From positions 1-64,000 of the forward strand of contig PAZC01000060.1 in the NCBI GenBank assembly GCA_002716045.1: a stretch of DNA of 64,000 nt. The letters run 5' to 3'. The notes below the pieces were generated by a model. The model was not told the origin of the DNA. It saw only the letters and a program-made list of their open reading frames with translations, and made no database searches. Shown one piece after another: positions 1 to 64,000 of the stretch (positions are counted from its first letter, which is position 1; each line of letters begins with the position of its first letter). This DNA is from Opitutia bacterium (GTDB lineage Bacteria > Verrucomicrobiota > Verrucomicrobiia > Opitutales > Seribacteraceae). The position numbers were made by a program, and so were the translations under genes.

Positions 1-38
1 CTTTACCCTTATTGCCCAAAATTTTCCGCGTGAGGTAA

Positions 39-58
39 TCGATATAGTACGATATCGA
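39..58. repeat. Small inverted repeat tcgatat-agtacg-atatcga
   Basis: Perfect 7-bp arms at 39-45 and 52-58, read directly. Confidence 0.5.
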
Positions 59-218
59 GCATGATGTGGCCAACCCGACCCCCCTTGGCGTGGAACATTT
101 CAAACATCACGGAACAGGATGGAACATCAATAAATATCCACGAATCCGTTGTGAGTTCCGTTGTGAGAATAGCGGTCCCCTACCCTTCGAATTCCCTAAA
201 TTATTGAGCAACAACAAC

Positions 219-292
219 TGGTGCGGGCGGCGGGAATCGAACCCGCCCCTCAAGCTTGGGAAGCTCACGTACTACCGATATACTACGCCCGC
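219..292 (-). tRNA. tRNA-Gly (anticodon CCC), CCA end encoded
   Basis: Reverse complement GCGGGCG...TGAGC-TTCCCAA-GCTTG...GCGGG-TTCGATT-CCCGC-CGCCCGC-A-CCA folds as a cloverleaf; anticodon loop TTCCCAA gives CCC. Confidence 0.93.
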
Positions 293-408
293 ATTCGATG
301 GGAAGAGTCATCCTGTAAGGGCAAGCACTGGCGGCAAGTGGTTTTTGGCTTATAGGATATTGCTTTGTGTTTGCAGTGAGAGGGATTTGTGGGGATAGGT
401 AAAAGTAG

Positions 409-738
409 ATGGCCCTAAAAGATATCATTCCCCTGGATGCTCTCCTTGGTAACCCCAAGAAGAAAAAAAAGAAGGTGGATCGCGAAGCCTTGGCATCCCC
501 CATGATGCGGATACCTCGGATGGATGTGAGAGCGGCGCGAGACCTCATAGACATTGGGGTGCGCGAACTATACCAGTTGCAGGGACGCTCGGCGGAATCC
601 CTTTTTGAGGACCTGAAGGCCAAAAAACCGGAAACGCCTGAATATCGTCTGCCTTATTTTCGCATGGCTATCTATTTCGCGGAACACGAGGACCCTGACC
701 CAAAATTACTTCATCCCACGGAATGGGAGGAAGATTAA
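409..738 (+). CDS. Helix-hairpin-helix protein, Cdd1/'pathogenicity locus'-like
   Basis: Motif VRAARDLIDIGVRELYQLQGRSAESLFEDL...YFRMAIYFAEH resembles the Cdd1 family. Confidence 0.65.
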   Translation: MALKDIIPLDALLGNPKKKKKKVDREALASPMMRIPRMDVRAARDLIDIGVRELYQLQGRSAESLFEDLKAKKPETPEYRLPYFRMAIYFAEHEDPDPKLLHPTEWEED

Positions 739-780
739 TAAAGATCCATTCCGCTGGCATGGAAAGCCGTGCCATAAAGC

Positions 781-1038
781 TCAATCAGCATCGGGTGGAG
801 ACAGCTTTCTTTCGTACTTGGCCGACTGCCAGCGCATGAAGATTCCGTAGGCGACGCAGAAACCTCCATTGATCTTAAGAAAAACATCGCCCTGTGTCTG
901 CAAACCAAAGAACAAGACCACTGCCCCTACTCCGGCAAGCGCGACACCGGCGATTTTGCGATAACGGAGGGTTTTGCGAAAACTCTCTACGCGTTTGTCA
1001 AGTTCCTCGTCGGACAACTCGGGTTTCTTGCTAGCCAC
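781..1038 (-). CDS. Small membrane protein of unknown function
   Basis: 85-aa ORF with two hydrophobic segments; its start abuts the stop of the downstream LON-domain gene. Confidence 0.6.
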   Translation of the reverse strand: MASKKPELSDEELDKRVESFRKTLRYRKIAGVALAGVGAVVLFFGLQTQGDVFLKINGGFCVAYGIFMRWQSAKYERKLSPPDAD

Positions 1039-1712
1039 TAGTTTGCTTCCAGATTTTCGCCGGGGAAATCTCCCATGGTCTCCTTGAAGAGACGGAGGCG
1101 TTCGTTTTCCGACCTGAAGTGATCGGCTAGGAGAGCCGCTCTTTCAGTCAAGTCGAGAGCCTCCAGCATGCGTTGTTTGCGCAGGGTTTCCTTGCATAGC
1201 GCGAATGCGGCCAAGTCAACGTAAGCTTCGTCGTCGTCGATTGGGTTTAGAAAATCAAGCATTTCCTCGGTTGCATCTCCTCCCAGATCACGATTCTCCT
1301 CAAGTAATTGGGAAAGCTCGGGGCGTGTAATTGGCGTAGCCTCATCCACAATGGTGGAAAGCTTTTCGATCTTCACCATCCGATAAGGCTCTTCGCTCAC
1401 AATTGAAAGGACCCGTATTCGAGAGATCCCCTGTAGGACGAGATTGGATGTGCCGTCGTCGTTCTTCCTGCAAATACGTACCATGCCAGCGGATGCAGTC
1501 ATGACTGGCGGTTCGTGGGATTCATTGCTCTGGGCTGCGTTTTCATCAAGCCCCAAAAGCGCGAACATACGATGTGTCTCCAGAACTTCGGACAACATCT
1601 GGCGATAGCGAGGCTCAAAGATGTGCAAAGGCACCATGGCCTTTGGAAAGAAGACTATACCAGGCAAGGTCATGGCCGGTATTTCAGTAGGTATATCGAA
1701 GTTATCTGACAT
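1038..1712 (-). CDS. LON peptidase substrate-binding (N-terminal) domain protein
   Basis: IPAMTLPGIVFFPKAMVPLHIFEPRYRQML signature; start chosen at MSDNFDIP within the longer ORF. Confidence 0.85.
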   Translation of the reverse strand: MSDNFDIPTEIPAMTLPGIVFFPKAMVPLHIFEPRYRQMLSEVLETHRMFALLGLDENAAQSNESHEPPVMTASAGMVRICRKNDDGTSNLVLQGISRIRVLSIVSEEPYRMVKIEKLSTIVDEATPITRPELSQLLEENRDLGGDATEEMLDFLNPIDDDEAYVDLAAFALCKETLRKQRMLEALDLTERAALLADHFRSENERLRLFKETMGDFPGENLEAN

Positions 1713-1768
1713 TTGAGTACAATGAACTGCTTGAAACAAAAAAGGGATCTATGGAAAAAAGCCAGAAA

Positions 1769-3046
1769 TTAGAGAAGAAGCCCTGCCACGCATGCCGTCA
1801 TAAGGCAGGCGATAGTTCCTCCGAGAAGAGCTTTCCACGCAAGAGTGGCAAGATTTTCGCGTTGCTTGGGAGCCAGTATGGCTATGCCGGCAACCTGTAT
1901 TCCTACCGAAGCGAAATTGGCGAATCCACAAAGTGCATAGGCGGTCACGGCCAAGGTGCGTTCATCGGTGATGATATCGCTATCACGAAAAACACCGAGA
2001 TGTTGGTAGGCAAAGAATTCATTGAGCACGATTTTTTCGCCGAGCAGTTGTCCCACTAAAGTAATGTCTTGCGGGGCTACGCCCATCAGCCAGGCAAAGG
2101 GTGCGAATGCGAAGCCGAGGACATATTGCAGAGTCAATCCGCTGAAGTCTCCACTCGTGGCCTCAGCGATACTCGCATTCAGATCGGTCCATTCTCCGAG
2201 TATGTCCTTGGTGACATAATTCAGCATTGCCACCAGGGCCGTAAACACAATCAGGATGGCTCCGACGTTGAAGGCCAGAAGAAGTCCTTGTGAGGTGCCC
2301 TTGGCGGCTGCGTCGAAAACATTTGCTCCGACGTCGCCTTTGCCAAGCTTGAGGCGTGAATCCACCTGCTTGGTCTCGGGCAGAAGAATCTTGGCGCAAA
2401 CAATAGCCGCTGGCGCGGACATTAGGGACGCGGTCATGAGGTGTTTTGCGAAAATCGCTTTGCTGGCAGGATCATCGCCGCCAAGAAAACTAACGTAGGC
2501 TGCAAAAACCCCACCGGCGATAGTTGCAAACCCACCCGTCATCAAACAGAGAATCTCCGAACGCGTCATTTTGTCCAAGTATGGTCGCACTAACAAAGGC
2601 GCTTCAGTCTGGCCAACGAAGACGTTTGCAGCTGCAGCCAGACACTCGGCTCCGGAAAGCTTCATGGTGCGCTTCATGATCCATGCAAGCCCGTACACGA
2701 TCCGTTGCAGCACACCCAGATAATAGAGGATGGAGGACAGGGCGGAGAAGAACAAGATGGATGGGAGGATGGAAAAGCCAAAGCCATAGATTGTCTCGGT
2801 CGCAAGTTCTCCGAAGACAAATTTGGCTCCATCACTGGAAAAACTGGTTAAGGTGACGAAGAAAATAGAGCATGCGGTCATGGCTTCCTCCATCAAAGGA
2901 ACCTTCAGCAATAGAACGGCGAAGAGAAGTTGCAGACCGAGTCCACCGGCTACCAGTCTCCAGGAAATGGCACGCTTCTTTTTGCTGAATACCCAACAGA
3001 GGCCAATAAAAACCAAGATGCCAAACAAGTTGCGAAAAATGTCCAT
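1769..3046 (-). CDS. Concentrative nucleoside transporter (NupC/CNT family)
   Basis: 425 aa polytopic; GQTEAPLLVRPYLDKMTRSEI and FANFASVGIQVAGIAILAP are CNT motifs. Confidence 0.88.
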   Translation of the reverse strand: MDIFRNLFGILVFIGLCWVFSKKKRAISWRLVAGGLGLQLLFAVLLLKVPLMEEAMTACSIFFVTLTSFSSDGAKFVFGELATETIYGFGFSILPSILFFSALSSILYYLGVLQRIVYGLAWIMKRTMKLSGAECLAAAANVFVGQTEAPLLVRPYLDKMTRSEILCLMTGGFATIAGGVFAAYVSFLGGDDPASKAIFAKHLMTASLMSAPAAIVCAKILLPETKQVDSRLKLGKGDVGANVFDAAAKGTSQGLLLAFNVGAILIVFTALVAMLNYVTKDILGEWTDLNASIAEATSGDFSGLTLQYVLGFAFAPFAWLMGVAPQDITLVGQLLGEKIVLNEFFAYQHLGVFRDSDIITDERTLAVTAYALCGFANFASVGIQVAGIAILAPKQRENLATLAWKALLGGTIACLMTACVAGLLL

Positions 3047-3151
3047 CGGAACTCAATTTATTGCCGAAATTAGAAATGGAAGGCAATTTGTTTCCAATTA
3101 GAGGTTAATAAGCGTTGACCTAACACTAATCATACTAAGAACCTCGCCCTC

Positions 3152-3895
3152 ATGAGCGAAGACAAATCACTTTCCGGAAAAAATGCACTGGTGATTGGTG
3201 GCGGTTCAGGCATGGGGGCTGCCGCGGCCCTCGCTCTGGCCCGCTCCGGGGCGCAGGTGGCCGTCTCGGGACGCAGGGAGGGCAAGTTGCGGGAAATCGC
3301 CGAAGGGGCTCCACAAGGGGCCTTGCTGCAAGGCTATGCTGCAGATGTGAGAGATCGTGGAAGCTTAACGGCGCTTTTCGAGTGGCATGACTCCAATTTC
3401 CCATCCCTCGACATTTTCATTAACGCAGCTGGCATTAACATTCCCAACAGGACCATGGAAGATCTCTCCCCGAATGATTGGGACAAAGTGATCGGCATTA
3501 ACCTTACGGGCGCCTACGACTGCCTGCGTCTTGCCATCGAAAGGATGCGCCCCCGGAAGGATGGTCTCGTAGTGATGATTAATTCGGTCTCCGGCAAACG
3601 CTCCAATCCCTTGGGTGGCGTGGCTTATAACGCCTCTAAGTTCGGAATGACCGCGCTCGGTGCCTGCGTGGCGGAAGAAGAGCGAGAAAATGGCATTCGT
3701 ATTACGAATATCTTCCCTGGAGAAGTGAACACGCCAATTTTGGATCAACGACCAGTCCCGCCAACCGAAGAGCATAGGGCGGGCATATTGCAATCTGAAG
3801 ACATTGCTGCTGCTGTACTCATGTTGGCAAAGCTCGATTCACGGGCCCATGTGCCGGAACTCGTGATAAAGCCAACCAGCCAAAGCTACCTCTAA
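3152..3895 (+). CDS. SDR family NAD(P)-dependent oxidoreductase
   Basis: GGGSGMG cofactor motif, NAAG, YNASK catalytic motif. Confidence 0.9.
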   Translation: MSEDKSLSGKNALVIGGGSGMGAAAALALARSGAQVAVSGRREGKLREIAEGAPQGALLQGYAADVRDRGSLTALFEWHDSNFPSLDIFINAAGINIPNRTMEDLSPNDWDKVIGINLTGAYDCLRLAIERMRPRKDGLVVMINSVSGKRSNPLGGVAYNASKFGMTALGACVAEEERENGIRITNIFPGEVNTPILDQRPVPPTEEHRAGILQSEDIAAAVLMLAKLDSRAHVPELVIKPTSQSYL

Positions 3896-3900
3896 GCTGC

Positions 3901-5124
3901 CTAGAGCTTCAGGTTGGTCTGTATGCTGGCAATAGCCTGCTCCACGTCCTGTCGGTGCCCGAACGCGCTGAGGCGAAAGAACCCTTCGCCCGAAGGCCCG
4001 AATCCAGAACCTGGAGTTCCCACAACATGGCACTCACCAAGCAACTTGTCGAAAAATTCCCAAGAACTTAATCCTCCAGGCGTTTTCATCCACACATAAG
4101 GGGCGTTGTCTCCGCCATACGTGGTAATGCCGATGGACTGGAGTCCCTCGCGTATTATTCGGGCATTCTCCAAGTAGAAGGCAACTTGCTCTCCAGTTTG
4201 GACAAGCCCTTCCGAACCGAGGACCGCGAGGCCCCCTTGCTGCACGACATTGGAGGCACCATTGAAGAAAGTATTCTGTCGCCTTGTCCAAAGGGCATGC
4301 AGCTTGCCTGGCTCCGCATCCTCTGCAACGCAATCATGCGGCACGATAGTCCAAGCAAGGCGAACTCCTGTGAAACCAGCGGTCTTGGAGAAACTGTTGA
4401 GCTCAATGGCACATTCGCGAGCACCGTCGAGTTCGTAGATGCTACGAGGAAGATCGGGGTCGGTGATGAAAGCCGCATAAGCGGAATCATACAGTATTAC
4501 GGCCCGATTCTTGCGGGCATATTCAACGAAGGTTGCCAGTTGATCTTTGGTGGCAACTGCACCGGTCGGATTATTGGGGCTACAAATATAAATGAGGTCC
4601 ACTTTTCCATCGGGCACCTCAGGAAAGAAACCGTTTTCTTCCCTGCAAGGCATGTACACCAAGCCTTCGTATCCAGAGTCTGTGGCGTCACCGGTGCGAC
4701 CAGCTATAACGTTGCTGTCTACGTATACTGGATATGCGGGGTCCTGTACGGCTACTACGTTTCCTTTAGCAAAAATGCCTTGGATGTTAGCTGAATCGGA
4801 TTTTGCGCCATCGCTGACGAAGATCTCAGAAGCCTGTACGTCAGCTCCTCCATTTCGGTATTGGGTGGCGATTGCCTCGCGCAAAGATTCCACGCCCTCG
4901 GAGGCACCATACCCTGAATAGGTTTCTGCATTGCCGAGCTTATCAACGCCTTGCCGCAACCCGTCCAGAACTACTGGCACAATAGGTTCAGTGGTGTCCC
5001 CAATGCCTAGTCGCATGACCTGGACACCCTCGTTGGTTTCTAGAAATGCACTGGTTCGTCGGGCGATCTCAGGAAAGAGATACCCAGCGGCCAGCTTGTC
5101 GTAATTTGAATTGATTTTAGCCAT
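3901..5124 (-). CDS. dapL: LL-diaminopimelate aminotransferase
   Basis: MAKINSNYDKLAAGYLFPEIARR...RLGIGDTTEPI...ICSPNNPTGAV...SFSKTAGFTGVRLAW. Confidence 0.93.
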   Translation of the reverse strand: MAKINSNYDKLAAGYLFPEIARRTSAFLETNEGVQVMRLGIGDTTEPIVPVVLDGLRQGVDKLGNAETYSGYGASEGVESLREAIATQYRNGGADVQASEIFVSDGAKSDSANIQGIFAKGNVVAVQDPAYPVYVDSNVIAGRTGDATDSGYEGLVYMPCREENGFFPEVPDGKVDLIYICSPNNPTGAVATKDQLATFVEYARKNRAVILYDSAYAAFITDPDLPRSIYELDGARECAIELNSFSKTAGFTGVRLAWTIVPHDCVAEDAEPGKLHALWTRRQNTFFNGASNVVQQGGLAVLGSEGLVQTGEQVAFYLENARIIREGLQSIGITTYGGDNAPYVWMKTPGGLSSWEFFDKLLGECHVVGTPGSGFGPSGEGFFRLSAFGHRQDVEQAIASIQTNLKL

Positions 5125-5178
5125 ATCTTAAAAGGAAACTACAAAGTAAATTTCATGCCTCATTGCAATGAGCAAAGT

Positions 5179-5985
5179 CTATTCGCCCACTTGCAGGAGG
5201 AGGCCATGCTTGCGTGCTGAGCGGAAGGCGGCCATGAAGGATGTGAAGCCAATGCACAAATAGAGCAAGTTCAGAAGATAGGCATTGGCCATGAGGTCCA
5301 TCCGTAATTCACCCTCCAGCAAGAGTGCGCGCATGCCCTCGAATATATGTGAAGCGGAGACATAGGCAGCAATTGCCTGGAGCCATTCGGGAAGTGTTGA
5401 GACGGGATAATAAATGCAAGAAACGGGTGCTATGAGAAAAGGTAGAACCCAAGTAAGGCTTTCCGCACCAAGCCCATAGCGAATCAATATGCCCGTAACC
5501 GTGAGTGATATGGCCCATCCCGTCAGGACCAAGCTCATGAAGAAGGCGAGCAAGGGCAGTCCCATCTCAAAAACGGATACGTCAAAAAAAGGAATCGCCA
5601 GAACGGCGGCGGGGACGATGCCTATGAGCGTCCGCAAGACACTGATCGAGGTTAGCCCAACCACCAGTTCCCATGGACGAAGAGGAGCCACGAAGAGGTT
5701 GCCTAAATTGCGTGACCACATTTCCTCAAGGAAGGAGAGTGTATAGCTGACATGAGAGCGAAAAAGTGAATCCCAGACCAGAACAGCTGAAATCAGCAAG
5801 CCGGTGAGATCAGGTTCTTGAGGATTCCTTGAAAAATGGGTGGCGATGAACCCCCATATGATTAGTTGCATCGTGGGCCAGTAAGAAATCTCGATGATTC
5901 TAGGCCAAGAACTTCGCAAAAGATAAACGTAACGCAGAACCAAAGCACCAATCCGGCGAACAGGAGAATGTGATCGAGCATTCAA
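5179..5985 (-). CDS. ABC-2 type transporter permease
   Basis: 268 aa, six hydrophobic segments; overlaps the ATPase gene by 4 nt. Confidence 0.82.
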   Translation of the reverse strand: MNARSHSPVRRIGALVLRYVYLLRSSWPRIIEISYWPTMQLIIWGFIATHFSRNPQEPDLTGLLISAVLVWDSLFRSHVSYTLSFLEEMWSRNLGNLFVAPLRPWELVVGLTSISVLRTLIGIVPAAVLAIPFFDVSVFEMGLPLLAFFMSLVLTGWAISLTVTGILIRYGLGAESLTWVLPFLIAPVSCIYYPVSTLPEWLQAIAAYVSASHIFEGMRALLLEGELRMDLMANAYLLNLLYLCIGFTSFMAAFRSARKHGLLLQVGE

Positions 5986-6719
5986 TTTTCCTCACCCCCT
6001 CCCCTGGCGACGTCCAAAAAGACTTCCTCCAAGGTTTGAAGGCCAAATCGCTCAATCAAGTCTTTGGGCGAGCCTCGTTCCACTAGTTTTCCATGGCGAA
6101 GCAAGACAAGGTCTTCACAAAGGAGTTCCACTTCTCTCATGTCATGACTGGCAAACAAGATGGAGGCATTCCGTTGCTGGCAATAAGTTTGCAGAAAACC
6201 GCGGATCCAAGATGCCGTTTCGGGATCCAGACTAGCTGTTGGTTCGTCTAGCAAAAGTAAGTCTGGTTCGTTGACGAATGCCTTGGCCAAGGAAACCCGC
6301 GTTTTCTGACCGGAAGAAAGGCGTCGCACACGCCGGTCGAGGAATTCTGTTAGTTGAAGCTCATCCGCAAGTCGCTCGACGATGGGTTTGGCCTTTTGGA
6401 ATCCATAGAGCTTGGCATATACAGTGAGATTTTCACGTACAGTGAGTCGTTGCGGTAGATCTGCATAAGGGGAAGAAAAGTTCATCCGAGCAAGGGCAGG
6501 AAATCGATTGCCAACGAAATCCTCGCCAAAGATGCGTATTTCTCCCGAGGTGGGAGACAACAATCCAAGCAACATGGAGAGTGTGGTCGTCTTGCCAGCC
6601 CCATTACCGCCCAAAAGACCAGTCACGACACCCTTGCCGACACTCAAGTCCAAACGATCCACCGCGACTACGTCACGAAAGCACTTCGTAAGGTTACGTG
6701 TTTCGATGACAGCATCCAT
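5982..6719 (-). CDS. ABC transporter ATP-binding protein
   Basis: Walker A GGNGAGKTT, signature LSSGQKTRVSLA, Walker B LLLLDEPTASLDP. Confidence 0.95.
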   Translation of the reverse strand: MDAVIETRNLTKCFRDVVAVDRLDLSVGKGVVTGLLGGNGAGKTTTLSMLLGLLSPTSGEIRIFGEDFVGNRFPALARMNFSSPYADLPQRLTVRENLTVYAKLYGFQKAKPIVERLADELQLTEFLDRRVRRLSSGQKTRVSLAKAFVNEPDLLLLDEPTASLDPETASWIRGFLQTYCQQRNASILFASHDMREVELLCEDLVLLRHGKLVERGSPKDLIERFGLQTLEEVFLDVARGGGEEN

Positions 6720-6945
6720 TTGTTCCTAGAAAACGGAAAAGGGAAGCGTTTTAGTGATTGCCCGCAAGCGGAAACAACTCGAAGAAGATATCTTGTGAAG
6801 AAAGGGAAGGTGGGCGATGGGTTAGCCAGCTTGACTACAAAGGCTAAGTCTTTATAGAGTGAACTGTTAGCAAAACAAGCTGACAGGCCTCATTTAATCC
6901 CCTTGGACCCATTTGACCATCCATTCCACGCGGCGAGGAATATGG

Positions 6946-7266
6946 TCAGGATTCTCTATCGGATGCTTTCGGTGATTGCTGCTTCTTATCCTTCAGGTTG
7001 CGCATGAGTTGCTGAGCCGACGATGCCAAGGCAGTCTTTGGCAAACTAGGCATTGCAGTTTGGCCAGTCGTGGCAGGTGCTGCCATGGAAACAGCCTCCT
7101 TGTTGAAAGCGTGCATTTCGTCTATGATCTCCTTGCGCAAAATGGAAATTTCGCGAGGAGCGGAAATACCGATCTTAACGGAATCTCCCTCGATCTTGGT
7201 GACCGAGATCTCAATGTCACTGCCGATGGTGATCGACTGATTTTTCTTTCGGGATAAAATCAGCAT
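6946..7266 (-). CDS. csrA: Carbon storage regulator CsrA with extended C-terminus
   Basis: [47 protein letters not shown] core; about 45-residue tail. Confidence 0.93.
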
Positions 7267-7754
7267 GCGGTCGATTCCGATTCCGTCGTTTCATCCGGAG
7301 CCCCCACGTTAATCACATGGCGGGCGGAATACTGCTCGTGGTTGTTGATGATGCATTGCTTGCCCTCACGAGTGTTCCTGTTGATCACGATAGGACCGAC
7401 CAAATTGACGGAGATTGTCCCGGGTTGCTCGGGGTTGAGCGTGACGATGTTTAGTATCATCGTGTCATCGGCACCGGTAATACCTAGCGACTCGACGTCG
7501 GCGTCAGAAATCTCAACCAAGTAATTTGGCACTATCCCCGTAGGTTCGATCACGACAAAGGCCAGGCCTTCTTTATTGCTTTCTCGAAGCCACATGAACG
7601 GCAGTTCTTCCTGCGCGAATACTATCTCCATAGAACGAGCGTCCGGAAAACCAAAAAGCCCGGAATTCAAGATAACCTCATTCTGAATCTCTGGAGACGT
7701 GTCCTCTGGATTCAGGGACTCCGGAAAAGAGTCCTGATGTGTATCGACTTTCAC
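7260..7754 (-). CDS. fliW: Flagellar assembly factor FliW
   Basis: [15 protein letters not shown]...[29 protein letters not shown]; overlaps csrA. Confidence 0.9.
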
Positions 7755-7802
7755 TTGTTACTGGGGTTCATAATAATGTTTTGGTAAAGATAGATAAACG
7801 GC

Positions 7803-10595
7803 TTAAAGGAAGTTGAGGAGCGATGTGTTCATCATGTGGGCACCAACTTGTATGGCGGCTTGATAAGCAGTGGTTGCCCGTGTCATTCGAACGATGGCCT
7901 CGGAAAGGTCGACGTCGATGTCCTTGGCAATCCGCTGATCCAAGCCCATGAAGTATTCCTCGTCATGCTTTTGGACAGTTTCCATTCGAGCCATTTTTGC
8001 CGCTACTTCCCCCATTTTATCGACAACCTTGTCTTCCAGAGCAATCAGCTTCTGATTCGCAGCTTCTACTTCCGTCGCATAAGTGGAGGGCTTTGCATTC
8101 CTGAGAGCGTCTCGCAAGCTAATCATGGAGTCAACCACGTCACCCAAGTCCTTTGTGCCACCATTACTGGCTTCCAGATAATAAGATATCTTACTTCCCT
8201 TACCTATGTAAGTCTCGGCATTTTTTTCGTTGCCGTTGTAGGTGACGTCTATGACCTCACCTTTGGAATTTCTATGCGAGAGGAAGGTCTCGGAACCCGT
8301 GGCAAAAGAAAAGGTGTCTTGCAGTCTTGGTGAAGTCGGAAGGTTCATGTCGGCTGCCTCGGCAGGCATTTTGAAACCGAAAACTTTGCCATTGTCACCT
8401 ATCACGTCGACTGTGATCTCTACGCCTTCAGAGGTGCGAACCACAGCGCTCTGCGGCATTTCGTCCTCATAGGTGTAGCTGCCGGCCTTCGTTAAGCGCA
8501 AGCCCACCAGGCGACCACTGGCGTCAACGACAGCTTCGGCCTCGGCTCCTTCTCCTCCTCGAGTGGGCGGGGCAATGATCACCTCGGGCCAATCCGAGCG
8601 ATCCGCCCGGAATTTAGCGACGTGTCCGAAAGATTCACCAATCGGCAACCATGCGTCGTTTTGAACAAGATCTCCATTGGAGTTGTGGATGTATTCATCA
8701 TCCGGGTAGACCAGATAATTATCCACCAAGTCAAGGGGATCAAAAGCCAAATTCTTGAAGTTGTCCTGTAAGCATTGCCAGTAGCGATTCTTGTGGTAAA
8801 CAATGTCACCAGTGTTGTAAGTGCGCCCCTGATTCCAGTCTAAGCCCTGAGGGCTCTCGTAAATCGAGACCTCTTCAAGCTTGGAGGCATTTGTGGGATT
8901 GCTGGGATCAAAGGCGGCAACATCGCCATCCGTGGTGAAGTCCGAAAGAACGAAATAAAATTTATTTGCTGAAAGATCGTGGAGATATTCTCCCTTTATC
9001 AGGCTTTGGTTTTTGGTGGAATCAAGAACCGTATTAAAGCCCGATCTGGGCAAAACTTTCCCCAAGTTCAAGAAATCTGCAGTTGATTCAGCGGGGCTTG
9101 AGGGCAATCCAGATAGATCAGCTTCTTTAGGTACTGATTGGAGAGCTTTGTAGTATTGGCCATCATATACAAATATGTCATTCTGCTGATACGCACTGTT
9201 GGTCAATCCTCCAGTCCCTGGCTCTCTAAGTAGATTGCCAGTTATTTTGCTACCTCCCACATTTTCACCATTGGCCGAAGCGGTCAAAGTGTACTCCAAT
9301 GTACGGGGATCGAAACTAACGCGGGCGGCAGCGCTTTCAGAGCCAATCGCTTCAAACTGAGCCACACTCATCGTAACTTGACTTATTCCGGTATACATCG
9401 AGTCCAGCGTAGCTTGTGGTGTTTCGACGTCGGCGCTTTGATTAAGAACGGAGATGACATGATTTTGGGCATCCGTCAGGTCTTCGAAAAGCCAACCATC
9501 TGGCGTGAGATTGTAGGCCTTATACTCATGCGACGAAACATTCAGGTTCCAATCTTCTCGCAGAACGTCGTAGGTCGAATCGACCTCTTTCCACGCTTTT
9601 GCTAGATTAGTATCAGGGAAGCGGTTGAAGTTCTCGTCTGTCTGAGACTCCCAGATCTTGTCGTTGTAATAGACGAGTTCGCCTCTGTTGTATGAAGTGA
9701 GGCGTTGCCAGTCGGCTGGATGCGTGAGCGCGATATTGGTAGCTTCAGAAACTTTACTCGATGTTACTGAGAGGCTTCTGGTCCAACGACTCCCCTGTCG
9801 TCTCGTATCATTCGGGAATTCATATTCAGGGTCAGCGTCCGTTTCATATTCTGCGGTAAATTCGAAGTCTTCGTCAACTGCGCCATAAAGAAGAAGGTTA
9901 TTCTGGACATCCAATTTGGCCTGAATGCCAGTCTTGCGATTATCAGCATTTATTTTGTCTCGCAAAAATGCCGCAACAGCAGAAGCACTTTGAGCTACAT
10001 CACCAGTTTTATCATTAATGACAGTAGCAGTATCGATGACGTAAGGTCCCTGCCCCGCGACTTGAAAAGTAAATTTGTCGCCTACTTTAAGATTTTCGGG
10101 AATATAATTATCTGCCAACGACAATTTCTTTTCAAACCTTTGTCCTTGAATTACGTCTGTTGATCCAAACTTAGGAGTAGTGTATGTACCTCCAAACAGG
10201 GCTTTCTTTCGGTGTGTGGCATTAATCCGATTGAGGGCTTCCTCCAAGAGTTGGTTCATCTCCTGGGCATTTGTTTCCATCGCGACGTAGTTCAATCCAG
10301 AGCCTGAAGTACGGGCAAGCTCTTGAGATCGGACACCCAGCTCTCGGAGTTTATCGAGATTAAGGTGTGAGGCGTTTAGATATTCCGTGGCGTATGAAGC
10401 ATTGCGCTGATACTGGACGAGGCTATTTTTTTCCGTCTCCATTCGAACGAGACGCCCCATCTTCATCCCATCGTCCTCGGGCAAAGTAATCGATTGCCCG
10501 TCTGAAATTTGCTTCTGGAGATTTAGCTGGCGCTGATCCAGCTTCTTGATCACGTCGAGAAGATTCTCGGAAGTCGTGACATTTGGTACTCTCAT
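7803..10595 (-). CDS. flgL: Flagellar hook-associated protein 3 (FlgL), giant form of 930 aa
   Basis: FlgL-like N-terminus (MRVPNVTTSENLLDVIKKLDQRQLNLQKQISDGQ...LFGG) and C-terminus (DLSEAIVRMTRATTAYQAAIQVGAHMMNTSLLNFL) around a very long central insert. Confidence 0.88.
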   Translation of the reverse strand: MRVPNVTTSENLLDVIKKLDQRQLNLQKQISDGQSITLPEDDGMKMGRLVRMETEKNSLVQYQRNASYATEYLNASHLNLDKLRELGVRSQELARTSGSGLNYVAMETNAQEMNQLLEEALNRINATHRKKALFGGTYTTPKFGSTDVIQGQRFEKKLSLADNYIPENLKVGDKFTFQVAGQGPYVIDTATVINDKTGDVAQSASAVAAFLRDKINADNRKTGIQAKLDVQNNLLLYGAVDEDFEFTAEYETDADPEYEFPNDTRRQGSRWTRSLSVTSSKVSEATNIALTHPADWQRLTSYNRGELVYYNDKIWESQTDENFNRFPDTNLAKAWKEVDSTYDVLREDWNLNVSSHEYKAYNLTPDGWLFEDLTDAQNHVISVLNQSADVETPQATLDSMYTGISQVTMSVAQFEAIGSESAAARVSFDPRTLEYTLTASANGENVGGSKITGNLLREPGTGGLTNSAYQQNDIFVYDGQYYKALQSVPKEADLSGLPSSPAESTADFLNLGKVLPRSGFNTVLDSTKNQSLIKGEYLHDLSANKFYFVLSDFTTDGDVAAFDPSNPTNASKLEEVSIYESPQGLDWNQGRTYNTGDIVYHKNRYWQCLQDNFKNLAFDPLDLVDNYLVYPDDEYIHNSNGDLVQNDAWLPIGESFGHVAKFRADRSDWPEVIIAPPTRGGEGAEAEAVVDASGRLVGLRLTKAGSYTYEDEMPQSAVVRTSEGVEITVDVIGDNGKVFGFKMPAEAADMNLPTSPRLQDTFSFATGSETFLSHRNSKGEVIDVTYNGNEKNAETYIGKGSKISYYLEASNGGTKDLGDVVDSMISLRDALRNAKPSTYATEVEAANQKLIALEDKVVDKMGEVAAKMARMETVQKHDEEYFMGLDQRIAKDIDVDLSEAIVRMTRATTAYQAAIQVGAHMMNTSLLNFL

Positions 10596-10621
10596 GATCG
10601 TTTATTCCTGAAATTCAACAA

Positions 10622-13600
10622 TTAACGAATCAAGCCCATGACGACTAACTCAAGCATGCTGTCCAATGTAGTCACAACCCTTGCCGAAGCCTGAAAAGCT
10701 TTTTGGTAGCGCATCAAGTTGGCCACTTCTTCATCTATGGAGACGGCGCTGATTGCCTGACGCTCATCTATCAGCAAACCTTCCACCATTTGTTGATGCT
10801 CCAAGTTGTCCACTACATCGCCCAAGGTGTTGCCGACATCCGTGACGAGCACAGAGAGTTGTTCGGTGAAATCCCCGTTGCCCAACTCGGCAATGCCGAG
10901 GGCAACGTCGTTGGCTTCAGGTTCGGATGAATTGCTGGCAACAAGATTATCTAGCGTAAAGCCATTATCGAGATTCAATGCCTTGGCCAAATTTCGATCA
11001 TCTTTGATTAAGGTATCAAATGTGAAATTGTCGCCAAAGATAAAGGTATTAGTACCTTGCTCCATGCGAAAGGGGATCTCGTCATAAGCAAGGATGTGGC
11101 TTCGTCCGTCATCTTTGGTGTTCGCCAAGCCATCTGCCCCGACATAATCCATGTCATTCTCGATGGTGACGTTTTTCATCCGTCGAGCCCCAACGTAAAT
11201 CTTGCTGAAGCTTGGATCTTCAACCAATAATTCACGATCCGTGTTTCGATCCTCAGGAAAAAATGCAGAGGCATTGACGATGGTGAATGTGTCTGTCTCG
11301 GAATATGGAATCGTTATGTCGACCTCATCTCGATATAGATTAAGGTTTCCATCGCCCTGTTGATCAGGATACAACTCGTTCTTTCCTTGAGTTGCGCGAG
11401 ATAGCATGCCGGGAAATCCGAATACATACTTGCCCGGTTCGTCTTCCGGATTGTAGATTTGATTGACCTTGGCCACGACGTCGCCGACCAAAGTGTTCAG
11501 CTTCTTCCTGAAGCTCTCCATCTCAACGTGGCGAGCTTGCTGATAACCATGAATTGAGCCCGAGGTGACGTCCAAAGCGACGTCATCGATGAAAATGCTG
11601 TCTACAAGCGAATAACCGGAGCCCGCATTGGTGATCTTGAATCCAACAATTTGACCTTCCTTCACTATGGCTTCTGCAGTTGCGACTGGGCTACTGGCGG
11701 TACTGCCGGAACCAGTGGCGTCACTTGGATAGACGTAACTGAGGTTGACTGCAGTGAATTTGTCGGCGTCAAATGCCTGACCAGTGCGAGAAGCGATAGT
11801 GCCATCCGCTAGCTTGAAAGCATTGACCTCTGCTAAGTTAGCGGAAGTATTTGGGGCGAATCCTCCCGAAGTGGTATTTCCTGAAGTGCTGAAATCAGCG
11901 AGAGCTTGGTAGTAACGATTGTTTTCTCCATCGAAAAGATAGTCGCCCTTGACGAAAGACTGATCCTGTGTGCGTGAAAGAATCTGCTCTTGGCCGAGAA
12001 TAGGCAGGTCCGCTCCCAGTGTGAGAAAAGCCGTGCCGCCAGCAGTGAGATCCTTTTCTCCGGCAGTGGCAGCAAGATTATCTAGGCTGGCTCCTTTGGC
12101 CAAGTCTAGAGTGGCTTGATAATAGATGCCATTGTAGGAAACAACATCCCCTGCTTGGTATGCTTGGGTTGCCACAGCTCCAGCTGCATTTGGATCAACG
12201 CCTGTTTCCGTGACAACTGGTCCGATGGAACCAATGGCTTGATAATACTTTCCGCCGTTTTCGACGAGATCGCCTACCTTGTATCCAGTGGTCCGAGTTT
12301 TGGCCAAGTCATAGCTGGCTACGCTCATCGCATCAGGTATGGCTGTTAGCTTAAGAAATTTCGTGGTGTCTGAAAGCTGTGCGCCAGTTTGAGCAGTCGC
12401 ATCCGCTTCCGTAACATCCCAGGGCAAAGTATCAACCAGGGCTTGATAATAGTTTTCTCCATCAACAACAACGTCACCAGCCTTGTAAGGTCTCAGCGTG
12501 ATATCTGCCGGGAAACCGTTTACTACGACATCAGTGGTGGAATCAGTCAGTCCATCGGTTGTTCGAGTATATTTGGTTGAGGAAGTTGTTAGGTTCTCGA
12601 CAAGACCAGAGGCAACAAATGCAGCTATCTTTTCTGCTACGGTTGCGGCGGCAGCGGCAGTAGTGGTTGCTGTAGTAGCGGTAGCGGAAGGATGCGTGAA
12701 GGTAAAATTAATTGCAGCGGCGGTGTCATCGTAACCACTTCCGCCATCGAGTATCTCCACTCCGGCCAACTTGCCTTCGGAGTCGATGACAGCTCGTATC
12801 TTGGCGGCAGTGGCACCATCCGCTGCCGGGGTGTTCATTGTGTAATTGAGCTTATCGTCAGCGGATAAGGTTTTGGCTCCGGTGGAATCAAGTAAAACAA
12901 TGGCAGCGCCATCCTTGCCCTTGACCGAAAGATTGATTAAGCCAGTCCCTTCTCCCGTGGCTGCGTCAACGTCGTCGGTTGCGGTGTAGTCTAAAATCTT
13001 GGAAAGATCCTCTAGAGCTTTTTGTCGAAGATCTCTCAGGTCTGTTGCCCGCCCCTTGCCCTGTAGTTCGAAACGACGAATATCCCGATTCAGGAGATGG
13101 ATTTTGGCCAACAAATCATTGGCTGTCTTGACTTCATTTGCAACCGTCTCGGTGAGGTCGTCCTCAAGCCCCTCGAAGCTCTCGCCCATTTCATTGATTC
13201 GGGCAACTAAAGCCTTGGCCTTGTGCATTAACTCCTGACGAACCGATTCCTCAGTTGGAGCAGCAGATAATTCCTGATAAGCATTGAAGAAGTCATTCAG
13301 GGCGCGGGTCAAGCTTCCGGGAGCAAGATCCGACTCATGCATGTCGTCAAGTCCGGCGTTAAGCGACTGGCGGTTTACTTTTTCACCTAAAATCAGTTGA
13401 AGCAAATCGAGGATTTCCTTACGAGCTTCCAGCGACCCGCCTCCGCCGACTTCTGCAATGACTCGTCGATCCAGTAAATCGCTCCTGAAGTGGTCGAGTC
13501 CATCCGCGCGCAAGCCACCAGTGGAAAGCGAGAAATCGTCAGCATACATGTAGGCTTCTTTGGCAAGAACCCTTTGGCGAGCGTAATTGGGATCATTTAC

Positions 13601-13690
13601 ATTGGATAGATTCTTCCCTGCAACATCCGCTGACTTCGCGTGATAACGCAAAGCCTGCGAGTTTTTGAGAATTTCTCCTATGAGTCCCAT
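10622..13690 (-). CDS. flgK: Flagellar hook-associated protein 1 (FlgK), giant form of 1022 aa
   Basis: FlgK-like N-terminus (MGLIGEILKNSQALRYHAKSADVAGKNLSNVNDPNYARQRV) and C-terminus (SIDEEVANLMRYQKAFQASARVVTTLDSMLELVV). Confidence 0.9.
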   Translation of the reverse strand: MGLIGEILKNSQALRYHAKSADVAGKNLSNVNDPNYARQRVLAKEAYMYADDFSLSTGGLRADGLDHFRSDLLDRRVIAEVGGGGSLEARKEILDLLQLILGEKVNRQSLNAGLDDMHESDLAPGSLTRALNDFFNAYQELSAAPTEESVRQELMHKAKALVARINEMGESFEGLEDDLTETVANEVKTANDLLAKIHLLNRDIRRFELQGKGRATDLRDLRQKALEDLSKILDYTATDDVDAATGEGTGLINLSVKGKDGAAIVLLDSTGAKTLSADDKLNYTMNTPAADGATAAKIRAVIDSEGKLAGVEILDGGSGYDDTAAAINFTFTHPSATATTATTTAAAAATVAEKIAAFVASGLVENLTTSSTKYTRTTDGLTDSTTDVVVNGFPADITLRPYKAGDVVVDGENYYQALVDTLPWDVTEADATAQTGAQLSDTTKFLKLTAIPDAMSVASYDLAKTRTTGYKVGDLVENGGKYYQAIGSIGPVVTETGVDPNAAGAVATQAYQAGDVVSYNGIYYQATLDLAKGASLDNLAATAGEKDLTAGGTAFLTLGADLPILGQEQILSRTQDQSFVKGDYLFDGENNRYYQALADFSTSGNTTSGGFAPNTSANLAEVNAFKLADGTIASRTGQAFDADKFTAVNLSYVYPSDATGSGSTASSPVATAEAIVKEGQIVGFKITNAGSGYSLVDSIFIDDVALDVTSGSIHGYQQARHVEMESFRKKLNTLVGDVVAKVNQIYNPEDEPGKYVFGFPGMLSRATQGKNELYPDQQGDGNLNLYRDEVDITIPYSETDTFTIVNASAFFPEDRNTDRELLVEDPSFSKIYVGARRMKNVTIENDMDYVGADGLANTKDDGRSHILAYDEIPFRMEQGTNTFIFGDNFTFDTLIKDDRNLAKALNLDNGFTLDNLVASNSSEPEANDVALGIAELGNGDFTEQLSVLVTDVGNTLGDVVDNLEHQQMVEGLLIDERQAISAVSIDEEVANLMRYQKAFQASARVVTTLDSMLELVVMGLIR

Positions 13691-13705
13691 GATTCCTGAT
13701 GCAAA

Positions 13706-14236
13706 TTAGGCAGATTCACTTAGGGAGGATCCTCGAACATCTGCAGCGACGGACACTCCGCCAACACGATCGTATGTTTTCGTGCGCATTTGTGGATTCA
13801 AGGAGGTGAGTAAATCATCAGTAACTTCAGTCAACCGAGAGAGTAGGCGACGGTTCTGGTCGAGCTTACGGCGAACATTGCCAATCAATGCATTGATCTC
13901 CTCCACGATGCTTTCGAACATCGGGCGTGTCACCGCTGGAAACAAGGGTAACAAATCGGACAAGCTTGCCTCTTGATCCTGTCCATGGTTTGTGGCCAGT
14001 TGAGAAACAAAGCCCTGACGCTTGGACAAAAGAAGTTGATTGGCTTCCATTTGATCGCGAACCGATTGATTGACATGCATCAGCGCATCCGGGTCTCGCG
14101 ACAATATACGGTCCTGCTGATCGTTCAGCAGACCGACAAGACCGCCATATTCCTGCAGTTCAGTCCGCAGAAGTTTGAGCAATTCCTCCCATTGAAAGGG
14201 AGCGAAATTTTCAGTAGGTGGATTTATTGTTACCAT
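13706..14236 (-). CDS. flgN: FlgN-like flagellar chaperone
   Basis: Alpha-helical protein between flgK and flgJ; start chosen at MVTINPPTENF. Confidence 0.65.
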   Translation of the reverse strand: MVTINPPTENFAPFQWEELLKLLRTELQEYGGLVGLLNDQQDRILSRDPDALMHVNQSVRDQMEANQLLLSKRQGFVSQLATNHGQDQEASLSDLLPLFPAVTRPMFESIVEEINALIGNVRRKLDQNRRLLSRLTEVTDDLLTSLNPQMRTKTYDRVGGVSVAADVRGSSLSESA

Positions 14237-14543
14237 TTTCGGAAATTTGCATGATTTGTTGCTGAAGAACGTCCGAGAGACCGAATCCGCCACCACGAGC
14301 AACCCCTTCTGCAATGGCGTCGGTGAAGAAATAACGGTACATGTCGTGAGCTCCACCAGTTTCTTCCAGAAACCCTCCGCCAAAAACTGGCTTTAGGGCG
14401 TCCTTGAGGTACTGCCTGAGTAGTAGTGATTCGAATTGCGTGCTCACTTCCTTGGTCGCAGCTTCGGCGGCATGCCTGGACAAGGCTAATTCCTTGAGTT
14501 GGCGGGCATCTCCCCCTAGGGAAGCTATGGCTGATGTATCCAT
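14211..14543 (-). CDS. flgJ: Rod-binding (FlgJ N-terminal-like) protein
   Basis: QFESLLLRQYLKDALKP...GGAHDMYRYFFTDAIAEGVARGGGFGLSDVL; start chosen at MDTSAIASL, 2 nt from the flgI stop. Confidence 0.85.
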   Translation of the reverse strand: MDTSAIASLGGDARQLKELALSRHAAEAATKEVSTQFESLLLRQYLKDALKPVFGGGFLEETGGAHDMYRYFFTDAIAEGVARGGGFGLSDVLQQQIMQISENGNNKSTY

Positions 14544-14544
14544 C

Positions 14545-15660
14545 TTAGTTGACAATGAGCTCGGCCTGCAGGGAACCAGCTCGTTTAATGGATTGCAAAA
14601 TGGCAGACATTTCGCGGGTTGTGACGCCAAGCTTGTTGAGTGCGCCAGTTAGGTCTTGCACTGTCGCAGCACCTCCTGCCTCGGGGAATTCAAGAGGCTT
14701 GAAGCGCCCCACTTCCTCGATCAAATCGACGTTGTTTTGTTGGATCACGGCAGGGACGCCAGCAGTAAAGGGAGAGGGCATAATCGCCATATCGTTAGGA
14801 TTAACAAAGACAGTAATATTACTGTGGCTCACGGTAACTGGTGAGATTCGAACCGATTCCGTCGCCACAATTGTACCAGTACGCTCGTTCACGATGATTC
14901 GAGCAGGCACTTCCGGGTTAACCTCCAAGTTACCTACGGTAGCAATGAAATTGACTGCTTGACCGGTAAAAAGTTCCGGAACTCTTAGGTTGACCGTGCC
15001 AAAATCAGCTGCCAATGCGGTGCCTGGATAAGCAACGTTGATGGCATCGGCGACCTTGACCGCAGTGCTGGAGTCATGATTGCGTAGGAGTAAGTCAATT
15101 TGGCCATCACGAACCACTTGAATTGGAATTTCTCGCTCAACAATGGCACCATCAGTCATTGAGGCGACCGTGGGATGGTTGATCTGAACGTTGGCGCCGC
15201 CCTGCCCTGCAGATAGACCACCCATAGCCAATGGGCCCTGAGCGACCGCATACACCTTGCCGTCGGCACCAAGCAAAGGTGCCTGAAGAAGGACGCCCCC
15301 TTGCAGGGAATCTGCATCCCCTGCGGAAGAAACCAGCACGTCGATCTTGGATCCTTCCTTTGCGAAGGGTCCTATGTCGGCAGTGATGATTACAGCAGCA
15401 ATGTTTCGAGACTTGTCGGCTTTGTCGACTCGTATGCCCAAGCTTTCCAATGCATTCAGGATTCCAACTTGGGTATATTCTATCTTCGAGTCTCCCTGAC
15501 CAGCCAATCCGACCACGATCCCGTACCCATAAAGCTGGTTGGACCGGGCCCCCTTCACCGTAGTAATATCCTTGATGCGCGCACCGGAAAGGGACGCGAC
15601 AACAAACAAGTAAAACGAGACTGCTAAGATTCTTTTTAAGGAGATTGGCATGGGTTTCAC
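14545..15660 (-). CDS. flgI: Flagellar P-ring protein FlgI
   Basis: RIKDITTVKGARSNQLYGYGIVVGLAGQGDS signature; 371 aa. Confidence 0.96.
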   Translation of the reverse strand: MKPMPISLKRILAVSFYLFVVASLSGARIKDITTVKGARSNQLYGYGIVVGLAGQGDSKIEYTQVGILNALESLGIRVDKADKSRNIAAVIITADIGPFAKEGSKIDVLVSSAGDADSLQGGVLLQAPLLGADGKVYAVAQGPLAMGGLSAGQGGANVQINHPTVASMTDGAIVEREIPIQVVRDGQIDLLLRNHDSSTAVKVADAINVAYPGTALAADFGTVNLRVPELFTGQAVNFIATVGNLEVNPEVPARIIVNERTGTIVATESVRISPVTVSHSNITVFVNPNDMAIMPSPFTAGVPAVIQQNNVDLIEEVGRFKPLEFPEAGGAATVQDLTGALNKLGVTTREMSAILQSIKRAGSLQAELIVN

Positions 15661-15661
15661 C

Positions 15662-16330
15662 TCAGAAGGGATTCACTATGCTGGAGAGTTTTTGATACCA
15701 AGACTGCTTTTGGGTATCCGACAGACTGCCTTTTGAAACATACTCGATTTGGGCGTCTGCTACATATTGAGAAGACACTGTGTTTCGATATCTCAAGCCC
15801 TGGCGAAACCCAAATCCGATGTCTTCGGTTCTCACTAAGCCCTTGAGGACGGCATAATAAGTTTCTCCGCCAAGGGAAATGAGCCTTGCTCCTTCAAGCA
15901 CGAGGACACCATTGGGCAACACGTCGATGACGACTACACTGACTTGAGCCTGAAGGTTTTGGGAGTTCGTGAGATCTCCACCGCCTTTGGAAGAGTTCTT
16001 GGCTTCAATTTGAGTCTTGGGCAACTCGCCTCCATGCGTGCCGAGCTTGCTGTTTGCGAAAAGAAACTGGGTGACTGCGTTCTCGATTTTTGAATCCCGT
16101 GAGCGGGAGGTGTTTTGAGATGCGTTCAGGCTCGATGCTTCGTTCACGCTAATGGTTAGGATGTCGCCGACGCCAAAAGCTCGTTTGTCGGCATATAGGC
16201 CCCGCTCGCGATTGGAGCTTTTGATCCACAGTGACACACCAAAGGCACTGGGCGCAATGGCCAGTGCAATCACTGCCAAAACGATATGATTTCGGAAAAA
16301 ATCAGAAGTATACTTTGACGCTGTTTTCAT
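15662..16330 (-). CDS. flgH: Flagellar L-ring protein FlgH
   Basis: GDILTISVNEASSLNASQNTSRSR...VLPNGVLVLEGARLISLGGE...VRTEDI. Confidence 0.93.
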   Translation of the reverse strand: MKTASKYTSDFFRNHIVLAVIALAIAPSAFGVSLWIKSSNRERGLYADKRAFGVGDILTISVNEASSLNASQNTSRSRDSKIENAVTQFLFANSKLGTHGGELPKTQIEAKNSSKGGGDLTNSQNLQAQVSVVVIDVLPNGVLVLEGARLISLGGETYYAVLKGLVRTEDIGFGFRQGLRYRNTVSSQYVADAQIEYVSKGSLSDTQKQSWYQKLSSIVNPF

Positions 16331-17144
16331 TCAATACCTTGGCTTGGAACTCTTGCTTGGAACTCAAGTTGCGAATTTTAATGTATTCCCCATTTCCGCC
16401 GTCCTGCATGGCTAGACCCTTCATGGAGATATAAAGACCTTTCCCGGCCGCATAGACATCCACCACTTGACCTTTTCGGATCGATGGGATGGAACTGACA
16501 TGATTCCAGCGAATGGGAGAACCTGGCGAAACGGAGCCGATGAATTCATATCCTTCTAAATCAACGTCTCCGGATATAGTCCGTACGTTTTCACGAAGGA
16601 TATCCACCACTCGCTTTTGCAAAGCATCTGAGGACAATCGATCTCCTCGATTCAAAGCACGTTCCGCAACATATATTTCTTTCATGTGCCGACAGCGGAC
16701 TGGCAAGGTGATTGGGCCTAAATTGCCAGATGAAGAATTGATAGAGAAACGGACAGTCGCGGATGAAGCGGGTTTCTCGGGTGAAACTTGAACCAGCTCC
16801 AGTGACCATTGCTTGGACACTTCCGGCAAATTCAATGGGCCAACTTCCACTTGCATTTCACCGCTGACACCGAATCGTCGAACAAGAGCTTCCCCCAGCC
16901 TCGCCTGGAGGCTTTCTTTGTCAATGGAAGCAAGGGCGGGCTTTGGCGGGGCAATGTACCGCGCGGGAGATATGGGTACTTTTTGTGGGGAAAGCGCAAT
17001 GACAGCTGGTTGTTTTTTGTAGGCCGAAAAATCTATCGGCTCGAGCAAATCTTCTACTCCAGCCCAAAGCGGGAACGCCCCGCCACACAAAAGCATGGCG
17101 AAGGCGGTGAAAAAGCGCATTTGTCGCGGGTTAGGTTTCATCAT
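16302..17144 (-). CDS. flgA: Flagella basal body P-ring formation protein FlgA
   Basis: SAF/FlgA-like C-terminal half (ALNRGDRLSSDAL...GSPIRWNHVSSIPSIRKGQVVDVYAAGKGLYISMKGLAMQDG). Confidence 0.85.
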   Translation of the reverse strand: MMKPNPRQMRFFTAFAMLLCGGAFPLWAGVEDLLEPIDFSAYKKQPAVIALSPQKVPISPARYIAPPKPALASIDKESLQARLGEALVRRFGVSGEMQVEVGPLNLPEVSKQWSLELVQVSPEKPASSATVRFSINSSSGNLGPITLPVRCRHMKEIYVAERALNRGDRLSSDALQKRVVDILRENVRTISGDVDLEGYEFIGSVSPGSPIRWNHVSSIPSIRKGQVVDVYAAGKGLYISMKGLAMQDGGNGEYIKIRNLSSKQEFQAKVLNENSVKVYF

Positions 17145-17923
17145 CTCTTCAATTGATTGATGCGAGAAAGCATTTCGTCGGAAGTTTGGATTGATTTTGA
17201 ATTAATCTCATATGCGCGTTGCGCGATAATCATATTAACCATTTCCTCGACCACATTGACGTTGGACATCTCAAGATAACCCTGCTTGATCGTCCCGAAT
17301 CCGTTTTGTCCGGCAGCCCCAATCTCGGGAGGTCCGCTGGCTTCGGTCTCAAGATAAAGGTTCCCTCCAATGCTCTTCAGGCCACTGGCATTTGGGAAGC
17401 GAACCAATTCCATTACCCCGGCAACAACGGTACCGTCCACAGTTTCAACTGAAATTTCTCCAGTAGGAGCAACGAAAACGTTAGTTGCTTCAGGATCAAT
17501 CGTCAGTCCAAGAGCAAGGGGAAGCCCATCACTCGTTGTGACCAAACCGTCCGGGCCTACCTTGAAGGCGCCGTCTCGAGTGAACGACTCAGTGCCGTCG
17601 GGGCGCTCTACGCGAAAGAAGCCAGAGCCTTCGATCGCCATATCCATCTTCTCTCCGGTCTTGGTCAAGGTGCCTTGGGTAAAGACCTTGGCCGTCGACA
17701 CGACCTTTGTGCCATTGCCCATTTCAACTCCGGTTGGGACTACTTGGCCAGCACCCGTCTCACCTCCAGCTTGACGAGGATTTTGGTAGAGCAAATCCTG
17801 GAACTCGATCTTGTTCTTCTTGTAGCCAGTGGTATTAACGTTGGCTATATTGTTCGAGATCACGTTTAGATTGAGCTGCTGAGCTTGCATGCCCGTTGCT
17901 CCGGAATAGAGTGATAGGTTCAT
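17141..17923 (-). CDS. flgG: Flagellar distal rod protein FlgG
   Basis: SGATGMQAQQLNLNVISNNIANVNTTGYKKNKIEFQDLLYQ...MSNVNVVEEMVNMIIAQRAYEINSKSIQTSDEML. Confidence 0.96.
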   Translation of the reverse strand: MNLSLYSGATGMQAQQLNLNVISNNIANVNTTGYKKNKIEFQDLLYQNPRQAGGETGAGQVVPTGVEMGNGTKVVSTAKVFTQGTLTKTGEKMDMAIEGSGFFRVERPDGTESFTRDGAFKVGPDGLVTTSDGLPLALGLTIDPEATNVFVAPTGEISVETVDGTVVAGVMELVRFPNASGLKSIGGNLYLETEASGPPEIGAAGQNGFGTIKQGYLEMSNVNVVEEMVNMIIAQRAYEINSKSIQTSDEMLSRINQLKR

Positions 17924-17949
17924 TTTCTAGTTCCTTGGTTAAGAAAGTT

Positions 17950-18711
17950 TTAGGATGTATGACCGAGAGTCCCGATGGCTCGGCCGACGTTTTGATCAAA
18001 AGCCTGAATCATTTTTTGGTTAGCCTCATGGGCTCGTCCGACTTCAATGAGGTTAATCATTTCACGAATGGCTGAGACGTTGCTGTTCTCAAGAAAGCCT
18101 TGCATTACTTGAAATTGGCCTTCTTCAGCTTCAACCGGCACGGCATCCTCGCGGCGGGTCATGAACCCCCCGCCAACCTTGCGCAGGTCAGCAGCTGGAT
18201 TCTCGAAAGTGAAAACACCGATTTTGGAGACCTGTTCGCCGTCTTGAAAAATTTGGCCCTCTTTGTCTATAGTGAGAGGACCGCTTCCTGCATTAACACG
18301 AATGTTGCTTCCACTGTCGTCGGAAAATTCATGCCCCATGACATTGACGAGGATCCCGTCGGCATTGACGTAAAACTGCCCGTCCCTGGTGAATACGGTG
18401 TCGCCGTTGACGCTCGAGAGGGCAAAGAATCCGTCGCCATGCAAAGCCAAATCCATTTCGTTGCCAGTTTGGCGCAATTCCCCGGCAGCATAATCAATCT
18501 CGCTTCGAATTAGCGGAAAGGAACCGGGCAATTCGTTCTTAAGCCGATCGTGGGTACTGCGGGCGATTTCCCCACCTTCCACTGCCTCAAATCCAACTGC
18601 TCCTGCCTTGAAGCCTGCAACATGGCTTGCCGCAATGTTGTTAGCGATGATGTCCTGGTATTCCTGTAACCCTCGAAGGGCAGCTGCGTTTTCGTAGAGC
18701 GATAAATTCAC
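17950..18711 (-). CDS. flgF: Flagellar rod protein FlgF (GTG start)
   Basis: FlgG paralogue sharing the MNLSLY N-terminus; first gene of the distal flagellar operon. Confidence 0.88.
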   Translation of the reverse strand: MNLSLYENAAALRGLQEYQDIIANNIAASHVAGFKAGAVGFEAVEGGEIARSTHDRLKNELPGSFPLIRSEIDYAAGELRQTGNEMDLALHGDGFFALSSVNGDTVFTRDGQFYVNADGILVNVMGHEFSDDSGSNIRVNAGSGPLTIDKEGQIFQDGEQVSKIGVFTFENPAADLRKVGGGFMTRREDAVPVEAEEGQFQVMQGFLENSNVSAIREMINLIEVGRAHEANQKMIQAFDQNVGRAIGTLGHTS

Positions 18712-18722
18712 GTCATGCGTGA

Positions 18723-18738
18723 AGCATTCGCTGTGCCA
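18723..18738 (-). promoter_or_regulatory. Putative sigma54 (-24/-12) promoter for the flgF operon
   Basis: Minus strand TGGCACAGCGAATGCT versus consensus TGGCACRNNNNTTGCW: one mismatch, correct GG-GC spacing. Confidence 0.72.
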
Positions 18739-18879
18739 ATAACGTAACTACTTGACCTGCAAGCTAATGGAAATTTTGAGAAAGGCAAGTGGGTAATATT
18801 TTCCGCAAGTTATGGTAAAAGTTGACGGGTACTCTGCCGTTAAGTAGTTCCAACCATTCAAAGGTTGGCTCTCGGAATC

Positions 18880-19125
18880 TCAATACTCGCAATGGAGATT
18901 CAGAATCTTACCGTTTTCCAAGTGAACTAAGACACGAGTCACGCGCCCTTCTACACTAACGACCTCAACCTTGGGACCGCCAGGTTCATCGTGCAGGGTT
19001 TGCACGGTTTCGTCGACGGCGGGAGCAGATGGCTCAGTTGGCTCAACAAAGGCACTGAATGGGGGGGATTCCTTGGAGGGGGAAGGTTCTCCATCTGGTG
19101 ATCTGCCTGACAAATAACTTTCCAT
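18880..19125 (-). CDS. Hypothetical protein at the end of the flgB operon
   Basis: 81-aa ORF tightly following motB, acidic/Pro-rich N-terminal half. Confidence 0.55.
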   Translation of the reverse strand: MESYLSGRSPDGEPSPSKESPPFSAFVEPTEPSAPAVDETVQTLHDEPGGPKVEVVSVEGRVTRVLVHLENGKILNLHCEY

Positions 19126-19131
19126 CAGAGT

Positions 19132-20019
19132 TCAGGGGTTTGTCTTGGCCGGTTCTGCAACAGGCGGCAAATTTGAGTAGTAGGTAAGGTTTTCCTCACT
19201 GACATCGAGTTTCAGGCTTAGTTCGACTCTCCTATTCTTCTCGGCGCGATTGGGGAAACGATGGTTTGGCTTGGTGTAACCATGACCAATAACGCTTTCC
19301 ACCTTGCGAGCGAGGTCTCCATCGGAATAATGGACCAATGCGCCCAAGACCTCATCTGCTTGACGAAGGCTCATTTGAAAAGCGGATCTTGCCCTTTGGG
19401 CATTTAGTTCCGCAGGCGTCATGTCGATAAGCTCATCCGCTGTTGGGACAAAGCCGGAACCAGACGAATCATGCGATGTGTGAGTATCCACTGTAAAAGT
19501 GAGAACATGCCGAGCTAACAACCATGACATCCTCTGCATGACGTCGTTGCCATAGTTTGTCAGTTCGTTTGATGAATTCTCAAAAATGGGAAATTCATCA
19601 CCATGATAGAGCGTGATCTTCAGACCTTCGTTATTGGCTTCTATCTGGATGGGCTCATCCACGTCCAAGTCATCATGCATCTTAATCTTCTTATACCAGT
19701 CCTGAGCAATGCGATGGAGCACATCAATATCTATGGAGGTGGATAAGTCCGAATTCCTCATAGTGGTGTCGGATCGACCCACTATTTGATCCACCATGCT
19801 GCCCGGGCGAGCATCGCGCTGTTCCACGGGAGTGGATTTCGGGACGCCAGCCATCCAAGGGTCGCGGAAAAAGCGCGTTGTCGCAATAATGACTTCCTCG
19901 TCTTGCGATAAAATCCAAAGAACCAGAAAAAGTGACATCATTCCAGTCACGAAATCCGCATAGGCTACCTTCCACGCCCCCGCGTGGCTGCCTTTACGCC
20001 ATCTTCTCGGGATTCTCAT
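19132..20019 (-). CDS. motB: Flagellar motor stator protein MotB
   Basis: GAWKVAYADFVTGMMSLFLVLWILS TM segment with plug Asp; OmpA-like C-terminus (NRAEKNRRVELSL). Confidence 0.92.
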   Translation of the reverse strand: MRIPRRWRKGSHAGAWKVAYADFVTGMMSLFLVLWILSQDEEVIIATTRFFRDPWMAGVPKSTPVEQRDARPGSMVDQIVGRSDTTMRNSDLSTSIDIDVLHRIAQDWYKKIKMHDDLDVDEPIQIEANNEGLKITLYHGDEFPIFENSSNELTNYGNDVMQRMSWLLARHVLTFTVDTHTSHDSSGSGFVPTADELIDMTPAELNAQRARSAFQMSLRQADEVLGALVHYSDGDLARKVESVIGHGYTKPNHRFPNRAEKNRRVELSLKLDVSEENLTYYSNLPPVAEPAKTNP

Positions 20020-20042
20020 TATTTGAACTTTAAGCCACTAAA

Positions 20043-20903
20043 TCAGCCGCCTTTGGCGGCATCTTTGCAACGTTCCTCTAGTTCGTCTGCTGTAGGCTGA
20101 ACCGTCAAGTCAAGGGATCGACGGCCTATTTCAACTGCCATGATTGGTGAAAGCCCAGTGGCAAAGCCGGTAACCGAACGTTCGACAATGCGAAAATAGA
20201 GGAACTCCTGCCCTTGATTGAGTGAGATCAAGCGGGCTAGAGGTATGCCAATGCCGTAGGCCAAAAAGATGCCAAGGAAGGTTCCGCTAAGAGCCGCTGC
20301 CACTTTCTTTCCTACCATTTCGGGGTCTTCCAAGTTAGACATCGTGTTAATGATACCAAGAACAGCTGCGACAATGCCTACACCAGGCAGCGCATCAGCG
20401 ACCATCTCGACAACCTTGACCCCACGACCAGCCTCAGCTTCTCTACTGGATAGCTCCGCTTGCAAAATGCCGCCAATTTCAGCGGGCTTGCATCGACCGT
20501 CAACAATTGGACGAAGTGAGTTGCAAAGGAATTCAACCAAGCGAGCATCGTTGAGAAAGGATGGGTATTTTGTGAAAATCGAGCTATTTTCAGCATCACT
20601 GACATGCTCGTCCAAGGCTGGAGTCCCTTTGCGGCGTCCAAGCATGAAGAGTTCATACAACAAGACGAGCAGATCGATGAATTTGTCCTTGTTGGAAACA
20701 TTCCCCGCGAAGGCCTTCTTGATATCCCCCACAAGTCCCATCAGGACGCTCTTTGGGCTAGACACAATCACGATACCGATGCCAATGCCAACGATAATCA
20801 TAATCTCACCAGCGTGTATGAGCCACATGGGATTACCTCCGGCAACGGAGAAACCACCAATACAGGATACGAAAACTACGATTATGCCAATGACGAGTAA
20901 CAT
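20043..20903 (-). CDS. motA: Flagellar motor stator protein MotA
   Basis: DALPGVGIVAAVLGIINTM...VAAALSGTFLGIFLAYGIGIPLA. Confidence 0.95.
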   Translation of the reverse strand: MLLVIGIIVVFVSCIGGFSVAGGNPMWLIHAGEIMIIVGIGIGIVIVSSPKSVLMGLVGDIKKAFAGNVSNKDKFIDLLVLLYELFMLGRRKGTPALDEHVSDAENSSIFTKYPSFLNDARLVEFLCNSLRPIVDGRCKPAEIGGILQAELSSREAEAGRGVKVVEMVADALPGVGIVAAVLGIINTMSNLEDPEMVGKKVAAALSGTFLGIFLAYGIGIPLARLISLNQGQEFLYFRIVERSVTGFATGLSPIMAVEIGRRSLDLTVQPTADELEERCKDAAKGG

Positions 20904-20918
20904 GTTATTGCAGTAATG

Positions 20919-21740
20919 TCAGGTAGAGCGGATTCTGGAGACTTTGGCGAAATATGATCGTAGACTTACGACCGTATGAGACAGGATTTGACTTATACGC
21001 GATTCGGTCAAGCCAAAGATTTCCGCGATTTCCGCAAGCTTGAGACCTTCATAATAGTATAAGACGAGGGTCTTCTTTTGCATGTCTGGCAGTTCCTTGA
21101 TCCGATCGCGTAGCATTAGAATGCGTTCACGATCTGCCACGACTTCTCGAATATCGGGTTCGTTCGGGTCAGCTAATGCCTCCTCAAGGGAAGGTGCGGC
21201 TTCATCTGCGGAGCTTTCCCCCACAGAACCATCTATTGGAACGAAAGTCACCGGTTGGGTATCTCGCAAAAGGGATTGGTATTGATGCTCAGTCAAATCA
21301 AGCTCTGCGCGAACCTCGTCTTCCGAAACCGGTCTTTTCAAACGAGCTTCCAGCTTCTCGATGGTAGCTTGCAGTGATTTCGCCTTCGCTCGGTTGGAGC
21401 GTGGCAAGCAATCAATCCTGCGCAGCTCATCGAGCAAGGCACCTTTAATTCGCAAGCCTGCGTAACCTCCGAAAGAACGCCCTTTGGATGGGTCGAATTT
21501 GTTGACGGCCATAACCAGTCCCTGCACACCTAGCCCGTACAAGTCGTCCGTCTCAACGGTCTCGGGAAAGCTATGGCGCATCCGAGAAATAATTGATTTG
21601 ACCAAGGGAAGGTAATTCTCGATCAAGCGATCCCGTTCTTCTCCATCAAGCATTGCACCGCGATAAGCCTGAGCGGCCTTGCGGAGCATTCCCGTAGATT
21701 CGGGAATTTTCTTTGGATCCGATGTACTCGAAGTTTTCAC
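20919..21740 (-). CDS. fliA: Flagellar-type sigma factor FliA (sigma28/WhiG)
   Basis: ENYLPLVKSIISRM...TDDLYGLGVQGLVMAVNKFDPSKG...LVLYYYEGLKLAEIAEIFGLTESRISQI. Confidence 0.95.
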   Translation of the reverse strand: MKTSSTSDPKKIPESTGMLRKAAQAYRGAMLDGEERDRLIENYLPLVKSIISRMRHSFPETVETDDLYGLGVQGLVMAVNKFDPSKGRSFGGYAGLRIKGALLDELRRIDCLPRSNRAKAKSLQATIEKLEARLKRPVSEDEVRAELDLTEHQYQSLLRDTQPVTFVPIDGSVGESSADEAAPSLEEALADPNEPDIREVVADRERILMLRDRIKELPDMQKKTLVLYYYEGLKLAEIAEIFGLTESRISQILSHTVVSLRSYFAKVSRIRST

Positions 21741-22093
21741 GCAGCAACAGTTTCAGCTACAGTGGGAGGTGGATCAGAAACAGCCTCCGCAGTTGCGGTC
21801 TCCACAGATTTTCGGGCAACAGATTCGGGTTCCATCTTTGCCGAATCTTCTTGTTCGGGCTCAGAAGGCGGCGTCACAATGTCCGTGCCATTCACACGGT
21901 TACTGGATGTAGACACAGATGAGAGGACCAGGTGAAGGATTCCCCTGGTGCAGAGTGCGCAAAAGAGGCATCCGACACTGCCTCTGAGGACTGAGGCCAG
22001 AGCATCCTCTCCCAGCAAAAGGCTAATCGCAAAGAAGGAAAGGAAGCCGGCGAAGCCTCCGATGCAACAAATGTATTTAGCTTCGTTTCTCAT
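21737..22093 (-). CDS. Small membrane protein between flhF and fliA, unknown function
   Basis: 118 aa, hydrophobic N-terminal segments and acidic tail; overlaps both neighbours by 4 nt. Confidence 0.65.
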   Translation of the reverse strand: MRNEAKYICCIGGFAGFLSFFAISLLLGEDALASVLRGSVGCLFCALCTRGILHLVLSSVSTSSNRVNGTDIVTPPSEPEQEDSAKMEPESVARKSVETATAEAVSDPPPTVAETVAA

Positions 22094-23202
22094 GCTCGAG
22101 ATCGGGCCAGAACTTGTTGTGGAAATGTGCTAGCCATCAATTGATTGAGAACGTTCGCAGTGAAGTCGCCAGTCACGTTTTGCCCTGTGCAAATGCACAA
22201 TGGGGTCAATCCACCACCCAAAGCCAAAGGCCAAATCTTCGTTGAATTGGGCAGTTCGTCAAAATGCGTGAAAACTACATGCGTTGCCCTTGCGCGCGCC
22301 CCCAAATTATAGAGTTTTTTAGCGATGGCCCCATCGTATGCCGCATTTATCACGAGGGCACGGGTGTCTACGCCTAATTCATCCAGCCTGCGACCCATTA
22401 GGTTCCATTCGTCCTGTTTTGAAACTGAAAGCCCAGGAAAATCCAGATAGAGCTGACTTCCATCAGTATCGGCGGGCAATTCAGCTGCATCCCTAAAGAG
22501 AGTGACCCCCAAAACCTCACAGAATATCCTCAGTGCGTCATCCGGATTCGGTGTGCCATTCTCAAGCTTTAGCACATGAGGGATACGTTGGTTGAGAAAG
22601 ACATCGTTTGCGAGGAACTTGCACAAGGTGGTTGTTTTCCCAGCACCCGGGGGGCCGAAAAAGGCCACTTTGCCAGTGGTTGGCCTAGGCTCTATTTCCC
22701 TGAACCGGTCTCGAAGAGCCAAGGAGATTTCATTGAGTGCTTCGGGAATGGACATTTCACTTATGCTCTGCCATCGAGGCCAAGATTGGACTGTGGTGAG
22801 GAAGTCGCGATCAAATCCAGCCCGCTCAAGCAAACCAGTGATATTGACGGACTCATTCAGCAGATTGTCAGCATCATCGGGTTCTTCATTCGGTGCTGCA
22901 TCCTCCTTATGGGCTTCTTTCTCCGGCATGGGTTGTATGTCTGTTTCCGAAGAAGCAAGGCCGGGCAACTCATCGTCGGAACTGTTTGGACCAGGCACCT
23001 CGACGACAACTTCCAGCTTGGGTGATGATATGAACTTTGACAGGCCTTGGCCATCTAACTGACGAACTGAAAGGACTCGAGCCGTGGCTCCTAATTTATC
23101 CCTAATTACACGAACAGCCTCTTCGGCGGATTTCACGACAAGTCGGTATTTCTTGCCTTCATCCGCAGTTGGCTGAACGGGGGTTTCTGCTTCTACTGAC
23201 AT
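22090..23202 (-). CDS. flhF: Divergent FlhF-like SRP GTPase
   Basis: YRLVVKSAEEAVRVIRDKLGATARVLSVRQL N-terminus and P-loop GPPGAGKTTT; located next to flhA. Confidence 0.82.
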   Translation of the reverse strand: MSVEAETPVQPTADEGKKYRLVVKSAEEAVRVIRDKLGATARVLSVRQLDGQGLSKFISSPKLEVVVEVPGPNSSDDELPGLASSETDIQPMPEKEAHKEDAAPNEEPDDADNLLNESVNITGLLERAGFDRDFLTTVQSWPRWQSISEMSIPEALNEISLALRDRFREIEPRPTTGKVAFFGPPGAGKTTTLCKFLANDVFLNQRIPHVLKLENGTPNPDDALRIFCEVLGVTLFRDAAELPADTDGSQLYLDFPGLSVSKQDEWNLMGRRLDELGVDTRALVINAAYDGAIAKKLYNLGARARATHVVFTHFDELPNSTKIWPLALGGGLTPLCICTGQNVTGDFTANVLNQLMASTFPQQVLARSRA

Positions 23203-23220
23203 TGTAGTGTGATGTTTTCG

Positions 23221-25446
23221 TTAAGCTGCGACTGGAACAGGGCTTTCGGCTTCAGTTGCATGGGTATCTTTTGTCGTTGCTTGAGCTAAGTCCTCGGGCA
23301 AAGCACTGACTGGCAGGGTGATGGCGGCAAAATTGTTCACTTGAGTTTCGTTCGGGAGTTCGTGGAAAGCCAATACCGCAAGTTTGGGATAAGAAGGCTC
23401 CATGAATCTTCGGAAGGCGAGTCTTAGATCAGAAGAAGTAACCAAGACCTGCGGTAATCCCTTGTCTGCCATTTCCTTGAGGCGTGGTACGATCTCGTTG
23501 AGAATGCCCTCCGTCAGAGAAGGGTCCATCATCAGTCCAATATCGAACTGGCTCTTGCGCACGCGAGAAATTAAGATTTGCTCCAGTCGAGGTTCCAAGG
23601 TCAGGGCTGTCAACTGGGCTGGCTCAGCCTCGTACTCCTTAACGAAATATATACCGAGTCGACGACGCGCTTGCTCCGATAGATCATCCGGGTTTTTGGT
23701 AATTGGAGCAACATCCGCAATTGTTTCCAAAATCAGGGTTAAACTCTTGATGGAAATTTTTTCTCGCAGAAGATTTTGCAGGACTCGCTGAATTACTCCA
23801 ACGCTAACCAAGTCGGGTAATAATTCGCTTACTAAGGTTGGGTTCTTCTCCTTGACCAAATCAATGAGCTTCTGGACGCCTTCTCGTTCCAAAATCAAAT
23901 GCGCCACTTCCCTCATGGAGTCGGAAAGATGAGTCACGAGGACAGATGATGCATCAACCACGGTAAATCCGGCGATTTCAGCGTCTCGCTTGTCTTCATC
24001 TGCAATCCAGGTGGCAGGTAGCCCGAATACGGGTTCAATCATTTCTATTCCCTCAAGTTTCTTGTCGCCTCCAGCAACATTCATGGCAAGGAATCTTTCT
24101 GGAATCACTTTGGATCGAGCGACTTCCTTGCCACGCAAAAGAAAACGATATTCGTTGGCCTCGAGCTCGATGTTGTCTCGCACTGCAATAGTAGGCAGCA
24201 ACATGCCCATTTCCTTTGTAAAGTTCTTGCGCGCCCCAGTGATGCGATCCAGCAGGTCTCCACCTTTCTTTCGATCGGCCAAGGCGAGAAGCCCGTATCC
24301 TACTTCGAGGGCAAACACCTCCTCTTCGATGACGCTAAGGTCACCGCCCTCCTTGCCCGGCTCAGATGGATCGGCGCCTCCTGCCCCGACGGAACTTGCC
24401 GCAGGACCACTGGCCGAGACTGGCTCGTCTCCTGCGATTTCCTCTAGATCCGGCTCACGCGCTTCTCGTTTCGCCAAAAGGTACGCGATTGAAAAACAGC
24501 AAAGCGAGAGTATGAAGAAAGGCCAAAAGGTGGATGTGAGGAAGAGACCAAAACCAAGCAACATCGCACCGCATATTGCCACAGCTCTTGGATAAATTGT
24601 AAGCTGGCGTCCGACGAATTCGCCGAGGTTGGATTCTTCCGAGGATCGGGTAACCAAAATACCTGCTGCAATGGAGACTATAATGGCAGGCACTTGAGTG
24701 ACCAGCCCATCACCTATGGACAATATGGTGTAAGTCTGCAGGGCTTGGGTGATGGGAAAGTCTTTTTGGAAATAGCCAATAAGGATTCCTCCTATGACAT
24801 TAATAACGGTAATGAATATGCCTGCCACGGCATCCCCTCGCACGAATTTGCTGGCACCATCCATGGCCCCATAGAAGTCAGCGTCCTTTTGGATGCGTTG
24901 GCGACGCTGCGTTGCTTCTGACTCCGTAATGACGCCAGCATTAAGCTCCGCATCAATGGACATTTGCTTGCCTGGCATTGCGTCCAGAGTGAATCGAGCA
25001 GTGACCTCGGCAATTCGGCCAGCGCCCTTGGTAATTACAACAAAATTGATTATCACCAAAATCAGGAAAACAACCGCACCAACAACATAATTGCCTCCAA
25101 CGACGAATTTACCGAAAGCATCAATCACTGAACCCGCATCAGCATCCAGCAGAATCAAGCGGGTCGAGGCGACGTTTAGCCCAAGGCGATAAAGCGTAAC
25201 TGCCAGGAGCAATGTGGGGAAAACCGAGAATTCAGGCGGATCCTTGACATAAATGACAGTTAGGAGAATCAGCAAGGAGATAGCTATGCTGAAAACGAGC
25301 AAAAGACTAAGCAAATCCTTGTGGACGGGTATGACCAAAAGGACAATTGCTCCGAATAGACCAAGAATGAAGGCAAGATCAGTATTTCCGCCCAAACGTC
25401 CCAGGCGATCATTCACTTTTTGGAGAAAAGCAGCCATATCAACCAT
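23221..25446 (-). CDS. flhA: Flagellar export protein FlhA
   Basis: FHIPEP-family polytopic N-terminus (GRIAEVTARFTLDAMPGKQMSIDAELNAG) and cytosolic domain; 741 aa. Confidence 0.97.
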   Translation of the reverse strand: MVDMAAFLQKVNDRLGRLGGNTDLAFILGLFGAIVLLVIPVHKDLLSLLLVFSIAISLLILLTVIYVKDPPEFSVFPTLLLAVTLYRLGLNVASTRLILLDADAGSVIDAFGKFVVGGNYVVGAVVFLILVIINFVVITKGAGRIAEVTARFTLDAMPGKQMSIDAELNAGVITESEATQRRQRIQKDADFYGAMDGASKFVRGDAVAGIFITVINVIGGILIGYFQKDFPITQALQTYTILSIGDGLVTQVPAIIVSIAAGILVTRSSEESNLGEFVGRQLTIYPRAVAICGAMLLGFGLFLTSTFWPFFILSLCCFSIAYLLAKREAREPDLEEIAGDEPVSASGPAASSVGAGGADPSEPGKEGGDLSVIEEEVFALEVGYGLLALADRKKGGDLLDRITGARKNFTKEMGMLLPTIAVRDNIELEANEYRFLLRGKEVARSKVIPERFLAMNVAGGDKKLEGIEMIEPVFGLPATWIADEDKRDAEIAGFTVVDASSVLVTHLSDSMREVAHLILEREGVQKLIDLVKEKNPTLVSELLPDLVSVGVIQRVLQNLLREKISIKSLTLILETIADVAPITKNPDDLSEQARRRLGIYFVKEYEAEPAQLTALTLEPRLEQILISRVRKSQFDIGLMMDPSLTEGILNEIVPRLKEMADKGLPQVLVTSSDLRLAFRRFMEPSYPKLAVLAFHELPNETQVNNFAAITLPVSALPEDLAQATTKDTHATEAESPVPVAA

Positions 25447-26542
25447 TCGACACTAGGCGCCGCGCTTTTAGACGATGAAAATAATAGGCGTGAGTTCGAT
25501 AAACAAAAGCGAGGATTTCAGCTATCACATTGTACATTTCAAGAGGAATGGGCGAACCTACGCGGCCCAAACGGTAGAGGCTTTGGGCCACGGGCTTGTT
25601 CTCCACCATGGGGACTTCGTATTCTTTTGCTATCATTTTGATTCGTCTTGCAAACAGTTGCTCGCCTTTCGCGACTACTATCGGAGCAAGATCCGTGCCT
25701 CTTTCATATTTTAGTGCGACAGCAAAGTGTGTGGGGTTTGTTACGACGACGTCTGCGGTAGGCACGTCATCAAGAGATTGGCGACCGGCAAACTCGAGAG
25801 CTTTTTTGCGTTGAGTGGTTTTGACCTCAGGTGATACCTCGCGGCTACGCCGCTCTTCTTTAACTTCTTCTTTAGTCATCATCATCTCCTTGTTGTGCTT
25901 TCGTTTCTGGAGGAGAAAGTTGATGACAGCAATGATCACCATTAGTACTGTAAGTATCAACAGCATGATCACGAACAGTTTATAGATGAAAACGCCTACA
26001 TGCTTGATGGGCACTGGCGCGAAGAAAATGGGGTCATTCGTGATGTATCCGAGAGACAGCACCACAACAGTGCCAATGGCAAAGAACTTCAGGAAATCTA
26101 TACCAAATGTGGTTAACGCCTGAGTGCCGAAGATGCGTTTTGCGCCAGTTACTGGATTCAACTTATCCATCTTCGGCTCAAGAACCTTGGGGGTTAGGCG
26201 AAATCCGGTTTGGAGACCTTCCGCTATCAGTGCGGCGACAAAACAGCACAACAACATCGGAAAAACGATGGAAACTAATGCATAATATGATGTTGTAAAG
26301 GCACTTACGATTCCCTCTTGGGTTGCCTTGAAGGTATCAATATTCTCGAATATACTTCGTGTGAAAAAACCGAGAGTTTCAGCTTTTTGGACTCCAAATG
26401 CCAATATCACGACAACTCCAGCCGCTAAAGTAAAGGCGACACCAATTTCAGGAGCTTTAGCGAATTGGCCACGGCTCCTGGCTTCGTTAAGCCGCTTTTC
26501 CGTGGGAGGTTCGGTCTTTGAGCTTTTGTCTACGTCAGCCAT
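25439..26542 (-). CDS. flhB: Flagellar export switch protein FlhB
   Basis: KTEPPTEKRLNEARSRGQFAKAPEI; autocleavage motif NPTH. Confidence 0.97.
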   Translation of the reverse strand: MADVDKSSKTEPPTEKRLNEARSRGQFAKAPEIGVAFTLAAGVVVILAFGVQKAETLGFFTRSIFENIDTFKATQEGIVSAFTTSYYALVSIVFPMLLCCFVAALIAEGLQTGFRLTPKVLEPKMDKLNPVTGAKRIFGTQALTTFGIDFLKFFAIGTVVVLSLGYITNDPIFFAPVPIKHVGVFIYKLFVIMLLILTVLMVIIAVINFLLQKRKHNKEMMMTKEEVKEERRSREVSPEVKTTQRKKALEFAGRQSLDDVPTADVVVTNPTHFAVALKYERGTDLAPIVVAKGEQLFARRIKMIAKEYEVPMVENKPVAQSLYRLGRVGSPIPLEMYNVIAEILAFVYRTHAYYFHRLKARRLVSNG

Positions 26543-26557
26543 GTCAAAAGCGAATGA

Positions 26558-27319
26558 TCACTGAGAAACAATCACTAAGGCTTTGCCGGCTGATTGCCTG
26601 CCAGCCTCAATCACATACGCTGTGATGAGGAGAGTACAAGAGACTAGCAACAGTAAGCCGCACAGGATTCGCACCGCAAAACTAGTGAGAAAAACATTCA
26701 TCTTGGGAACAGCCTTGCCAAGTACGGCAAAAGAAATGTTCACGAGAAAGTTTAGGGCGATGAATGGGGCTGCCATTAAAGTTCCAATGATGAATATTTG
26801 GGTGGTATCTCGCACAAATTCATCCACGGGATTTGTACTGGTGAGAAATTTCCCCACAGGCATTGCCTCAAAGCTGCCTGCCAATGCCCGAAGGACATCG
26901 TAGTGAATTCCAGTTACGAAAAAGAGCAAAAGACCGAAGTAGTATAACAAAGAGGTGATGGTTGAATCACTTGAGCCAAGCAAGGGATTCACACTATTAC
27001 TTGCCATTAGACCAATTTCGTAGGAAATGACATGCCCGGCGAACTCGAGAGCAAAAAAGATCATACGTATGACGATAGCCATCATGAGGCCAATGCATAT
27101 CTCATTCATTGCCAATAGGATGAGTCCGAAGAAATGCCCTGCCAATTCTAGGTTGGCAGGGGCGAACTCACTGAGAAGCAAGGCAAGAAGCAGACCAAAT
27201 CCGACCCGAACACGAACTGGAACCATTTCACCTGCAAACAGTGGAATTCCAAGGAAAAAAGCACCCGTCCGCAGAAAGACGAGTATCGCTACTAAAATCC
27301 CTTCTGTTTCTATTGTCAC
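26558..27319 (-). CDS. fliR: Flagellar export protein FliR
   Basis: Position between fliQ and flhB; FliR-like polytopic sequence. Confidence 0.93.
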   Translation of the reverse strand: MTIETEGILVAILVFLRTGAFFLGIPLFAGEMVPVRVRVGFGLLLALLLSEFAPANLELAGHFFGLILLAMNEICIGLMMAIVIRMIFFALEFAGHVISYEIGLMASNSVNPLLGSSDSTITSLLYYFGLLLFFVTGIHYDVLRALAGSFEAMPVGKFLTSTNPVDEFVRDTTQIFIIGTLMAAPFIALNFLVNISFAVLGKAVPKMNVFLTSFAVRILCGLLLLVSCTLLITAYVIEAGRQSAGKALVIVSQ

Positions 27320-27585
27320 GGCGCCATTACTGGCATTAGGTTAATCATGTCGGTGCAAAATTCGGTCATCGTGTTGAGTATGAAATTGGCCGAGATGATC
27401 AGGGCTAAAGAAACCGCAACCAACTTGGGCACGAAAGTCAGCGTTTGCTCCTGTAAGCTAGTAATTGATTGGATTAAGCTGACCGTCACTCCAATTGCAA
27501 GGGCAGTTCCGAGTATGGGCACTGCTATGATGAGCCCTGTTCGTAAAAGGTTTGCGAGCAAATCAACTGCTAGTTCCAGAGTCAT
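27316..27585 (-). CDS. fliQ: Flagellar export protein FliQ
   Basis: AVPILGTALAIGVTVSLIQSITSLQEQTLTFVPKL; start chosen at MTLELAVDLL. Confidence 0.95.
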   Translation of the reverse strand: MTLELAVDLLANLLRTGLIIAVPILGTALAIGVTVSLIQSITSLQEQTLTFVPKLVAVSLALIISANFILNTMTEFCTDMINLMPVMAP

Positions 27586-27601
27586 AGGCGTATTCTCTTC
27601 G

Positions 27602-28360
27602 CTAAACGTTGAAACTCTCGACCAAGGATTGAACCACAAGATACCACCCATCAACCAGAACGAACAACAATAGCTTGAAAGGCATGGAGATAACTACGGG
27701 TGGCATCATCATCATGCCCATCGACATAAGTGACGATGCCACGATGAAGTCTACGATGATGAAAGGTATGAATATAAGAAAACCCATTTGAAACGCAGTC
27801 CGCAACTCGCTCATTACAAATGAAGGCAGCACTATGCTTAGAGGCAGTTCATTCCTTGTCATGGCTCCTTGACGGGAAAGTTCCAAAAAGAAGTTCACGT
27901 CTGCTCTACGCGTCTGATTGAGCATAAAATCCTTCATATGCCCATTGGCAGTCTCAAGGGCATCGCCCGAACGCATTTCATCTGCCATGTAGGGAACCAC
28001 GGCATCTTCATAAATTGAGTTCCATACGGGCCCCATGAGAAAGAAGGTCAGGAAAAGAGCCATGCCCACTATGATTTGACTTGAGGGGGCGGCATTTACG
28101 CCTACTGCGTTACGCACGAACCCGAGGACGATCACTATCCGAGTGAAACTGGTCATCAGCATCACAATGGATGGTCCAAGAGTAAGCAAAGTCATTGCGA
28201 CCACCATTTGGATCGCTACTCCGAAATCCGCATTGGGATCCCCGCCAGTAACATCTATGCGGAAGTTTTGGGCATCGGCGGGAGCAACCACCAGGAACAT
28301 CGCAAGGATAATCAGTGGGATCGATGTCTTCAGACGTGGCAATCGAAGAAACCTTTCCAT
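27602..28360 (-). CDS. fliP: Flagellar export protein FliP
   Basis: MLMTSFTRIVIVLGFVRNAVG...PSFVMSELRTAFQMGFLIFIPFIIVDFIVASSLMSMGMMMMPPV. Confidence 0.97.
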   Translation of the reverse strand: MERFLRLPRLKTSIPLIILAMFLVVAPADAQNFRIDVTGGDPNADFGVAIQMVVAMTLLTLGPSIVMLMTSFTRIVIVLGFVRNAVGVNAAPSSQIIVGMALFLTFFLMGPVWNSIYEDAVVPYMADEMRSGDALETANGHMKDFMLNQTRRADVNFFLELSRQGAMTRNELPLSIVLPSFVMSELRTAFQMGFLIFIPFIIVDFIVASSLMSMGMMMMPPVVISMPFKLLLFVLVDGWYLVVQSLVESFNV

Positions 28361-28362
28361 GC

Positions 28363-28806
28363 TTAGTCCTCCTCCTCGTCAACCGATTGCATCTGGGATG
28401 ATAACTGATTCTCGAACGAAGCATCCGTTGTCCCAGGCAAAGGAGAAAGGTATCTAATGCCGGTAGTCCAAGCTCCAACTAGGTGACGCTGGCCCTCGCA
28501 TTCAATTACAAAAACAAATTGACGGTTACCTAGCGCGCATACGTCTGCGACCCTGAGTCGTTTGGACCTATCACCCTTGAAGCGGCCAAGCCGTCGGTTT
28601 CTGAAGAAATCCGTGGCAAAATAAGCCATCGCCCCCAAAAGCATCAGCAAGCCAACGACCTTCAGTACACCAAGGAAAAATTTGTCGCCTGCCTCCTCGG
28701 AAACGCCGGGCAGAGACTTTGCCGACAGGTCTCCTAAAAGAAGGGGCGGAGACAAGGCAAGAGTCAGTAGGAGGAGGAAGACCGCGATTTGGCGGCTTAC
28801 CTTCAC
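28363..28806 (-). CDS. fliO: FliO-like flagellar biosynthetic protein
   Basis: Single TM plus RLRVADVCALGNRQFVFVIECEGQRHLVG; located between fliN and fliP. Confidence 0.72.
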   Translation of the reverse strand: MKVSRQIAVFLLLLTLALSPPLLLGDLSAKSLPGVSEEAGDKFFLGVLKVVGLLMLLGAMAYFATDFFRNRRLGRFKGDRSKRLRVADVCALGNRQFVFVIECEGQRHLVGAWTTGIRYLSPLPGTTDASFENQLSSQMQSVDEEED

Positions 28807-29051
28807 GCTGGACTATCCAAAATCTCCGTGACTTTGAGGCCGAATTTATCCTCAACCACGACCACCTCACCATGGGCGATCAGTTTGCCATTGACGAGCA
28901 AGCCAACGGGGTCCTTGGCCTGCTGTTTCAATTGAATGATGGCGCCGGGACTCAGTTCCACAACTTCCCGCATGGGCAACTCGGCCGTTCCCAACTGAAC
29001 GGTTACGTTTACCTTAACGTCCATCACGATATCCATTTTTTCACTATTCAT
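28803..29051 (-). CDS. fliN: Flagellar switch protein FliN (SpoA domain only)
   Basis: VKVNVTVQLGTAELPMREVVELSPGAIIQLKQQAKDPVGLLVNGKLIAHGEVVVVEDKFGLKVTEI. Confidence 0.94.
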   Translation of the reverse strand: MNSEKMDIVMDVKVNVTVQLGTAELPMREVVELSPGAIIQLKQQAKDPVGLLVNGKLIAHGEVVVVEDKFGLKVTEILDSPA

Positions 29052-30072
29052 GGCTTTTTTCTGTTAAATTGTTGGTATCCACTTCTGTTTCAGTGATGCG
29101 GAAGGCAACCCTTTTGCCTTCCTTTCCGATTTCACCTTTAAAATAGGTCTTTCCCTCGATGCGCAGTTGCGTTTCAGAAAGTAAGCGCATGGGCATTTCG
29201 ATGATATCTCCGACGCCTAGGTTCACCAAATCACGAACAGTCATGGTGAAAGCATCCCACTCCGCAGACATGGGAACGGTGATATCGTCATAACTTTCGT
29301 GCCAGCGAGCAGGCTTTGACTTTTCCTTTGCGGATGCCGCGGCGTCTGTGGCCAAGGCTTTATGAACCAAAGGCTCGATAGTATAAAAAGGAGTGGCTAT
29401 GCGTATAGGGCCAGAGACATCACCAAAGGATGCTTCCATCGTAAGCGTCAAAACCATGGCGTCAGGAGGAGAGGTTTGGAGGAACCGCCCGCTGGATTCT
29501 CGCCCGATTATGGTCGGATGGAGTTCCATGTATTCATCCCATTGCCTGCACCATTCTTCGATAATTATGCTGTTAAAGTCATCAACCAAGGCATTTTCGA
29601 TATCAGTTAACCCACGTTCTTCCGGCATTGTGGATCCCTTGCCGCCAAGCAGGCGGTCAACGACAGTGACGGCTAAATGTGAATTGACGTCCAGCAAGCA
29701 AACACCGTTTAATTCTTGAATCTTAAATAAACTGACGCAAGCCGGAGCCTTCACCTCTCCAGTGAAGTTCTTATATAAATCAGCGGTCAAATTCTCCAAC
29801 TGAAGGTCAAATTCCGTGCTCAAGAACATGGATAAATGACCTGCAAGATAATATACGAAACGCTCACTTTTTTCCTTCAGTTTCTCGAGATCCGAGTCGC
29901 TCAAGGCAATAGGGTTCGTAAAGTCATACTTGACAGCTCGAATGCCTGCTTCCGGTGGGATCTGCTCGCCATCACAACGGAAAATCGGAGCAACTGACCC
30001 ACTGGCCAAGTCCTCGATTTCACTGACGTCAAAAACGTCTTCTGAACCACCTAGAGATTCGTCGGACATCAC
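29044..30072 (-). CDS. fliM: Flagellar switch protein FliM
   Basis: FliM-like middle and C-terminal SpoA regions; overlaps fliN by 8 nt. Confidence 0.93.
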   Translation of the reverse strand: MMSDESLGGSEDVFDVSEIEDLASGSVAPIFRCDGEQIPPEAGIRAVKYDFTNPIALSDSDLEKLKEKSERFVYYLAGHLSMFLSTEFDLQLENLTADLYKNFTGEVKAPACVSLFKIQELNGVCLLDVNSHLAVTVVDRLLGGKGSTMPEERGLTDIENALVDDFNSIIIEEWCRQWDEYMELHPTIIGRESSGRFLQTSPPDAMVLTLTMEASFGDVSGPIRIATPFYTIEPLVHKALATDAAASAKEKSKPARWHESYDDITVPMSAEWDAFTMTVRDLVNLGVGDIIEMPMRLLSETQLRIEGKTYFKGEIGKEGKRVAFRITETEVDTNNLTEKSHE

Positions 30073-30080
30073 TTTTCCCG

Positions 30081-30617
30081 TTATTGGATAACGAACTTCG
30101 TGAAATAAAGTTGGGTGATCAAATCGCTGTCACCCTTGCGATGCTTTTGAAGTACATCGGCAAACCGTTTGCGCAAGTCAATTTTGACTCGCTCCATAAA
30201 GCCGTTTTGCTGAGCCTCTTCATAGCCGTAACTGCCGAGAACGTTGAGGGCCTCGTTTCGGATTCGATACTCATTCTCTTCCATTACTTTTTCGAAAGTA
30301 GAAGCAAAGCCTTCCATCACGATATCACAGGACAAATAGCGCGTCTTAACTGGCCCGCTCATGTTAGTGATGAGGTCTTTCACCTCATAGGTTTTCTCCT
30401 GGCCAGTAGGCTCGGCATCCAATGAATGACCACCGCTACCGCCAACACTGTCGTGTTCTGGCTTGGGGACATATTTTTCAGCGAGGAAGAAGGCTCCTCC
30501 CACTGAAATTCCTCCCGCCAGGACAGCAACCACGATCAAGGGAAGGAGGCCGCCTCCATTTCCTCCACCTTGATTGCCTCCTTCTCCTCCGGGCAATTCG
30601 TCAATTTGAGCGCTCAT
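30081..30617 (-). CDS. fliL: Flagellar basal body protein FliL
   Basis: N-terminal TM, C-terminal KVIDLRKRFADVLQKHRKGDSDLITQLYFTKFVIQ-type end. Confidence 0.85.
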   Translation of the reverse strand: MSAQIDELPGGEGGNQGGGNGGGLLPLIVVAVLAGGISVGGAFFLAEKYVPKPEHDSVGGSGGHSLDAEPTGQEKTYEVKDLITNMSGPVKTRYLSCDIVMEGFASTFEKVMEENEYRIRNEALNVLGSYGYEEAQQNGFMERVKIDLRKRFADVLQKHRKGDSDLITQLYFTKFVIQ

Positions 30618-30642
30618 TTCGAGATCCTTTCCTTCGTTAACG

Positions 30643-31494
30643 TCAACGTTTCAAGTTCACTGCTTCTTGCAAGATAGTATCGGAAACCGTAACTACCCGT
30701 GACCCTGCTTGAAAGGATCTTTGGTGGGTGATCATGGCTGCAAATTCATTGGTCAAGTCCACATTCGAGAGTTCCAGGGTATACTGTCGGACTTTTCCGA
30801 GGGGACCGGTGTCGGGTATAGTCCCGGCAGTCAGTCCGGCGATATTCGAACCGCCCGGACCATTAGAGTAAAGCCCATTGCCTTCCCTGATCAAGTTTTG
30901 AGATGCTGTGAAGTTCACTAACTTCAATTGCCCGATCTCTCTTCTGAGATCTTGAGTGCCATCGTTGATCAAAGCGAAAACCTTGCCTTTTTCATCTATT
31001 TGTCGAGCTAAGAGGGTTTCTCCTTCTGCTGCGGCAATTTTCAGATCTCCCTCTTGAGATTGCAGGCGATATTGATTTGAGTCACGGGTGACGATTGTGC
31101 CGTCAACCAAACTCTCAAAACTGCCAGCACGAGTATAGAAGGTTTCGGCGGTAGTTGGATTTACGACAACAAAGAAGCCTCCTCCATTGGGACGATTACC
31201 CCCATCGATCGCAAAATCGAGATCAAGCCCAGTAACATCGAAGGCTCCTTGCTTGAAGTTAGAGGCAACGGAAGAAATATCAGTTCCCGATCCATATTCA
31301 GCGACTTGATTGGAAGGATTTCCTCCAACCGGAGTTTGGGAACGTTGTTCGTACTGATAAAAATTGTCAGTAAAACGGGCACGAGCTCCTTTGTAACCGA
31401 CGGAGTTTACGTTAGAAATGTTATTACCAAGCAACTGCATGCCCTTAGTTATACTCTTCAGGGCAGAAACTCCGTTGTATAGTGAGGAAATCAT
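30643..31494 (-). CDS. flgE: Flagellar hook protein FlgE, short form of 283 aa
   Basis: GVSALKSITKGMQLLGNNISNVNSVGYKGARARFTDNFYQ...LSNVDLTNEFAAMITHQRSFQAGSRVVTVSDTILQEAVNLKR; immediately after flgD. Confidence 0.85.
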   Translation of the reverse strand: MISSLYNGVSALKSITKGMQLLGNNISNVNSVGYKGARARFTDNFYQYEQRSQTPVGGNPSNQVAEYGSGTDISSVASNFKQGAFDVTGLDLDFAIDGGNRPNGGGFFVVVNPTTAETFYTRAGSFESLVDGTIVTRDSNQYRLQSQEGDLKIAAAEGETLLARQIDEKGKVFALINDGTQDLRREIGQLKLVNFTASQNLIREGNGLYSNGPGGSNIAGLTAGTIPDTGPLGKVRQYTLELSNVDLTNEFAAMITHQRSFQAGSRVVTVSDTILQEAVNLKR

Positions 31495-31526
31495 AATGGC
31501 TTCTTGGTTGTGAGTTCGAAGAATCT

Positions 31527-31964
31527 TCAGTTCTTTTCGACAAGTTCTATTTTGGTGATGGATGCGGCAGGGAAGGTCTGTCCGTTGACAGTAACCAACA
31601 ATTCTCCGCCGGTACCTTTCTCAACTGCCTGAGCAATGCCCGTAATTGGCGCAGATTCTCCGTCCTGCGCCGTCACTTGCTTGCCGAGATAGGCTTGTGC
31701 TGCTATTTCGCGATGGCTCGCTGTGAAATCCTTGAAACTTGTCGCAAACTGTTGCATTTGCTCAACCGATGAAATGCTAGCCATTTGGGCGATGAACTCT
31801 GTGTCCTTCATCGGTTCCATTGGATCTTGATTGGCGATTTGCGTGGTAAGCAACCGAAGGAAATCTTCCATTCCCATGGCTTTCTCGGCTGTACCGCCGA
31901 TCGTTCCAGTTCTTTCGGGTTTTACGTGCTCTATTTCGCTTGCAGGAATAGTGGCTTCTATCAT
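31527..31964 (-). CDS. flgD: Hook assembly protein FlgD
   Basis: AMGMEDFLRLLTTQIANQDPMEPMKDTEFIAQMASISSVEQM. Confidence 0.93.
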   Translation of the reverse strand: MIEATIPASEIEHVKPERTGTIGGTAEKAMGMEDFLRLLTTQIANQDPMEPMKDTEFIAQMASISSVEQMQQFATSFKDFTASHREIAAQAYLGKQVTAQDGESAPITGIAQAVEKGTGGELLVTVNGQTFPAASITKIELVEKN

Positions 31965-31991
31965 GTCATCAGTTGGTTAAAGTTATATTAC

Positions 31992-33104
31992 TTAAGCAGC
32001 TTCGTCCCATTGACCGCGGACAATGCCCTCATAATTTTCCTGTGCGAATGCTGGCGGTAAAAGATTGGAGCCCGCCTTACCCATGTCCTGTGCCAATCGT
32101 TTCCAATCCTCTGAAATAGCGGCTCGAAGAGACATGTCTTCGGTTGCGAAAATCACCTCCAGCTGATCGCCCAGGAAACGCATCTTGATTCCAAGGCGAC
32201 CGCCACCAGGCAGATCAATGGCCATCCGAGCCACTCGAGTTTCACCATTCATGAATCCCGCAATGCGGCTCCGAATTTCAACAAATCCACGGCGAGCGTC
32301 GCGTTGAGACTTGGCATCGGAGCGCAAAAAGGACTGACCTTTCATTTCGGTGTTGGCGACTTCAGCAAGCCCCGCTTTCAGTGTGACCTTATTTTCCGTT
32401 TCGCCACTGCTCAATGGGGTGGCTTGCTGGCATTCTTTGACGATGGGGCTCATTGGCTTCTCTGCTGACTTACTTGAAACGGGTGAAGATGATTTGTGAT
32501 GCTCACGCTTAGCATTTCTCATGCCATCATCCTGCGCGTTTTGCTCACCACTGCCCTCTTGGTCTCCCAAATATCGTTCTTTGCTGTCCTTTGCGTGTTT
32601 AATGACCTCTTGAAGTTCTTTTTTATTTGAGGTTTGCTGAACAGGTTTGTCTGCCACTACTCGCTCCGATCCCAAGTTCCCAGCATTGGCTTTGGATGAA
32701 TGAGTGGTTCCCAGGCGTCCGCTAACAATTGTCTGCTGTGGAGCATTTGGGGTAAGTTTCGACTGAGATGGTCTGGAGGGTACGGCTTGCGACTTGGATT
32801 TACCTATTTTGGCAGCTGGCGAACTGTTGGCGCCACTTTGCCTAATGTCTTGTTTCTGGCGGATGAGGTCGCGAAAAGAGGTACGTTCAGTGTTTTTCTG
32901 GGTAGCAGCACCTTTGTCTTTGGGACCGAGTTCTTTTCCACTAGATTCCTGATTGTGTCGGGCACCGGTTCGCTGGGCTATTTCCTGGGGGCTCTTAGGC
33001 ATCCAGAAGGTGCCGAACTTACCCAAGCCGCCTACACGCTCAACCGGAGGCGCCTGACTAGTGCTCGGGTTGCCTCGAGACAGATTCTGTAGGGATGATT
33101 CCAT
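31992..33104 (-). CDS. fliK: FliK-like hook-length control protein
   Basis: Low-complexity N-terminus, C-terminal ARMAIDLPGGGRLGIKMRFLGDQLEVIFATEDMSLRAAI; located upstream of flgD. Confidence 0.72.
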   Translation of the reverse strand: MESSLQNLSRGNPSTSQAPPVERVGGLGKFGTFWMPKSPQEIAQRTGARHNQESSGKELGPKDKGAATQKNTERTSFRDLIRQKQDIRQSGANSSPAAKIGKSKSQAVPSRPSQSKLTPNAPQQTIVSGRLGTTHSSKANAGNLGSERVVADKPVQQTSNKKELQEVIKHAKDSKERYLGDQEGSGEQNAQDDGMRNAKREHHKSSSPVSSKSAEKPMSPIVKECQQATPLSSGETENKVTLKAGLAEVANTEMKGQSFLRSDAKSQRDARRGFVEIRSRIAGFMNGETRVARMAIDLPGGGRLGIKMRFLGDQLEVIFATEDMSLRAAISEDWKRLAQDMGKAGSNLLPPAFAQENYEGIVRGQWDEAA

Positions 33105-33130
33105 GAGAAAAAAGCAAACAATAGATCTTG

Positions 33131-33781
33131 TCAGTTATTACCCGCCGTGGGATCCCTGAAAAGTAACCTCAATCGCTCTGTTATGTCTTCGACCAACTTG
33201 GTGCTCGCATCGTCGTCTTCTTTCATCATCTCGTCGAATATAGGAGCGATTTCACCGGGTTTGAGATACTCGAGCATCTTGACGATCTGATCGATCTTGT
33301 TGCCCTTGTTGTACTGCTTGATCAAAGTAACAGCACCTTTGGGAGAAAGCTCCACGATGGTTTGGGCGAGTTTTTTGAGATTCTTTTCCTCGCTTGCGGA
33401 AACCTGTTCGAAGCCGGCCATGTAGCCAGTGATCTTTGTTTCCAGTTCTTTTTGCCTGCGCTCGAGATCTGCATTTCCTTTGACAAGATCTCGGGCAGCG
33501 GAATCTAGAATGCGTTCGCGCTCATTCAATTCGCTTTCTTTCTCGAGAATAGAATCGCGAGCGGCTTCCAATTCCTTTGAAAGTTGATCCATGGCGTGTG
33601 TTTCGGCGGGAGAATAACTGGATGCATCGGGATCAAACACCAAGCTCGGAAAACGAGGCGCTTCGACTTTTTTCGGAGGAAACAAGGCGTCCCATTTCCA
33701 AAATGCGAAACCGACAATGGTACTTACACTAATAATGAATGCCACCGCGGCGAGAACTGCTGGAGAACTAAGAACTTTCAT
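33131..33781 (-). CDS. MotE/MgtE N-domain-like flagellar protein
   Basis: N-terminal TM, coiled coil, KIDQIVKMLEYLKPGEIAPIFDEMMKEDDDASTKLVEDITERLRLLF. Confidence 0.7.
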   Translation of the reverse strand: MKVLSSPAVLAAVAFIISVSTIVGFAFWKWDALFPPKKVEAPRFPSLVFDPDASSYSPAETHAMDQLSKELEAARDSILEKESELNERERILDSAARDLVKGNADLERRQKELETKITGYMAGFEQVSASEEKNLKKLAQTIVELSPKGAVTLIKQYNKGNKIDQIVKMLEYLKPGEIAPIFDEMMKEDDDASTKLVEDITERLRLLFRDPTAGNN

Positions 33782-33784
33782 AAC

Positions 33785-34237
33785 TTACTCTGTTGGTAAA
33801 AGAATTCCAAATCTGGCTCCTATAACATCTTCCAAAGCACGATCCTCTTTCGCTTCCTGAAGTCGGATATGTTCTTCTTTGCGACGCTCCTTGAGCCGTA
33901 ATAAAATTTTTTCTGCGGTATCAGCCTCCAGATAGGATTTTTTTGACTCCTCTTCGGCTGCAAGAGATTTGACGACTACTTCCCGCTGCTTCTTCAGGGA
34001 TTCCCTCGCATGCTCAATTGAAGCGAGGAAGGCATCTTGGTCATGACCGGCAATGCCTTGCTCGCGTTGGGCAGCCACACTTCTTTCTATATCATCTAAT
34101 CGCTGAGAAATTTGTTCGCATCGAAGCTCGTCGCTTTTTCTCTTGTTTATAGCCTGAGCATAATCCTTGAGACATTTTTCGCGAGTTAGCCCGCGGAAAT
34201 GCAAGAGGGATTCCAAACGAAAACGAAAGACCTTCAT
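33785..34237 (-). CDS. fliJ: FliJ flagellar export protein
   Basis: MKVFRFRLESLLHFRGLTREKC... coiled coil; overlaps fliI. Confidence 0.82.
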   Translation of the reverse strand: MKVFRFRLESLLHFRGLTREKCLKDYAQAINKRKSDELRCEQISQRLDDIERSVAAQREQGIAGHDQDAFLASIEHARESLKKQREVVVKSLAAEEESKKSYLEADTAEKILLRLKERRKEEHIRLQEAKEDRALEDVIGARFGILLPTE

Positions 34238-35559
34238 GAAGCGAAAATAGTTCGTAGTTGCTCAAATGCGTCGTCCCTGGTGAAAAGGGTGTCATATCGC
34301 TGCTTGAGGAAACCGTCTATGCCGGGCTGCTTTTCGATAGCCTGATCAATGGGTGGATTTGTGTTAGGGACATAGGCTCCTACATTGATGAGGTCTTCGT
34401 TATGTTGATATACCGCCATTAGGTCACGAGCTTCAGAAATTAGCTCAATCTCATCTTCCGTGCATACGGCTCGGTCCAGGCGACTAACACTACGCAAAAC
34501 GTCTACGGCTGGATAGTGGTTGGCATTAGCCAGTCGTCGACTCAACACGACATGCCCATCCAGAAATCCGCGGACTGCATCTGCCACTGGTTCGTTCATG
34601 TCATCACCTTCCACCAACACAGTGTAAATGGAAGTAATGGCACCAAGGTCACTTGTCCCTGTACGCTCGAGAAGGCGGGGCAACATTGAAAAGACTGAAG
34701 GTGTGTAGCCTCGAGAGGCCGGCGGCTCTCCCACAGCCAAGCCTATTTCACGTTGCGCCATGGCTACTCGAGTAAGCGAATCCAGAAGGAGCAGGACATT
34801 CTTACCTTCGTTCCGAAAGCCTTCAGACAAAGCAGTTGCCAAACGAGCTGCCCGAATTCTCATTGGGGCCGTCTGGTCAGCCGTAGACACCACCACAACG
34901 GATTTGGCCAAACCTTCCGGCCCAAGGTCATTCTCCACGAATTCACGCAGTTCCCTGCCGCGCTCACCAACAAGAGCAATCACGTTGACATCGGCTTCCG
35001 ACCCACGGGCAATCATGCCCAGCAAAATCGATTTCCCTACACCACTGCCCGAGAAAACCCCCATTCGTTGGCCTCGCCCCATTGGAACAAATGCATCAAG
35101 GGATTTAATACCTGTGCGAAATGGCGTTTTGATGACCCTTCTGTCAAGAGGGTTGGGAGGATCGGCATGATACCCATCGCGGGTTGGTGTCCTTAGAGGC
35201 CCTAAGTCATCGAGCGGGCGACCCATGCCATCTATTACGCGCCCGAGCAAGGCGTTGCCAGTGGGAACCTGATTAGATTCGCCAGCTGCCTTGACCTTAC
35301 ATCCTGGATGGATGTGGTGAACGCTTTCCAAGGCCATCAATAAAGTAAGATTTTCACGAAATCCAACGACTTCAGCGTCAACTGACTCCTTATTCTGAGG
35401 GGAGGTAATACGGCAAATCTGACCGATACTTGCCTCCGGCCCCTCAGATTCTATTATCAGTCCGGTGACTCGCAGCACAGAACCAACCTTCTCCACTGCT
35501 CGGGCACCACGTACAGTGCCTTCAATCCAATCAAGTTGCGAGCGGAGCTCCTGAATCAT
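34234..35559 (-). CDS. fliI: Flagellum-specific ATPase FliI
   Basis: Walker A GSGVGKSILL, VIALVGERGRELREFVE, ASRGYTPSVFSMLPRLLER. Confidence 0.97.
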   Translation of the reverse strand: MIQELRSQLDWIEGTVRGARAVEKVGSVLRVTGLIIESEGPEASIGQICRITSPQNKESVDAEVVGFRENLTLLMALESVHHIHPGCKVKAAGESNQVPTGNALLGRVIDGMGRPLDDLGPLRTPTRDGYHADPPNPLDRRVIKTPFRTGIKSLDAFVPMGRGQRMGVFSGSGVGKSILLGMIARGSEADVNVIALVGERGRELREFVENDLGPEGLAKSVVVVSTADQTAPMRIRAARLATALSEGFRNEGKNVLLLLDSLTRVAMAQREIGLAVGEPPASRGYTPSVFSMLPRLLERTGTSDLGAITSIYTVLVEGDDMNEPVADAVRGFLDGHVVLSRRLANANHYPAVDVLRSVSRLDRAVCTEDEIELISEARDLMAVYQHNEDLINVGAYVPNTNPPIDQAIEKQPGIDGFLKQRYDTLFTRDDAFEQLRTIFAS

Positions 35560-36224
35560 TGGTCAAGTTCCTCGGCTACTTTGTTCAACTTGGTTAAAAT
35601 ACGTCCATCGACCAAGCCGAAACGACTTTTGATCTGGCAATCGCCACGACCAAGTTCGGTGTCTTCATGAAAGACGACGTTCGGGTAGCCTTCCAGCAAA
35701 GCGTCGGCCCCACCGATTCCATCAAAAAGTCCAGCTAAGGCACCGGAGAAATCATCCGTATCCGAAACTTCCTCAGGCTCTTCCTTGGACAATTTATCAC
35801 CAGCTTTCAAAAGATTGAGATCTTCCGGTGAGAGAAAAACCTCCAGTTTCTCATCTTCTGTAGCAAATTCGCCGATCAAGTTCGTGACGACTCCCACGAT
35901 CATTTCTCGGTCTAGGGAAATCTCGCCTAAAATCCGTTCGGTCAAGGCAATGGTTAGTTCAGGCAATCGCTTGATAAGCTCCTGGGTCATCTCTGAGAAT
36001 TGGTTTTGCAGAGTGGCCAACACTTGGTCATGTCTGTCACCAAATTCGACTCGCATGCGCTGGAGCTCTTGGCGAGCTTCGTCAAGGGCCTCTCGCTTGC
36101 CGAGTTCGCGCGCAGCCCTCTCCCTGTTCTCAACCTCTGCAGCCGGGACAGGCTCAGGGCCAAGATAATCTACCGTAAACCCTTTCGGTTGCTCGGTGAA
36201 GGATATGGTTCTATTGTACGACAA
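35556..36224 (-). CDS. fliH: FliH flagellar assembly protein (probable TTG start)
   Basis: FliH-like coiled coil plus C-terminal domain; TTG at 36224 follows GGAGGAGA on the minus strand. The supplied ORF extends to 36281. Confidence 0.82.
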   Translation of the reverse strand: MSYNRTISFTEQPKGFTVDYLGPEPVPAAEVENRERAARELGKREALDEARQELQRMRVEFGDRHDQVLATLQNQFSEMTQELIKRLPELTIALTERILGEISLDREMIVGVVTNLIGEFATEDEKLEVFLSPEDLNLLKAGDKLSKEEPEEVSDTDDFSGALAGLFDGIGGADALLEGYPNVVFHEDTELGRGDCQIKSRFGLVDGRILTKLNKVAEELDQ

Positions 36225-37257
36225 CGTCTCCTCCGCCGGTATCGAGTACGATTTCCTCGTCGTCCTCAAGTTCACGAACAATCTGAATCACGCGGTCTTG
36301 AGCTGCTTCAATTTCGGAAAGGCGCTTAGGTCCTAGGAATTCCAACTGTTCCTCCAAGTTTTCCACTGCCCTTCTGGACATCGTGGCGAAAACCACTTTT
36401 TTCAATTCGTGTGAAGCATTCTTCATCGCCAAGATGAGATCGTCTTGATCCACCTCCTTGACGATCTTGGCAACATCTGTGGGACTAAGTCGAACAAGAT
36501 CCTCGAAGCGGAACATTCGTTTCCGAATGGAAGAACCAAGTTTTGGATTCCTTTTCTCCAAATTCTTGATCAGTTCCTTGCCCTCCTCCTTGTCGATCCA
36601 ATTGAGCATATCGGCAGCAGCCTTAACACCGCCCATCTTGATGCGAGTTGCCCTTTCCTTGCGGGCCATGCGCCCCGTCAAAGTGTTTGCGACAAGCAAA
36701 GCTTGATCAGACTGCGTGGTTTCCATTGCTGCCACGCGTTCAATGATCTGTTCCTGCATCTGCAGTGGGAACATCTTCAACACATCCGATCCTTTTTCCG
36801 AATCGACGTTGGAAAGTACGAATGAGACGGTCTGCATCTGCTCAAAGCGCAAAACATTGTAGATTTGGCCCGGCTCCATGTCATCAATTTCATCCATAAG
36901 ATCCAAGTCGTCTCGCACCGGAGCTATCTTGTTCATCATGGAATTAGCCCGGAAATCGCCATGCGCTAGCTTTAAAGCCTTTTGGGCAAAGTCCATTCCG
37001 CCCAACTGAGAGTTCACGCTCTCCTCTATGATTTCCGAAAACTCTTCCAGTACCATTTCCTGCATTTCGGTATCAATGATACTGTATTCTGAGATTTCCT
37101 TGCAGATTGCCTGCGCCTGCTTCGAATCAAATCGCTTTAGCAAGGAAGCTGAGGTTTCAGGCCCCAAAACAACCATGAGCATCGCAAGTCGCTTGACCCG
37201 GCTCATTCTCCGGTAACGGTCATACGGTGATTCTTCGAGTACGTCTTCGGTTGCCAT
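36211..37257 (-). CDS. fliG: Flagellar motor switch protein FliG
   Basis: FRFEDLVRLSPTDVAKIVKEVDQDDLILAMKNASHELKKVVFATMSRRAVENLEEQLEFLGP. Confidence 0.97.
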   Translation of the reverse strand: MATEDVLEESPYDRYRRMSRVKRLAMLMVVLGPETSASLLKRFDSKQAQAICKEISEYSIIDTEMQEMVLEEFSEIIEESVNSQLGGMDFAQKALKLAHGDFRANSMMNKIAPVRDDLDLMDEIDDMEPGQIYNVLRFEQMQTVSFVLSNVDSEKGSDVLKMFPLQMQEQIIERVAAMETTQSDQALLVANTLTGRMARKERATRIKMGGVKAAADMLNWIDKEEGKELIKNLEKRNPKLGSSIRKRMFRFEDLVRLSPTDVAKIVKEVDQDDLILAMKNASHELKKVVFATMSRRAVENLEEQLEFLGPKRLSEIEAAQDRVIQIVRELEDDEEIVLDTGGGDVVVQ

Positions 37258-37275
37258 GACTTTGTCTCCTTTAAC

Positions 37276-38829
37276 TTACTGTCCAGTGTTAACCCAATTC
37301 TTGAGCGCAGTGCTCACGTTCTCGGGTTTTTCCTGAATTAGGTCGTTAAGCAATTCCGGGGTAAGTCCCTTGCCAATGCCTCGGGTTCCTGCCAAAGCCT
37401 GGGCATCCGCCTCGTCCAAAATCTCTACTTCGGTGGCAGTGGGCTTGAACTTCTTCAGCATGCGCAAGAAAACGAGGAAAATGCCAACTGCAATCACAAT
37501 GCCGACGACATTTTTCATCAGGGGACCCCATTGATCCAAAAAATCTTGCATTTCATTAAGTGTCGCGCCTGCGGCACCCATGAAAGGCTGGAACGGCACT
37601 TGTGCCACAGTTACGCTCAAGGCGTCGTCCACCGAGTCAAAACGAGCTCCGATTGCATTAATCACAGCCGTGTGAATCTGCTCCATCTCCGCTTCTGGCC
37701 GAGGCCCATCTTCGGGCAATGCGATGAGGACTGCAGCAGAAATCTCTTTGATGTCTCCCGGTTCGTCAACCGTCTCAGTGAGCTCACGGCTGATTTCAAA
37801 ATCGGTTGAAGTGGACTCTCTGGTCTCCTCGCTCATGCTTTGCAGAGACTGCTGGGCAGACGCATCTTGCGGCAAATTAGGCGTGTTAACGCTGGCACCA
37901 GTCCCTTTTGTGCTGGGAGCGGTTTCAGTCGTGGTCGCCTCATCCTTGTCCTTGGTTACTGTGCGTGGCACTTGACCTTCTGGATCGAAAAACTCCTTGA
38001 GATGTGTTTTGGACGAGTGTTCGAGCGAAACCGAGACCCGAGCGACAACGTTCTTTGGGCCAACTATGCGCGTGAGCATTGTTTCAATTTTCGCCTCGAG
38101 CCTTTTCTCGTGTCCTTCGCGAACCTTCATGTGGCCAGACGCGCTTGAAGCAAAACCACTCGCTGCAGATTCATCGGAAAGAGTATTCCCTTGATTATCC
38201 ATCACAGATACTCGGTCGCGTGAAACCCCCTTTACCGAGTTGGCAACAAGGAACTGAATCGCACTAACCGTCTTCTTTTCCAATATATTCCCGCCTGAAT
38301 TAACGAAAACAGATGCACTTGGACGATCATTGGGGTCTTCGGACAGGATTAGTTCGTTTTGTGGCTGAACGACCATCACGCGAGCCGACTTCACCTCATC
38401 CAGAGAAGAGATCGTACGAGCCAATTCTCCTTGCAAAGCCCTGACGTAATTAGTGCGTTGCACGAAATCACTGATCCCGAAGCCACCCTCGTCGAAAATC
38501 TCGAATCCAACGGATCCAGTGTTAGGCATGCCTTTGGCGGCCAAAGCCATCTTCAGCTTCGATGCTTCTTCCTGTGGAACTTTGACCGATGTGCCCGAGG
38601 GATCCAGTTCATATTCAACGTTACTGGCCTCGATGATCTCAATCACCTTGGGCATTTCCTCGGGTGCCACGTCCCTAACTAGTGGGACCAAACCGGAACC
38701 TCCGCTTGAGTAAGCGAGAAAAGCAATCGCAGCAATCAGAACACCAGCAGTGGCAGCTCCGAGGGTTAGTTTTTGGCCGGCGCTAGTGCCGGACCAGAAT
38801 TCCTTAATTTTTTCCAAGACTTCGTTCAT
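37276..38829 (-). CDS. fliF: Flagellar MS-ring protein FliF
   Basis: GFEIFDEGGFGISDFVQRTNYVRALQGELARTISSLDEVKSARVMVVQP. Confidence 0.97.
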   Translation of the reverse strand: MNEVLEKIKEFWSGTSAGQKLTLGAATAGVLIAAIAFLAYSSGGSGLVPLVRDVAPEEMPKVIEIIEASNVEYELDPSGTSVKVPQEEASKLKMALAAKGMPNTGSVGFEIFDEGGFGISDFVQRTNYVRALQGELARTISSLDEVKSARVMVVQPQNELILSEDPNDRPSASVFVNSGGNILEKKTVSAIQFLVANSVKGVSRDRVSVMDNQGNTLSDESAASGFASSASGHMKVREGHEKRLEAKIETMLTRIVGPKNVVARVSVSLEHSSKTHLKEFFDPEGQVPRTVTKDKDEATTTETAPSTKGTGASVNTPNLPQDASAQQSLQSMSEETRESTSTDFEISRELTETVDEPGDIKEISAAVLIALPEDGPRPEAEMEQIHTAVINAIGARFDSVDDALSVTVAQVPFQPFMGAAGATLNEMQDFLDQWGPLMKNVVGIVIAVGIFLVFLRMLKKFKPTATEVEILDEADAQALAGTRGIGKGLTPELLNDLIQEKPENVSTALKNWVNTGQ

Positions 38830-38886
38830 AAAATGTTCCGTTCAAAGGTTCGATACTTTGCTGTATTATAATCAAAGAATAATAAA

Positions 38887-39321
38887 CTACACGCGCATGC
38901 GCATGAGCTCTTTATAAGAATCGACTAGCTTGTTTCGCACTTGGATCATCAGATTGAAAGAAACTCCTGCTTCCTGAACCTTCACCATTGCTTCGTGGAT
39001 ATTGTCCGACTTACCGAGGATGAGGTCTTGCACTTCGTTTTTCGCTACCTTTTTCTTGTGGTCGACTCCCTTTACAAAGCTCTCGAACATTTGAGCAAAT
39101 CCAGGAGCAGTGACGCGATCCGCGGCAGGCCCTTGAACCGTGGGCACTCCCGGGGCTCTAACTGTGGGGTCCGCAACCGATGGCTCGGCAACACGGAGAC
39201 CGCCGCCCATATTGGCGCCAATTTCGTTGTTTGAAGCGAAATCCTCTAGCGAGGAAGGTCGCATATTCGGATTTTGATTAAGCAAATCCGCTAGACTTGG
39301 AAGGCTGGATATTTCATTCAT
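38887..39321 (-). CDS. fliE: Flagellar hook-basal body complex protein FliE
   Basis: NIHEAMVKVQEAGVSFNLMIQVRNKLVDSYKELMRMRV C-terminus. Confidence 0.92.
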   Translation of the reverse strand: MNEISSLPSLADLLNQNPNMRPSSLEDFASNNEIGANMGGGLRVAEPSVADPTVRAPGVPTVQGPAADRVTAPGFAQMFESFVKGVDHKKKVAKNEVQDLILGKSDNIHEAMVKVQEAGVSFNLMIQVRNKLVDSYKELMRMRV

Positions 39322-39341
39322 GGCGTTACCTTAAATTTCGT

Positions 39342-39782
39342 TCATCGCCCTATCGCGATAGCTTGCTGGGCCATCCGACGAGATGTTTTGACGACGGTGA
39401 GATTGGCCTCGTAAGCTCTAGATGCACTGATCAAATCGACCATTTCACGAGACATCTCGACATTTGGCATTTCCACCATGCCATTGTCATCAGCATGGGG
39501 GTGACCGGGATTATAAACCATTTTCCCGGGGGATGGGTCATCATAGACGTCGACAACCTTGACCCCTTTATACAGATTTTCGTCAACAAAGCCGGGAGTT
39601 CGCCGCTCGGGGCTAGTGATATACTCCTCAAAAACTACTTCCTTGCGTCTGTAGACGTTGCCTTCGTGGTCCTGCGTGGTATTGGCGTTCGCAATGTTTT
39701 GGGCAATGATTTCGAGTCTGATTTTCTCGGCCGACAAAGCACTGCCGGTGGACTCGACTCCAGGAATAAGGTTCATCGTCAT
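39342..39782 (-). CDS. flgC: Flagellar rod protein FlgC
   Basis: EIIAQNIANANTT...VEMPNVEMSREMVDLISASRAYEANLTVVKTSRRMAQQAIAIGR. Confidence 0.95.
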   Translation of the reverse strand: MTMNLIPGVESTGSALSAEKIRLEIIAQNIANANTTQDHEGNVYRRKEVVFEEYITSPERRTPGFVDENLYKGVKVVDVYDDPSPGKMVYNPGHPHADDNGMVEMPNVEMSREMVDLISASRAYEANLTVVKTSRRMAQQAIAIGR

Positions 39783-39805
39783 TGTTCGGAAGAGGGCTTG
39801 AGTTC

Positions 39806-40201
39806 TTAGATGCGGCCCTTAATGGCCAAGTTTAGTTCCTTGATCGAGCCACTAACCATTTGGGTTAGGTACTCGTAGTTGAGTGAATTTCGATTCATCG
39901 CGAGCAACTCCTCGTCCAATTGGACGGTATTCCCATCCATTCTCACAGGCTTAGCCTGAAGGTCCTCACGACTACGAGGCAGCAGGGACTTTACGCGGCG
40001 AAAGTCCTTTCTCTCCACGGCACGCCTCAATTCAACGGAAAAGTTTTTCGGGAGATCCCGACGCTTGAAGCCAGGCGTCTCTACGTTCGCCAAGTTGTTG
40101 GACAAGGTTTCGTGACGCAAATGGGTCGCGTCGAGCAACTTCTTGGCGACCAGGTAATTTTCCTGTTCGTAAAGGTTTTGTAATAGCACTGGCACAGCCA
40201 T
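39806..40201 (-). CDS. flgB: Flagellar rod protein FlgB
   Basis: ATHLRHETLSNNLANVETPGFKRRDL; start placed at ATG 40201, with GTG 40207 and downstream GTGs as alternatives. Confidence 0.92.
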   Translation of the reverse strand: MAVPVLLQNLYEQENYLVAKKLLDATHLRHETLSNNLANVETPGFKRRDLPKNFSVELRRAVERKDFRRVKSLLPRSREDLQAKPVRMDGNTVQLDEELLAMNRNSLNYEYLTQMVSGSIKELNLAIKGRI

Positions 40202-40213
40202 GGACACGCACGA

Positions 40214-40229
40214 TGCAAAACTTGTGCCA
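40214..40229 (-). promoter_or_regulatory. Putative sigma54 (-24/-12) promoter for the flgB operon
   Basis: Minus strand TGGCACAAGTTTTGCA, an exact match to TGGCACRNNNNTTGCW, directly upstream of flgB. Confidence 0.87.
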
Positions 40230-40421
40230 AAAATTTTGGGAGTTCCTTAATTCGTTGATAATAAGTGAGTAAAAATTGCAAACACTGAAATACACTCCAT
40301 TGGCTTAGTCGCGATTGGCAGAATTTTCCTAGGTGGTCTCAACTTAGAGACAAAGCCCGTTTTCCTTGCTAATCGGAAGAAAAAAGGCATAAATTCAACC
40401 CTTTCCAATCAGTGTTTCACC

Positions 40422-42008
40422 TTGAAAGCACCATCGTTTGAAGCCTCGGATTTAATACTCGACCACGAAGGATCAATTCTTCGTTGCGGGCAGGATTTTG
40501 CCGATTGGCTTGGGTTGAGTATTAAGGAGCTTACAGGACAAGCTTTTCACTTGACCCTCCTGAGTCGCCAACCCGAATGGAAAACATTGTTGAGAAAGGG
40601 CTTTCACCTGAAGGAGAAAATCGTACATCTGCCCCTTTATGAAAATGGTCTGTCTTCAGGTACTGGCGTAAATTTGAGGATAAATCCGTATGAAAACGTA
40701 TGTTTCGTTAGTGTAGTCCATGCCCTGGCTCCTCATGATGAGTTCAAGAAGTCGTTTTTTGGTGACATTCCACTGAACCCTGAAGTTTTCGGCCGTATGT
40801 TCCTTAGGCTGCAGACTGCAGAGGCTAGGCTTGCTGACTACATAAGCAACTTCCCGGGAATCTTCTTCACTCAACGGCCCGACCTCTCTTTTAGCTATCT
40901 TAGTAAAGGGATTCGCAATCTCTTTCCAAACGACTGGGAAGGCTTCGCAAAGAACAGCGGTCTTTTCCTCAGCTTCATCTACGAACAAGATCGGGAATAT
41001 TTTCACCAACAGCTTTTTGAAAAGCAGAGCCAAGGTGAGACCTTTTCGCTGAACTATCGCGTAAAACTGCCTCCGTCGGGGCAGGTCGTCTATCTCATGG
41101 ACGTGCGCACTCCCAAGATCACCGCCAACGGGAAACTGCTAGGGTATGATGGAGTTTTCTTGGACGTAACCCGCCAATCGATAGCGGAGCATCGTTTGTC
41201 TAATGCTGTTTGGCGGGAAGGTCTGTCAACTTTAACCAATGGTTTGGTTCATGACTTCAGCAATGTCATGGGGGGAATATTTTCCCTCAGTGAGCTTTAT
41301 CATGGCATGATGCAAAAAGATGACCCCATGACCAAGGGCATGGAGCAAATCAAACGAAGTGCAATGGATGCCCAAAAGCTAGTTCGCCGCATTATTGACT
41401 TACATCGTGAAACCTCGATTACGCGGTCTTTGCACGATCTGCGATTTCTGCTCAAAGACCAGATCGATCTCATTCAAATAATTATCCCGCGCAGCGCTAG
41501 CTTGGAAGTCGAGAACAAAGGGGGTCCTCTGCCCGCTTACGTGGAGGAAAACGGCTTTCGACAGACGATCCTGAATCTTTGCATCAATGCCAGAGATGCC
41601 ATTTCGAGAGGTGGCAAAGTTCAGGTCCGCTTGCGACGAGTGGCAAAAGGAGACTCCATAATGCGAGGAGCTTTCGCCAACAGCTACAAAGCCCCTCACA
41701 CCGGAGCTGAAATCGCCATTGCCGATGATGGTTCGGGCATTCCGCCCGAGAACAGCGAGAAGGTGTTTGACCCTTTCTTCACAACGAAGGATTCCGATTC
41801 GGGGTCGGGATTCGGGCTATATAATGCGAAGTTATATGTAGAAGATCACAATGGCAAAATTGGCTACAAGTCTCAACCGGACGTAGGGACAATCTTCTAT
41901 ATTTATCTCCCCTTGGCCGAAAAAGAGTCAGAATCGGATACGGATGTCACCAAGCAGCGGCACAAAAGCGCTCGTCGCAGTACGCGAGGATTGATGCCCA
42001 AGCAATGA
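40422..42008 (+). CDS. PAS-containing sensor histidine kinase, no receiver domain seen
   Basis: H-box LVHDFSNVMGG, N-box NLCINARDAIS, G-boxes IADDGSGIPPEN and FDPFFTTKDSDSGSGFGLYNAK; TTG start. Confidence 0.88.
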   Translation: MKAPSFEASDLILDHEGSILRCGQDFADWLGLSIKELTGQAFHLTLLSRQPEWKTLLRKGFHLKEKIVHLPLYENGLSSGTGVNLRINPYENVCFVSVVHALAPHDEFKKSFFGDIPLNPEVFGRMFLRLQTAEARLADYISNFPGIFFTQRPDLSFSYLSKGIRNLFPNDWEGFAKNSGLFLSFIYEQDREYFHQQLFEKQSQGETFSLNYRVKLPPSGQVVYLMDVRTPKITANGKLLGYDGVFLDVTRQSIAEHRLSNAVWREGLSTLTNGLVHDFSNVMGGIFSLSELYHGMMQKDDPMTKGMEQIKRSAMDAQKLVRRIIDLHRETSITRSLHDLRFLLKDQIDLIQIIIPRSASLEVENKGGPLPAYVEENGFRQTILNLCINARDAISRGGKVQVRLRRVAKGDSIMRGAFANSYKAPHTGAEIAIADDGSGIPPENSEKVFDPFFTTKDSDSGSGFGLYNAKLYVEDHNGKIGYKSQPDVGTIFYIYLPLAEKESESDTDVTKQRHKSARRSTRGLMPKQ

Positions 42009-42015
42009 ACAAGGC

Positions 42016-42600
42016 TTAATCGACTTGCCGCCAAGTTCTCCAAAAATCCAAACAATCACTGGGACAATCGTTCCCAAGGGTAACTGGAATAATGGAACGA
42101 ACAAGTACGATTAGATTTAGGCAAAGAAATGTGGTGGCGAATAATTTCCCCAAAAATTGCTCAAAAACATCCATGGTTAGCCAAGCGCCAAATCCACATG
42201 CCATGAGCGAAAGGAATGGACCACCAGCTATAACTCCAAGCAATGCTTTTCTGCTCAGGGACTCCCTGTCATAGCCAGTGAAACCCTGAAGGCTTGACCG
42301 GAAACTGAAAGCCCAGCGCAAGCGACCCGTTTTCTGTGGCGGCAAACCCGTCTCGAGTTGTTGACTGCCGAGTTCCTTGCCTCCAAGCTCTACTTCATCT
42401 GGTTTGCCAATTTGAATTTCCACTATTTCCTTAGTCAAAATCAAGGCTGGCAAAGCGTGTCCCATTTCGTGAATCAAGGCTGCCACGGGACGAAGCAACC
42501 AAATCAAGAGTAGAATCAATGCAAAACATATGGCCATCATCAACCAATCAGATTGCGACCAACCCAAGGATGCCGAGGCTAAGGAATAGCTAAATCTCAT
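42016..42600 (-). CDS. Membrane protein with HExxH motif, M50-like zinc peptidase or homologue
   Basis: VAALIHEMGHALPAL within hydrophobic segments; 194 aa. Confidence 0.6.
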   Translation of the reverse strand: MRFSYSLASASLGWSQSDWLMMAICFALILLLIWLLRPVAALIHEMGHALPALILTKEIVEIQIGKPDEVELGGKELGSQQLETGLPPQKTGRLRWAFSFRSSLQGFTGYDRESLSRKALLGVIAGGPFLSLMACGFGAWLTMDVFEQFLGKLFATTFLCLNLIVLVRSIIPVTLGNDCPSDCLDFWRTWRQVD

Positions 42601-42678
42601 CTTTCACTAGGGAAACGTCTTGTCAGTCGGGAGGCAACCCTTAGGGTACATCAATCTCTTGCCCCTTTGTTTTAACCC

Positions 42679-43125
42679 GTGTTCGATTCAATAAAAAAAG
42701 CTCTTTCGGGCAAACCCAAGGTTACAGTACCACATACCAAAGGACTACCCTTGACTGACAACGAACAATTTGGCGCGGGTGAAGAAAAGCAATGGATCGG
42801 GGTAGATCTCGACGGCACTCTTTGTCATACGGAGTCTTGGAAAGGTTTCGAGCATATTGGGAAACCTGTGCCCCTGATGCTGAAGCGAGTTAAAATTTGG
42901 ATTGAGATGGGCTATAGGGTCAAAATCGTAACTGCTCGCGCAGCTGACCCCGAGCAAGCAATTCCTCCAATCAAGGCATGGCTAAAGCAACAGGGCTTGC
43001 CAGACTTGGAAGTGACCAATGGAAAAGACATGGATATGATCGAGTTATGGGACGATCGATGCGTTCAGGTCATTCCCAACACAGGAAAGCCGGTTACTCC
43101 TATGGAGCGCGATGCCCGGCGCTAG
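42679..43125 (+). CDS. HAD-like hydrolase-type protein
   Basis: GVDLDGTLCHTESWKGFEHIGKPVPLMLKRVKIWIEMGYRVKIVTAR. Confidence 0.75.
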   Translation: MFDSIKKALSGKPKVTVPHTKGLPLTDNEQFGAGEEKQWIGVDLDGTLCHTESWKGFEHIGKPVPLMLKRVKIWIEMGYRVKIVTARAADPEQAIPPIKAWLKQQGLPDLEVTNGKDMDMIELWDDRCVQVIPNTGKPVTPMERDARR

Positions 43126-43234
43126 GAATCATGCTCCCAGTTGAATTTTGAAACTTTGCCCGATGTAATGCGTTATCATAAAAAAGCGCTAGTCGTTGGA
43201 CATATGGAAATATAAACCACCACTCAGGAATATT

Positions 43235-43807
43235 ATGAAGCTTACTAGTATGATTCTCTCCTTTTTGATGACATTCTGTGTTGTCAACATGCTTGCGGAA
43301 GACCGCAAGAAACCAGATCGGCGCCCCGGTCCTCAATCAGCCCCCGATCGCCCTTCCCGTGAAGAATTGCTTAAGAAATTCGACAAAGACGGTGATGGGA
43401 AGCTCGGCAAGGAAGAGCAGGCAGCTCTTCGTGCTGAGTTCGCAAAAAACCGAGGTCAAGGCGGACGCCCCCCAAGAGGTGGTGACCGCAAGCCCCCTGC
43501 CCAACTCCTTGAGAGATTCGACAAGGACGGTGATGGCGAGATCAGTGAAGAAGAACGTGGTGCAATGCGTGAAGAATTCGCTAAGCGTCGAGCTGAAACG
43601 ATGAAGAAATTCGACAAGGACGGGGACGGGAAACTGAACGAAGAAGAACGTGCTGCCCTCCGCAAGGAAATGGGGCAACGCCCTCGACCCGACGGCAAGC
43701 CAGGTGCTCGTCCTGGCGGCGGTGGCCGCCCCGGTGGCAAGCAAGGTGGTCGCCCTCCTCGCGAAGGCGGTCGTCCAAGCGGCAAGCCTGCTCCTAAAGA
43801 TGGCTGA
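43235..43807 (+). CDS. Secreted EF-hand calcium-binding protein
   Basis: Signal peptide-like N-terminus; three EF loops DKDGDGKLGKEE, DKDGDGEISEEE, DKDGDGKLNEEE; Arg/Gly/Pro-rich tail. Confidence 0.85.
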   Translation: MKLTSMILSFLMTFCVVNMLAEDRKKPDRRPGPQSAPDRPSREELLKKFDKDGDGKLGKEEQAALRAEFAKNRGQGGRPPRGGDRKPPAQLLERFDKDGDGEISEEERGAMREEFAKRRAETMKKFDKDGDGKLNEEERAALRKEMGQRPRPDGKPGARPGGGGRPGGKQGGRPPREGGRPSGKPAPKDG

Positions 43808-43828
43808 GATTTCAAGCAATTAAGTCTG

Positions 43829-43860
43829 AAAGGGGCGAGGCTTTGGTCTCGCCCCTTTTT
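43829..43860 (+). terminator. Rho-independent terminator
   Basis: aaaggggcgag-gctttggt-ctcgcccctttttt hairpin with T-tract after the EF-hand gene. Confidence 0.88.
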
Positions 43861-43924
43861 GCGTTGCTTTGAGGAGGGAGGCGAAACTAGATTCCCTCGC
43901 TCCTCATCCAGATAATCGAAAGGC

Positions 43925-45187
43925 ATGCCAAGGGTATTTGTAACAGGCTTAGGATTCGTCACCAGCATCGGAAACGATTCTGCCACGGTGGAAAAGCACC
44001 TGCGCGACATGGAAGGGGGTATTGGCCTGCATCCTGAACTGCAAGTTGAATCATCACCCGTAAAGGTGGCTGGCATCATAAAAGGTTTCGATGTCTCCTC
44101 ACTGGACCCGGAGGATTGGACTTATCCCGAACAATACCAAGTTCGACGAGACATGATTCGCAGTTTCTCGCCCCATGTTTTATATGCCTATTGCGCGATG
44201 AAGCAGGCAATCGAAGATGCCAATCTCGAGGCCGATGAAGTGAGTGATCCGGATTGCGGCTTGTACACAGCCTCGGGCGGCTCCATGCGTAGCGTGCACA
44301 AACATTTTGAGAAAATGGACCAACGGGGAGTAATGGCCTGCAATCCACTGGCCATAGTAGCTTCTGTGGCTGGTACCCTTAGTTTCAATCTAGTTGCGAT
44401 TTTTGGGATACGAGGATTTTCCGCGGGGATGGTTTCCGCATGCGCATCGTCTGGCCATTCCCTTGGGTTCGCTTTTGATGAGGTGAAGCGAGGGCGCCAA
44501 AAGCGAATGATCGTGGTTGGAGGCGAAGACTGCAATTTCGAGAGCATTGCGCCTTTTGCTGGAATGAGAGCGCTCTCCTTGGACCGCGATCCAAGCACTG
44601 CATCTCGACCATTTGACAAAACGCGCAACGGCTTCGTCGGAAGTGGTGGAGCCACCTGCCTTATCTTGGAAAGTGAAGAGGAAGTGGCGAGGCGTGAAGT
44701 TGCTCCATACGCAGAAATGATCGGATGGGGGCAATCAGCTGATGGCTACAACGTGGCAATTTCACATCCGGAAGGAAGAGGATTGAAAGAAGCAATGGTC
44801 AGAGCTTTGCGAGATGCAGAACTGAAACCGGAAGCAGTGGATTACGTTAACGCGCATGCACCCTCAACCCCAATTGGTGACGCATCTGAACTTAAGGCGC
44901 TGAAGACCGTTTTCCCAGAACCTATGCATGTGAAGGTTAGCAGTACGAAAGCTCTAACCGGACACGGATTGTCGCTTTCAAGTATAATGGAGGCGGGCTT
45001 CTGTTGCATTTCGCTCAAGGAGGGTTTCCTTCCTGGTTCAGCCAACATCGTCGAACTTGACCCCGAAACAGGGCATCTGGATGTTATCCTGAAATCAGAA
45101 GACACCCAAGCGGAAGTCACTCTCAGCAATAGCAGTGGATTCGGTGGCGCCAACGTTTCTGTTGTCTTCCGCAAATGCCAAATATGA
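43925..45187 (+). CDS. Beta-ketoacyl-ACP synthase (FabF-like)
   Basis: VSACASSGHSLG (Cys), VDYVNAHAPSTPIGD (His), STKALTGHGLS (His). Confidence 0.9.
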   Translation: MPRVFVTGLGFVTSIGNDSATVEKHLRDMEGGIGLHPELQVESSPVKVAGIIKGFDVSSLDPEDWTYPEQYQVRRDMIRSFSPHVLYAYCAMKQAIEDANLEADEVSDPDCGLYTASGGSMRSVHKHFEKMDQRGVMACNPLAIVASVAGTLSFNLVAIFGIRGFSAGMVSACASSGHSLGFAFDEVKRGRQKRMIVVGGEDCNFESIAPFAGMRALSLDRDPSTASRPFDKTRNGFVGSGGATCLILESEEEVARREVAPYAEMIGWGQSADGYNVAISHPEGRGLKEAMVRALRDAELKPEAVDYVNAHAPSTPIGDASELKALKTVFPEPMHVKVSSTKALTGHGLSLSSIMEAGFCCISLKEGFLPGSANIVELDPETGHLDVILKSEDTQAEVTLSNSSGFGGANVSVVFRKCQI

Positions 45188-45819
45188 GCACGACTGAGGG
45201 AAGGATCGTGCCGCAGTCGGATCTCGAATCCTTGATTGCCACGCGGCGGACGAGCAAACCAGCGACTTTTGAGGGTCCGGAACCTGACCGATCTCTCATT
45301 CGCAATTGCATAGAAGTTGCACGCAAGGCCCCTAATCATCATCGCACCGAACCTGCTTATTTCTACCTGCTCAATCGCCGGCAAATCCAAGAGTTAGCTG
45401 AACTGAATGCAGCCCGAGTGGCTGACTCGCCCTCTCCCAAAGCTAATTTGGAGAAAGCTGAAAGGAAGCTTAAGGAATGGGGACAAACACCTGGCCTGCT
45501 GATCGTCACTTGTCACACGGACCCTGGGTCAACACTCGCAAGAAGCAAACCTGCGCTTTTTGAGGAGGATTACGCTGCGGTATGCTGCATGACTCAAAAC
45601 CTTTTGCTCCTTCTTCACAATCTAGGCATTGCCACAAAGTGGAGTACTGCCCCGATTTGGAAACATTCGGATTTTGCGAGAATTATCGGCTTGAAACATG
45701 GTGAGCCCTCAGAACGCGTGGTGGCCTTACTTTTTTACGGGTGGTCCCAAGATTTCCCCAAGACGCGCCAGTTCCGCCCGCTCGATGAAATTCTAATCGA
45801 TGGAGATGACTCTAGATGA
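45184..45819 (+). CDS. Nitroreductase family protein
   Basis: LIATRRTSKPATFEGPEPDRSLIRNCIEVARKAPNHHRTEPAYF...DYAAVCCMTQNLLLLLHNLGIATKWST. Confidence 0.87.
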   Translation: MSTTEGRIVPQSDLESLIATRRTSKPATFEGPEPDRSLIRNCIEVARKAPNHHRTEPAYFYLLNRRQIQELAELNAARVADSPSPKANLEKAERKLKEWGQTPGLLIVTCHTDPGSTLARSKPALFEEDYAAVCCMTQNLLLLLHNLGIATKWSTAPIWKHSDFARIIGLKHGEPSERVVALLFYGWSQDFPKTRQFRPLDEILIDGDDSR

Positions 45820-46670
45820 GCACCGTTGATCAGTTCGAAAGCGTCTTCAAAGCAGCCGCTAAATCAACTTATTTGCACAAGATTTCGGTAATGAGCAAAG
45901 TGCTTGTGGCAACTGACCTTGAAGGAGCGGAAGCCAATTATTTTCTGCAAGCCACCAAAAAATTCTTAGCTGAAGCCGCACCTGAAGCCGTCTGGCAATT
46001 ACTGGAAAGCAGTGATTTCAATGGTTCTCGAGACCTCTTGGGGAAAGTTGAGGAGATTCACCCGGACCTTATTGTCACTTATCGTCATCTGGATAGTGAG
46101 TCATGGAGATGGCCTTATGGCTTGGGTGAATGCCTTGATGTCTTAACTCAATCCACCCCCAACCCCATCTTGGTCCTGCCACATCCCGAGAATAAGGATA
46201 CTGCCGAAAGTCTTAGCGAGCCACCCCATGAGGTTATGGCTGTGTCCGGCCATCTTCAAGATGACTATCAATTGGTGAGGCTCGCCATACATTTTACGGC
46301 CGCCCAAGGCAGGCTGACTCTGAGTCATGTCGAAGATCAAACTACTTTTGATCGATATCTTGATGCTATCTCAAAAATTCCGGAAATTGAAACCGATATA
46401 GCAAAGGAATTTATTCTGGAACGGTTGCTGAACGATGCCCGTGACTTTGCGGAATCCGTCCGGTTGGAAGTTGAGAATAGGAATCTGGAATTAGACGTGA
46501 AAGGGTTGGTCAAGGTGGGAAAACGCTTGTCTGACTATAGTGAAATGATCGAAGAGGGAAAAATCGACCTGCTCGTAATGAATGCCAAAGATGAGGATCA
46601 GATGGCCATGCACGGCATGGCATATCCGCTTGCCGTTGAATTGAGGTCCACTCCCTTGTTATTGCTGTGA
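45816..46670 (+). CDS. Universal stress protein-like
   Basis: MSKVLVATDL..., ...IEEGKIDLLVMNAKDEDQMAMHGMAYPLAVELRSTPLLLL; overlaps the transporter gene. Confidence 0.6.
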   Translation: MSTVDQFESVFKAAAKSTYLHKISVMSKVLVATDLEGAEANYFLQATKKFLAEAAPEAVWQLLESSDFNGSRDLLGKVEEIHPDLIVTYRHLDSESWRWPYGLGECLDVLTQSTPNPILVLPHPENKDTAESLSEPPHEVMAVSGHLQDDYQLVRLAIHFTAAQGRLTLSHVEDQTTFDRYLDAISKIPEIETDIAKEFILERLLNDARDFAESVRLEVENRNLELDVKGLVKVGKRLSDYSEMIEEGKIDLLVMNAKDEDQMAMHGMAYPLAVELRSTPLLLL

Positions 46671-48097
46671 AGGACCTTTTAGCCGAAATCTCAACTGCCA
46701 TTGGTCACGCTGACTATCATGCCAGCGAAGTTTCCACGTCAGTTACTTACTTCTTTGTCGGCCTCTTGGTGGTAATGATCGTATGCCTTGCCTTGGAGGA
46801 AAAGATTCATGCCAAGAAATCAGTGATCGTCGGCGGAATTGCCTTAGTCGCCCTATTTTTTGGGACATGGTTCGAGTTGCTCCCATTTGCCGACGTCAAG
46901 GCGCTCCCCATCGGTGGACATGAAATATCCATTCCGGTCTATATTCCAGGAGTGGACTGGGAAGTGATTGCAATAATACTAGGGTCATCTCTTTTTGTCG
47001 ACGTGACAAGTAAATCGGGCTTGTTCACTTGGGTCGCGGTTAAGTTAACCAAGTTTTCTCGAGGTGACCCCCTGTATCTATTGTGCCTCTACGGTGTAAT
47101 GACGGTTATTTTCTCCGCTGCACTTAATAACGTAACTGCAATGATCATTGTTGGTTCACTGACAGGTGTTTCGCTCAAAAAGCTAGGCCAGGAGGATAAG
47201 CTGCTGGGCTTCTTGCTGGTGGAAGGCCTCCTGACTAACATTGGCGGCTTGCTCACCCTAATCTCGTCAGTTCCGAACATTATAGTCGGCAGCGCAGCTG
47301 GAATCAGCTTCATCGACTTTTTCATGAAAGCTGCTCCCTATGTGGTAGTTGCAACTATAGCAACTATCGCCCTTGGGGCAAAACTGTTTGGCATATCCCG
47401 TTTGCGAAAAGAGGAAGAAAAAGCTGAGGCTGTCCAACTGGTCTCTGGCTTTGACGAAAAAGAAGGCGTTGAATCCACCGGTTTCTTCTTCTTCGGAGCC
47501 ATCATGATGCTGCTTTTTATTGCCACCGTGGCGAGCGCATCGCAACTTCCGGTCATCAAGGATCTGGGACTGGGATACGTTGCATTGGCATTCGGAGGCA
47601 TCATGCTGTTTCGTTTCAAAGCCACGGCAGACCGCTTTTACAAAGCAATTGACTGGGATCTATTAGCCTTTTTCGCTTGTTTGTTTGCGGTCATAAACGT
47701 GATGGAGCACGCTCAAGTCCTTGCATTAATAGGCACTTGGCTGTCTCCCATCATAGGAATGGGAGAAGTCAGCGGACCATCTTTCCTTTTAGTGGCAGCC
47801 GCAGGAGCCAGTTCAGTCACTGACAACATTCCATTGGCAGCCATGCTCGCGAAGATACTAGGAGGTATGCCGGAAATCTCCGGAGCTCCAGATTCTCCTT
47901 TTTGGTGGGCAGTTATTTTCGGAGCCAATCTCGGAGGAAATCTCACCCCGATCGGATCCGCCTCCACCTTGGTGGCAGTGACTATCATTCACAAGCAAGG
48001 CCTTCGTTTGCCCTTCGCTACTTTCGTGAAAACGGCCCTGCCCTACGCCATGTTGCAACTTGTGCTAGCAGCGGTCTATCTTTTGCTGGTGAATTAA
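46667..48097 (+). CDS. Sodium:proton antiporter / SLC13-ArsB-like ion transporter (NhaD-type)
   Basis: 476 aa polytopic; LNNVTAMIIVGSLTGVSLKKLG, GASSVTDNIPLAAMLAKIL, GANLGGNLTPIGSASTLVAVTII. Confidence 0.82.
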   Translation: MKDLLAEISTAIGHADYHASEVSTSVTYFFVGLLVVMIVCLALEEKIHAKKSVIVGGIALVALFFGTWFELLPFADVKALPIGGHEISIPVYIPGVDWEVIAIILGSSLFVDVTSKSGLFTWVAVKLTKFSRGDPLYLLCLYGVMTVIFSAALNNVTAMIIVGSLTGVSLKKLGQEDKLLGFLLVEGLLTNIGGLLTLISSVPNIIVGSAAGISFIDFFMKAAPYVVVATIATIALGAKLFGISRLRKEEEKAEAVQLVSGFDEKEGVESTGFFFFGAIMMLLFIATVASASQLPVIKDLGLGYVALAFGGIMLFRFKATADRFYKAIDWDLLAFFACLFAVINVMEHAQVLALIGTWLSPIIGMGEVSGPSFLLVAAAGASSVTDNIPLAAMLAKILGGMPEISGAPDSPFWWAVIFGANLGGNLTPIGSASTLVAVTIIHKQGLRLPFATFVKTALPYAMLQLVLAAVYLLLVN

Positions 48098-48160
48098 GTC
48101 AAGGCGCCGCCCATTTCGTTTCGGATTGTATCGCCGCTCACCCGACACTAGGGAAAAACT

Positions 48161-49819
48161 ATGATTTCAAAGCACACGGCTGCCATCAGGATCACACCGG
48201 AGGACAACCTCTTGGTGGCCTTGCGTGACTTGCCCGAAGGGGAAATCATTGAAGTCAATGGCGAACGCATCGTAATTGGACAAGCAATCAGCGCCAAACA
48301 CAAGATTGCGGGTCGAGATTTTGCCCAAGGAGATCTCGCCACTATGTATGGTGTCGTGGTCGGAAAAACCACCGCAAAGGTAAGCAAGGGGCATGCCTTG
48401 ACGACCGACAATCTCGCACATAGCTCCGCCGCTTATGGCGAAAAAGACGAGGAAGTCGAATGGTCTCCACCCGATGCTTCTAAATGGATGAATCGATCTT
48501 TTCTCGGCTACCATAGGTCGGATGGAAGTGTTGGTACAGCAAACTACTGGCTGTTTCTTCCCATGGTGTTTTGCGAAGAAGGCAATCTGGTTATGCTTCG
48601 TGAAGCCTTTACCAAAGCGTTGGGTTATGAGCGGCGACAACGCTATCATGCTTTCGTCGCTTCCCTTGCTTCGGCTCACCGCGCAGGTGGGGACGAGCAA
48701 TTGTTGTCAAAGATCGAATTACCTGATGAGAGGGATTATGCGGAAGATCCGATCTTCCCTGGGCTGGATGGAGTCAAATTCCTCGTTCATGGCATGGGAT
48801 GCGGAGAAACGCGCGATGTATCCAACGAACTTTGCGGCTTGCTAGCCGGCTACGTAAATCACCCGAACGTTGCCGGGGCAACGATCTTGAGCTTGGGCTG
48901 CCAGCACGCCCAAGTCTCCATCCTGGAAAAAGAAATCGCAAAGAGGAATCCACTTTTCGACAAACCTTTGCTCGTCTATGAGCAGCACAAGCATGAATCC
49001 GAGAGAGCAATGCTGGAAAATGCTATCCGTGACACCTTTCTCCAGTTGCGCAAGGCAAACGAACTACAAAGGGAACCTGCTCCACTATCGAAGCTTACCA
49101 TCGGCATGGAATGTGGTGCATCCGATGGTTTTTCAGGTATCTCCTCCAATCCCGTACTAGGTCGAGTGGCGGACTTGATAGTGGCGCTAGGTGGAAAAGT
49201 GATACTCTCTGAGTTCCCAGAACTCTGCGGCGTGGAGCAAGAACTGGTCAATCGTTGCGCCTCGCCCGAGATCGGGCAGCGATTCGTCGAAATCATGCGA
49301 AATTATGAGGCTCGAGCTGAGGAAGCAGGCTCAGGCTTCCACATGAATCCCTCGCCTGGCAACGTAAAGGACGGATTGATCACTGATGCAATCAAGTCCG
49401 CAGGAGCAGCGCGCAAGGGAGGGACCTCCCCTGTCGTCGACGTTCTGGACTATCCTGAATGGGTGAATCGACCAGGCCTTAGCCTACTTTGCACTGCAGG
49501 AAATGACGTCGAATCTACCACTGCAATGGCGGGGGCAGGAGCCAATCTGCAGCTATTTTCCACTGGGCTAGGTACACCAACTGGAAATCCCGTGTCTCCC
49601 ATCGTCAAAGTCTCCAGTAACACCCGCATAGCCAAATCTTTTTCCCAGTACATAGACTTTGACGCGGGCCCCGTAATAAGCGGTGAGCAGAGCGTGAATT
49701 CACTAGGTGACGACTTGATGGATGCTGTTATTGAATATGCAAGTGGCGAAAAAACTCCCAAGAGCGTCCTTAGTGGACGTGACGATTTCCTTCCTTGGAA
49801 ACGAGGCATTTCCCTGTGA
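48161..49819 (+). CDS. UxaA-family (altronate/sugar-acid) dehydratase
   Basis: SAF-like N-terminus, HGMGCGETRDVSNELCGLLAGYVNHPNVAG, TIGMECGASDGFSGISSNPVLG. Confidence 0.88.
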   Translation: MISKHTAAIRITPEDNLLVALRDLPEGEIIEVNGERIVIGQAISAKHKIAGRDFAQGDLATMYGVVVGKTTAKVSKGHALTTDNLAHSSAAYGEKDEEVEWSPPDASKWMNRSFLGYHRSDGSVGTANYWLFLPMVFCEEGNLVMLREAFTKALGYERRQRYHAFVASLASAHRAGGDEQLLSKIELPDERDYAEDPIFPGLDGVKFLVHGMGCGETRDVSNELCGLLAGYVNHPNVAGATILSLGCQHAQVSILEKEIAKRNPLFDKPLLVYEQHKHESERAMLENAIRDTFLQLRKANELQREPAPLSKLTIGMECGASDGFSGISSNPVLGRVADLIVALGGKVILSEFPELCGVEQELVNRCASPEIGQRFVEIMRNYEARAEEAGSGFHMNPSPGNVKDGLITDAIKSAGAARKGGTSPVVDVLDYPEWVNRPGLSLLCTAGNDVESTTAMAGAGANLQLFSTGLGTPTGNPVSPIVKVSSNTRIAKSFSQYIDFDAGPVISGEQSVNSLGDDLMDAVIEYASGEKTPKSVLSGRDDFLPWKRGISL

Positions 49820-49829
49820 TACTTGACCA

Positions 49830-50615
49830 ATGAGCTCGAAACGCATGCAAGACAAGATAGCCGTGGTGACAGGTGGAGGAAAAGGAATCGGGCAAGCTAT
49901 TGCCCGCCGCTTGGCAACCGAAGGAGCTAAAGTTGCAGTCTGGGAAACCGATGAAGCATCCGCTCAAGCCAACGTACTTTCCATTCAAGGCGATGGGGGA
50001 ACCGCAATTGCCGTCACTTGTGACGTGACAGACAGCAGCACTGTGCTCGCTGCCATCGCTACCACGGAAAGCGATCTCGGAAAAGTCTCGGTGTTAGTCA
50101 ACAATGCCGGCATTGCTCACGTTGGCACAGTCGAAGACACCTCCGAAGAAGATTTTGATCGCGTGCAGCAAGTGAACGTAAAGGGCACCTTCAACTGCCT
50201 CCGCGCCTTGGTGCCCCGTATGGTGGAAAATGGCGGAGGAGCCATTCTGAACCTAGCATCGATTGCTTCGCGCCTCGGCATATCCGAGCGCTTCGCTTAT
50301 TCGGCCAGCAAGGGAGCTGTGTTAGCGATGACCCTTAGTGTCGCGAAGGATTACGTTAACAAGGGAATTCGGTGCAATTGCATTTGCCCTGGACGGGTCC
50401 ACACTCCATTTGTGGACGGCTATCTGGAAAAATACTATGATGACGATGCCGAACGGTTGGAAATGTTCCAAAAATTATCCGAATACCAACCTGTCGGGCG
50501 AATGGGCAAGCCCGAAGAAATCGCTGCTGTGGCTGCTTTCTTGTGCTCGGATGAATCATCCTTCGTGACAGGCTCTGCCTATGACGTGGATGGTGGAACC
50601 ACGCTTCTTCGCTGA
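49830..50615 (+). CDS. SDR oxidoreductase, probable 2-keto-3-deoxy-L-fuconate dehydrogenase type
   Basis: VTGGGKGIG; IRCNCICPGRVHTPFVDGYLEKY...EMFQKLSEYQPVGRMGKPEEIAAVAAFL; YSASK. Confidence 0.75.
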   Translation: MSSKRMQDKIAVVTGGGKGIGQAIARRLATEGAKVAVWETDEASAQANVLSIQGDGGTAIAVTCDVTDSSTVLAAIATTESDLGKVSVLVNNAGIAHVGTVEDTSEEDFDRVQQVNVKGTFNCLRALVPRMVENGGGAILNLASIASRLGISERFAYSASKGAVLAMTLSVAKDYVNKGIRCNCICPGRVHTPFVDGYLEKYYDDDAERLEMFQKLSEYQPVGRMGKPEEIAAVAAFLCSDESSFVTGSAYDVDGGTTLLR

Positions 50616-50643
50616 CATTTTACAAAATTCCGAAAAATAAATA

Positions 50644-51498
50644 ATGAAGTTAATTCGTAAAGGAAACTTAGGTGCAGAGACCCCTGGACTACTGCTTCAG
50701 GATAGTCGCGAAGTCGATGTCTCTGCCTTTGGCGAAGACTTTGACGAAGCCTTTTTTGATTCAAGTGGCATCGATCGTCTGCAAGAATGGGCAACGACAC
50801 ATGCTGATACTGCTCCCGAGTTCCCAAGTGGCATGCGATACGGAACTCCCGTCGCTCGACCAAGCAAGATTGTCTGCATTGGATTGAACTACAAGGATCA
50901 TGCAGAGGAGTCCGGACTGGAAATACCAAGGGAGCCAGTCATCTTCTTCAAAGCCACATCCGCCTTTTGCGGTCCTAACGACAACTTGATCATACCAAGA
51001 AAAAGCGAAAAGACAGACTGGGAAGTGGAACTCGCATTCGTCATCGGCAAAAGAGCCAGCTACGTTGAGGAAAGCAATGCCCTTGATCATTTAGCGGGCT
51101 ATGTCCTGCACAACGACTACAGTGAACGTGAATTCCAAATCGATCGATGCGGTCAATGGGTAAAAGGCAAAAGCTGCGACTCATTTGCCCCTGTGGGTCC
51201 GTGGTTGGTCACGCCAGATGAAATAGAAGACATCGACAATCTGGGCATGTGGCTTACCTTGAATGGCAAGACCGTTCAGAAAAGCAACACCTCGAACTTG
51301 GTCTACAAAATCCCTTTCCTCATCAGTTACGTAAGCCAATTCATGACCCTGCTACCTGGAGACATCGTATCAACGGGCACACCTCCGGGAGTCGGCTTGG
51401 GGATGGACCCTCCTCTATACATAAAGTCAGGAGATGTCGTGAAGCTGGGTATCGACGGTCTTGGCGAATCCACGCAAACCGCTGTAAATGCATCATGA
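50644..51498 (+). CDS. FAH-family hydrolase, probable 2,4-diketo-3-deoxy-L-fuconate hydrolase type
   Basis: CIGLNYKDHAEESGLEIPREPVIFFKATSAFCGPND...DWEVELAFVIGK...SYVSQFMTLLPGDIVSTGTPPGVGLG. Confidence 0.8.
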   Translation: MKLIRKGNLGAETPGLLLQDSREVDVSAFGEDFDEAFFDSSGIDRLQEWATTHADTAPEFPSGMRYGTPVARPSKIVCIGLNYKDHAEESGLEIPREPVIFFKATSAFCGPNDNLIIPRKSEKTDWEVELAFVIGKRASYVEESNALDHLAGYVLHNDYSEREFQIDRCGQWVKGKSCDSFAPVGPWLVTPDEIEDIDNLGMWLTLNGKTVQKSNTSNLVYKIPFLISYVSQFMTLLPGDIVSTGTPPGVGLGMDPPLYIKSGDVVKLGIDGLGESTQTAVNAS

Positions 51499-52289
51499 AT
51501 CTTGGGCTTGAGGGCAAAGCGGTTCTTGTCACCGGTGGGGCCAAGGGAATCGGGGCGGGGATCGTGCGCTCCTTCGTGAAAGAGGGGGCCAAGGTATCGA
51601 TTGTGGATCGAAACCCAGACGTAGCAGCCCTGTTGATCGAAGAACTGCAAGACTTTGACGGTGAAGCTATCTGCGTTCCAACTGAGTTGACCGACGAGTC
51701 GGCTTGCAGGGAGGCCATTGGCGAAACCGTGGACTGGTGTGGGAGATTGGACGTGTTGGTCCACAATGCCGGAGTCAACGATGGCGTGGGTCTGGAAGCA
51801 TCACCCCAAGAATTTCTCGGCTCATTGCAAAAGAATCTGATGCATGTATTCAGCCTCACCCATCACGCCCTTCCACATCTGGAGAAAGCCAAAGGGACGA
51901 TCATCAACATAGGCTCAAAGGTTGCCGAAACAGGTCAAGGCGGCACTTCTGGGTACGCCGCCTCCAAGGGAGCCCTCAATGCTCTTACGCGAGAGTGGGC
52001 GCTCGACCTTTCAAGCAAAGGTATTCGCGTGAATGCAGTCATTCCCGCTGAGGTCATGACACCCCTTTATGAAAAGTGGCTTGCCACTCTAAAGGACCCC
52101 AAAGCCACACTTGATTCCATTCATGCAAATATACCGCTAGGCAACCGAATGACCACAGCCGAGGAAATAGCCGATTCCGTGGTTTTTCTCGCATCCGAAC
52201 GCTCCTCTCACACCACGGGGCAAATCTTTCATCCGGACGGCGGATACGTGCATTTTGATCGAGCCTTTGGCAAGGTCAAGGTAGACTAG
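51495..52289 (+). CDS. SDR oxidoreductase, L-fucose dehydrogenase-like
   Basis: [23 protein letters not shown]...[13 protein letters not shown]...[23 protein letters not shown]...[14 protein letters not shown]; start inside the longer ORF, ATGA overlap with the FAH gene. Confidence 0.75.
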
Positions 52290-52302
52290 GCGAAAACCTA
52301 TC

Positions 52303-53499
52303 GTGAAGAAAGACGTATGCATCGTGGGGGGAGGCATAGTAGGGCTTGCCACTGCGTACCGCCTTTCCCAAAGCCATCCTGACAAGAAAATCATCATTCT
52401 GGAAAAGGAAGCCCGGCTCGCGGCTCACCAAACTGGCCACAATTCAGGTGTTCTTCATTCCGGGATTTACTATAAACCGGGATCATTGAAATCGACCAAT
52501 TTCCGTGAAGGAAAGAAGGCAATGGAGGCCTTTTGCGAAAAAGAGGAAATAGACCACGAAATTTGCGGGAAAGTCATCGTTGCCCTGGATGACAGTGAGG
52601 TCGAGCGAATGCAAAATATCCACGAACGGGGGAAAGCCAATGGAGTGAACTGCTCATTGATTTCAAAGGAGCGATTGGCTGAGATCGAGCCGCATGCAGC
52701 TGGTGTTGGCGCCATACACGTACCAGAGGCAGGTATCGTTAACTATAGCCAGGTCTCCGAGCGTCTGGCCCAACGCGTCACCGAAAAAGAAGGTAATCAA
52801 ATCATTCTGGAGGCCAAGGTGACGGGGATTCGACAGACTTCCAGCGGCGTGGTGGTGCAGTCTACAAAAGGCGATCACGAAGCATCCCTTCTGGTCAACT
52901 GCGCCGGTCTGCATTCAGATCGGGTGACTGCTCTCGGGGGTGAACGAGCCCCTGCCAAAATCATCCCCTTCAAGGGGGAGTACTACGAACTGAAGGATGA
53001 AGTGAAAGGACTTTGCCGACATCTTATATATCCCGTGCCCGATCCACAATTCCCCTTTCTCGGAGTACATTTCACGCGCATGATAAATGGTGACGTCGAG
53101 TGCGGTCCAAATGCAGTCCTTGCATTTGGGCGCGAAGCCTACGGAAAACTAGACATGAACCTCAGGGACCTTTTCGAGTCTCTCACCTACCCCGGGTTTA
53201 TAAAAATGGCCTGCAAGCACTGGAAAATGGGCCTCGGCGAAATGTGGCGGTCTTACAACAAGGCCGCATTTGTAAAAGCCCTGCAAAGGCTCGTCCCTGA
53301 AATCAGAGCGAAACATCTCAAATCTGTTCCCGCTGGCATAAGGGCGCAAGCCGTGACTCCGGACGGCGGGCTGGCTGATGATTTCCTGATCGAGGATTCC
53401 GCCCATGTCGTGAATGTTTGCAACGCCCCATCACCAGCCGCCACTGCCTCGCTGAACATTGGCAAGAGCATCGTGACGAGACTGGCCGAACGTTTCTGA
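52303..53499 (+). CDS. L-2-hydroxyglutarate oxidase (LhgO)-like FAD oxidoreductase
   Basis: [18 protein letters not shown]...[23 protein letters not shown]...[39 protein letters not shown]. Confidence 0.88.
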
Positions 53500-53547
53500 A
53501 TCCCATTTGCCTTGACTGGAAGATAATAACTCAAAAGGCAGTCGAAA

Positions 53548-54639
53548 ATGTCCAATCCCGAGCTCACATTATTGCCAAGCGAACGACTTGCCGAATTCTC
53601 TCGTCGTGTATTCGAGCACTTCGGAATACCTGCGGATGATGCCGCTTTGGCCTCCGAGGTCCTCGCGGCAAGCGATATTCGAGGAATCGATTCCCATGGA
53701 GTGGCTCGCCTGCATGCCTATTTCGAAATGCTCACTGCAGGGCGAATCAATCCATGCCCTCAACTGACCATCCTGAGAGAGAGCCCCAGCACGGCGACCG
53801 TGGACGGCGACAACGGCCTCGGTCTGGTGGTTGGACCCAAGGCAAACGAAATTGCCATGAGCAAGGCGGAAGACGCTGGTACGGGTTGGGTTAGCGTAAG
53901 TAACACCAATCATTATGGAATCGCCGGCTATTACGTTTTGAAAGCTCTTGAAAAAGATCTCATTGGCTGGTCAATGACCAACACTACGAAATTGGTTGCT
54001 CCTTTATGGGGGACTGAACGCAAATTAGGCACTAATCCGATCGCCATTGCCTTTCCTGGCAAGGAGGAGCCTCCAATTGTGATCGACATGGCAAGTTGCT
54101 CCGCGGCCTATGGCAAGATCGAGATTGCTTTGCGCAAAGGCGCAGAGATACCTCGTGGCTGGGCCATCGACGGGCAGGGGCAAGATACTTTGGACCCAGG
54201 GGAAATGATCGAGGAAGGCGCCCTACTCCCTCTTGGCTCAGATCGGGAACGGGGTGGTCACAAGGGGTATGGTCTCGCCATTATGGTAGATGTGCTGAGC
54301 TGTGTCCTCAGTGGAGCAAACTGGGGGCCCTTCGCTCCGCCTTTTGCCTTGCGACAGGAAATTCCAGACAAGCAAGTGGGCAAAGGCATCGGCCACTTCT
54401 TCGGCGCCATGCGAATCGACGCCTTCATCGATCCGGATGAATTCAAGTCGCAAATAGATGCTTACCGAAGGGAAATGCAAAGTTCCCATCCATCCCCCGG
54501 AACGGATGGCCCACTGATCCCAGGCGACCCGGAACTCGAGGCTGAGAAAATTCGTTCCAAGGAAGGAATCCCCTTGCTTCCTGCTGTGGTCGAGGATTTG
54601 CGAGACATTTCAAAACATACCGGGGTCCCTTTTGATTAA
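53548..54639 (+). CDS. Ldh family (malate/L-lactate/sulfolactate) dehydrogenase
   Basis: SDIRGIDSHGVARL...VSVSNTNHYGIAGYY...GTNPIAIAFPG...GGHKGYGLAIMVDVLSCVLSGA. Confidence 0.9.
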   Translation: MSNPELTLLPSERLAEFSRRVFEHFGIPADDAALASEVLAASDIRGIDSHGVARLHAYFEMLTAGRINPCPQLTILRESPSTATVDGDNGLGLVVGPKANEIAMSKAEDAGTGWVSVSNTNHYGIAGYYVLKALEKDLIGWSMTNTTKLVAPLWGTERKLGTNPIAIAFPGKEEPPIVIDMASCSAAYGKIEIALRKGAEIPRGWAIDGQGQDTLDPGEMIEEGALLPLGSDRERGGHKGYGLAIMVDVLSCVLSGANWGPFAPPFALRQEIPDKQVGKGIGHFFGAMRIDAFIDPDEFKSQIDAYRREMQSSHPSPGTDGPLIPGDPELEAEKIRSKEGIPLLPAVVEDLRDISKHTGVPFD

Positions 54640-54651
54640 AGGCCGGCATTT

Positions 54652-55704
54652 ATGACAATGAAAGCGTTTCGAAGATACGAAAAAGCTCCCAAAGCTGCCC
54701 GCTTGGAAGAAGTCGACAGACCGACTCCAGATGACGATGAAGTACTGTTGAAGGTGAGCCATTGCGGATTATGCGGATCAGACCTACACGCATGGCTGGA
54801 TCATCCCGGCTATGAGTTCGTCCTGCCACAGGTTACCTTTGGCCATGAAGTCTCTGGTGTGATCGAGGACAAGGGTGGCGGAGTAAGTAAATGGAACGTC
54901 GGCGACCATGCGGTCATGATAGCCGTGCAGACCTTTCATGATGAAAATTGTCGGTTTTGCAGGGAAGGTTCGCCCCAACTCTCCCCCAAACGACGTGTAC
55001 AAGGGCTCTCGCTGGATGGCGGAATGGCGGAACATGTCACGATTAATGAACAATTCCTTGTCCCTATCCCAGAGGGCTTGTCCTTAAATTTGGCCGCGTT
55101 GACCGAACCATTGTCCGTGGCAGATCATTGCGTTACAGATCGTTCATCAATTGGCAGGGATAGCAAAGTTATCGTGTCAGGCCCTGGGGTGATCGGAGCC
55201 TTGTGCGGCATCGTAGCTAGGCACAAGGGTGCGAAAGTTCTCATGGTGGGCACTGAGCGGGACGAATCCTCCAGGTTGAGCAGACTCAGGCAAATAGGCT
55301 TTGAAACAGCCATCGTTGGTCCGGACGTATCACCCTTGGATGATCAAGCAAGGGAATTCTTCCAAGGCGAAGAAGCCGATGCCATGGTGGAGGCTTCCGG
55401 TGCAGCGGTTGCCTTGAGTGATGCGTGGAAAAGCGTACGCCCGGATGGAGAAATTACGGCTGTTGCCTTGTATGGACAAAACGTCGACTTCAACGCCACC
55501 CAGTTCGTTCGAAAGCAAATTGACCTCAGGACAACATACGCTTCCTCACCCAGAAACTACCAGCAAGCGATACGTCTTTTGCAGGAAGATGCCGTCGATT
55601 TCGATGCATTGACCACAGTTTATGACTTGCAAGATGCCAGCAAGGCCTTCGTTGATGCAGAGAATCAGGCCGTGCTCAAACCGGTCCTTGCGTGTAGCGA
55701 TTGA
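54652..55704 (+). CDS. Zinc-type medium-chain alcohol/polyol dehydrogenase
   Basis: CGLCGSDLHAWLDHPGYEF...FGHEVSGVIEDKG...GPGVIGALCGIVARHKGAKVLMVG. Confidence 0.87.
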   Translation: MTMKAFRRYEKAPKAARLEEVDRPTPDDDEVLLKVSHCGLCGSDLHAWLDHPGYEFVLPQVTFGHEVSGVIEDKGGGVSKWNVGDHAVMIAVQTFHDENCRFCREGSPQLSPKRRVQGLSLDGGMAEHVTINEQFLVPIPEGLSLNLAALTEPLSVADHCVTDRSSIGRDSKVIVSGPGVIGALCGIVARHKGAKVLMVGTERDESSRLSRLRQIGFETAIVGPDVSPLDDQAREFFQGEEADAMVEASGAAVALSDAWKSVRPDGEITAVALYGQNVDFNATQFVRKQIDLRTTYASSPRNYQQAIRLLQEDAVDFDALTTVYDLQDASKAFVDAENQAVLKPVLACSD

Positions 55705-55761
55705 CTCCTCTCTGGATAGATTCCCCTTGCCTGAGACCCACAAGAAGTAATCAATTCAACA

Positions 55762-56223
55762 ATGGCTTCCCCGAAACCCACCCAAGCAGTTCTATCTTCG
55801 ATTCGCCGCAATACTTGCTATAGTTCAGCCAGAACCATATTGTTGGTCAGTTCCGTGATCCTGGCCTTGCTTGCCTTGGTCACGGGCACCTCGCTTTTTA
55901 GTTTGCTGGACAAGGAAGACCCCATGGCCGTTCTGCTTTCGGCAAGTGTTGTGCTCGGCGGAGGCTTGCTTGCATTTCTGGTGAATTGCCTCGGGAACGT
56001 TTACCTCGATGCTGCGGACGCGCTTCTGCAAATTGCCAAGTTCGAGGAACGAGGCAACCGCAGCAGAAACGAAGCCTTGGAACTGGCTCGCAAAGCGGTT
56101 GAAGACGATGAAGACGAAGAAGTCGCGCCACAGGAAAAGAACGAGCCAGAACGGAAGCCCGCGTCCCCAACTGAGGCGAAAGAAGACGAGTCGGCAGACG
56201 AGACCGATGAGGAAGATGATTAA
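55762..56223 (+). CDS. Hypothetical membrane protein with acidic tail
   Basis: Two hydrophobic segments, then an E/D-rich C-terminus ending DESADETDEEDD. Confidence 0.55.
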   Translation: MASPKPTQAVLSSIRRNTCYSSARTILLVSSVILALLALVTGTSLFSLLDKEDPMAVLLSASVVLGGGLLAFLVNCLGNVYLDAADALLQIAKFEERGNRSRNEALELARKAVEDDEDEEVAPQEKNEPERKPASPTEAKEDESADETDEEDD

Positions 56224-56230
56224 AGATACT

Positions 56231-57217
56231 TCAGTCCAGATCTGACGGGAGCAATTCTCCGCGCTTGACTGCCTCAAGGTAGTGCTGCAGTGATTCGCGC
56301 AAACCATCTTCAAGTTCAGTTAACGGCATTTGGGGAAAAGCCGCTTCCGCTGTATCTGAACTGAGATCATAAACGAATGGTGTTTTCTCGGCATCGGGCG
56401 AGATGTTCACCTTGAACCGATCCCCCACCCCGCAACTTTCTGCCGCCTCCCGAAGCAAGTCGAGGAATTGTTCAACTGTTCGTGTTTCACCTCTCAGATT
56501 GAAAGCCTCATACCCAGTGAAAGGATGCAACGCGGCGCAACCGAATCCTGCCCCTATGTCACCTACGAAATGATAATGCTCGCTTCCCGCATACGGGATC
56601 ACAAAGGGTTCGCCTAAAGCGACTGACTTGATCGCACGCGTGCCGGCTGCCGTATAACCACGGTCTCGGCCAGGACCATAGGTGGTCGCAAGGCGCAAAG
56701 AGACAGTGGGGATGCCCGTTTCCTGAGCGAAAGCCCGAGCAATGCCCTCGCCTGCAATCTTCCAATAACCATATAGGCTGTGAGGAAGATAGGCGTCATC
56801 GGGCTGGACGCCATCAACGCCATACATCGACCGGGGGCCGAACACACCTCCCGAGCTAGCGAAGACAACACGCTCCAAGCCGTTGGTCAATGAGGCGCAC
56901 GCCTTGAATAGATTGATTGTTCCAGCCAAATTGACCTCCAACCCAAGAATTGGATGATCACGGCAATCAGGGGTCTGCAAGGCAGCCAAATGAATGACAT
57001 GGGTTGGGTGGAGCTTATCGAAAATTCCTTGCAGGGCATTAGCATCGGTGACGTCACACTTCATGTTGCAAAGACGTCTATCTTGGAGCGAGCCTGCATC
57101 ACTTCGCGTAAGGCCAATGACCTCATCAGCACCGTTCTCCAGAAGCCAATTTACTGTAGCCGACCCGATGCAACCACTCGAGCCAGTAACCAAAACTCGT
57201 TTTAGCCCATTCGCCAT
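56231..57217 (-). CDS. NAD-dependent epimerase/dehydratase (extended SDR)
   Basis: VLVTGSSGCIGSATVNWLLENGA, YGYWK active-site motif. Confidence 0.9.
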   Translation of the reverse strand: MANGLKRVLVTGSSGCIGSATVNWLLENGADEVIGLTRSDAGSLQDRRLCNMKCDVTDANALQGIFDKLHPTHVIHLAALQTPDCRDHPILGLEVNLAGTINLFKACASLTNGLERVVFASSGGVFGPRSMYGVDGVQPDDAYLPHSLYGYWKIAGEGIARAFAQETGIPTVSLRLATTYGPGRDRGYTAAGTRAIKSVALGEPFVIPYAGSEHYHFVGDIGAGFGCAALHPFTGYEAFNLRGETRTVEQFLDLLREAAESCGVGDRFKVNISPDAEKTPFVYDLSSDTAEAAFPQMPLTELEDGLRESLQHYLEAVKRGELLPSDLD

Positions 57218-57237
57218 TTCACCCCTTGGTTTTCACG

Positions 57238-57264
57238 AAAAAGCCCCTTCTGAAACAAGGGGCT
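57238..57264 (-). terminator. Rho-independent terminator downstream of the TIM-barrel gene
   Basis: Perfect 8-bp stem agcccctt-ctgaaac-aaggggct; minus strand continues into a T-tract. Confidence 0.85.
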
Positions 57265-57287
57265 CCTTCAATTAAATCGCTCTTGCC

Positions 57288-58319
57288 TTAGCTCCATCCA
57301 TGGGCATCGCTAACATCGATCATGGCCTTCAGGATGACGTTCCAAGTATCGGGATTTTCCAAGGTGGCGTTAGGGAACATGCAGCCATCCCAGCAGATGT
57401 GCTCGATGCCACGCGAGGTCGCATCCTTTAGCCAGTAGCCGGAGCATTTCACGATGTCCAGTTTCCCGTTGGGATCGTCGGCCGGACAATGCTTGCCCGT
57501 CTTGTCATGACTGCCTGCGCCATGTACTTGGCCATCGTTCTGCGCTACGTGGAAGTCGATTGTCCAAGGACGCAACTTGTCGGTCATCGTCTCATAGGCT
57601 GCATAAAACTCTTCTTCGGAGTAACCTTCCTGAAGAAGCGCATGCTCAGGGGCATTGTAGCCGAGAGTGTAGAGATAGGTGTGAGCGAGATCAGCCTGAA
57701 AGCCCAATGTTTCAGGCATGCCGACTTCTTCAAGCAGGTCCAACATGTCTTTCCAACTATGCATGCCGGCCCAACATATCTCACCTTCAGCTGCAAGCCG
57801 CTCGCCGTGTCCTTCGGCTATCTGGGCTGCCTCCCTGAAGGTCTTGGCAATTTTCGCGGTATTGGCAGCTTTGTCCTCGCGCCACTTCTCAACGCCAAAT
57901 TCTGCTGAATCTATGCGAATGACCCCCCGCTTGCGGACGCCGTGATCATTGAAAACACCTGCAATGCGACAGGCCATCTTCACGGCATCCAGGAATTTCC
58001 CAGTGGCCTCATCATCTCCCATGGCAGAGTCACCGACCGTACCAGGCCAAACCGGGGCAACCAGAGACCCGACGTCAAAACCTTTACTTTCGATGAGATC
58101 GGCGATGACCTTCAGTTCGTCATCGGAGGCCTCAGGGTTGGTATGAGGGAGAAAAAGAAAGTAATCAATGCCATCGAACTTGCGTCCGTCAACCTCGGCG
58201 GCAGCTGATAAATCTAGCATGCGCTCGAGGCTGATCGGAGGCTCTTGCCCCTCTTCGTCTCCTTTGCCCACGAGCCCGGGCCACATGGCATTATGTAATT
58301 TTGGTGATGGGTTGCTCAT
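57288..58319 (-). CDS. Sugar phosphate isomerase/epimerase-like TIM-barrel protein
   Basis: Xylose-isomerase-like TIM barrel features ([42 protein letters not shown]). Confidence 0.78.
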
Positions 58320-58486
58320 CTTTGCTTAGTCCTTTCGGTCAGGGTTCGGAAAATTTTACGGGGTAACATGTGCGCCTAAAAAGGATGCTTCGGGCAAGAA
58401 AAAAAACTTCTTGTCGCTTGCCTTGTGGAGTCAAGGAACTAATGTTTTCTGAAAACTTACACTATTATTAATCGTAGCTTAAAACC

Positions 58487-59182
58487 ATGAAAATCATCAT
58501 CACGACCTTTCTGGCTCTTTCCATAGCCTGCCTTCTTCAAGCTCGCACCTGGACAAGCACTGCAGGAACTACAGTGGAAGGAGAGTTGACCAATTTCGCC
58601 AATAGCACTGCATTCATCATGACCTCGGATGGCCGTCAGCTTCCAGTCCAACTTCAATTGCTTAGCCCCGCAGACCAAGAGTACATCAAGGAATGGTACG
58701 TGGCCAAAAAGGAAGGCAGAACCTTACCGCAATCCGGAGGAGGAGGAGGAAAACTGAGCGAAGGCTTGGCTGAGATACTTCCTGAAAAGCTGCTGGACTC
58801 CAAAGGCGAAGAAGTTTCGCGTAACGAACTAGCCGGCAAGACCGTGGGTTTCTACTTTTCGGCTCACTGGTGCCCTCCTTGCCGAGCTTTCACTCCACGG
58901 TTGGTTGATTTTCGTGACACCAACAAAAAGGATTTCGAGGTTGTTTTCGTTAGCTCGGACAGAAATCCCGCCGCTCAAATGGGATATATGAAAGAAGCAA
59001 AGATGAAATGGCTCACTATGAAACATCGCTCGAAGGAAGCCAATGCGCTTGCCAAGAAATATGGAGTGAGTGGCATACCCGCTCTAATCATCGTCTCACC
59101 GGATGGCGAGACCATCACCAAGAATGGTCGCGGCGACGTTTCATCCAACCCGAAGGGTGCTCTCGCCTCTTGGCAAAAGTAA
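58487..59182 (+). CDS. SHD1-domain plus thioredoxin/nucleoredoxin-like protein
   Basis: RTWTSTAGTTVEGELTNF...SPADQEYIKEW (SHD1-like), then YFSAHWCPPCRAFTPRLVDF (WCPPC). Confidence 0.85.
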   Translation: MKIIITTFLALSIACLLQARTWTSTAGTTVEGELTNFANSTAFIMTSDGRQLPVQLQLLSPADQEYIKEWYVAKKEGRTLPQSGGGGGKLSEGLAEILPEKLLDSKGEEVSRNELAGKTVGFYFSAHWCPPCRAFTPRLVDFRDTNKKDFEVVFVSSDRNPAAQMGYMKEAKMKWLTMKHRSKEANALAKKYGVSGIPALIIVSPDGETITKNGRGDVSSNPKGALASWQK

Positions 59183-59226
59183 AAGCACTCAGAATAGTCA
59201 GGGGAAGGTCCTGACCTCAAAAAGGC

Positions 59227-60387
59227 TTAACGTATCTCGATCTCGAGGCGGCGACCACGGTCAATTTCACCGCCGTTCCTGCTATCCCCGTAGATGAAGT
59301 GGTAATCTTGAAAAGGAAATACTCCGGTATAATGGGCCAACCTGAAACGCAGGTCTCGGAAGCTTCTGGAGGCCAAGGTCACCTTGCGTTTGCCAAACAG
59401 TTTGCCGTGTAATTCGGCTTGCTGTATTTCTCTGGGATAAATGCCTTTCTTCTGGAGATCCGCCCATTTCTCCAAGTAAGGCAAATCAACGGCTTGCCGC
59501 GCATTGGCGGGAATAGCCGAAATCGTGGTGTCATCAACAATGGGAGTCCAGTCAGGCGCTTTCCACTCGTCCTTAATTTCGAAGAAAGATGGGACAGTCA
59601 CGCTCAAAGCCATTACACTGGGATGATCAATTTGCCTTGGGTCCAGGGGCTCTCCTGTCACGGAAAGTTGGTTCGATGATAATTCAAATCCCATTTTCAG
59701 CTTCACTCCATCGCCATGATCGGCGATCAACTCGAGGCGGCGAAAACCCGAAGCTGAAGGCGGAGCTGAAGGGGTCTCGAAGGACTTCACTTTTCGAAGC
59801 TTGTAGTGGCGCTCCGCATAATCACGATAGTAAGCATGCGGCCAACCGAGCTTCGGGTCCTGCTTTGTATAATATCCCATGCGAAAGGAAACACGCAGCG
59901 GTTTTCCTATCACCTTGCCATCTGAATCCTTAAGAAAGATAAATACGCGCCCGCTGCCATGTACCGCGATGTCGAAGTTTCTGTTTTCGGCAACGGCATA
60001 GTAGCGAGCCCATTCTCCTTCGCCAATAGTTGGCAAGAGGATCTTTCCGCCAACGTTTTGTACAGCGTTATCAGGTTTGACATCAACGGGGGGCTTGGCG
60101 GGATTTCCAGGATCAGGCTTAACAAAGGGATTATTGCCATTAGGCGCAGGTGGGGGCTCTTCGCCGCCCAATTTCTTCGCCAAGGCTTGTGATTCAGGGG
60201 TTAACTTGGCCAACGGATAGGCGAATATTCGCCCGCCCATATTGATCGTTACAGTTTTGTCATCACTCTTGATATAACGGGCTTTGATGGTCTGGCCATC
60301 TACGTTGGTCCAATCGTAAATCGTATTATCCGCGTAAGAGTAAGCGGCGAAAAGCAAAGAGAGAAGAAAGGATTGCAGGAATTTCAT
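59227..60387 (-). CDS. SHD1-domain containing secreted protein of unknown function
   Basis: Signal peptide, YDWTNVDGQTIKARYIKSDDKTVTINMGGRIFAYPLAKLTPESQALAKKL. Confidence 0.75.
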   Translation of the reverse strand: MKFLQSFLLSLLFAAYSYADNTIYDWTNVDGQTIKARYIKSDDKTVTINMGGRIFAYPLAKLTPESQALAKKLGGEEPPPAPNGNNPFVKPDPGNPAKPPVDVKPDNAVQNVGGKILLPTIGEGEWARYYAVAENRNFDIAVHGSGRVFIFLKDSDGKVIGKPLRVSFRMGYYTKQDPKLGWPHAYYRDYAERHYKLRKVKSFETPSAPPSASGFRRLELIADHGDGVKLKMGFELSSNQLSVTGEPLDPRQIDHPSVMALSVTVPSFFEIKDEWKAPDWTPIVDDTTISAIPANARQAVDLPYLEKWADLQKKGIYPREIQQAELHGKLFGKRKVTLASRSFRDLRFRLAHYTGVFPFQDYHFIYGDSRNGGEIDRGRRLEIEIR

Positions 60388-60428
60388 GGCTTTATCTAAT
60401 TAAATATTCTGGGGGAAAGATCTTAATT

Positions 60429-61499
60429 TCAAGCCTGCGCTTCAGGGTAGCTGCCCAGGCATTTCACAAAGGGGCAAGTGTATTCCAACTCCTTCAAGGC
60501 CTCGCTAACCAAAGAGTCCTCACAGTGCCCCATGACATCTACGAAGAAATAGTAGTCCCATGCTTTCCGGCGGCTGGGGCGAGACTCTATTTTGCTCAGA
60601 TTCAGCTCCCGCTTGCTGAAAGGAGCCAGCGCTTCCTGCAAGGCTCCGGTTCGGTCGTTAACGGACAAGACCACACTCGTCTTGTAATTAACTTTCTCTC
60701 GGCGGGCTGGAGCTTTGGCTCCGATCACCAAAAATCGGGTAACGTTTTCCTTCTTGTCCTGTATTGCCTCGACCGCCACAGGCAAGCCTCTCATCTCGGC
60801 AGCCAAATTACTGGCAATCGCTGCCGCGTTGTCCTCCTCTTTGGCCCGATCAACCGCCGAGGAAGTACTTGCCACGGAAATGAGTTGAGCGTCAGGCAGA
60901 TTTCGACGCAACCATTCACGGCATTGCCCCAAGGCTTGGTTTTTGGAGAGAACGGTTTCAATCTCATTCAAATCGTGCCGTGAAATCAGGCAGTGAGAAA
61001 TATTCAGGTAAACTTGAGCAATAACCGTCAGGTCGGTTTCAACTAGCATGTCGAGGGAACGAAACACTGCCCCTTCGGTTGAGTTTTCAATCGGCACGAC
61101 ACCATAGTCACAATCGCCTCGCTCGACTTCTTCGAATACCTCGCATATGGTTTTGAGGGGCTTGTAGTCCAAACTATTCCCGAAATTTTTTATTGCAGCC
61201 TGATGCGTATAAGTCGCCTCAGGTCCGAGATAACCTATTATGAGTTTTTTTTCCAAGGCGATCGAGGCAGAAATAATCTCACGATAAATAGCTCTTAGCG
61301 AACTGTCTCCCAAAGGGCCTTCACCATGCTCGCACAGCTTGGTTAAAACCTCCTCTTCGCGAGCAGGGACATAGAGCGGTTCATCCTGTTCGTTCTTTAA
61401 TTTTCCGATCTCAGCAGCCAAGCGAACACGCTCGTGGAGGCGGTCGACAATCTCTCGATCCACCTCGTCAATCTTTCCTCGAAGATGCTCCATATCCAT
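60429..61499 (-). CDS. pheA: Bifunctional chorismate mutase / prephenate dehydratase
   Basis: LRGKIDEVDREIVDRLHERVRLAAEIGKLK; IGYLGPEATYTHQAA; GVVPIENSTEG; ESRPSRRKAWDYYFFVDVMGH. Confidence 0.95.
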   Translation of the reverse strand: MDMEHLRGKIDEVDREIVDRLHERVRLAAEIGKLKNEQDEPLYVPAREEEVLTKLCEHGEGPLGDSSLRAIYREIISASIALEKKLIIGYLGPEATYTHQAAIKNFGNSLDYKPLKTICEVFEEVERGDCDYGVVPIENSTEGAVFRSLDMLVETDLTVIAQVYLNISHCLISRHDLNEIETVLSKNQALGQCREWLRRNLPDAQLISVASTSSAVDRAKEEDNAAAIASNLAAEMRGLPVAVEAIQDKKENVTRFLVIGAKAPARREKVNYKTSVVLSVNDRTGALQEALAPFSKRELNLSKIESRPSRRKAWDYYFFVDVMGHCEDSLVSEALKELEYTCPFVKCLGSYPEAQA

Positions 61500-61585
61500 G
61501 GCTAAATCGAAAAACAGGGTTGCACCTCAGCTCAGTTAAAGCTTTTTGAGGCTCTTTTGGAAAGCATTCAACCATAGATATAAGG

Positions 61586-63292
61586 ATGCCAGAAGCAATG
61601 AAAACTTCGGACTCTCGCCCTTTCTCGTCCATCATAGTGGACGGCAGTGACCGTGCACCCAATCGTTCCATGCTCCGTGCAGTCGGATTCGAGGATGAAG
61701 ATTTTGAAAAACCACAAGTAGCGGTCTGCTCCGCCTGGAGCATGGTCACGCCCTGCAACGCGCATTTGGACGAACTAGGGAAAATGGCTGTTGCCGGCGT
61801 CGACGCAGCGGGAGGCAAAGCGATCCCCTTTGGCACCATTACAGTCTCAGATGGAATAAGCATGGGGACTCAGGGCATGAGGTATTCTTTGGTTTCCCGT
61901 GAAGTGATAGCGGATTCCATCGAGACAGTTGTGGGAGCGGAAGGCATGGATGGACTGGTCGTCATTGGCGGATGCGACAAGAACATGCCAGCCAGTTTAA
62001 TGGCGCTGGCCCGCCTCAATCGCCCTGGAATATTTGTCTACGGCGGCACCATATTACCAGGTATTCACAAGGAGAAACCTGTCGATATCGTATCAGTTTT
62101 CGAGGCCGTCGGACAATATGCTGGAGGAAAGATCGACGAGCAGGAACTCAAGGACATAGAATCTTGCGCAATCCCCGGGCACGGGTCCTGCGGAGGAATG
62201 TATACGGCCAACACTATGTCCTCCGCAATCGAGGCACTCGGGATGAGCTTGCCCGACAGTTCTGCTCAACTTGCTGTCTCAGACGAAAAGAGACTTGATT
62301 CCGAAGCGGCTGGGGCAGCTGTTGTGAAGCTCATGGAGAGCAACCTGAAACCTCGAGACATCATGACAAGGGAGGCCTTCGAGAATGCCATCACAGTGGT
62401 AATCACTTTGGGCGGCTCCACGAATGCAGTGCTTCATCTACTTGCCATGGCCCACGCCGCCAACGTGCCACTTGAACTCGATGACTTCACGGAAATCGGG
62501 AAACGTGTACCGCTTCTTTGCGATCTCAAGCCTAGCGGCAAATACAACATGTCTCATTTCGTTCGAATTGGCGGACTAAGCCCTCTTCTCAAGACCTTGC
62601 TTGACGAAGGCCTCCTGCACGGCGACTGCCTGACTGTGACGGGCAAGACAGTACGGGAAAACGTAACTGGCTCAACCCCTTATGCCCCCTACCCCGATGG
62701 TCAAGATCTCGTTCGCCCCTTCAATGATCCGATCAAGGCGGACAGCCACCTGCGCATTCTCTATGGCAACTTGGCCAAGGATGGAGCTGTGGCCAAAATA
62801 ACAGGCAAGGAAGGTCTCCGGTTCAGTGGCAAAGCCATTGTATTTGAATCAGAGGAGGATTCCCTTCAGGGCATACTCAAGGGTGAAGTCCAGGCTGGCC
62901 ATGTCGTAGTTATTCGCAATGAAGGCCCCGTGGGAGGCCCAGGCATGAGGGAGATGCTCTCGCCCACAGGTGCAATCATGGGCAAAGGCTTGGGAGAAGA
63001 GGTGGCATTAATAACAGACGGGAGATTCTCTGGTGGAAGTCATGGTTTCGTGGTAGGACACGTGACGCCTGAGGCAGCAGTTGGAGGTCCCATCGGCATA
63101 ATCCGCAATGGCGATCCAATCACCATAGATGCTGAAAAGAATGAGTTGAATCTGGAGCTTGACGAACAAGAACTTGAAGCTCGCTTCAGGGCATGGTCTC
63201 CACCGGAGCCAAAGGAAACTCGTGGCGTCCTCGCCAAATACGCCAAGCTAGTCACTTCCGCTTCCTTGGGCGCCGTAACAGATGACTTTTGA
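61586..63292 (+). CDS. ilvD: Dihydroxy-acid dehydratase
   Basis: [80 protein letters not shown]. Confidence 0.95.
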
Positions 63293-63298
63293 ATTCCA

Positions 63299-64000
63299 AT
63301 GAAGACAAACCATTATCTCACCTCTCCAGAAATCAAGTTTTCGGCCGACTTCTCATATGTCGACTTCCCTGAGGGGTTCCTCGAATCGATGCAAGACAAG
63401 GTTAGTAATGCCATCGCTGCCATGGAGGCACTTGAAAATGGTGCCATTGCAAACCCAGACGAAGGACGGATGGTTGGTCATTATTGGCTACGAGCGCCCG
63501 AGTTGGCTCCTGACGATAAACTGACGGAGGAGATCGTTGCCGTTCAGTCAAGGGTTATGGATCTAGCCGACAAAGTTCATCGAGGTGAACTGCAGGCTCC
63601 CGCAGGCCCTTTCACCGACCTGCTCGTAATAGGAATAGGCGGTTCGGCTCTTGGACCACAATTTGTTAGTCGTGCACTTGGTCATCCGAATCATGACAAA
63701 CTATCAAGCCATTTCTTTGATAACACTGACCCTGATGGCATAGACCTCACGCTTGCTCATCTTGGGAATCGACTGAAAACAACTCTGGCGATTGTTATCT
63801 CTAAGTCCGGCGGCACACCTGAAACGCGCAATGGCATGATGGAGGCCGAAGCAGCTTTTGCCAAACAAGGCCTCGATTTCGCCAAGCAGGCAATCGCCAT
63901 CACGGGAGATGGCAGCAAACTACATGCCCATGCGACCTCATGCGGTTGGCTCGACTTTCTCCCCATGTGGGATTGGATCGGAGGCCGTACCAGTGAAACC
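63299..64000 (+). CDS. pgi: Glucose-6-phosphate isomerase, truncated by the window edge
   Basis: Own translation from ATG 63299: MKTNHYLTSPEIKFSADF...LLVIGIGGSALGPQFV...VISKSGGTPETRNGMMEAE; absent from the supplied track because it runs off the end. Confidence 0.88.
   Translation, partial: MKTNHYLTSPEIKFSADFSYVDFPEGFLESMQDKVSNAIAAMEALENGAIANPDEGRMVGHYWLRAPELAPDDKLTEEIVAVQSRVMDLADKVHRGELQAPAGPFTDLLVIGIGGSALGPQFVSRALGHPNHDKLSSHFFDNTDPDGIDLTLAHLGNRLKTTLAIVISKSGGTPETRNGMMEAEAAFAKQGLDFAKQAIAITGDGSKLHAHATSCGWLDFLPMWDWIGGRTSET

Follow-up and report, generated by a model that had tools for sequence, protein, structure and literature searches.

CBM5/12-like modules in the giant hook-associated proteins of a family of uncultured Opitutales

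In solved flagellar junctions, 11 FlgK and 11 FlgL subunits form rings from which the D2 domains point outward (PMC12221982, PMC6155364), and binding to glycans or mucin is known for flagellar tips and flagellins elsewhere (PMC4009794, PMC8286568). Among carbohydrate-binding modules of families 5 and 12 (CBM5/12), the core of ChiA1 comprises W656, Y662, V668, Y670, Y675, C677, L695, and W696, with W687 as the ligand residue (PMC3701571), and a Tyr-Trp pair, Tyr282-Trp283, makes the ligand contact in CBM5 (PMC8449059). Large FlgLs, decorated flagellins, and glycan-binding FliD are already known, each separately; in the literature, subscription papers aside, no paper was found linking CBM_5_12 with hook-associated proteins (HAPs), and what is new here is that, across a family, all three HAPs employ a single CBM-like fold. 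The outer domains of the proteins at the junction and cap are commonly regarded as structural filler that varies, and a lineage of uncultured marine bacteria in which all of them share one glycan-module fold would offer a direct way to test whether the flagellum serves to recognize surfaces. The phylum concerned includes known polysaccharide specialists (PMC8857213). The window analyzed here is the whole stretch of 64,000 nucleotides at positions 1 to 64,000 of contig PAZC01000060.1 (Opitutia bacterium, GCA_002716045.1).

The giant FlgL and its CBM5/12-like units

In the window, flgK lies directly upstream of flgL and is read in the same direction (Table 1), and this gene order, the D0/D1 terminal helices, and the junction fold all support the identity of the protein as FlgL. 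The AlphaFold model (28 sequences; mean pLDDT 77.9, mostly 85-93 over three CBM5/12-like units) has helices at residues 7-31, 39-97, and 103-124 in the N-terminal D0/D1 segment, for which the mean top-residue fraction in the family FlgL alignment is 0.76, and at residues 816-833, 839-894, and 898-929 in the C-terminal segment. The Pfam model Flagellin_N scores 34 bits, above its cut-off, and the NCBIfam model TIGR02550 (FlgL) scores 115.9 bits in two stretches, below its cut-off of 127.2, because the large insert splits the match; the NCBIfam large-FlgL models PRK14692 and PRK08412 match weakly. The assembly ends are normal, and FlgLs from outside the family align to both ends only, which is the basis for the bounds of the insert. 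The ORF, the model helices, and the family alignment agree with an earlier note that had described a giant 930-aa FlgL with normal ends and central repeats at 8461-9720 (FlgL residues about 292-712), and the three motifs quoted there are all present (LTSYNRGELVYYNDKIWESQ, residues 299-318; SAYQQNDIFVYDGQYYKALQ, residues 467-486; RTYNTGDIVYHKNRYWQCLQ, residues 591-610).

Table 1. Positions of the flagellar genes, segments, and modules in the window
Feature	Residues	Position	Strand	Basis or remark
flgL, giant hook-associated protein 3	1-930	7803..10595	minus	ORF with ATG start, 930 aa
FlgL N-terminal D0/D1 segment	1-142	10170..10595	minus	model helices, family conservation
FlgL insert (expanded outer domain)	143-800 (~650 residues)	8196..10169	minus	
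FlgL CBM5/12-like unit A, complete, W296...W335	293-340	9576..9719	minus	alignment, PDB profile matches, core conservation
FlgL CBM5/12-like unit B, weakest of three	461-515	9051..9215	minus	in block homologous to FlgK 504-630
FlgL CBM5/12-like unit C, W587...W649 and extended loop	583-653	8637..8849	minus	Pfam, PDB profile matches
FlgL second conserved beta region with VDASGRLVGLRLTKAGSY repeat	677-742	8370..8567	minus	kin to FlgK GSGY repeats
FlgL C-terminal D1/D0 segment	801-930	7806..8195	minus	ends ...NTSLLNFL
flgK, hook-associated protein 1 with homologous insert	1022 aa	10622..13690	minus	TIGR02492, FlgK_D1, CBM_5_12
FlgK CBM5/12-like unit, YKAGDVVVDGENYYQAL	395-448	12347..12508	minus	motif, alignment
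FlgK CBM5/12-like unit, YKVGDLVENGGKYYQAIG	463-497	12200..12304	minus	module profile, 22.4 bits
FlgK CBM5/12-like unit, YQAGDVVSYNGIYYQAT...	504-563	12002..12181	minus	homologous to FlgL unit B
ORF directly upstream of flgK, putative FlgN-like export chaperone		13706..14383	minus	position, helical character
fliW-like ORF directly downstream of flgL		7260..7754	minus	then csrA (6946-7266); both named by sequence character and gene order rather than by profile

Pfam CBM_5_12 matches FlgL at 38.6 bits (E 1.1e-9; curated cut-off 26.2), with an alignment covering model positions 2-26 of 44 and the best stretch at residues 587-611 in unit C, and the same model matches 20 of the 21 family FlgLs. A single-sequence PDB search with FlgL gave weak matches only, and family profiles were required: the unit A profile finds Anabaena All3316 (7b5h; its best sequence-profile match, E 4.6e-4), CBM5 (2rts), the Vibrio chitin-oligosaccharide deacetylase (COD), and ChiA1, and the unit C profile finds Vibrio COD (E 9e-6) and ChiA1 (1ed7, E 2.8e-4), with PfChiA 2rts also reached (E 0.002). 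The alignments of both profiles to solved CBM5/12 proteins end after the first hairpin, and the profile matches span mainly the first 20-30 of the 44 CBM_5_12 positions. Unit B scores 12.4 bits against the unit C profile and is poorly conserved in the family. Conservation is 0.62 in units A and C vs 0.42-0.49 in the adjoining insert segments, and the second beta region likewise has a top-residue fraction of 0.62, with 9 invariant columns. A module profile built for this analysis, of which only the controls are independent since some of the scored proteins are its seeds, found no unit of at least 8 bits in shuffled copies or in ordinary FlgL and FlgK controls.

A CBM5/12 fold is predicted for the modules. 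In Foldseek searches against the PDB, the FlgL model matched the Campylobacter (C. jejuni) and Salmonella junction proteins as well as Vibrio COD (probability 0.99-1.00, E ~5e-3 to 1.5e-2), the last over ~113 columns. As regards the small three-stranded ski-boot fold of CBM5/12, the model thus offers predicted strands and this multi-column COD match rather than a single-domain superposition. Among viral models, the matches were phage ChiC_BD, chitin-binding type-3, and CBM family 5/12 proteins (E 4e-7 to 1.4e-4). The FlgK model is poorer (pLDDT 69, about 55-75 in the insert) and matched FlgK structures and COD. Profile search and model together reveal more than ordinary FlgL D2/D3 folds, with the CBM similarity proposed in the earlier note present in both. 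When FlgL insert residues 267-761 were searched by tblastn in 50,697 phage records, nothing matched, which lends no support to a recent phage origin of the insert.

Core residues and the ligand face

Aligned through 1ed7, the ChiA1 core residues W656, Y662, V668, Y675, C677, and W696 correspond to W296, Y302, V308, W315, S317, and W335 in unit A and to W587, Y593, V599, W606, C608, and W649 in unit C, and both units end with an invariant Trp where one is expected. The position of ChiA1 Trp687, an approximate assignment anchored on the following Pro, with the profile alignments stopping short of it, is occupied in unit A by His in 18 and by Arg in 3 of the 21 family FlgLs; similarly, both positions of the CBM5 Tyr-Trp pair are non-aromatic in unit A of all 21. 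Unit A carries the loop signature N-x-N-H/R-x-P, in which N322, N324, and P327 are invariant across these FlgLs and residue 325 is His or Arg, and the signature occupies what in CBM12 is the ligand-binding loop. In unit C, a D-x-F-x-N loop is conserved. Judged by sequence conservation, the face is constrained, yet it is not the face that contacts chitin, and the label "chitin-binding type 3" is not to be taken as a function because the chitin-binding residues are absent from unit A. The CBM5/12 resemblance claimed earlier holds for profile, fold, and conservation but does not extend to the chitin-contacting aromatics, which unit A lacks; the modules are an example of a CBM fold that retains its core but has exchanged the known binding face for another.

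The same residues bear on whether these are genuine chitin-binding CBM5/12 modules used for docking on chitinous particles. The nearest solved relatives are chitin-active enzymes and the genome contains a GH18-family gene, but this is the single GH18 match in the genome, and with the equivalents of Trp687 and the Tyr-Trp pair missing from unit A, docking on chitin is improbable.

Modules in FlgK, FliD, and flagellin and their distribution

The insert noted earlier in FlgL is there but is not confined to that protein, as FlgK, FliD, and one flagellin also carry modules. FlgK scores 176.1 bits with TIGR02492 (NCBIfam; cut-off 170.75), and in Pfam it lies above the cut-off for FlgK_D1 and reaches 27.4 bits vs 26.2 for CBM_5_12, with the best stretch at residues 507-526. 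FlgL residues 462-584 are homologous to FlgK residues 504-630 (blastp, 36% over 131 residues, E 4e-17), and in 15 of 19 relatives the FlgK modules match at E values above 0.01.

This homology also fits a structural collar, in which the beta modules would make the junction and cap thicker and hold them locked through FlgK-FlgL and FlgL-FlgL contacts, with no ligand involved. In other bacteria, FlgL D2 and FlgK D2 share a fold and quasi-homotypic D2 contacts have been proposed (PMC6155364), the C. jejuni FlgL D2 is bulky without a known glycan function (PMC12221982), and in the present family, FlgL and FlgK lengths are correlated (Spearman 0.58, p 0.011, 18 genomes, uncorrected for relatedness) and the ligand aromatics are absent. 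However, FlgK-FlgL similarity within genomes is not generally above the between-genome level, which gives no indication of co-tuned FlgK-FlgL pairing; the number of modules varies widely (FlgL 930-1502 aa); and most flagellins of the same genomes are about 300-400 aa, with HAP size not simply tracking the bulk filament. The collar is the main rival and remains strong because the proposed FlgK-FlgL D2 contacts and the missing known ligand residues fit it, and it is a serious possibility, although short of an even chance. Two further ideas were set aside: modules merely matching a bulky filament are an idea weakened by the ordinary size of most flagellins in these genomes, and within-genome homogenization of FlgK and FlgL modules is unsupported beyond the window's own genus.

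The organism's own FliD (1231 aa), encoded on another contig, has one whole CBM-like unit at about residues 569-616 by the module profile, and Pfam CBM_5_12 stays below threshold in this FliD and in the flagellin encoded beside fliD. In three relatives, FliD exceeds the CBM_5_12 cut-off (43.1, 26.7, and 28.5 bits), and the FliD of one relative gives a full-length match (positions 1-44); the case for FliD rests on these relatives and on the module profile, among whose seeds the organism's own FliD was included. The flagellin beside fliD, 668 aa here and 797-1007 aa in relatives, has two motif-level units in this organism and reaches 21.1 and 16.1 bits with CBM_5_12 in two relatives, below the cut-off. 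Sequence comparison documents the homology of the modules, their presence in four proteins, and their conservation at the family level.

The complete FlgLs of the window's family, from 4 genera, are all giant (930-1502 aa) with one 519-aa exception in G023, which is identical or near-identical to the FlgL of another family, f11 (G051); the G023 contig looks misbinned because of this near-identity. FlgLs in other families of the order are mostly 271-342 aa (outliers 481 and 519), and those in a phylum sample are mostly about 297-438 aa; a small number of frames are longer, and none matches in the module region. Giant FlgLs thus characterize one family, whose junction and cap proteins reach two to three times the normal size through the modules they carry. 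The f11 FlgL (513 aa; L117:5806-7347 and, in the f11/G023 pair, L116:1439-2980) has GSGY repeats and one CBM5/12-like unit at 18.2 bits, below the cut-off, and in view of this unit the module trait may be older than the family split. Similarly, FliD is mostly 759-2087 aa in the family vs 565-689 aa in most of the order's remaining families (outliers 813 and 975). Relatives that carry a name are MAGs and single cells of uncultured Opitutales/Opitutia, and several isolate names suggest a marine origin. The wide length variation of FlgL, FlgK, and FliD would suit an anti-phage or anti-grazer shield, in which fast-changing surface modules mask conserved flagellar faces, but units A and C show conservation where hypervariability would be needed, and such a shield is very improbable.

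Other unusual proteins occur in these genomes. A single genome, G031 (C142, C268), holds two distinct giant FlgLs along with four FliD matches, which would reflect either two flagellar systems or a mixed bin, and FliD frames of 1923-2087 aa (G011:C248, G022:C142, G031:C159) are among the largest cap-protein frames seen here. Flagellins in family genomes are mostly about 300-400 aa, and larger ones include a 460-aa flagellin with a C-type lectin-like variable region (L112:3406-4788 = G000:C11:15405-16784; C-type lectin 22.2 bits, just under the 22.6 cut-off, with EPN and WND motifs present), retained over almost its whole length in about 18 family genomes; a 2065-aa flagellin (L111:4291-10488, G000:C15) with intact Flagellin_N and Flagellin_C around repeats and a PQQ/BamB-like beta-propeller (PF13360, 83.8 bits); and a 2307-aa flagellin frame in G018. 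A 4125-aa protein (L118:6218-18595, G000:C43) combines C-type lectin, LamG, a reprolysin-like peptidase, and surface Ig-like and GSGY repeats, with a CBM5/12 match below threshold. The highest-scoring CBM5/12 matches in the family come from a recurrent ORF of 230-246 aa (G006:C59, G020:C84, G037:C34, and others), at up to 40.5 bits.

The glycan reading and comparison with described systems

The glycan-binding role proposed in the earlier note gains partial support. On the favored reading, the chances seem about even that the outer (D2) domains of FlgK, FlgL, FliD, and the flagellin beside fliD have been rebuilt with CBM5/12-fold beta modules that bind glycans weakly and multivalently. By analogy with the 11-subunit rings and outward D2 domains of solved junctions, the junction of each flagellum would display about 33 modules of FlgL and 33 of FlgK, the cap would add others, and all these would act as a multivalent decoration of individually weak glycan-binding units, adhesive or surface-sensing. 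The putative ligand would not be canonical chitin, and specificity would be set by the conserved polar loops. The conserved lectin-like flagellin in the same genomes gives circumstantial support to glycan binding; against it, structural proteins of phages and injection systems likewise contain CBM5/12-type modules, whose binding there is only putative, and the junction lies near the cell body, not an obvious adhesin site. The broader proposal is held more tentatively, namely that throughout the family the junction and cap form a glycan-recognizing organ, in which homologous CBM5/12-fold modules in all three HAPs and a dedicated flagellin, together with the lectin-bearing flagellin, might let the swimming flagellum recognize or grip polysaccharide particles.

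Several described systems share part of this arrangement. Campylobacter FlgL/FlgK (9gsx) and other large FlgLs (PRK14692, PRK08412; 749-827 aa) likewise have an enlarged outward D2 and an 11-mer ring, and no CBM5/12-type modules were found reported in them. The alginate-binding flagellin of Sphingomonas A1 and the FliD mucin adhesins are precedents for an axial flagellar protein that binds glycan, with no CBM module found described (PMC8286568, PMC4009794). Modules of phage virions and of the Anabaena injection system (7b5h, All3316) are alike in profile and structure but belong to a different machine. The CBM5/CBM12 domains themselves (PF02839; ChiA1 1ed7, PfChiA 2rts, SgChiC 2d49, Vibrio COD 4ny2) share with the FlgL modules the Y-x-x-G-D/Q-x-V hairpin, the core aromatics, and the terminal Trp, the likeness in fold being a predicted one; their chitin-contacting aromatics give way in unit A to the polar loop, and whereas they are parts of enzymes, the modules described here lie inside flagellar axial proteins.

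Follow-up and report, generated by a model that had tools for sequence, protein, structure and literature searches.

A block of sequence shared by the hook-filament junction proteins FlgL and FlgK is homologous in the two and, judged by profile comparison and structure models, contains only the last strand of a first CBM5/12-like repeat but the whole of a second, diverged one, with an 'LG..LP' linker between them. Both genes lie in the window, i.e. the whole 64,000-nucleotide stretch of Opitutia bacterium DNA analysed here. We suggest that the two proteins carry surface inserts built of CBM5/12-like and GSGY modules, that these inserts go back to duplication of an ancestral cassette, and that they form a collar around the hook-filament junction. 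Taken as a whole, this explanation has a good probability of being right.

Identity of flgL and flgK

flgL, 7803..10595, minus strand: 930 aa, hook-filament junction protein 2 (HAP3), ~600-aa central insert
flgK, 10622..13690, minus strand: 1022 aa, hook-filament junction protein 1 (HAP1), ~470-aa central insert

FlgL possesses flagellin-like N- and C-terminal helices, with a Pfam Flagellin_N match (3.6e-8), and its model superposes on solved FlgL structures with Z 18-20. The match to TIGR02550 (2.7e-33, 115.9 bits) is split over two stretches and stays below the 127.2 cut-off. FlgK is assigned to HAP1 by FlgK_D1 (1.2e-30) and Flg_bbr_C, both above the Pfam cut-off; TIGR02492 (1.5e-51) is above cut-off as well, and Foldseek leads from the FlgK model to FlgK 2d4y (E 1.9e-11). 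Because helices fill the match list, VIA-align with the FlgL model yielded only flagellin/FlgL chains among the matches listed, and we set it aside as evidence on CBM5/12, neither for nor against. No RNA families were found in the flgL/flgK region.

Similarity of the shared block

Block in FlgL, aa 506-584 = 8844..9080, minus strand: predicted third strand of copy 2, LG..LP linker and diverged copy
Block in FlgK, aa 553-630 = 11801..12034, minus strand: predicted third strand of copy 3, LG..LP linker and diverged copy

A sequence-only reading of this DNA had quoted the two strings and aligned them by eye. Both are encoded at these places, and their likeness is real homology: the local alignment (BLOSUM62) scores 129, compared with 25.2±4.8 and a maximum of 54 for 5,000 shuffles (z 21.6). 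In whole-protein blastp the match is longer, extending upstream of the block (FlgL 462-584, FlgK 504-630; 131 columns, 36% identity, E 4e-17). Short repeats rich in G, D and Y could align by chance, but such values, together with a profile match of 98.5-98.8% against at most 2.2% with shuffled columns, leave practically no room for chance or composition, which the shuffles rule out. The similarity is also old. At third codon positions of the block, identity is 35%, where composition alone predicts 26%, and the same codon is used at 10 of the 30 identical residues.

The surroundings of the block were said to be colinear, and this agrees with our results. The 'Y-GD-V-Y' motif precedes the block in both proteins (FlgL 465-490, FlgK 508-533). 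The GSGY motif that was to follow it is a true GSGY in FlgK (690-693); FlgL has only a degenerate GS-Y (705-707). According to hhalign, FlgL 464-709 and FlgK 506-694 align over 182 columns with a probability of 98.7%, in a stretch that runs through repeat, block, later repeat and GSGY.

The block as a part of CBM5/12-like repeats

Pfam CBM_5_12 exceeds its cut-off of 26.2 in both proteins, with 38.6 bits in FlgL (whole-protein E 1.1e-9) and 27.4 bits in FlgK. A repeat HMM, built on the window's six canonical 'Y..GD.V...YY.A' copies and iterated over 55 FlgK and FlgL proteins of the family, recognises three canonical copies in FlgL and three in FlgK. The repeats of the two proteins are:

FlgL CBM5/12-like copy 1, aa 298-338 = 9582..9704, minus strand: repeat HMM 1e-8; strands 307-310, 313-317, 335-338
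FlgL CBM5/12-like copy 2, ending within the block, aa 465-512 = 9060..9203, minus strand: repeat HMM 5e-10; strands 474-477, 480-484, 508-512
FlgL diverged CBM5/12-like copy within the block, aa 529-577 = 8865..9011, minus strand: strands 537-540, 545-549, 573-576; 97.3% profile match to the FlgK block copy
FlgL CBM5/12-like copy 3, aa 590-652 = 8640..8828, minus strand: repeat HMM 2e-12; best Pfam CBM_5_12 stretch aa 587-611
FlgL GS-Y hairpin repeat, aa 683-720 = 8436..8549, minus strand: profile match to the FlgK GSGY repeats, 94.7% and 60.9%
FlgK first GSGY repeat, aa 282-331 = 12698..12847, minus strand: strands in model; 94.7% profile match to the FlgL GS-Y repeat
FlgK CBM5/12-like copy 1, aa 398-448 = 12347..12499, minus strand: repeat HMM 7e-10
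FlgK CBM5/12-like copy 2, aa 466-492 = 12215..12295, minus strand: repeat HMM 2e-8
FlgK CBM5/12-like copy 3, ending within the block, aa 508-559 = 12014..12169, minus strand: repeat HMM 9e-12; Pfam CBM_5_12 3.4e-6 at 507-526
FlgK diverged CBM5/12-like copy within the block, aa 576-623 = 11822..11965, minus strand: profile match to FlgK copies 1, 2 and 3
FlgK second GSGY repeat, aa 670-706 = 11573..11683, minus strand: model strands and profile match; weak PHROG 460 match, E 0.037

The block had not been recognised as a named domain. Profiles and models place it in the CBM5/12-like repeat family, straddling two repeats. When the block fragments alone are compared to Pfam, no match appears and the block by itself does not qualify as PF02839; among sequence methods, it is profile-profile comparison that links it to CBM5/12. 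After removal of family members with canonical copies in that alignment region, the FlgK block copy (second half of the block) matches FlgK copies 1, 2 and 3 with 95.6, 92.5 and 87.1%, and the column-shuffled control against copy 1 reaches at most 2.6%. The FlgL block copy, close as it is to its FlgK counterpart, resembles the canonical copies weakly (best 68.6%).

Structure prediction had been recommended along with the original observation, and AlphaFold, supplied with family alignments, gives models (mean pLDDT 77 for FlgL and 68, a moderate confidence, for FlgK) that contain a three-strand unit with the same order in both proteins. In the FlgK model the strands are 516-519, 522-526 and 555-559, followed by 584-587, 592-596 and 619-622. 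On these strand positions, the first strand of the block would be the last one of a repeat, and the following repeat would lie entirely inside the block. In Foldseek, the models match Vibrio chitin-oligosaccharide deacetylases over ~110 columns (FlgL with probability 1.00 and E about 3e-3, FlgK with probability 0.96 and E about 6e-3). These deacetylases are known to carry CBM5/12-type modules, and we take the matched part to be that region. The FlgK model mb7eadad954c2 also has weak Foldseek matches (probability 0.4-0.66) to baseplate/tail fibre proteins of Agrobacterium phages Milano and 7-7-1. In the open-licence literature, we found no papers reporting CBM modules in FlgK or FlgL.

Possible collar at the hook-filament junction

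The FlgK and FlgL proteins of Salmonella form one ring each at the hook-filament junction, 11 copies per ring, with domain D2 pointing outward (PMC12221982). The inserts described here would be situated between the conserved D0/D1 helices, each with four recognised CBM5/12-like repeats plus GSGY hairpins. By analogy with the Salmonella rings, some 88 small beta modules of these inserts should surround the junction as a collar. We thus infer that the insert is most likely a surface-exposed collar, which probably decorates the junction or adheres, perhaps by means of glycans.

Binding of chitin by the known CBM5 site seems unlikely, because its aromatic pair is missing. This pair is almost fully conserved in CBM5 and lies on the chitin-binding surface (PMC8449059). 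We judged the position after the core Tyr by eye in six canonical and two block copies of the window, and in 8/8 the pair (Y282-W283 type) is absent, with non-aromatic residues in its place. The core Tyr is present in all six canonical copies, the core Trp is kept only in FlgL copies 1 and 3, and the chitin-binding combination of exposed aromatic pair and core Tyr/Trp was not found.

The missing pair also favours modules with a purely structural task, namely to stiffen or space the junction without any ligand. Strong variation in length on a conserved framework is in line with this reading as well, and we grant it a real, if minor, chance; it competes with the adhesive role only and is compatible with the rest of the proposed explanation. 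As to that adhesive role, tandem CBM5/12-derived modules of FlgK and FlgL (perhaps of flagellin too) might recognise a marine glycan by a site other than the canonical one, which would make the junction of ocean Opitutales an adhesion collar. This is a rather unlikely proposal; if true, the flagellum base would also serve as a holdfast.

Distribution of the block

Relatives of the window are marine Opitutales MAGs and single-cell genomes. Of 36 genomes sampled from one marine Opitutales family, 30 have matches to the block profile, all of these matches within FlgK or FlgL frames; among 237 other Opitutales, none has a match. Within the family, every FlgL examined contains the block, some of them two or three times, and most FlgK have it in a form that has diverged to a varying degree; CBM_5_12 (Pfam) is recognised in 24/26 FlgL and 2/20 FlgK. 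Complete proteins of the family have about 930-1,500 aa (FlgL) and about 1,020-1,720 aa (FlgK); other Opitutales families have mostly plain proteins of ~300 aa and ~480 aa, respectively.

Occurrence elsewhere, e.g. in phage fibres or adhesins, had been raised as a question; in the sampled Opitutales and phylum genomes and in phage records, credible matches are confined to FlgK and FlgL of this one family. At the phylum level, two weak matches (E about 1e-3) in nucleotide-binding regulator-like and glyoxalase-like frames are read as chance. The FlgL block and the FlgK segment around the block gave 0 matches in 50,697 phage records, on which ground a phage origin of the LP block was rejected.

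In FlgK and FlgL of Geobacter, Desulfoluna, Lachnospiraceae and Planctomycetota the repeat HMM has no match; it is not very sensitive and also missed a weak CBM5/12-like piece in FlgL of G046, a genome of an outgroup family. None of the FlgK and FlgL of other phyla scanned with Pfam contained CBM_5_12. The G046 FlgL has 519 aa, and its single CBM5/12-like piece (E 2e-4 for the piece, below the Pfam cut-off) is flanked by GSGY-type repeats with similarity to virion structural families of PHROG (best E 6.9e-16). It may represent an early form of the insert. FlgL sequences of L094 (G046) and L102 (G036, from the family of the window) are identical in 518 of 519 residues; since these are two different families, G046 or G036 probably includes a misbinned contig.

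The genome of the window (G000) also encodes a 668-aa flagellin (contig C14, L176:5609-7615, plus strand), whose insert has CBM-like and 'LG..LP'-like motifs, including 'NFIKIGNALPND'. Profile comparison gives 78% over 75 columns with the FlgK insert and 24% with FlgL, which is no more than suggestive of a relationship. Another flagellin, of 2065 aa and with a GTG start (contig C15, L174:791-6988, plus strand), has Flagellin_N and Flagellin_C ends and, in its insert, GSGY-like repeats and a PQQ-type beta-propeller (PQQ_2 1.9e-23). Further CBM_5_12 matches of the same genome are in a 391-aa ORF (L171:2738-3910, plus strand) and, below the cut-off, in a 4127-aa frame (L172:2212-14592, plus strand).

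Origin of the cassette

We propose that in the ancestor of the marine Opitutales family, one of the two adjacent genes held a cassette of the form repeat-LP linker-repeat-...-GSGY. The cassette would then be duplicated into its neighbour, from flgK to flgL or vice versa, and both cassettes would subsequently expand and diverge. Because the block occurs family-wide and, in the genomes sampled, in FlgK and FlgL only, the duplication is supported, but it must be ancient, and a single one before the family diversified is enough. A recent duplication was discarded in view of third codon positions near background. In block trees, FlgK and FlgL are mostly apart. The sequence-only reading took the likeness to imply intra-operon duplication or exchange of a multi-domain cassette; the common, colinear cassette stands, but the event is ancient, and recent exchange in the window's genus is unsupported.

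Alternatively, flgK and flgL might each have received the cassette in an independent event from one external donor, for instance a secreted CBM protein or a structural gene of a phage. The PHROG matches of the outgroup GSGY-type repeats would fit this, and so would the other CBM_5_12 proteins encoded in the same genome. However, phage records lack the LP block, as do, beyond the family, the sampled Opitutales and phylum genomes (bar the two weak chance-like matches), and module order is alike in flgK and flgL. We therefore regard separate acquisition as improbable.

Little credence is also given to gene conversion, i.e. a later exchange between the two genes within the window's own genus. Eight FlgK, six of them from outside this genus, give FlgL 462-584 better scores than does any FlgL from outside it; the block tree places the window FlgL beside FlgK of a neighbouring genus (80/77), and the AU test on the longer segment rejects a single FlgL clade (p 0.03). 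However, slow evolution of the copies in this genus would explain the scores, and restricted to the block, the AU test yields p 0.29. Once several FlgK rows, including the long-branch L073_FlgK, are left out, FlgL and FlgK separate (90/80). Recent exchange was accordingly dropped, as the p value of 0.03 hinged on the rows later left out.

Comparison with known systems

Flagellins are well known for their variable outer domains; to our knowledge, those of the junction proteins FlgK and FlgL have been little studied. The junction proteins are fixed at 11 copies each. Coordinated, family-wide enlargement of both by carbohydrate-binding-type repeats suggests a surface function at the junction.

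The repeats share with CBM5/12 (PF02839) tandem use, the Y..GD.V...(Y)Y.A motif and, as predicted in the models, three short strands of which the last ends in W/F..(L/V). They differ in lacking the canonical binding aromatic pair and in their location inside flagellar axial proteins; moreover, the block copies have a longer hairpin and neither core Tyr nor core Trp. In Vibrio chitin oligosaccharide deacetylase (PDB 3wx7, 4nyu, 9jen), matched by the FlgL and FlgK models over a region taken as CBM5/12-type, the modules accompany the deacetylase, whereas no enzyme domain was found in FlgK or FlgL. Proteolytic flagellins (flagellinolysin, PMC5595980) likewise have a foreign functional domain in the variable region of an axial protein; there it is an enzyme in a filament protein, here beta repeats in junction proteins. 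FlgK and FlgL of Campylobacter differ from those described here in overall length and architecture, but with their bulky outer domains (PMC5691160, PMC12221982) they too are enlarged and exposed junction proteins.

Follow-up and report, generated by a model that had tools for sequence, protein, structure and literature searches.

The window analysed here, a stretch of 64,000 nucleotides from contig PAZC01000060.1 of an uncultured Opitutales assembly, encodes the flagellar junction proteins FlgK and FlgL in adjacent genes, each interrupted by a large central insert (Table 1). The ends and the helical D1 domain of FlgK are conserved: the protein exceeds the TIGR02492 cut-off, its Pfam matches are FlgK_D1 (PF22638) and Flg_bbr_C, and its AlphaFold model (pLDDT 70.5) aligns with 2d4y at a Z-score of 25.7. 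FlgL matches TIGR02550 with 115.9 bits (E 2.7e-33), falling just below the cut-off of 127.2 because of its insert, and also matches Flagellin_N. Its ends and fold are likewise conserved, and the best alignment of its AlphaFold model (pLDDT 74.1) is to the Salmonella junction chain 9go6_V (Z 19.3). In both models the insert lies between the two halves of the core, where outer domains sit.

Table 1. Flagellar genes and modules in the window, numbered from its first letter
Feature	Position	Strand	Residues	Remarks
flgL	7803..10595	-	930 aa	Large central insert; directly after flgK
FlgL GSGY-type beta module	8430..8582	-	aa 672-722	Iterated GSGY HMM 33.1 bits
FlgL module 3	8616..8843	-	aa 585-660	Best Pfam CBM_5_12 stretch aa 587-611
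FlgL module 2b, divergent	8844..9035	-	aa 521-584	Homologous to FlgK module 4 (blastp)
FlgL module 2	9036..9221	-	aa 459-520	Homologous to FlgK module 3 (blastp)
FlgL module 1	9570..9725	-	aa 291-342	Module HMM iE 4e-7
flgK	10622..13690	-	1022 aa	Large central insert; TIGR02492 176.1 bits, cut-off 170.75
FlgK GSGY-type beta module, copy 2	11573..11698	-	aa 665-706	Iterated GSGY HMM 38.2 bits
FlgK module 4, divergent	11795..12004	-	aa 563-632	FVKGDYLFDGENNRYYQA; module HMM iE 2e-4
FlgK module 3	12005..12190	-	aa 501-562	Nucleus AYQAGDVVSYNGIYYQAT; module HMM iE 2e-9
FlgK module 2	12191..12334	-	aa 453-500	Nucleus YKVGDLVENGGKYYQAI; module HMM iE 2e-6
FlgK module 1	12335..12508	-	aa 395-452	Nucleus YKAGDVVVDGENYYQALVD; module HMM iE 4e-7
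FlgK GSGY-type beta module, copy 1	12686..12829	-	aa 288-335	Iterated GSGY HMM 41.2 bits
Hook-type protein, probably FlgE	30643..31494	-	283 aa	No insert; contrast case

The FlgK insert contains three clear modules and one divergent module of the form Y-x-x-GD-V...YYQA. The initial annotation had quoted three strings from FlgK, RPYKAGDVVVDGENYYQALVD (about aa 400-420), TGYKVGDLVENGGKYYQAIG (about aa 468-487) and QAYQAGDVVSYNGIYYQATLD (about aa 509-529). All three were found, in this order, within about aa 400-529, and SFVKGDYLFDGENNRYYQALADF (about aa 577-599) is the fourth, divergent copy. The span it had given to the modules, 11590-12810, corresponds to about aa 294-701 of FlgK, the entire insert between the conserved halves. 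A second type of module, the GSGY-type beta module, flanks the array in the FlgKs listed, with one copy on either side, and has a single copy in the FlgLs listed. One or more GSGY copies are present in 25 FlgKs and 25 FlgLs, with no match in a shuffled control; the module is also found in a giant flagellin, and its motif in further exported proteins of the family. A 1170-aa flagellin of the same-genus relative, Opitutia bacterium SP241 (PBLJ01; L147:14091-17603, + strand), contains six GSGY-type modules and no match to the first module type.

Similarity between FlgK and FlgL outside the terminal domains, on which the initial annotation had staked its claim that the two carry the same class of module, was evident in blastp. 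Residues 504-630 of FlgK are collinear with residues 462-584 of FlgL (36% identity, E=4e-17), and all of the strong similarity lies in the middle of the proteins, outside the conserved ends. An iterated module HMM was built on the nucleus of about 20 residues and searched against the flagellar proteins of relatives, as had been proposed. It yielded 143 stretches of at least 12 bits in their FlgK/FlgL set; neither a shuffled control (1.3 million residues) nor other open frames (227,629 residues) gave any, which places the pattern well above chance. In a held-out test, each block profile was trained on a single protein. With FlgL as the sole source (FlgL-only profile), 25/25 family FlgKs and 0/6 outgroup FlgKs were detected, and the FlgK-only profile detected 25/26 family FlgLs and 0/6 outgroup FlgLs. 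Together with conservation across the family, these results strongly support a common module class. That the modules reflect chance, low complexity or an assembly artefact has a vanishingly small probability: the shuffled and reversed controls rule out chance and low complexity, as does the E value of the FlgK-FlgL match, and an artefact is contradicted by the identical architecture of the same-genus relative (77% identity) and by many independent assemblies.

The module family noted initially is thus real; what the annotation missed is that it is a recognised one, carbohydrate-binding module (CBM) family 5/12. Pfam CBM_5_12 (PF02839, cut-off 26.2) matches FlgL with 38.6 bits and FlgK, thinly, with 27.4 bits, the best FlgK stretch being aa 507-526 in module 3. 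At E<=0.01, 20/22 family FlgLs are matched compared with 4/24 family FlgKs, indicating that the FlgK copies are more diverged than those of FlgL. In Foldseek, both models retrieved the Vibrio chitin-oligosaccharide deacetylases, which contain CBM12 domains (prob 0.91-1.0), as well as flagellar proteins and fibres of flagellotropic phages. VIA-align superimposed FlgK residues 568-633 on residues 385-434 of the CBM12 domain of 4nyu (Z 6.0, rmsd 2.0, 49 aligned residues), and also listed the chitinases 4tx8 and 4mb3, with Z-scores of 5-6 being modest. The block sequence profile, searched against the PDB, gave only chitinase and deacetylase chains, each of them weak (E 0.2-4.4). Because these individually modest scores agree, we assign the FlgK and FlgL modules to CBM family 5/12 by sequence and predicted fold. 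No enzyme domain was found in FlgK or FlgL by Pfam at E values up to 10.

Some further structural matches were recorded. Baseplate or tail-fibre chains of the flagellotropic Agrobacterium phages Milano and 7-7-1 (PDB 8fqc, 9rkv) match the FlgK model, with residues 24-72 of 9rkv_M aligning at a Z-score of 7.6 and 29% identity in VIA-align, and the Milano chain matches the FlgL model as well. A phmmer search of FlgL against PDB sequences gave nothing significant; its best match, All3316 (PDB 7b5h, E 0.29), covers FlgL aa 296-323 (about 9627-9710 of the window), and the two have the pattern W..Y..GD.VYYN..WE in common.

Chitin is gripped by a [YW]-W pair in CBM5 (residue roles from PMC8449059), and the corresponding columns were read after HMM registration of 155 modules. 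The CBM5 pair was present in none of the 155; the second and third columns after the Ala are aromatic in 0/155 and 1/155 modules, and the CBM12 Trp column in 4/155. A different aromatic pair (YY) is kept in 117/155 and 152/155 modules. The fold-core tyrosine and a D/N-rich position are also kept. The missing aromatics weaken a straight chitin-binding reading.

The module also occurs outside the flagellum. In three proteins of relatives (L168:296-979, L169:315-995, L172:300-1007), CBM_5_12 lies C-terminal to cytochrome c oxidase subunit IV, with COX4_pro and CBM_5_12 both above their Pfam cut-offs and the CBM12 tryptophan position retained; one idea is that this fused module may bind peptidoglycan. 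Since the canonical aromatics are missing from the flagellar modules, and since the module is also found on COX subunit IV, the sequences make a chitin adhesin an unlikely role for FlgK and FlgL. A 4127-aa open frame on contig C43 of the same genome has two weak CBM_5_12-like stretches (about 73856-74779; 24.2 and 14.7 bits, below the cut-off).

Within the flagellum, the modules extend beyond FlgK and FlgL. Another contig of the genome carries the genes for a 1231-aa FliD and a 668-aa flagellin. The FliDs of three relatives match CBM_5_12 with 43.2, 28.5 and 26.7 bits; the 1231-aa FliD contains motif-like stretches that fell below significance in the held-out test. The 668-aa flagellin (E 1.7e-6) was among 12 flagellins detected by the FlgK-only profile, and a second family of the order contributed two of the 12. 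Giant flagellins with modules are mostly encoded near fliD, and a 559-aa flagellin of another family carries a related module (45.4 bits). No module was detected in the 283-aa hook-type protein, or in the many flagellins of 300-380 aa from these genomes. The hook-type protein has NCBIfam matches of the FlgE/FlgG subfamily, none above an equivalog cut-off, and is called FlgE because gene order places it after a FlgD-like gene. With FliD and the giant flagellins matching, and the hook-type protein and small flagellins not, the modules mark filament-side axial proteins and not the hook. The extent given initially, FlgK and FlgL, was therefore right as far as it went, and omitted the FliD of relatives and the giant flagellin.

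Other features of the flagellin genes were observed alongside. Flagellin_N matches number 10 in the genome, and as many as 33, some contamination included, in a relative; the genes mostly encode 300-380 aa, plus one or a few giants per genome. A 2065-aa flagellin of this genome (contig C15, L146:3291-9488, + strand) has a beta-propeller-like insert between its flagellin ends, with PF13570 just below and PQQ_2 above the cut-off. Between fliD and the giant flagellin lies an MptE-like gene with a weak Maf glycosyltransferase match (contig C14, L104:9361-11175, - strand), which suggests flagellin glycosylation.

To place the enlarged proteins phylogenetically, sequences from the family, the order and the phylum were compared. 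Complete FlgKs of the family have 1020-1724 aa and complete FlgLs 930-1483 aa, a two- to three-fold enlargement, and none of the complete FlgKs and FlgLs found in the family lacks modules. In the order's other families, FlgKs measure 460-502 aa and FlgLs 297-315 aa, with the exception of one FlgL of 513 aa that carries a single weak module. Among 387 genomes of the phylum, a sample with few or no further members of this family, clear full-length FlgK open frames have about 460-560 aa, the sole exception being that of this genome (1027). A 122-position block profile searched against 384 genomes of the class, again with few or no further family members, found this genome alone, so that the block looks family-specific. 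Enlarged FlgK was seen only in this uncultured marine Opitutales family, which is called marine on the strength of the names that related isolates and assemblies bear.

In a tree of the blocks, copies cluster mostly by orthologue across genera and not by genome, with the deep forks unresolved. The modular architecture is therefore at least as old as an early ancestor of the family. The 36% match within the genome had raised the possibility of recent gene conversion between flgK and flgL, which was rejected on the same grouping. When the two same-genus genomes are compared, nonsynonymous change is low against synonymous change; because synonymous sites are saturated in most segments, the information lies in the low nonsynonymous change alone. 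By this measure, the module copies are under purifying selection. The initial proposal of a shared function rather than random expansion is borne out in its second half by orthologous inheritance, purifying selection and the related modules in other filament-side axial proteins; a shared function is plausible, as an inference.

We hypothesize that the modules are exposed at the surface and form a multivalent binding collar on the flagellum's filament side, a reading based on sequence and predicted models to which we give a probability of roughly 45%. The CBM5/12-fold arrays would lie between the core halves of FlgK and FlgL, in the outer region of each protein, with the GSGY modules alongside. 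FlgK and FlgL are each assumed to assemble as a ring of 11 subunits, the arrangement in Campylobacter and Salmonella (PMC12221982). About 22 subunits with 3-4 modules each would then surround the filament base with a collar of some 70-90 small, aromatic-rich faces, and the cap and giant flagellin would match it with related modules. Such a collar would act multivalently on a polymer, with low affinity per module. The polymer would most likely be an extracellular glycan, whether a polysaccharide of algal or exopolymer origin, the capsule of the cell itself or the glycans on its flagellins, and the ligand is probably something other than plain chitin.

A binding collar is supported by the CBM_5_12 matches, the predicted fold, the held-out cross-detection, orthologous conservation and the kept aromatic pair. 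The insert position between the core halves and the Maf-type glycosyltransferase-like gene near the giant flagellin also count in its favor, as do glycan binding by flagellar cap and filament proteins elsewhere (PMC8306008) and the bulky outer domains of Campylobacter jejuni FlgL (PMC12221982). Against it stand the loss of the CBM5 [YW]-W pair and the CBM12 tryptophan in essentially all flagellar modules, and the divergence of most FlgK copies beyond Pfam detection. The module need not be an external adhesin, because it also occurs on cytochrome oxidase subunit IV. In MB11C04, a related, flagellated genus of marine Verrucomicrobiota studied in diatom blooms, flagellar proteins were abundant late in the bloom (PMC8857213); clade-specific probes detected mostly single cells that were not particle-attached (PMC8857213), which also counts against a collar.

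The loss of the canonical sugar-gripping residues is what would be expected if the CBM fold had become a protein-protein block with its sugar site discarded. The modules of FlgK, FlgL, FliD and the giant flagellin would then pair with those of their neighbors, as a structural collar or outer-domain sheath that stiffens or thickens the junction and proximal filament. We consider this less probable than surface binding, though a serious competitor: the module family is common to proteins that are in mutual contact in the flagellum, flagellin outer domains form sheaths by dimerising (PMC8931119), and the bulky D2 of C. jejuni FlgL contacts FliD (PMC12221982). However, the module is missing from most flagellins of these genomes, and the variation in module number, spacing and protein length between genera is awkward for a fixed lattice contact. 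It is because module number and spacing vary between genera that we favor surface binding over inter-subunit contacts; such variation is easier to reconcile with an exposed surface than with a lattice contact, nonsynonymous change stays low, and the choice is one of judgement. The modules might also have no dedicated shared function, representing near-neutral expansion of outer domains, in which a versatile beta module spreads through the exported proteins of the lineage and is tolerated in surface loops. The occurrence of the module in COX subunit IV, a 389-aa protein and the 4127-aa open frame, that of the GSGY module in other exported proteins, and the dispensability of flagellin outer domains in many bacteria (PMC8931119) all fit such a history. 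It is nevertheless improbable, given that every complete FlgK and FlgL of the family keeps its modules, that copies are orthologous across genera, that nonsynonymous change is low relative to synonymous change, and that the hook protein and small flagellins lack modules. We tentatively extend the binding collar to a coordinated CBM5/12-derived decoration of FlgK, FlgL, FliD and a dedicated giant flagellin, and not of the hook, which could provide a polymer-binding collar and tip and let the flagellum double as a sensor or anchor that engages polysaccharides multivalently through a re-tooled, non-chitin face.

Comparison with the CBM5/12 modules of chitinases and chitin-oligosaccharide deacetylases (PF02839; 4nyu, 3wx7, 2rts) shows the same profile and predicted fold, with the first core tyrosine and the GD-V...Y pattern present in the FlgK and FlgL modules. 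Unlike those enzymes, FlgK and FlgL lack the chitin-binding aromatics and a catalytic domain, and the hosts are flagellar axial subunits. Inserted and duplicated domains in flagellin are already known (PMC5595980, PMC6248924). The giant flagellins of marine gamma-proteobacteria are also axial proteins enlarged by duplicated central domains (PMC6248924); there, FlgL-like proteins are shorter and it is the flagellin that is enlarged, by a duplicated DE domain whose description makes no mention of CBM5/12, whereas here FlgK, FlgL and FliD are enlarged too. Flagellinolysin, a flagellin with an inserted metallopeptidase (PMC5595980), likewise places a functional domain in the outer region of an axial protein, but there an enzyme resides in flagellin, whereas here non-catalytic, binding-type modules reside in junction proteins, cap and one flagellin. 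The large FlgK and FlgL of Campylobacter (PDB 9gsx; PMC12221982) include an enlarged FlgL with a bulky D2 in the hook-filament junction, with no carbohydrate mentioned for it in the accessible text of that report. Pseudomonas aeruginosa FliD and FliC bind host glycans and are functional analogues for the proposed role; the accessible text describes no CBM5/12 module in them (PMC8306008). A literature search that covered few subscription papers returned incidental co-mentions only; none of its papers connects carbohydrate-binding modules with FlgK or FlgL.

Discussion of variable outer domains usually concerns flagellin alone, with junction proteins regarded as passive adaptors. In these uncultured marine bacteria, the adaptors are the most consistently decorated parts of the flagellum, and carry a recognisable sugar-binding-type fold. 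If the modules bind only each other, a carbohydrate module has been turned into a structural part. If they bind polymers, the filament base would be an attachment or sensing site, and the base and tip of the flagellum may double as a binding surface.
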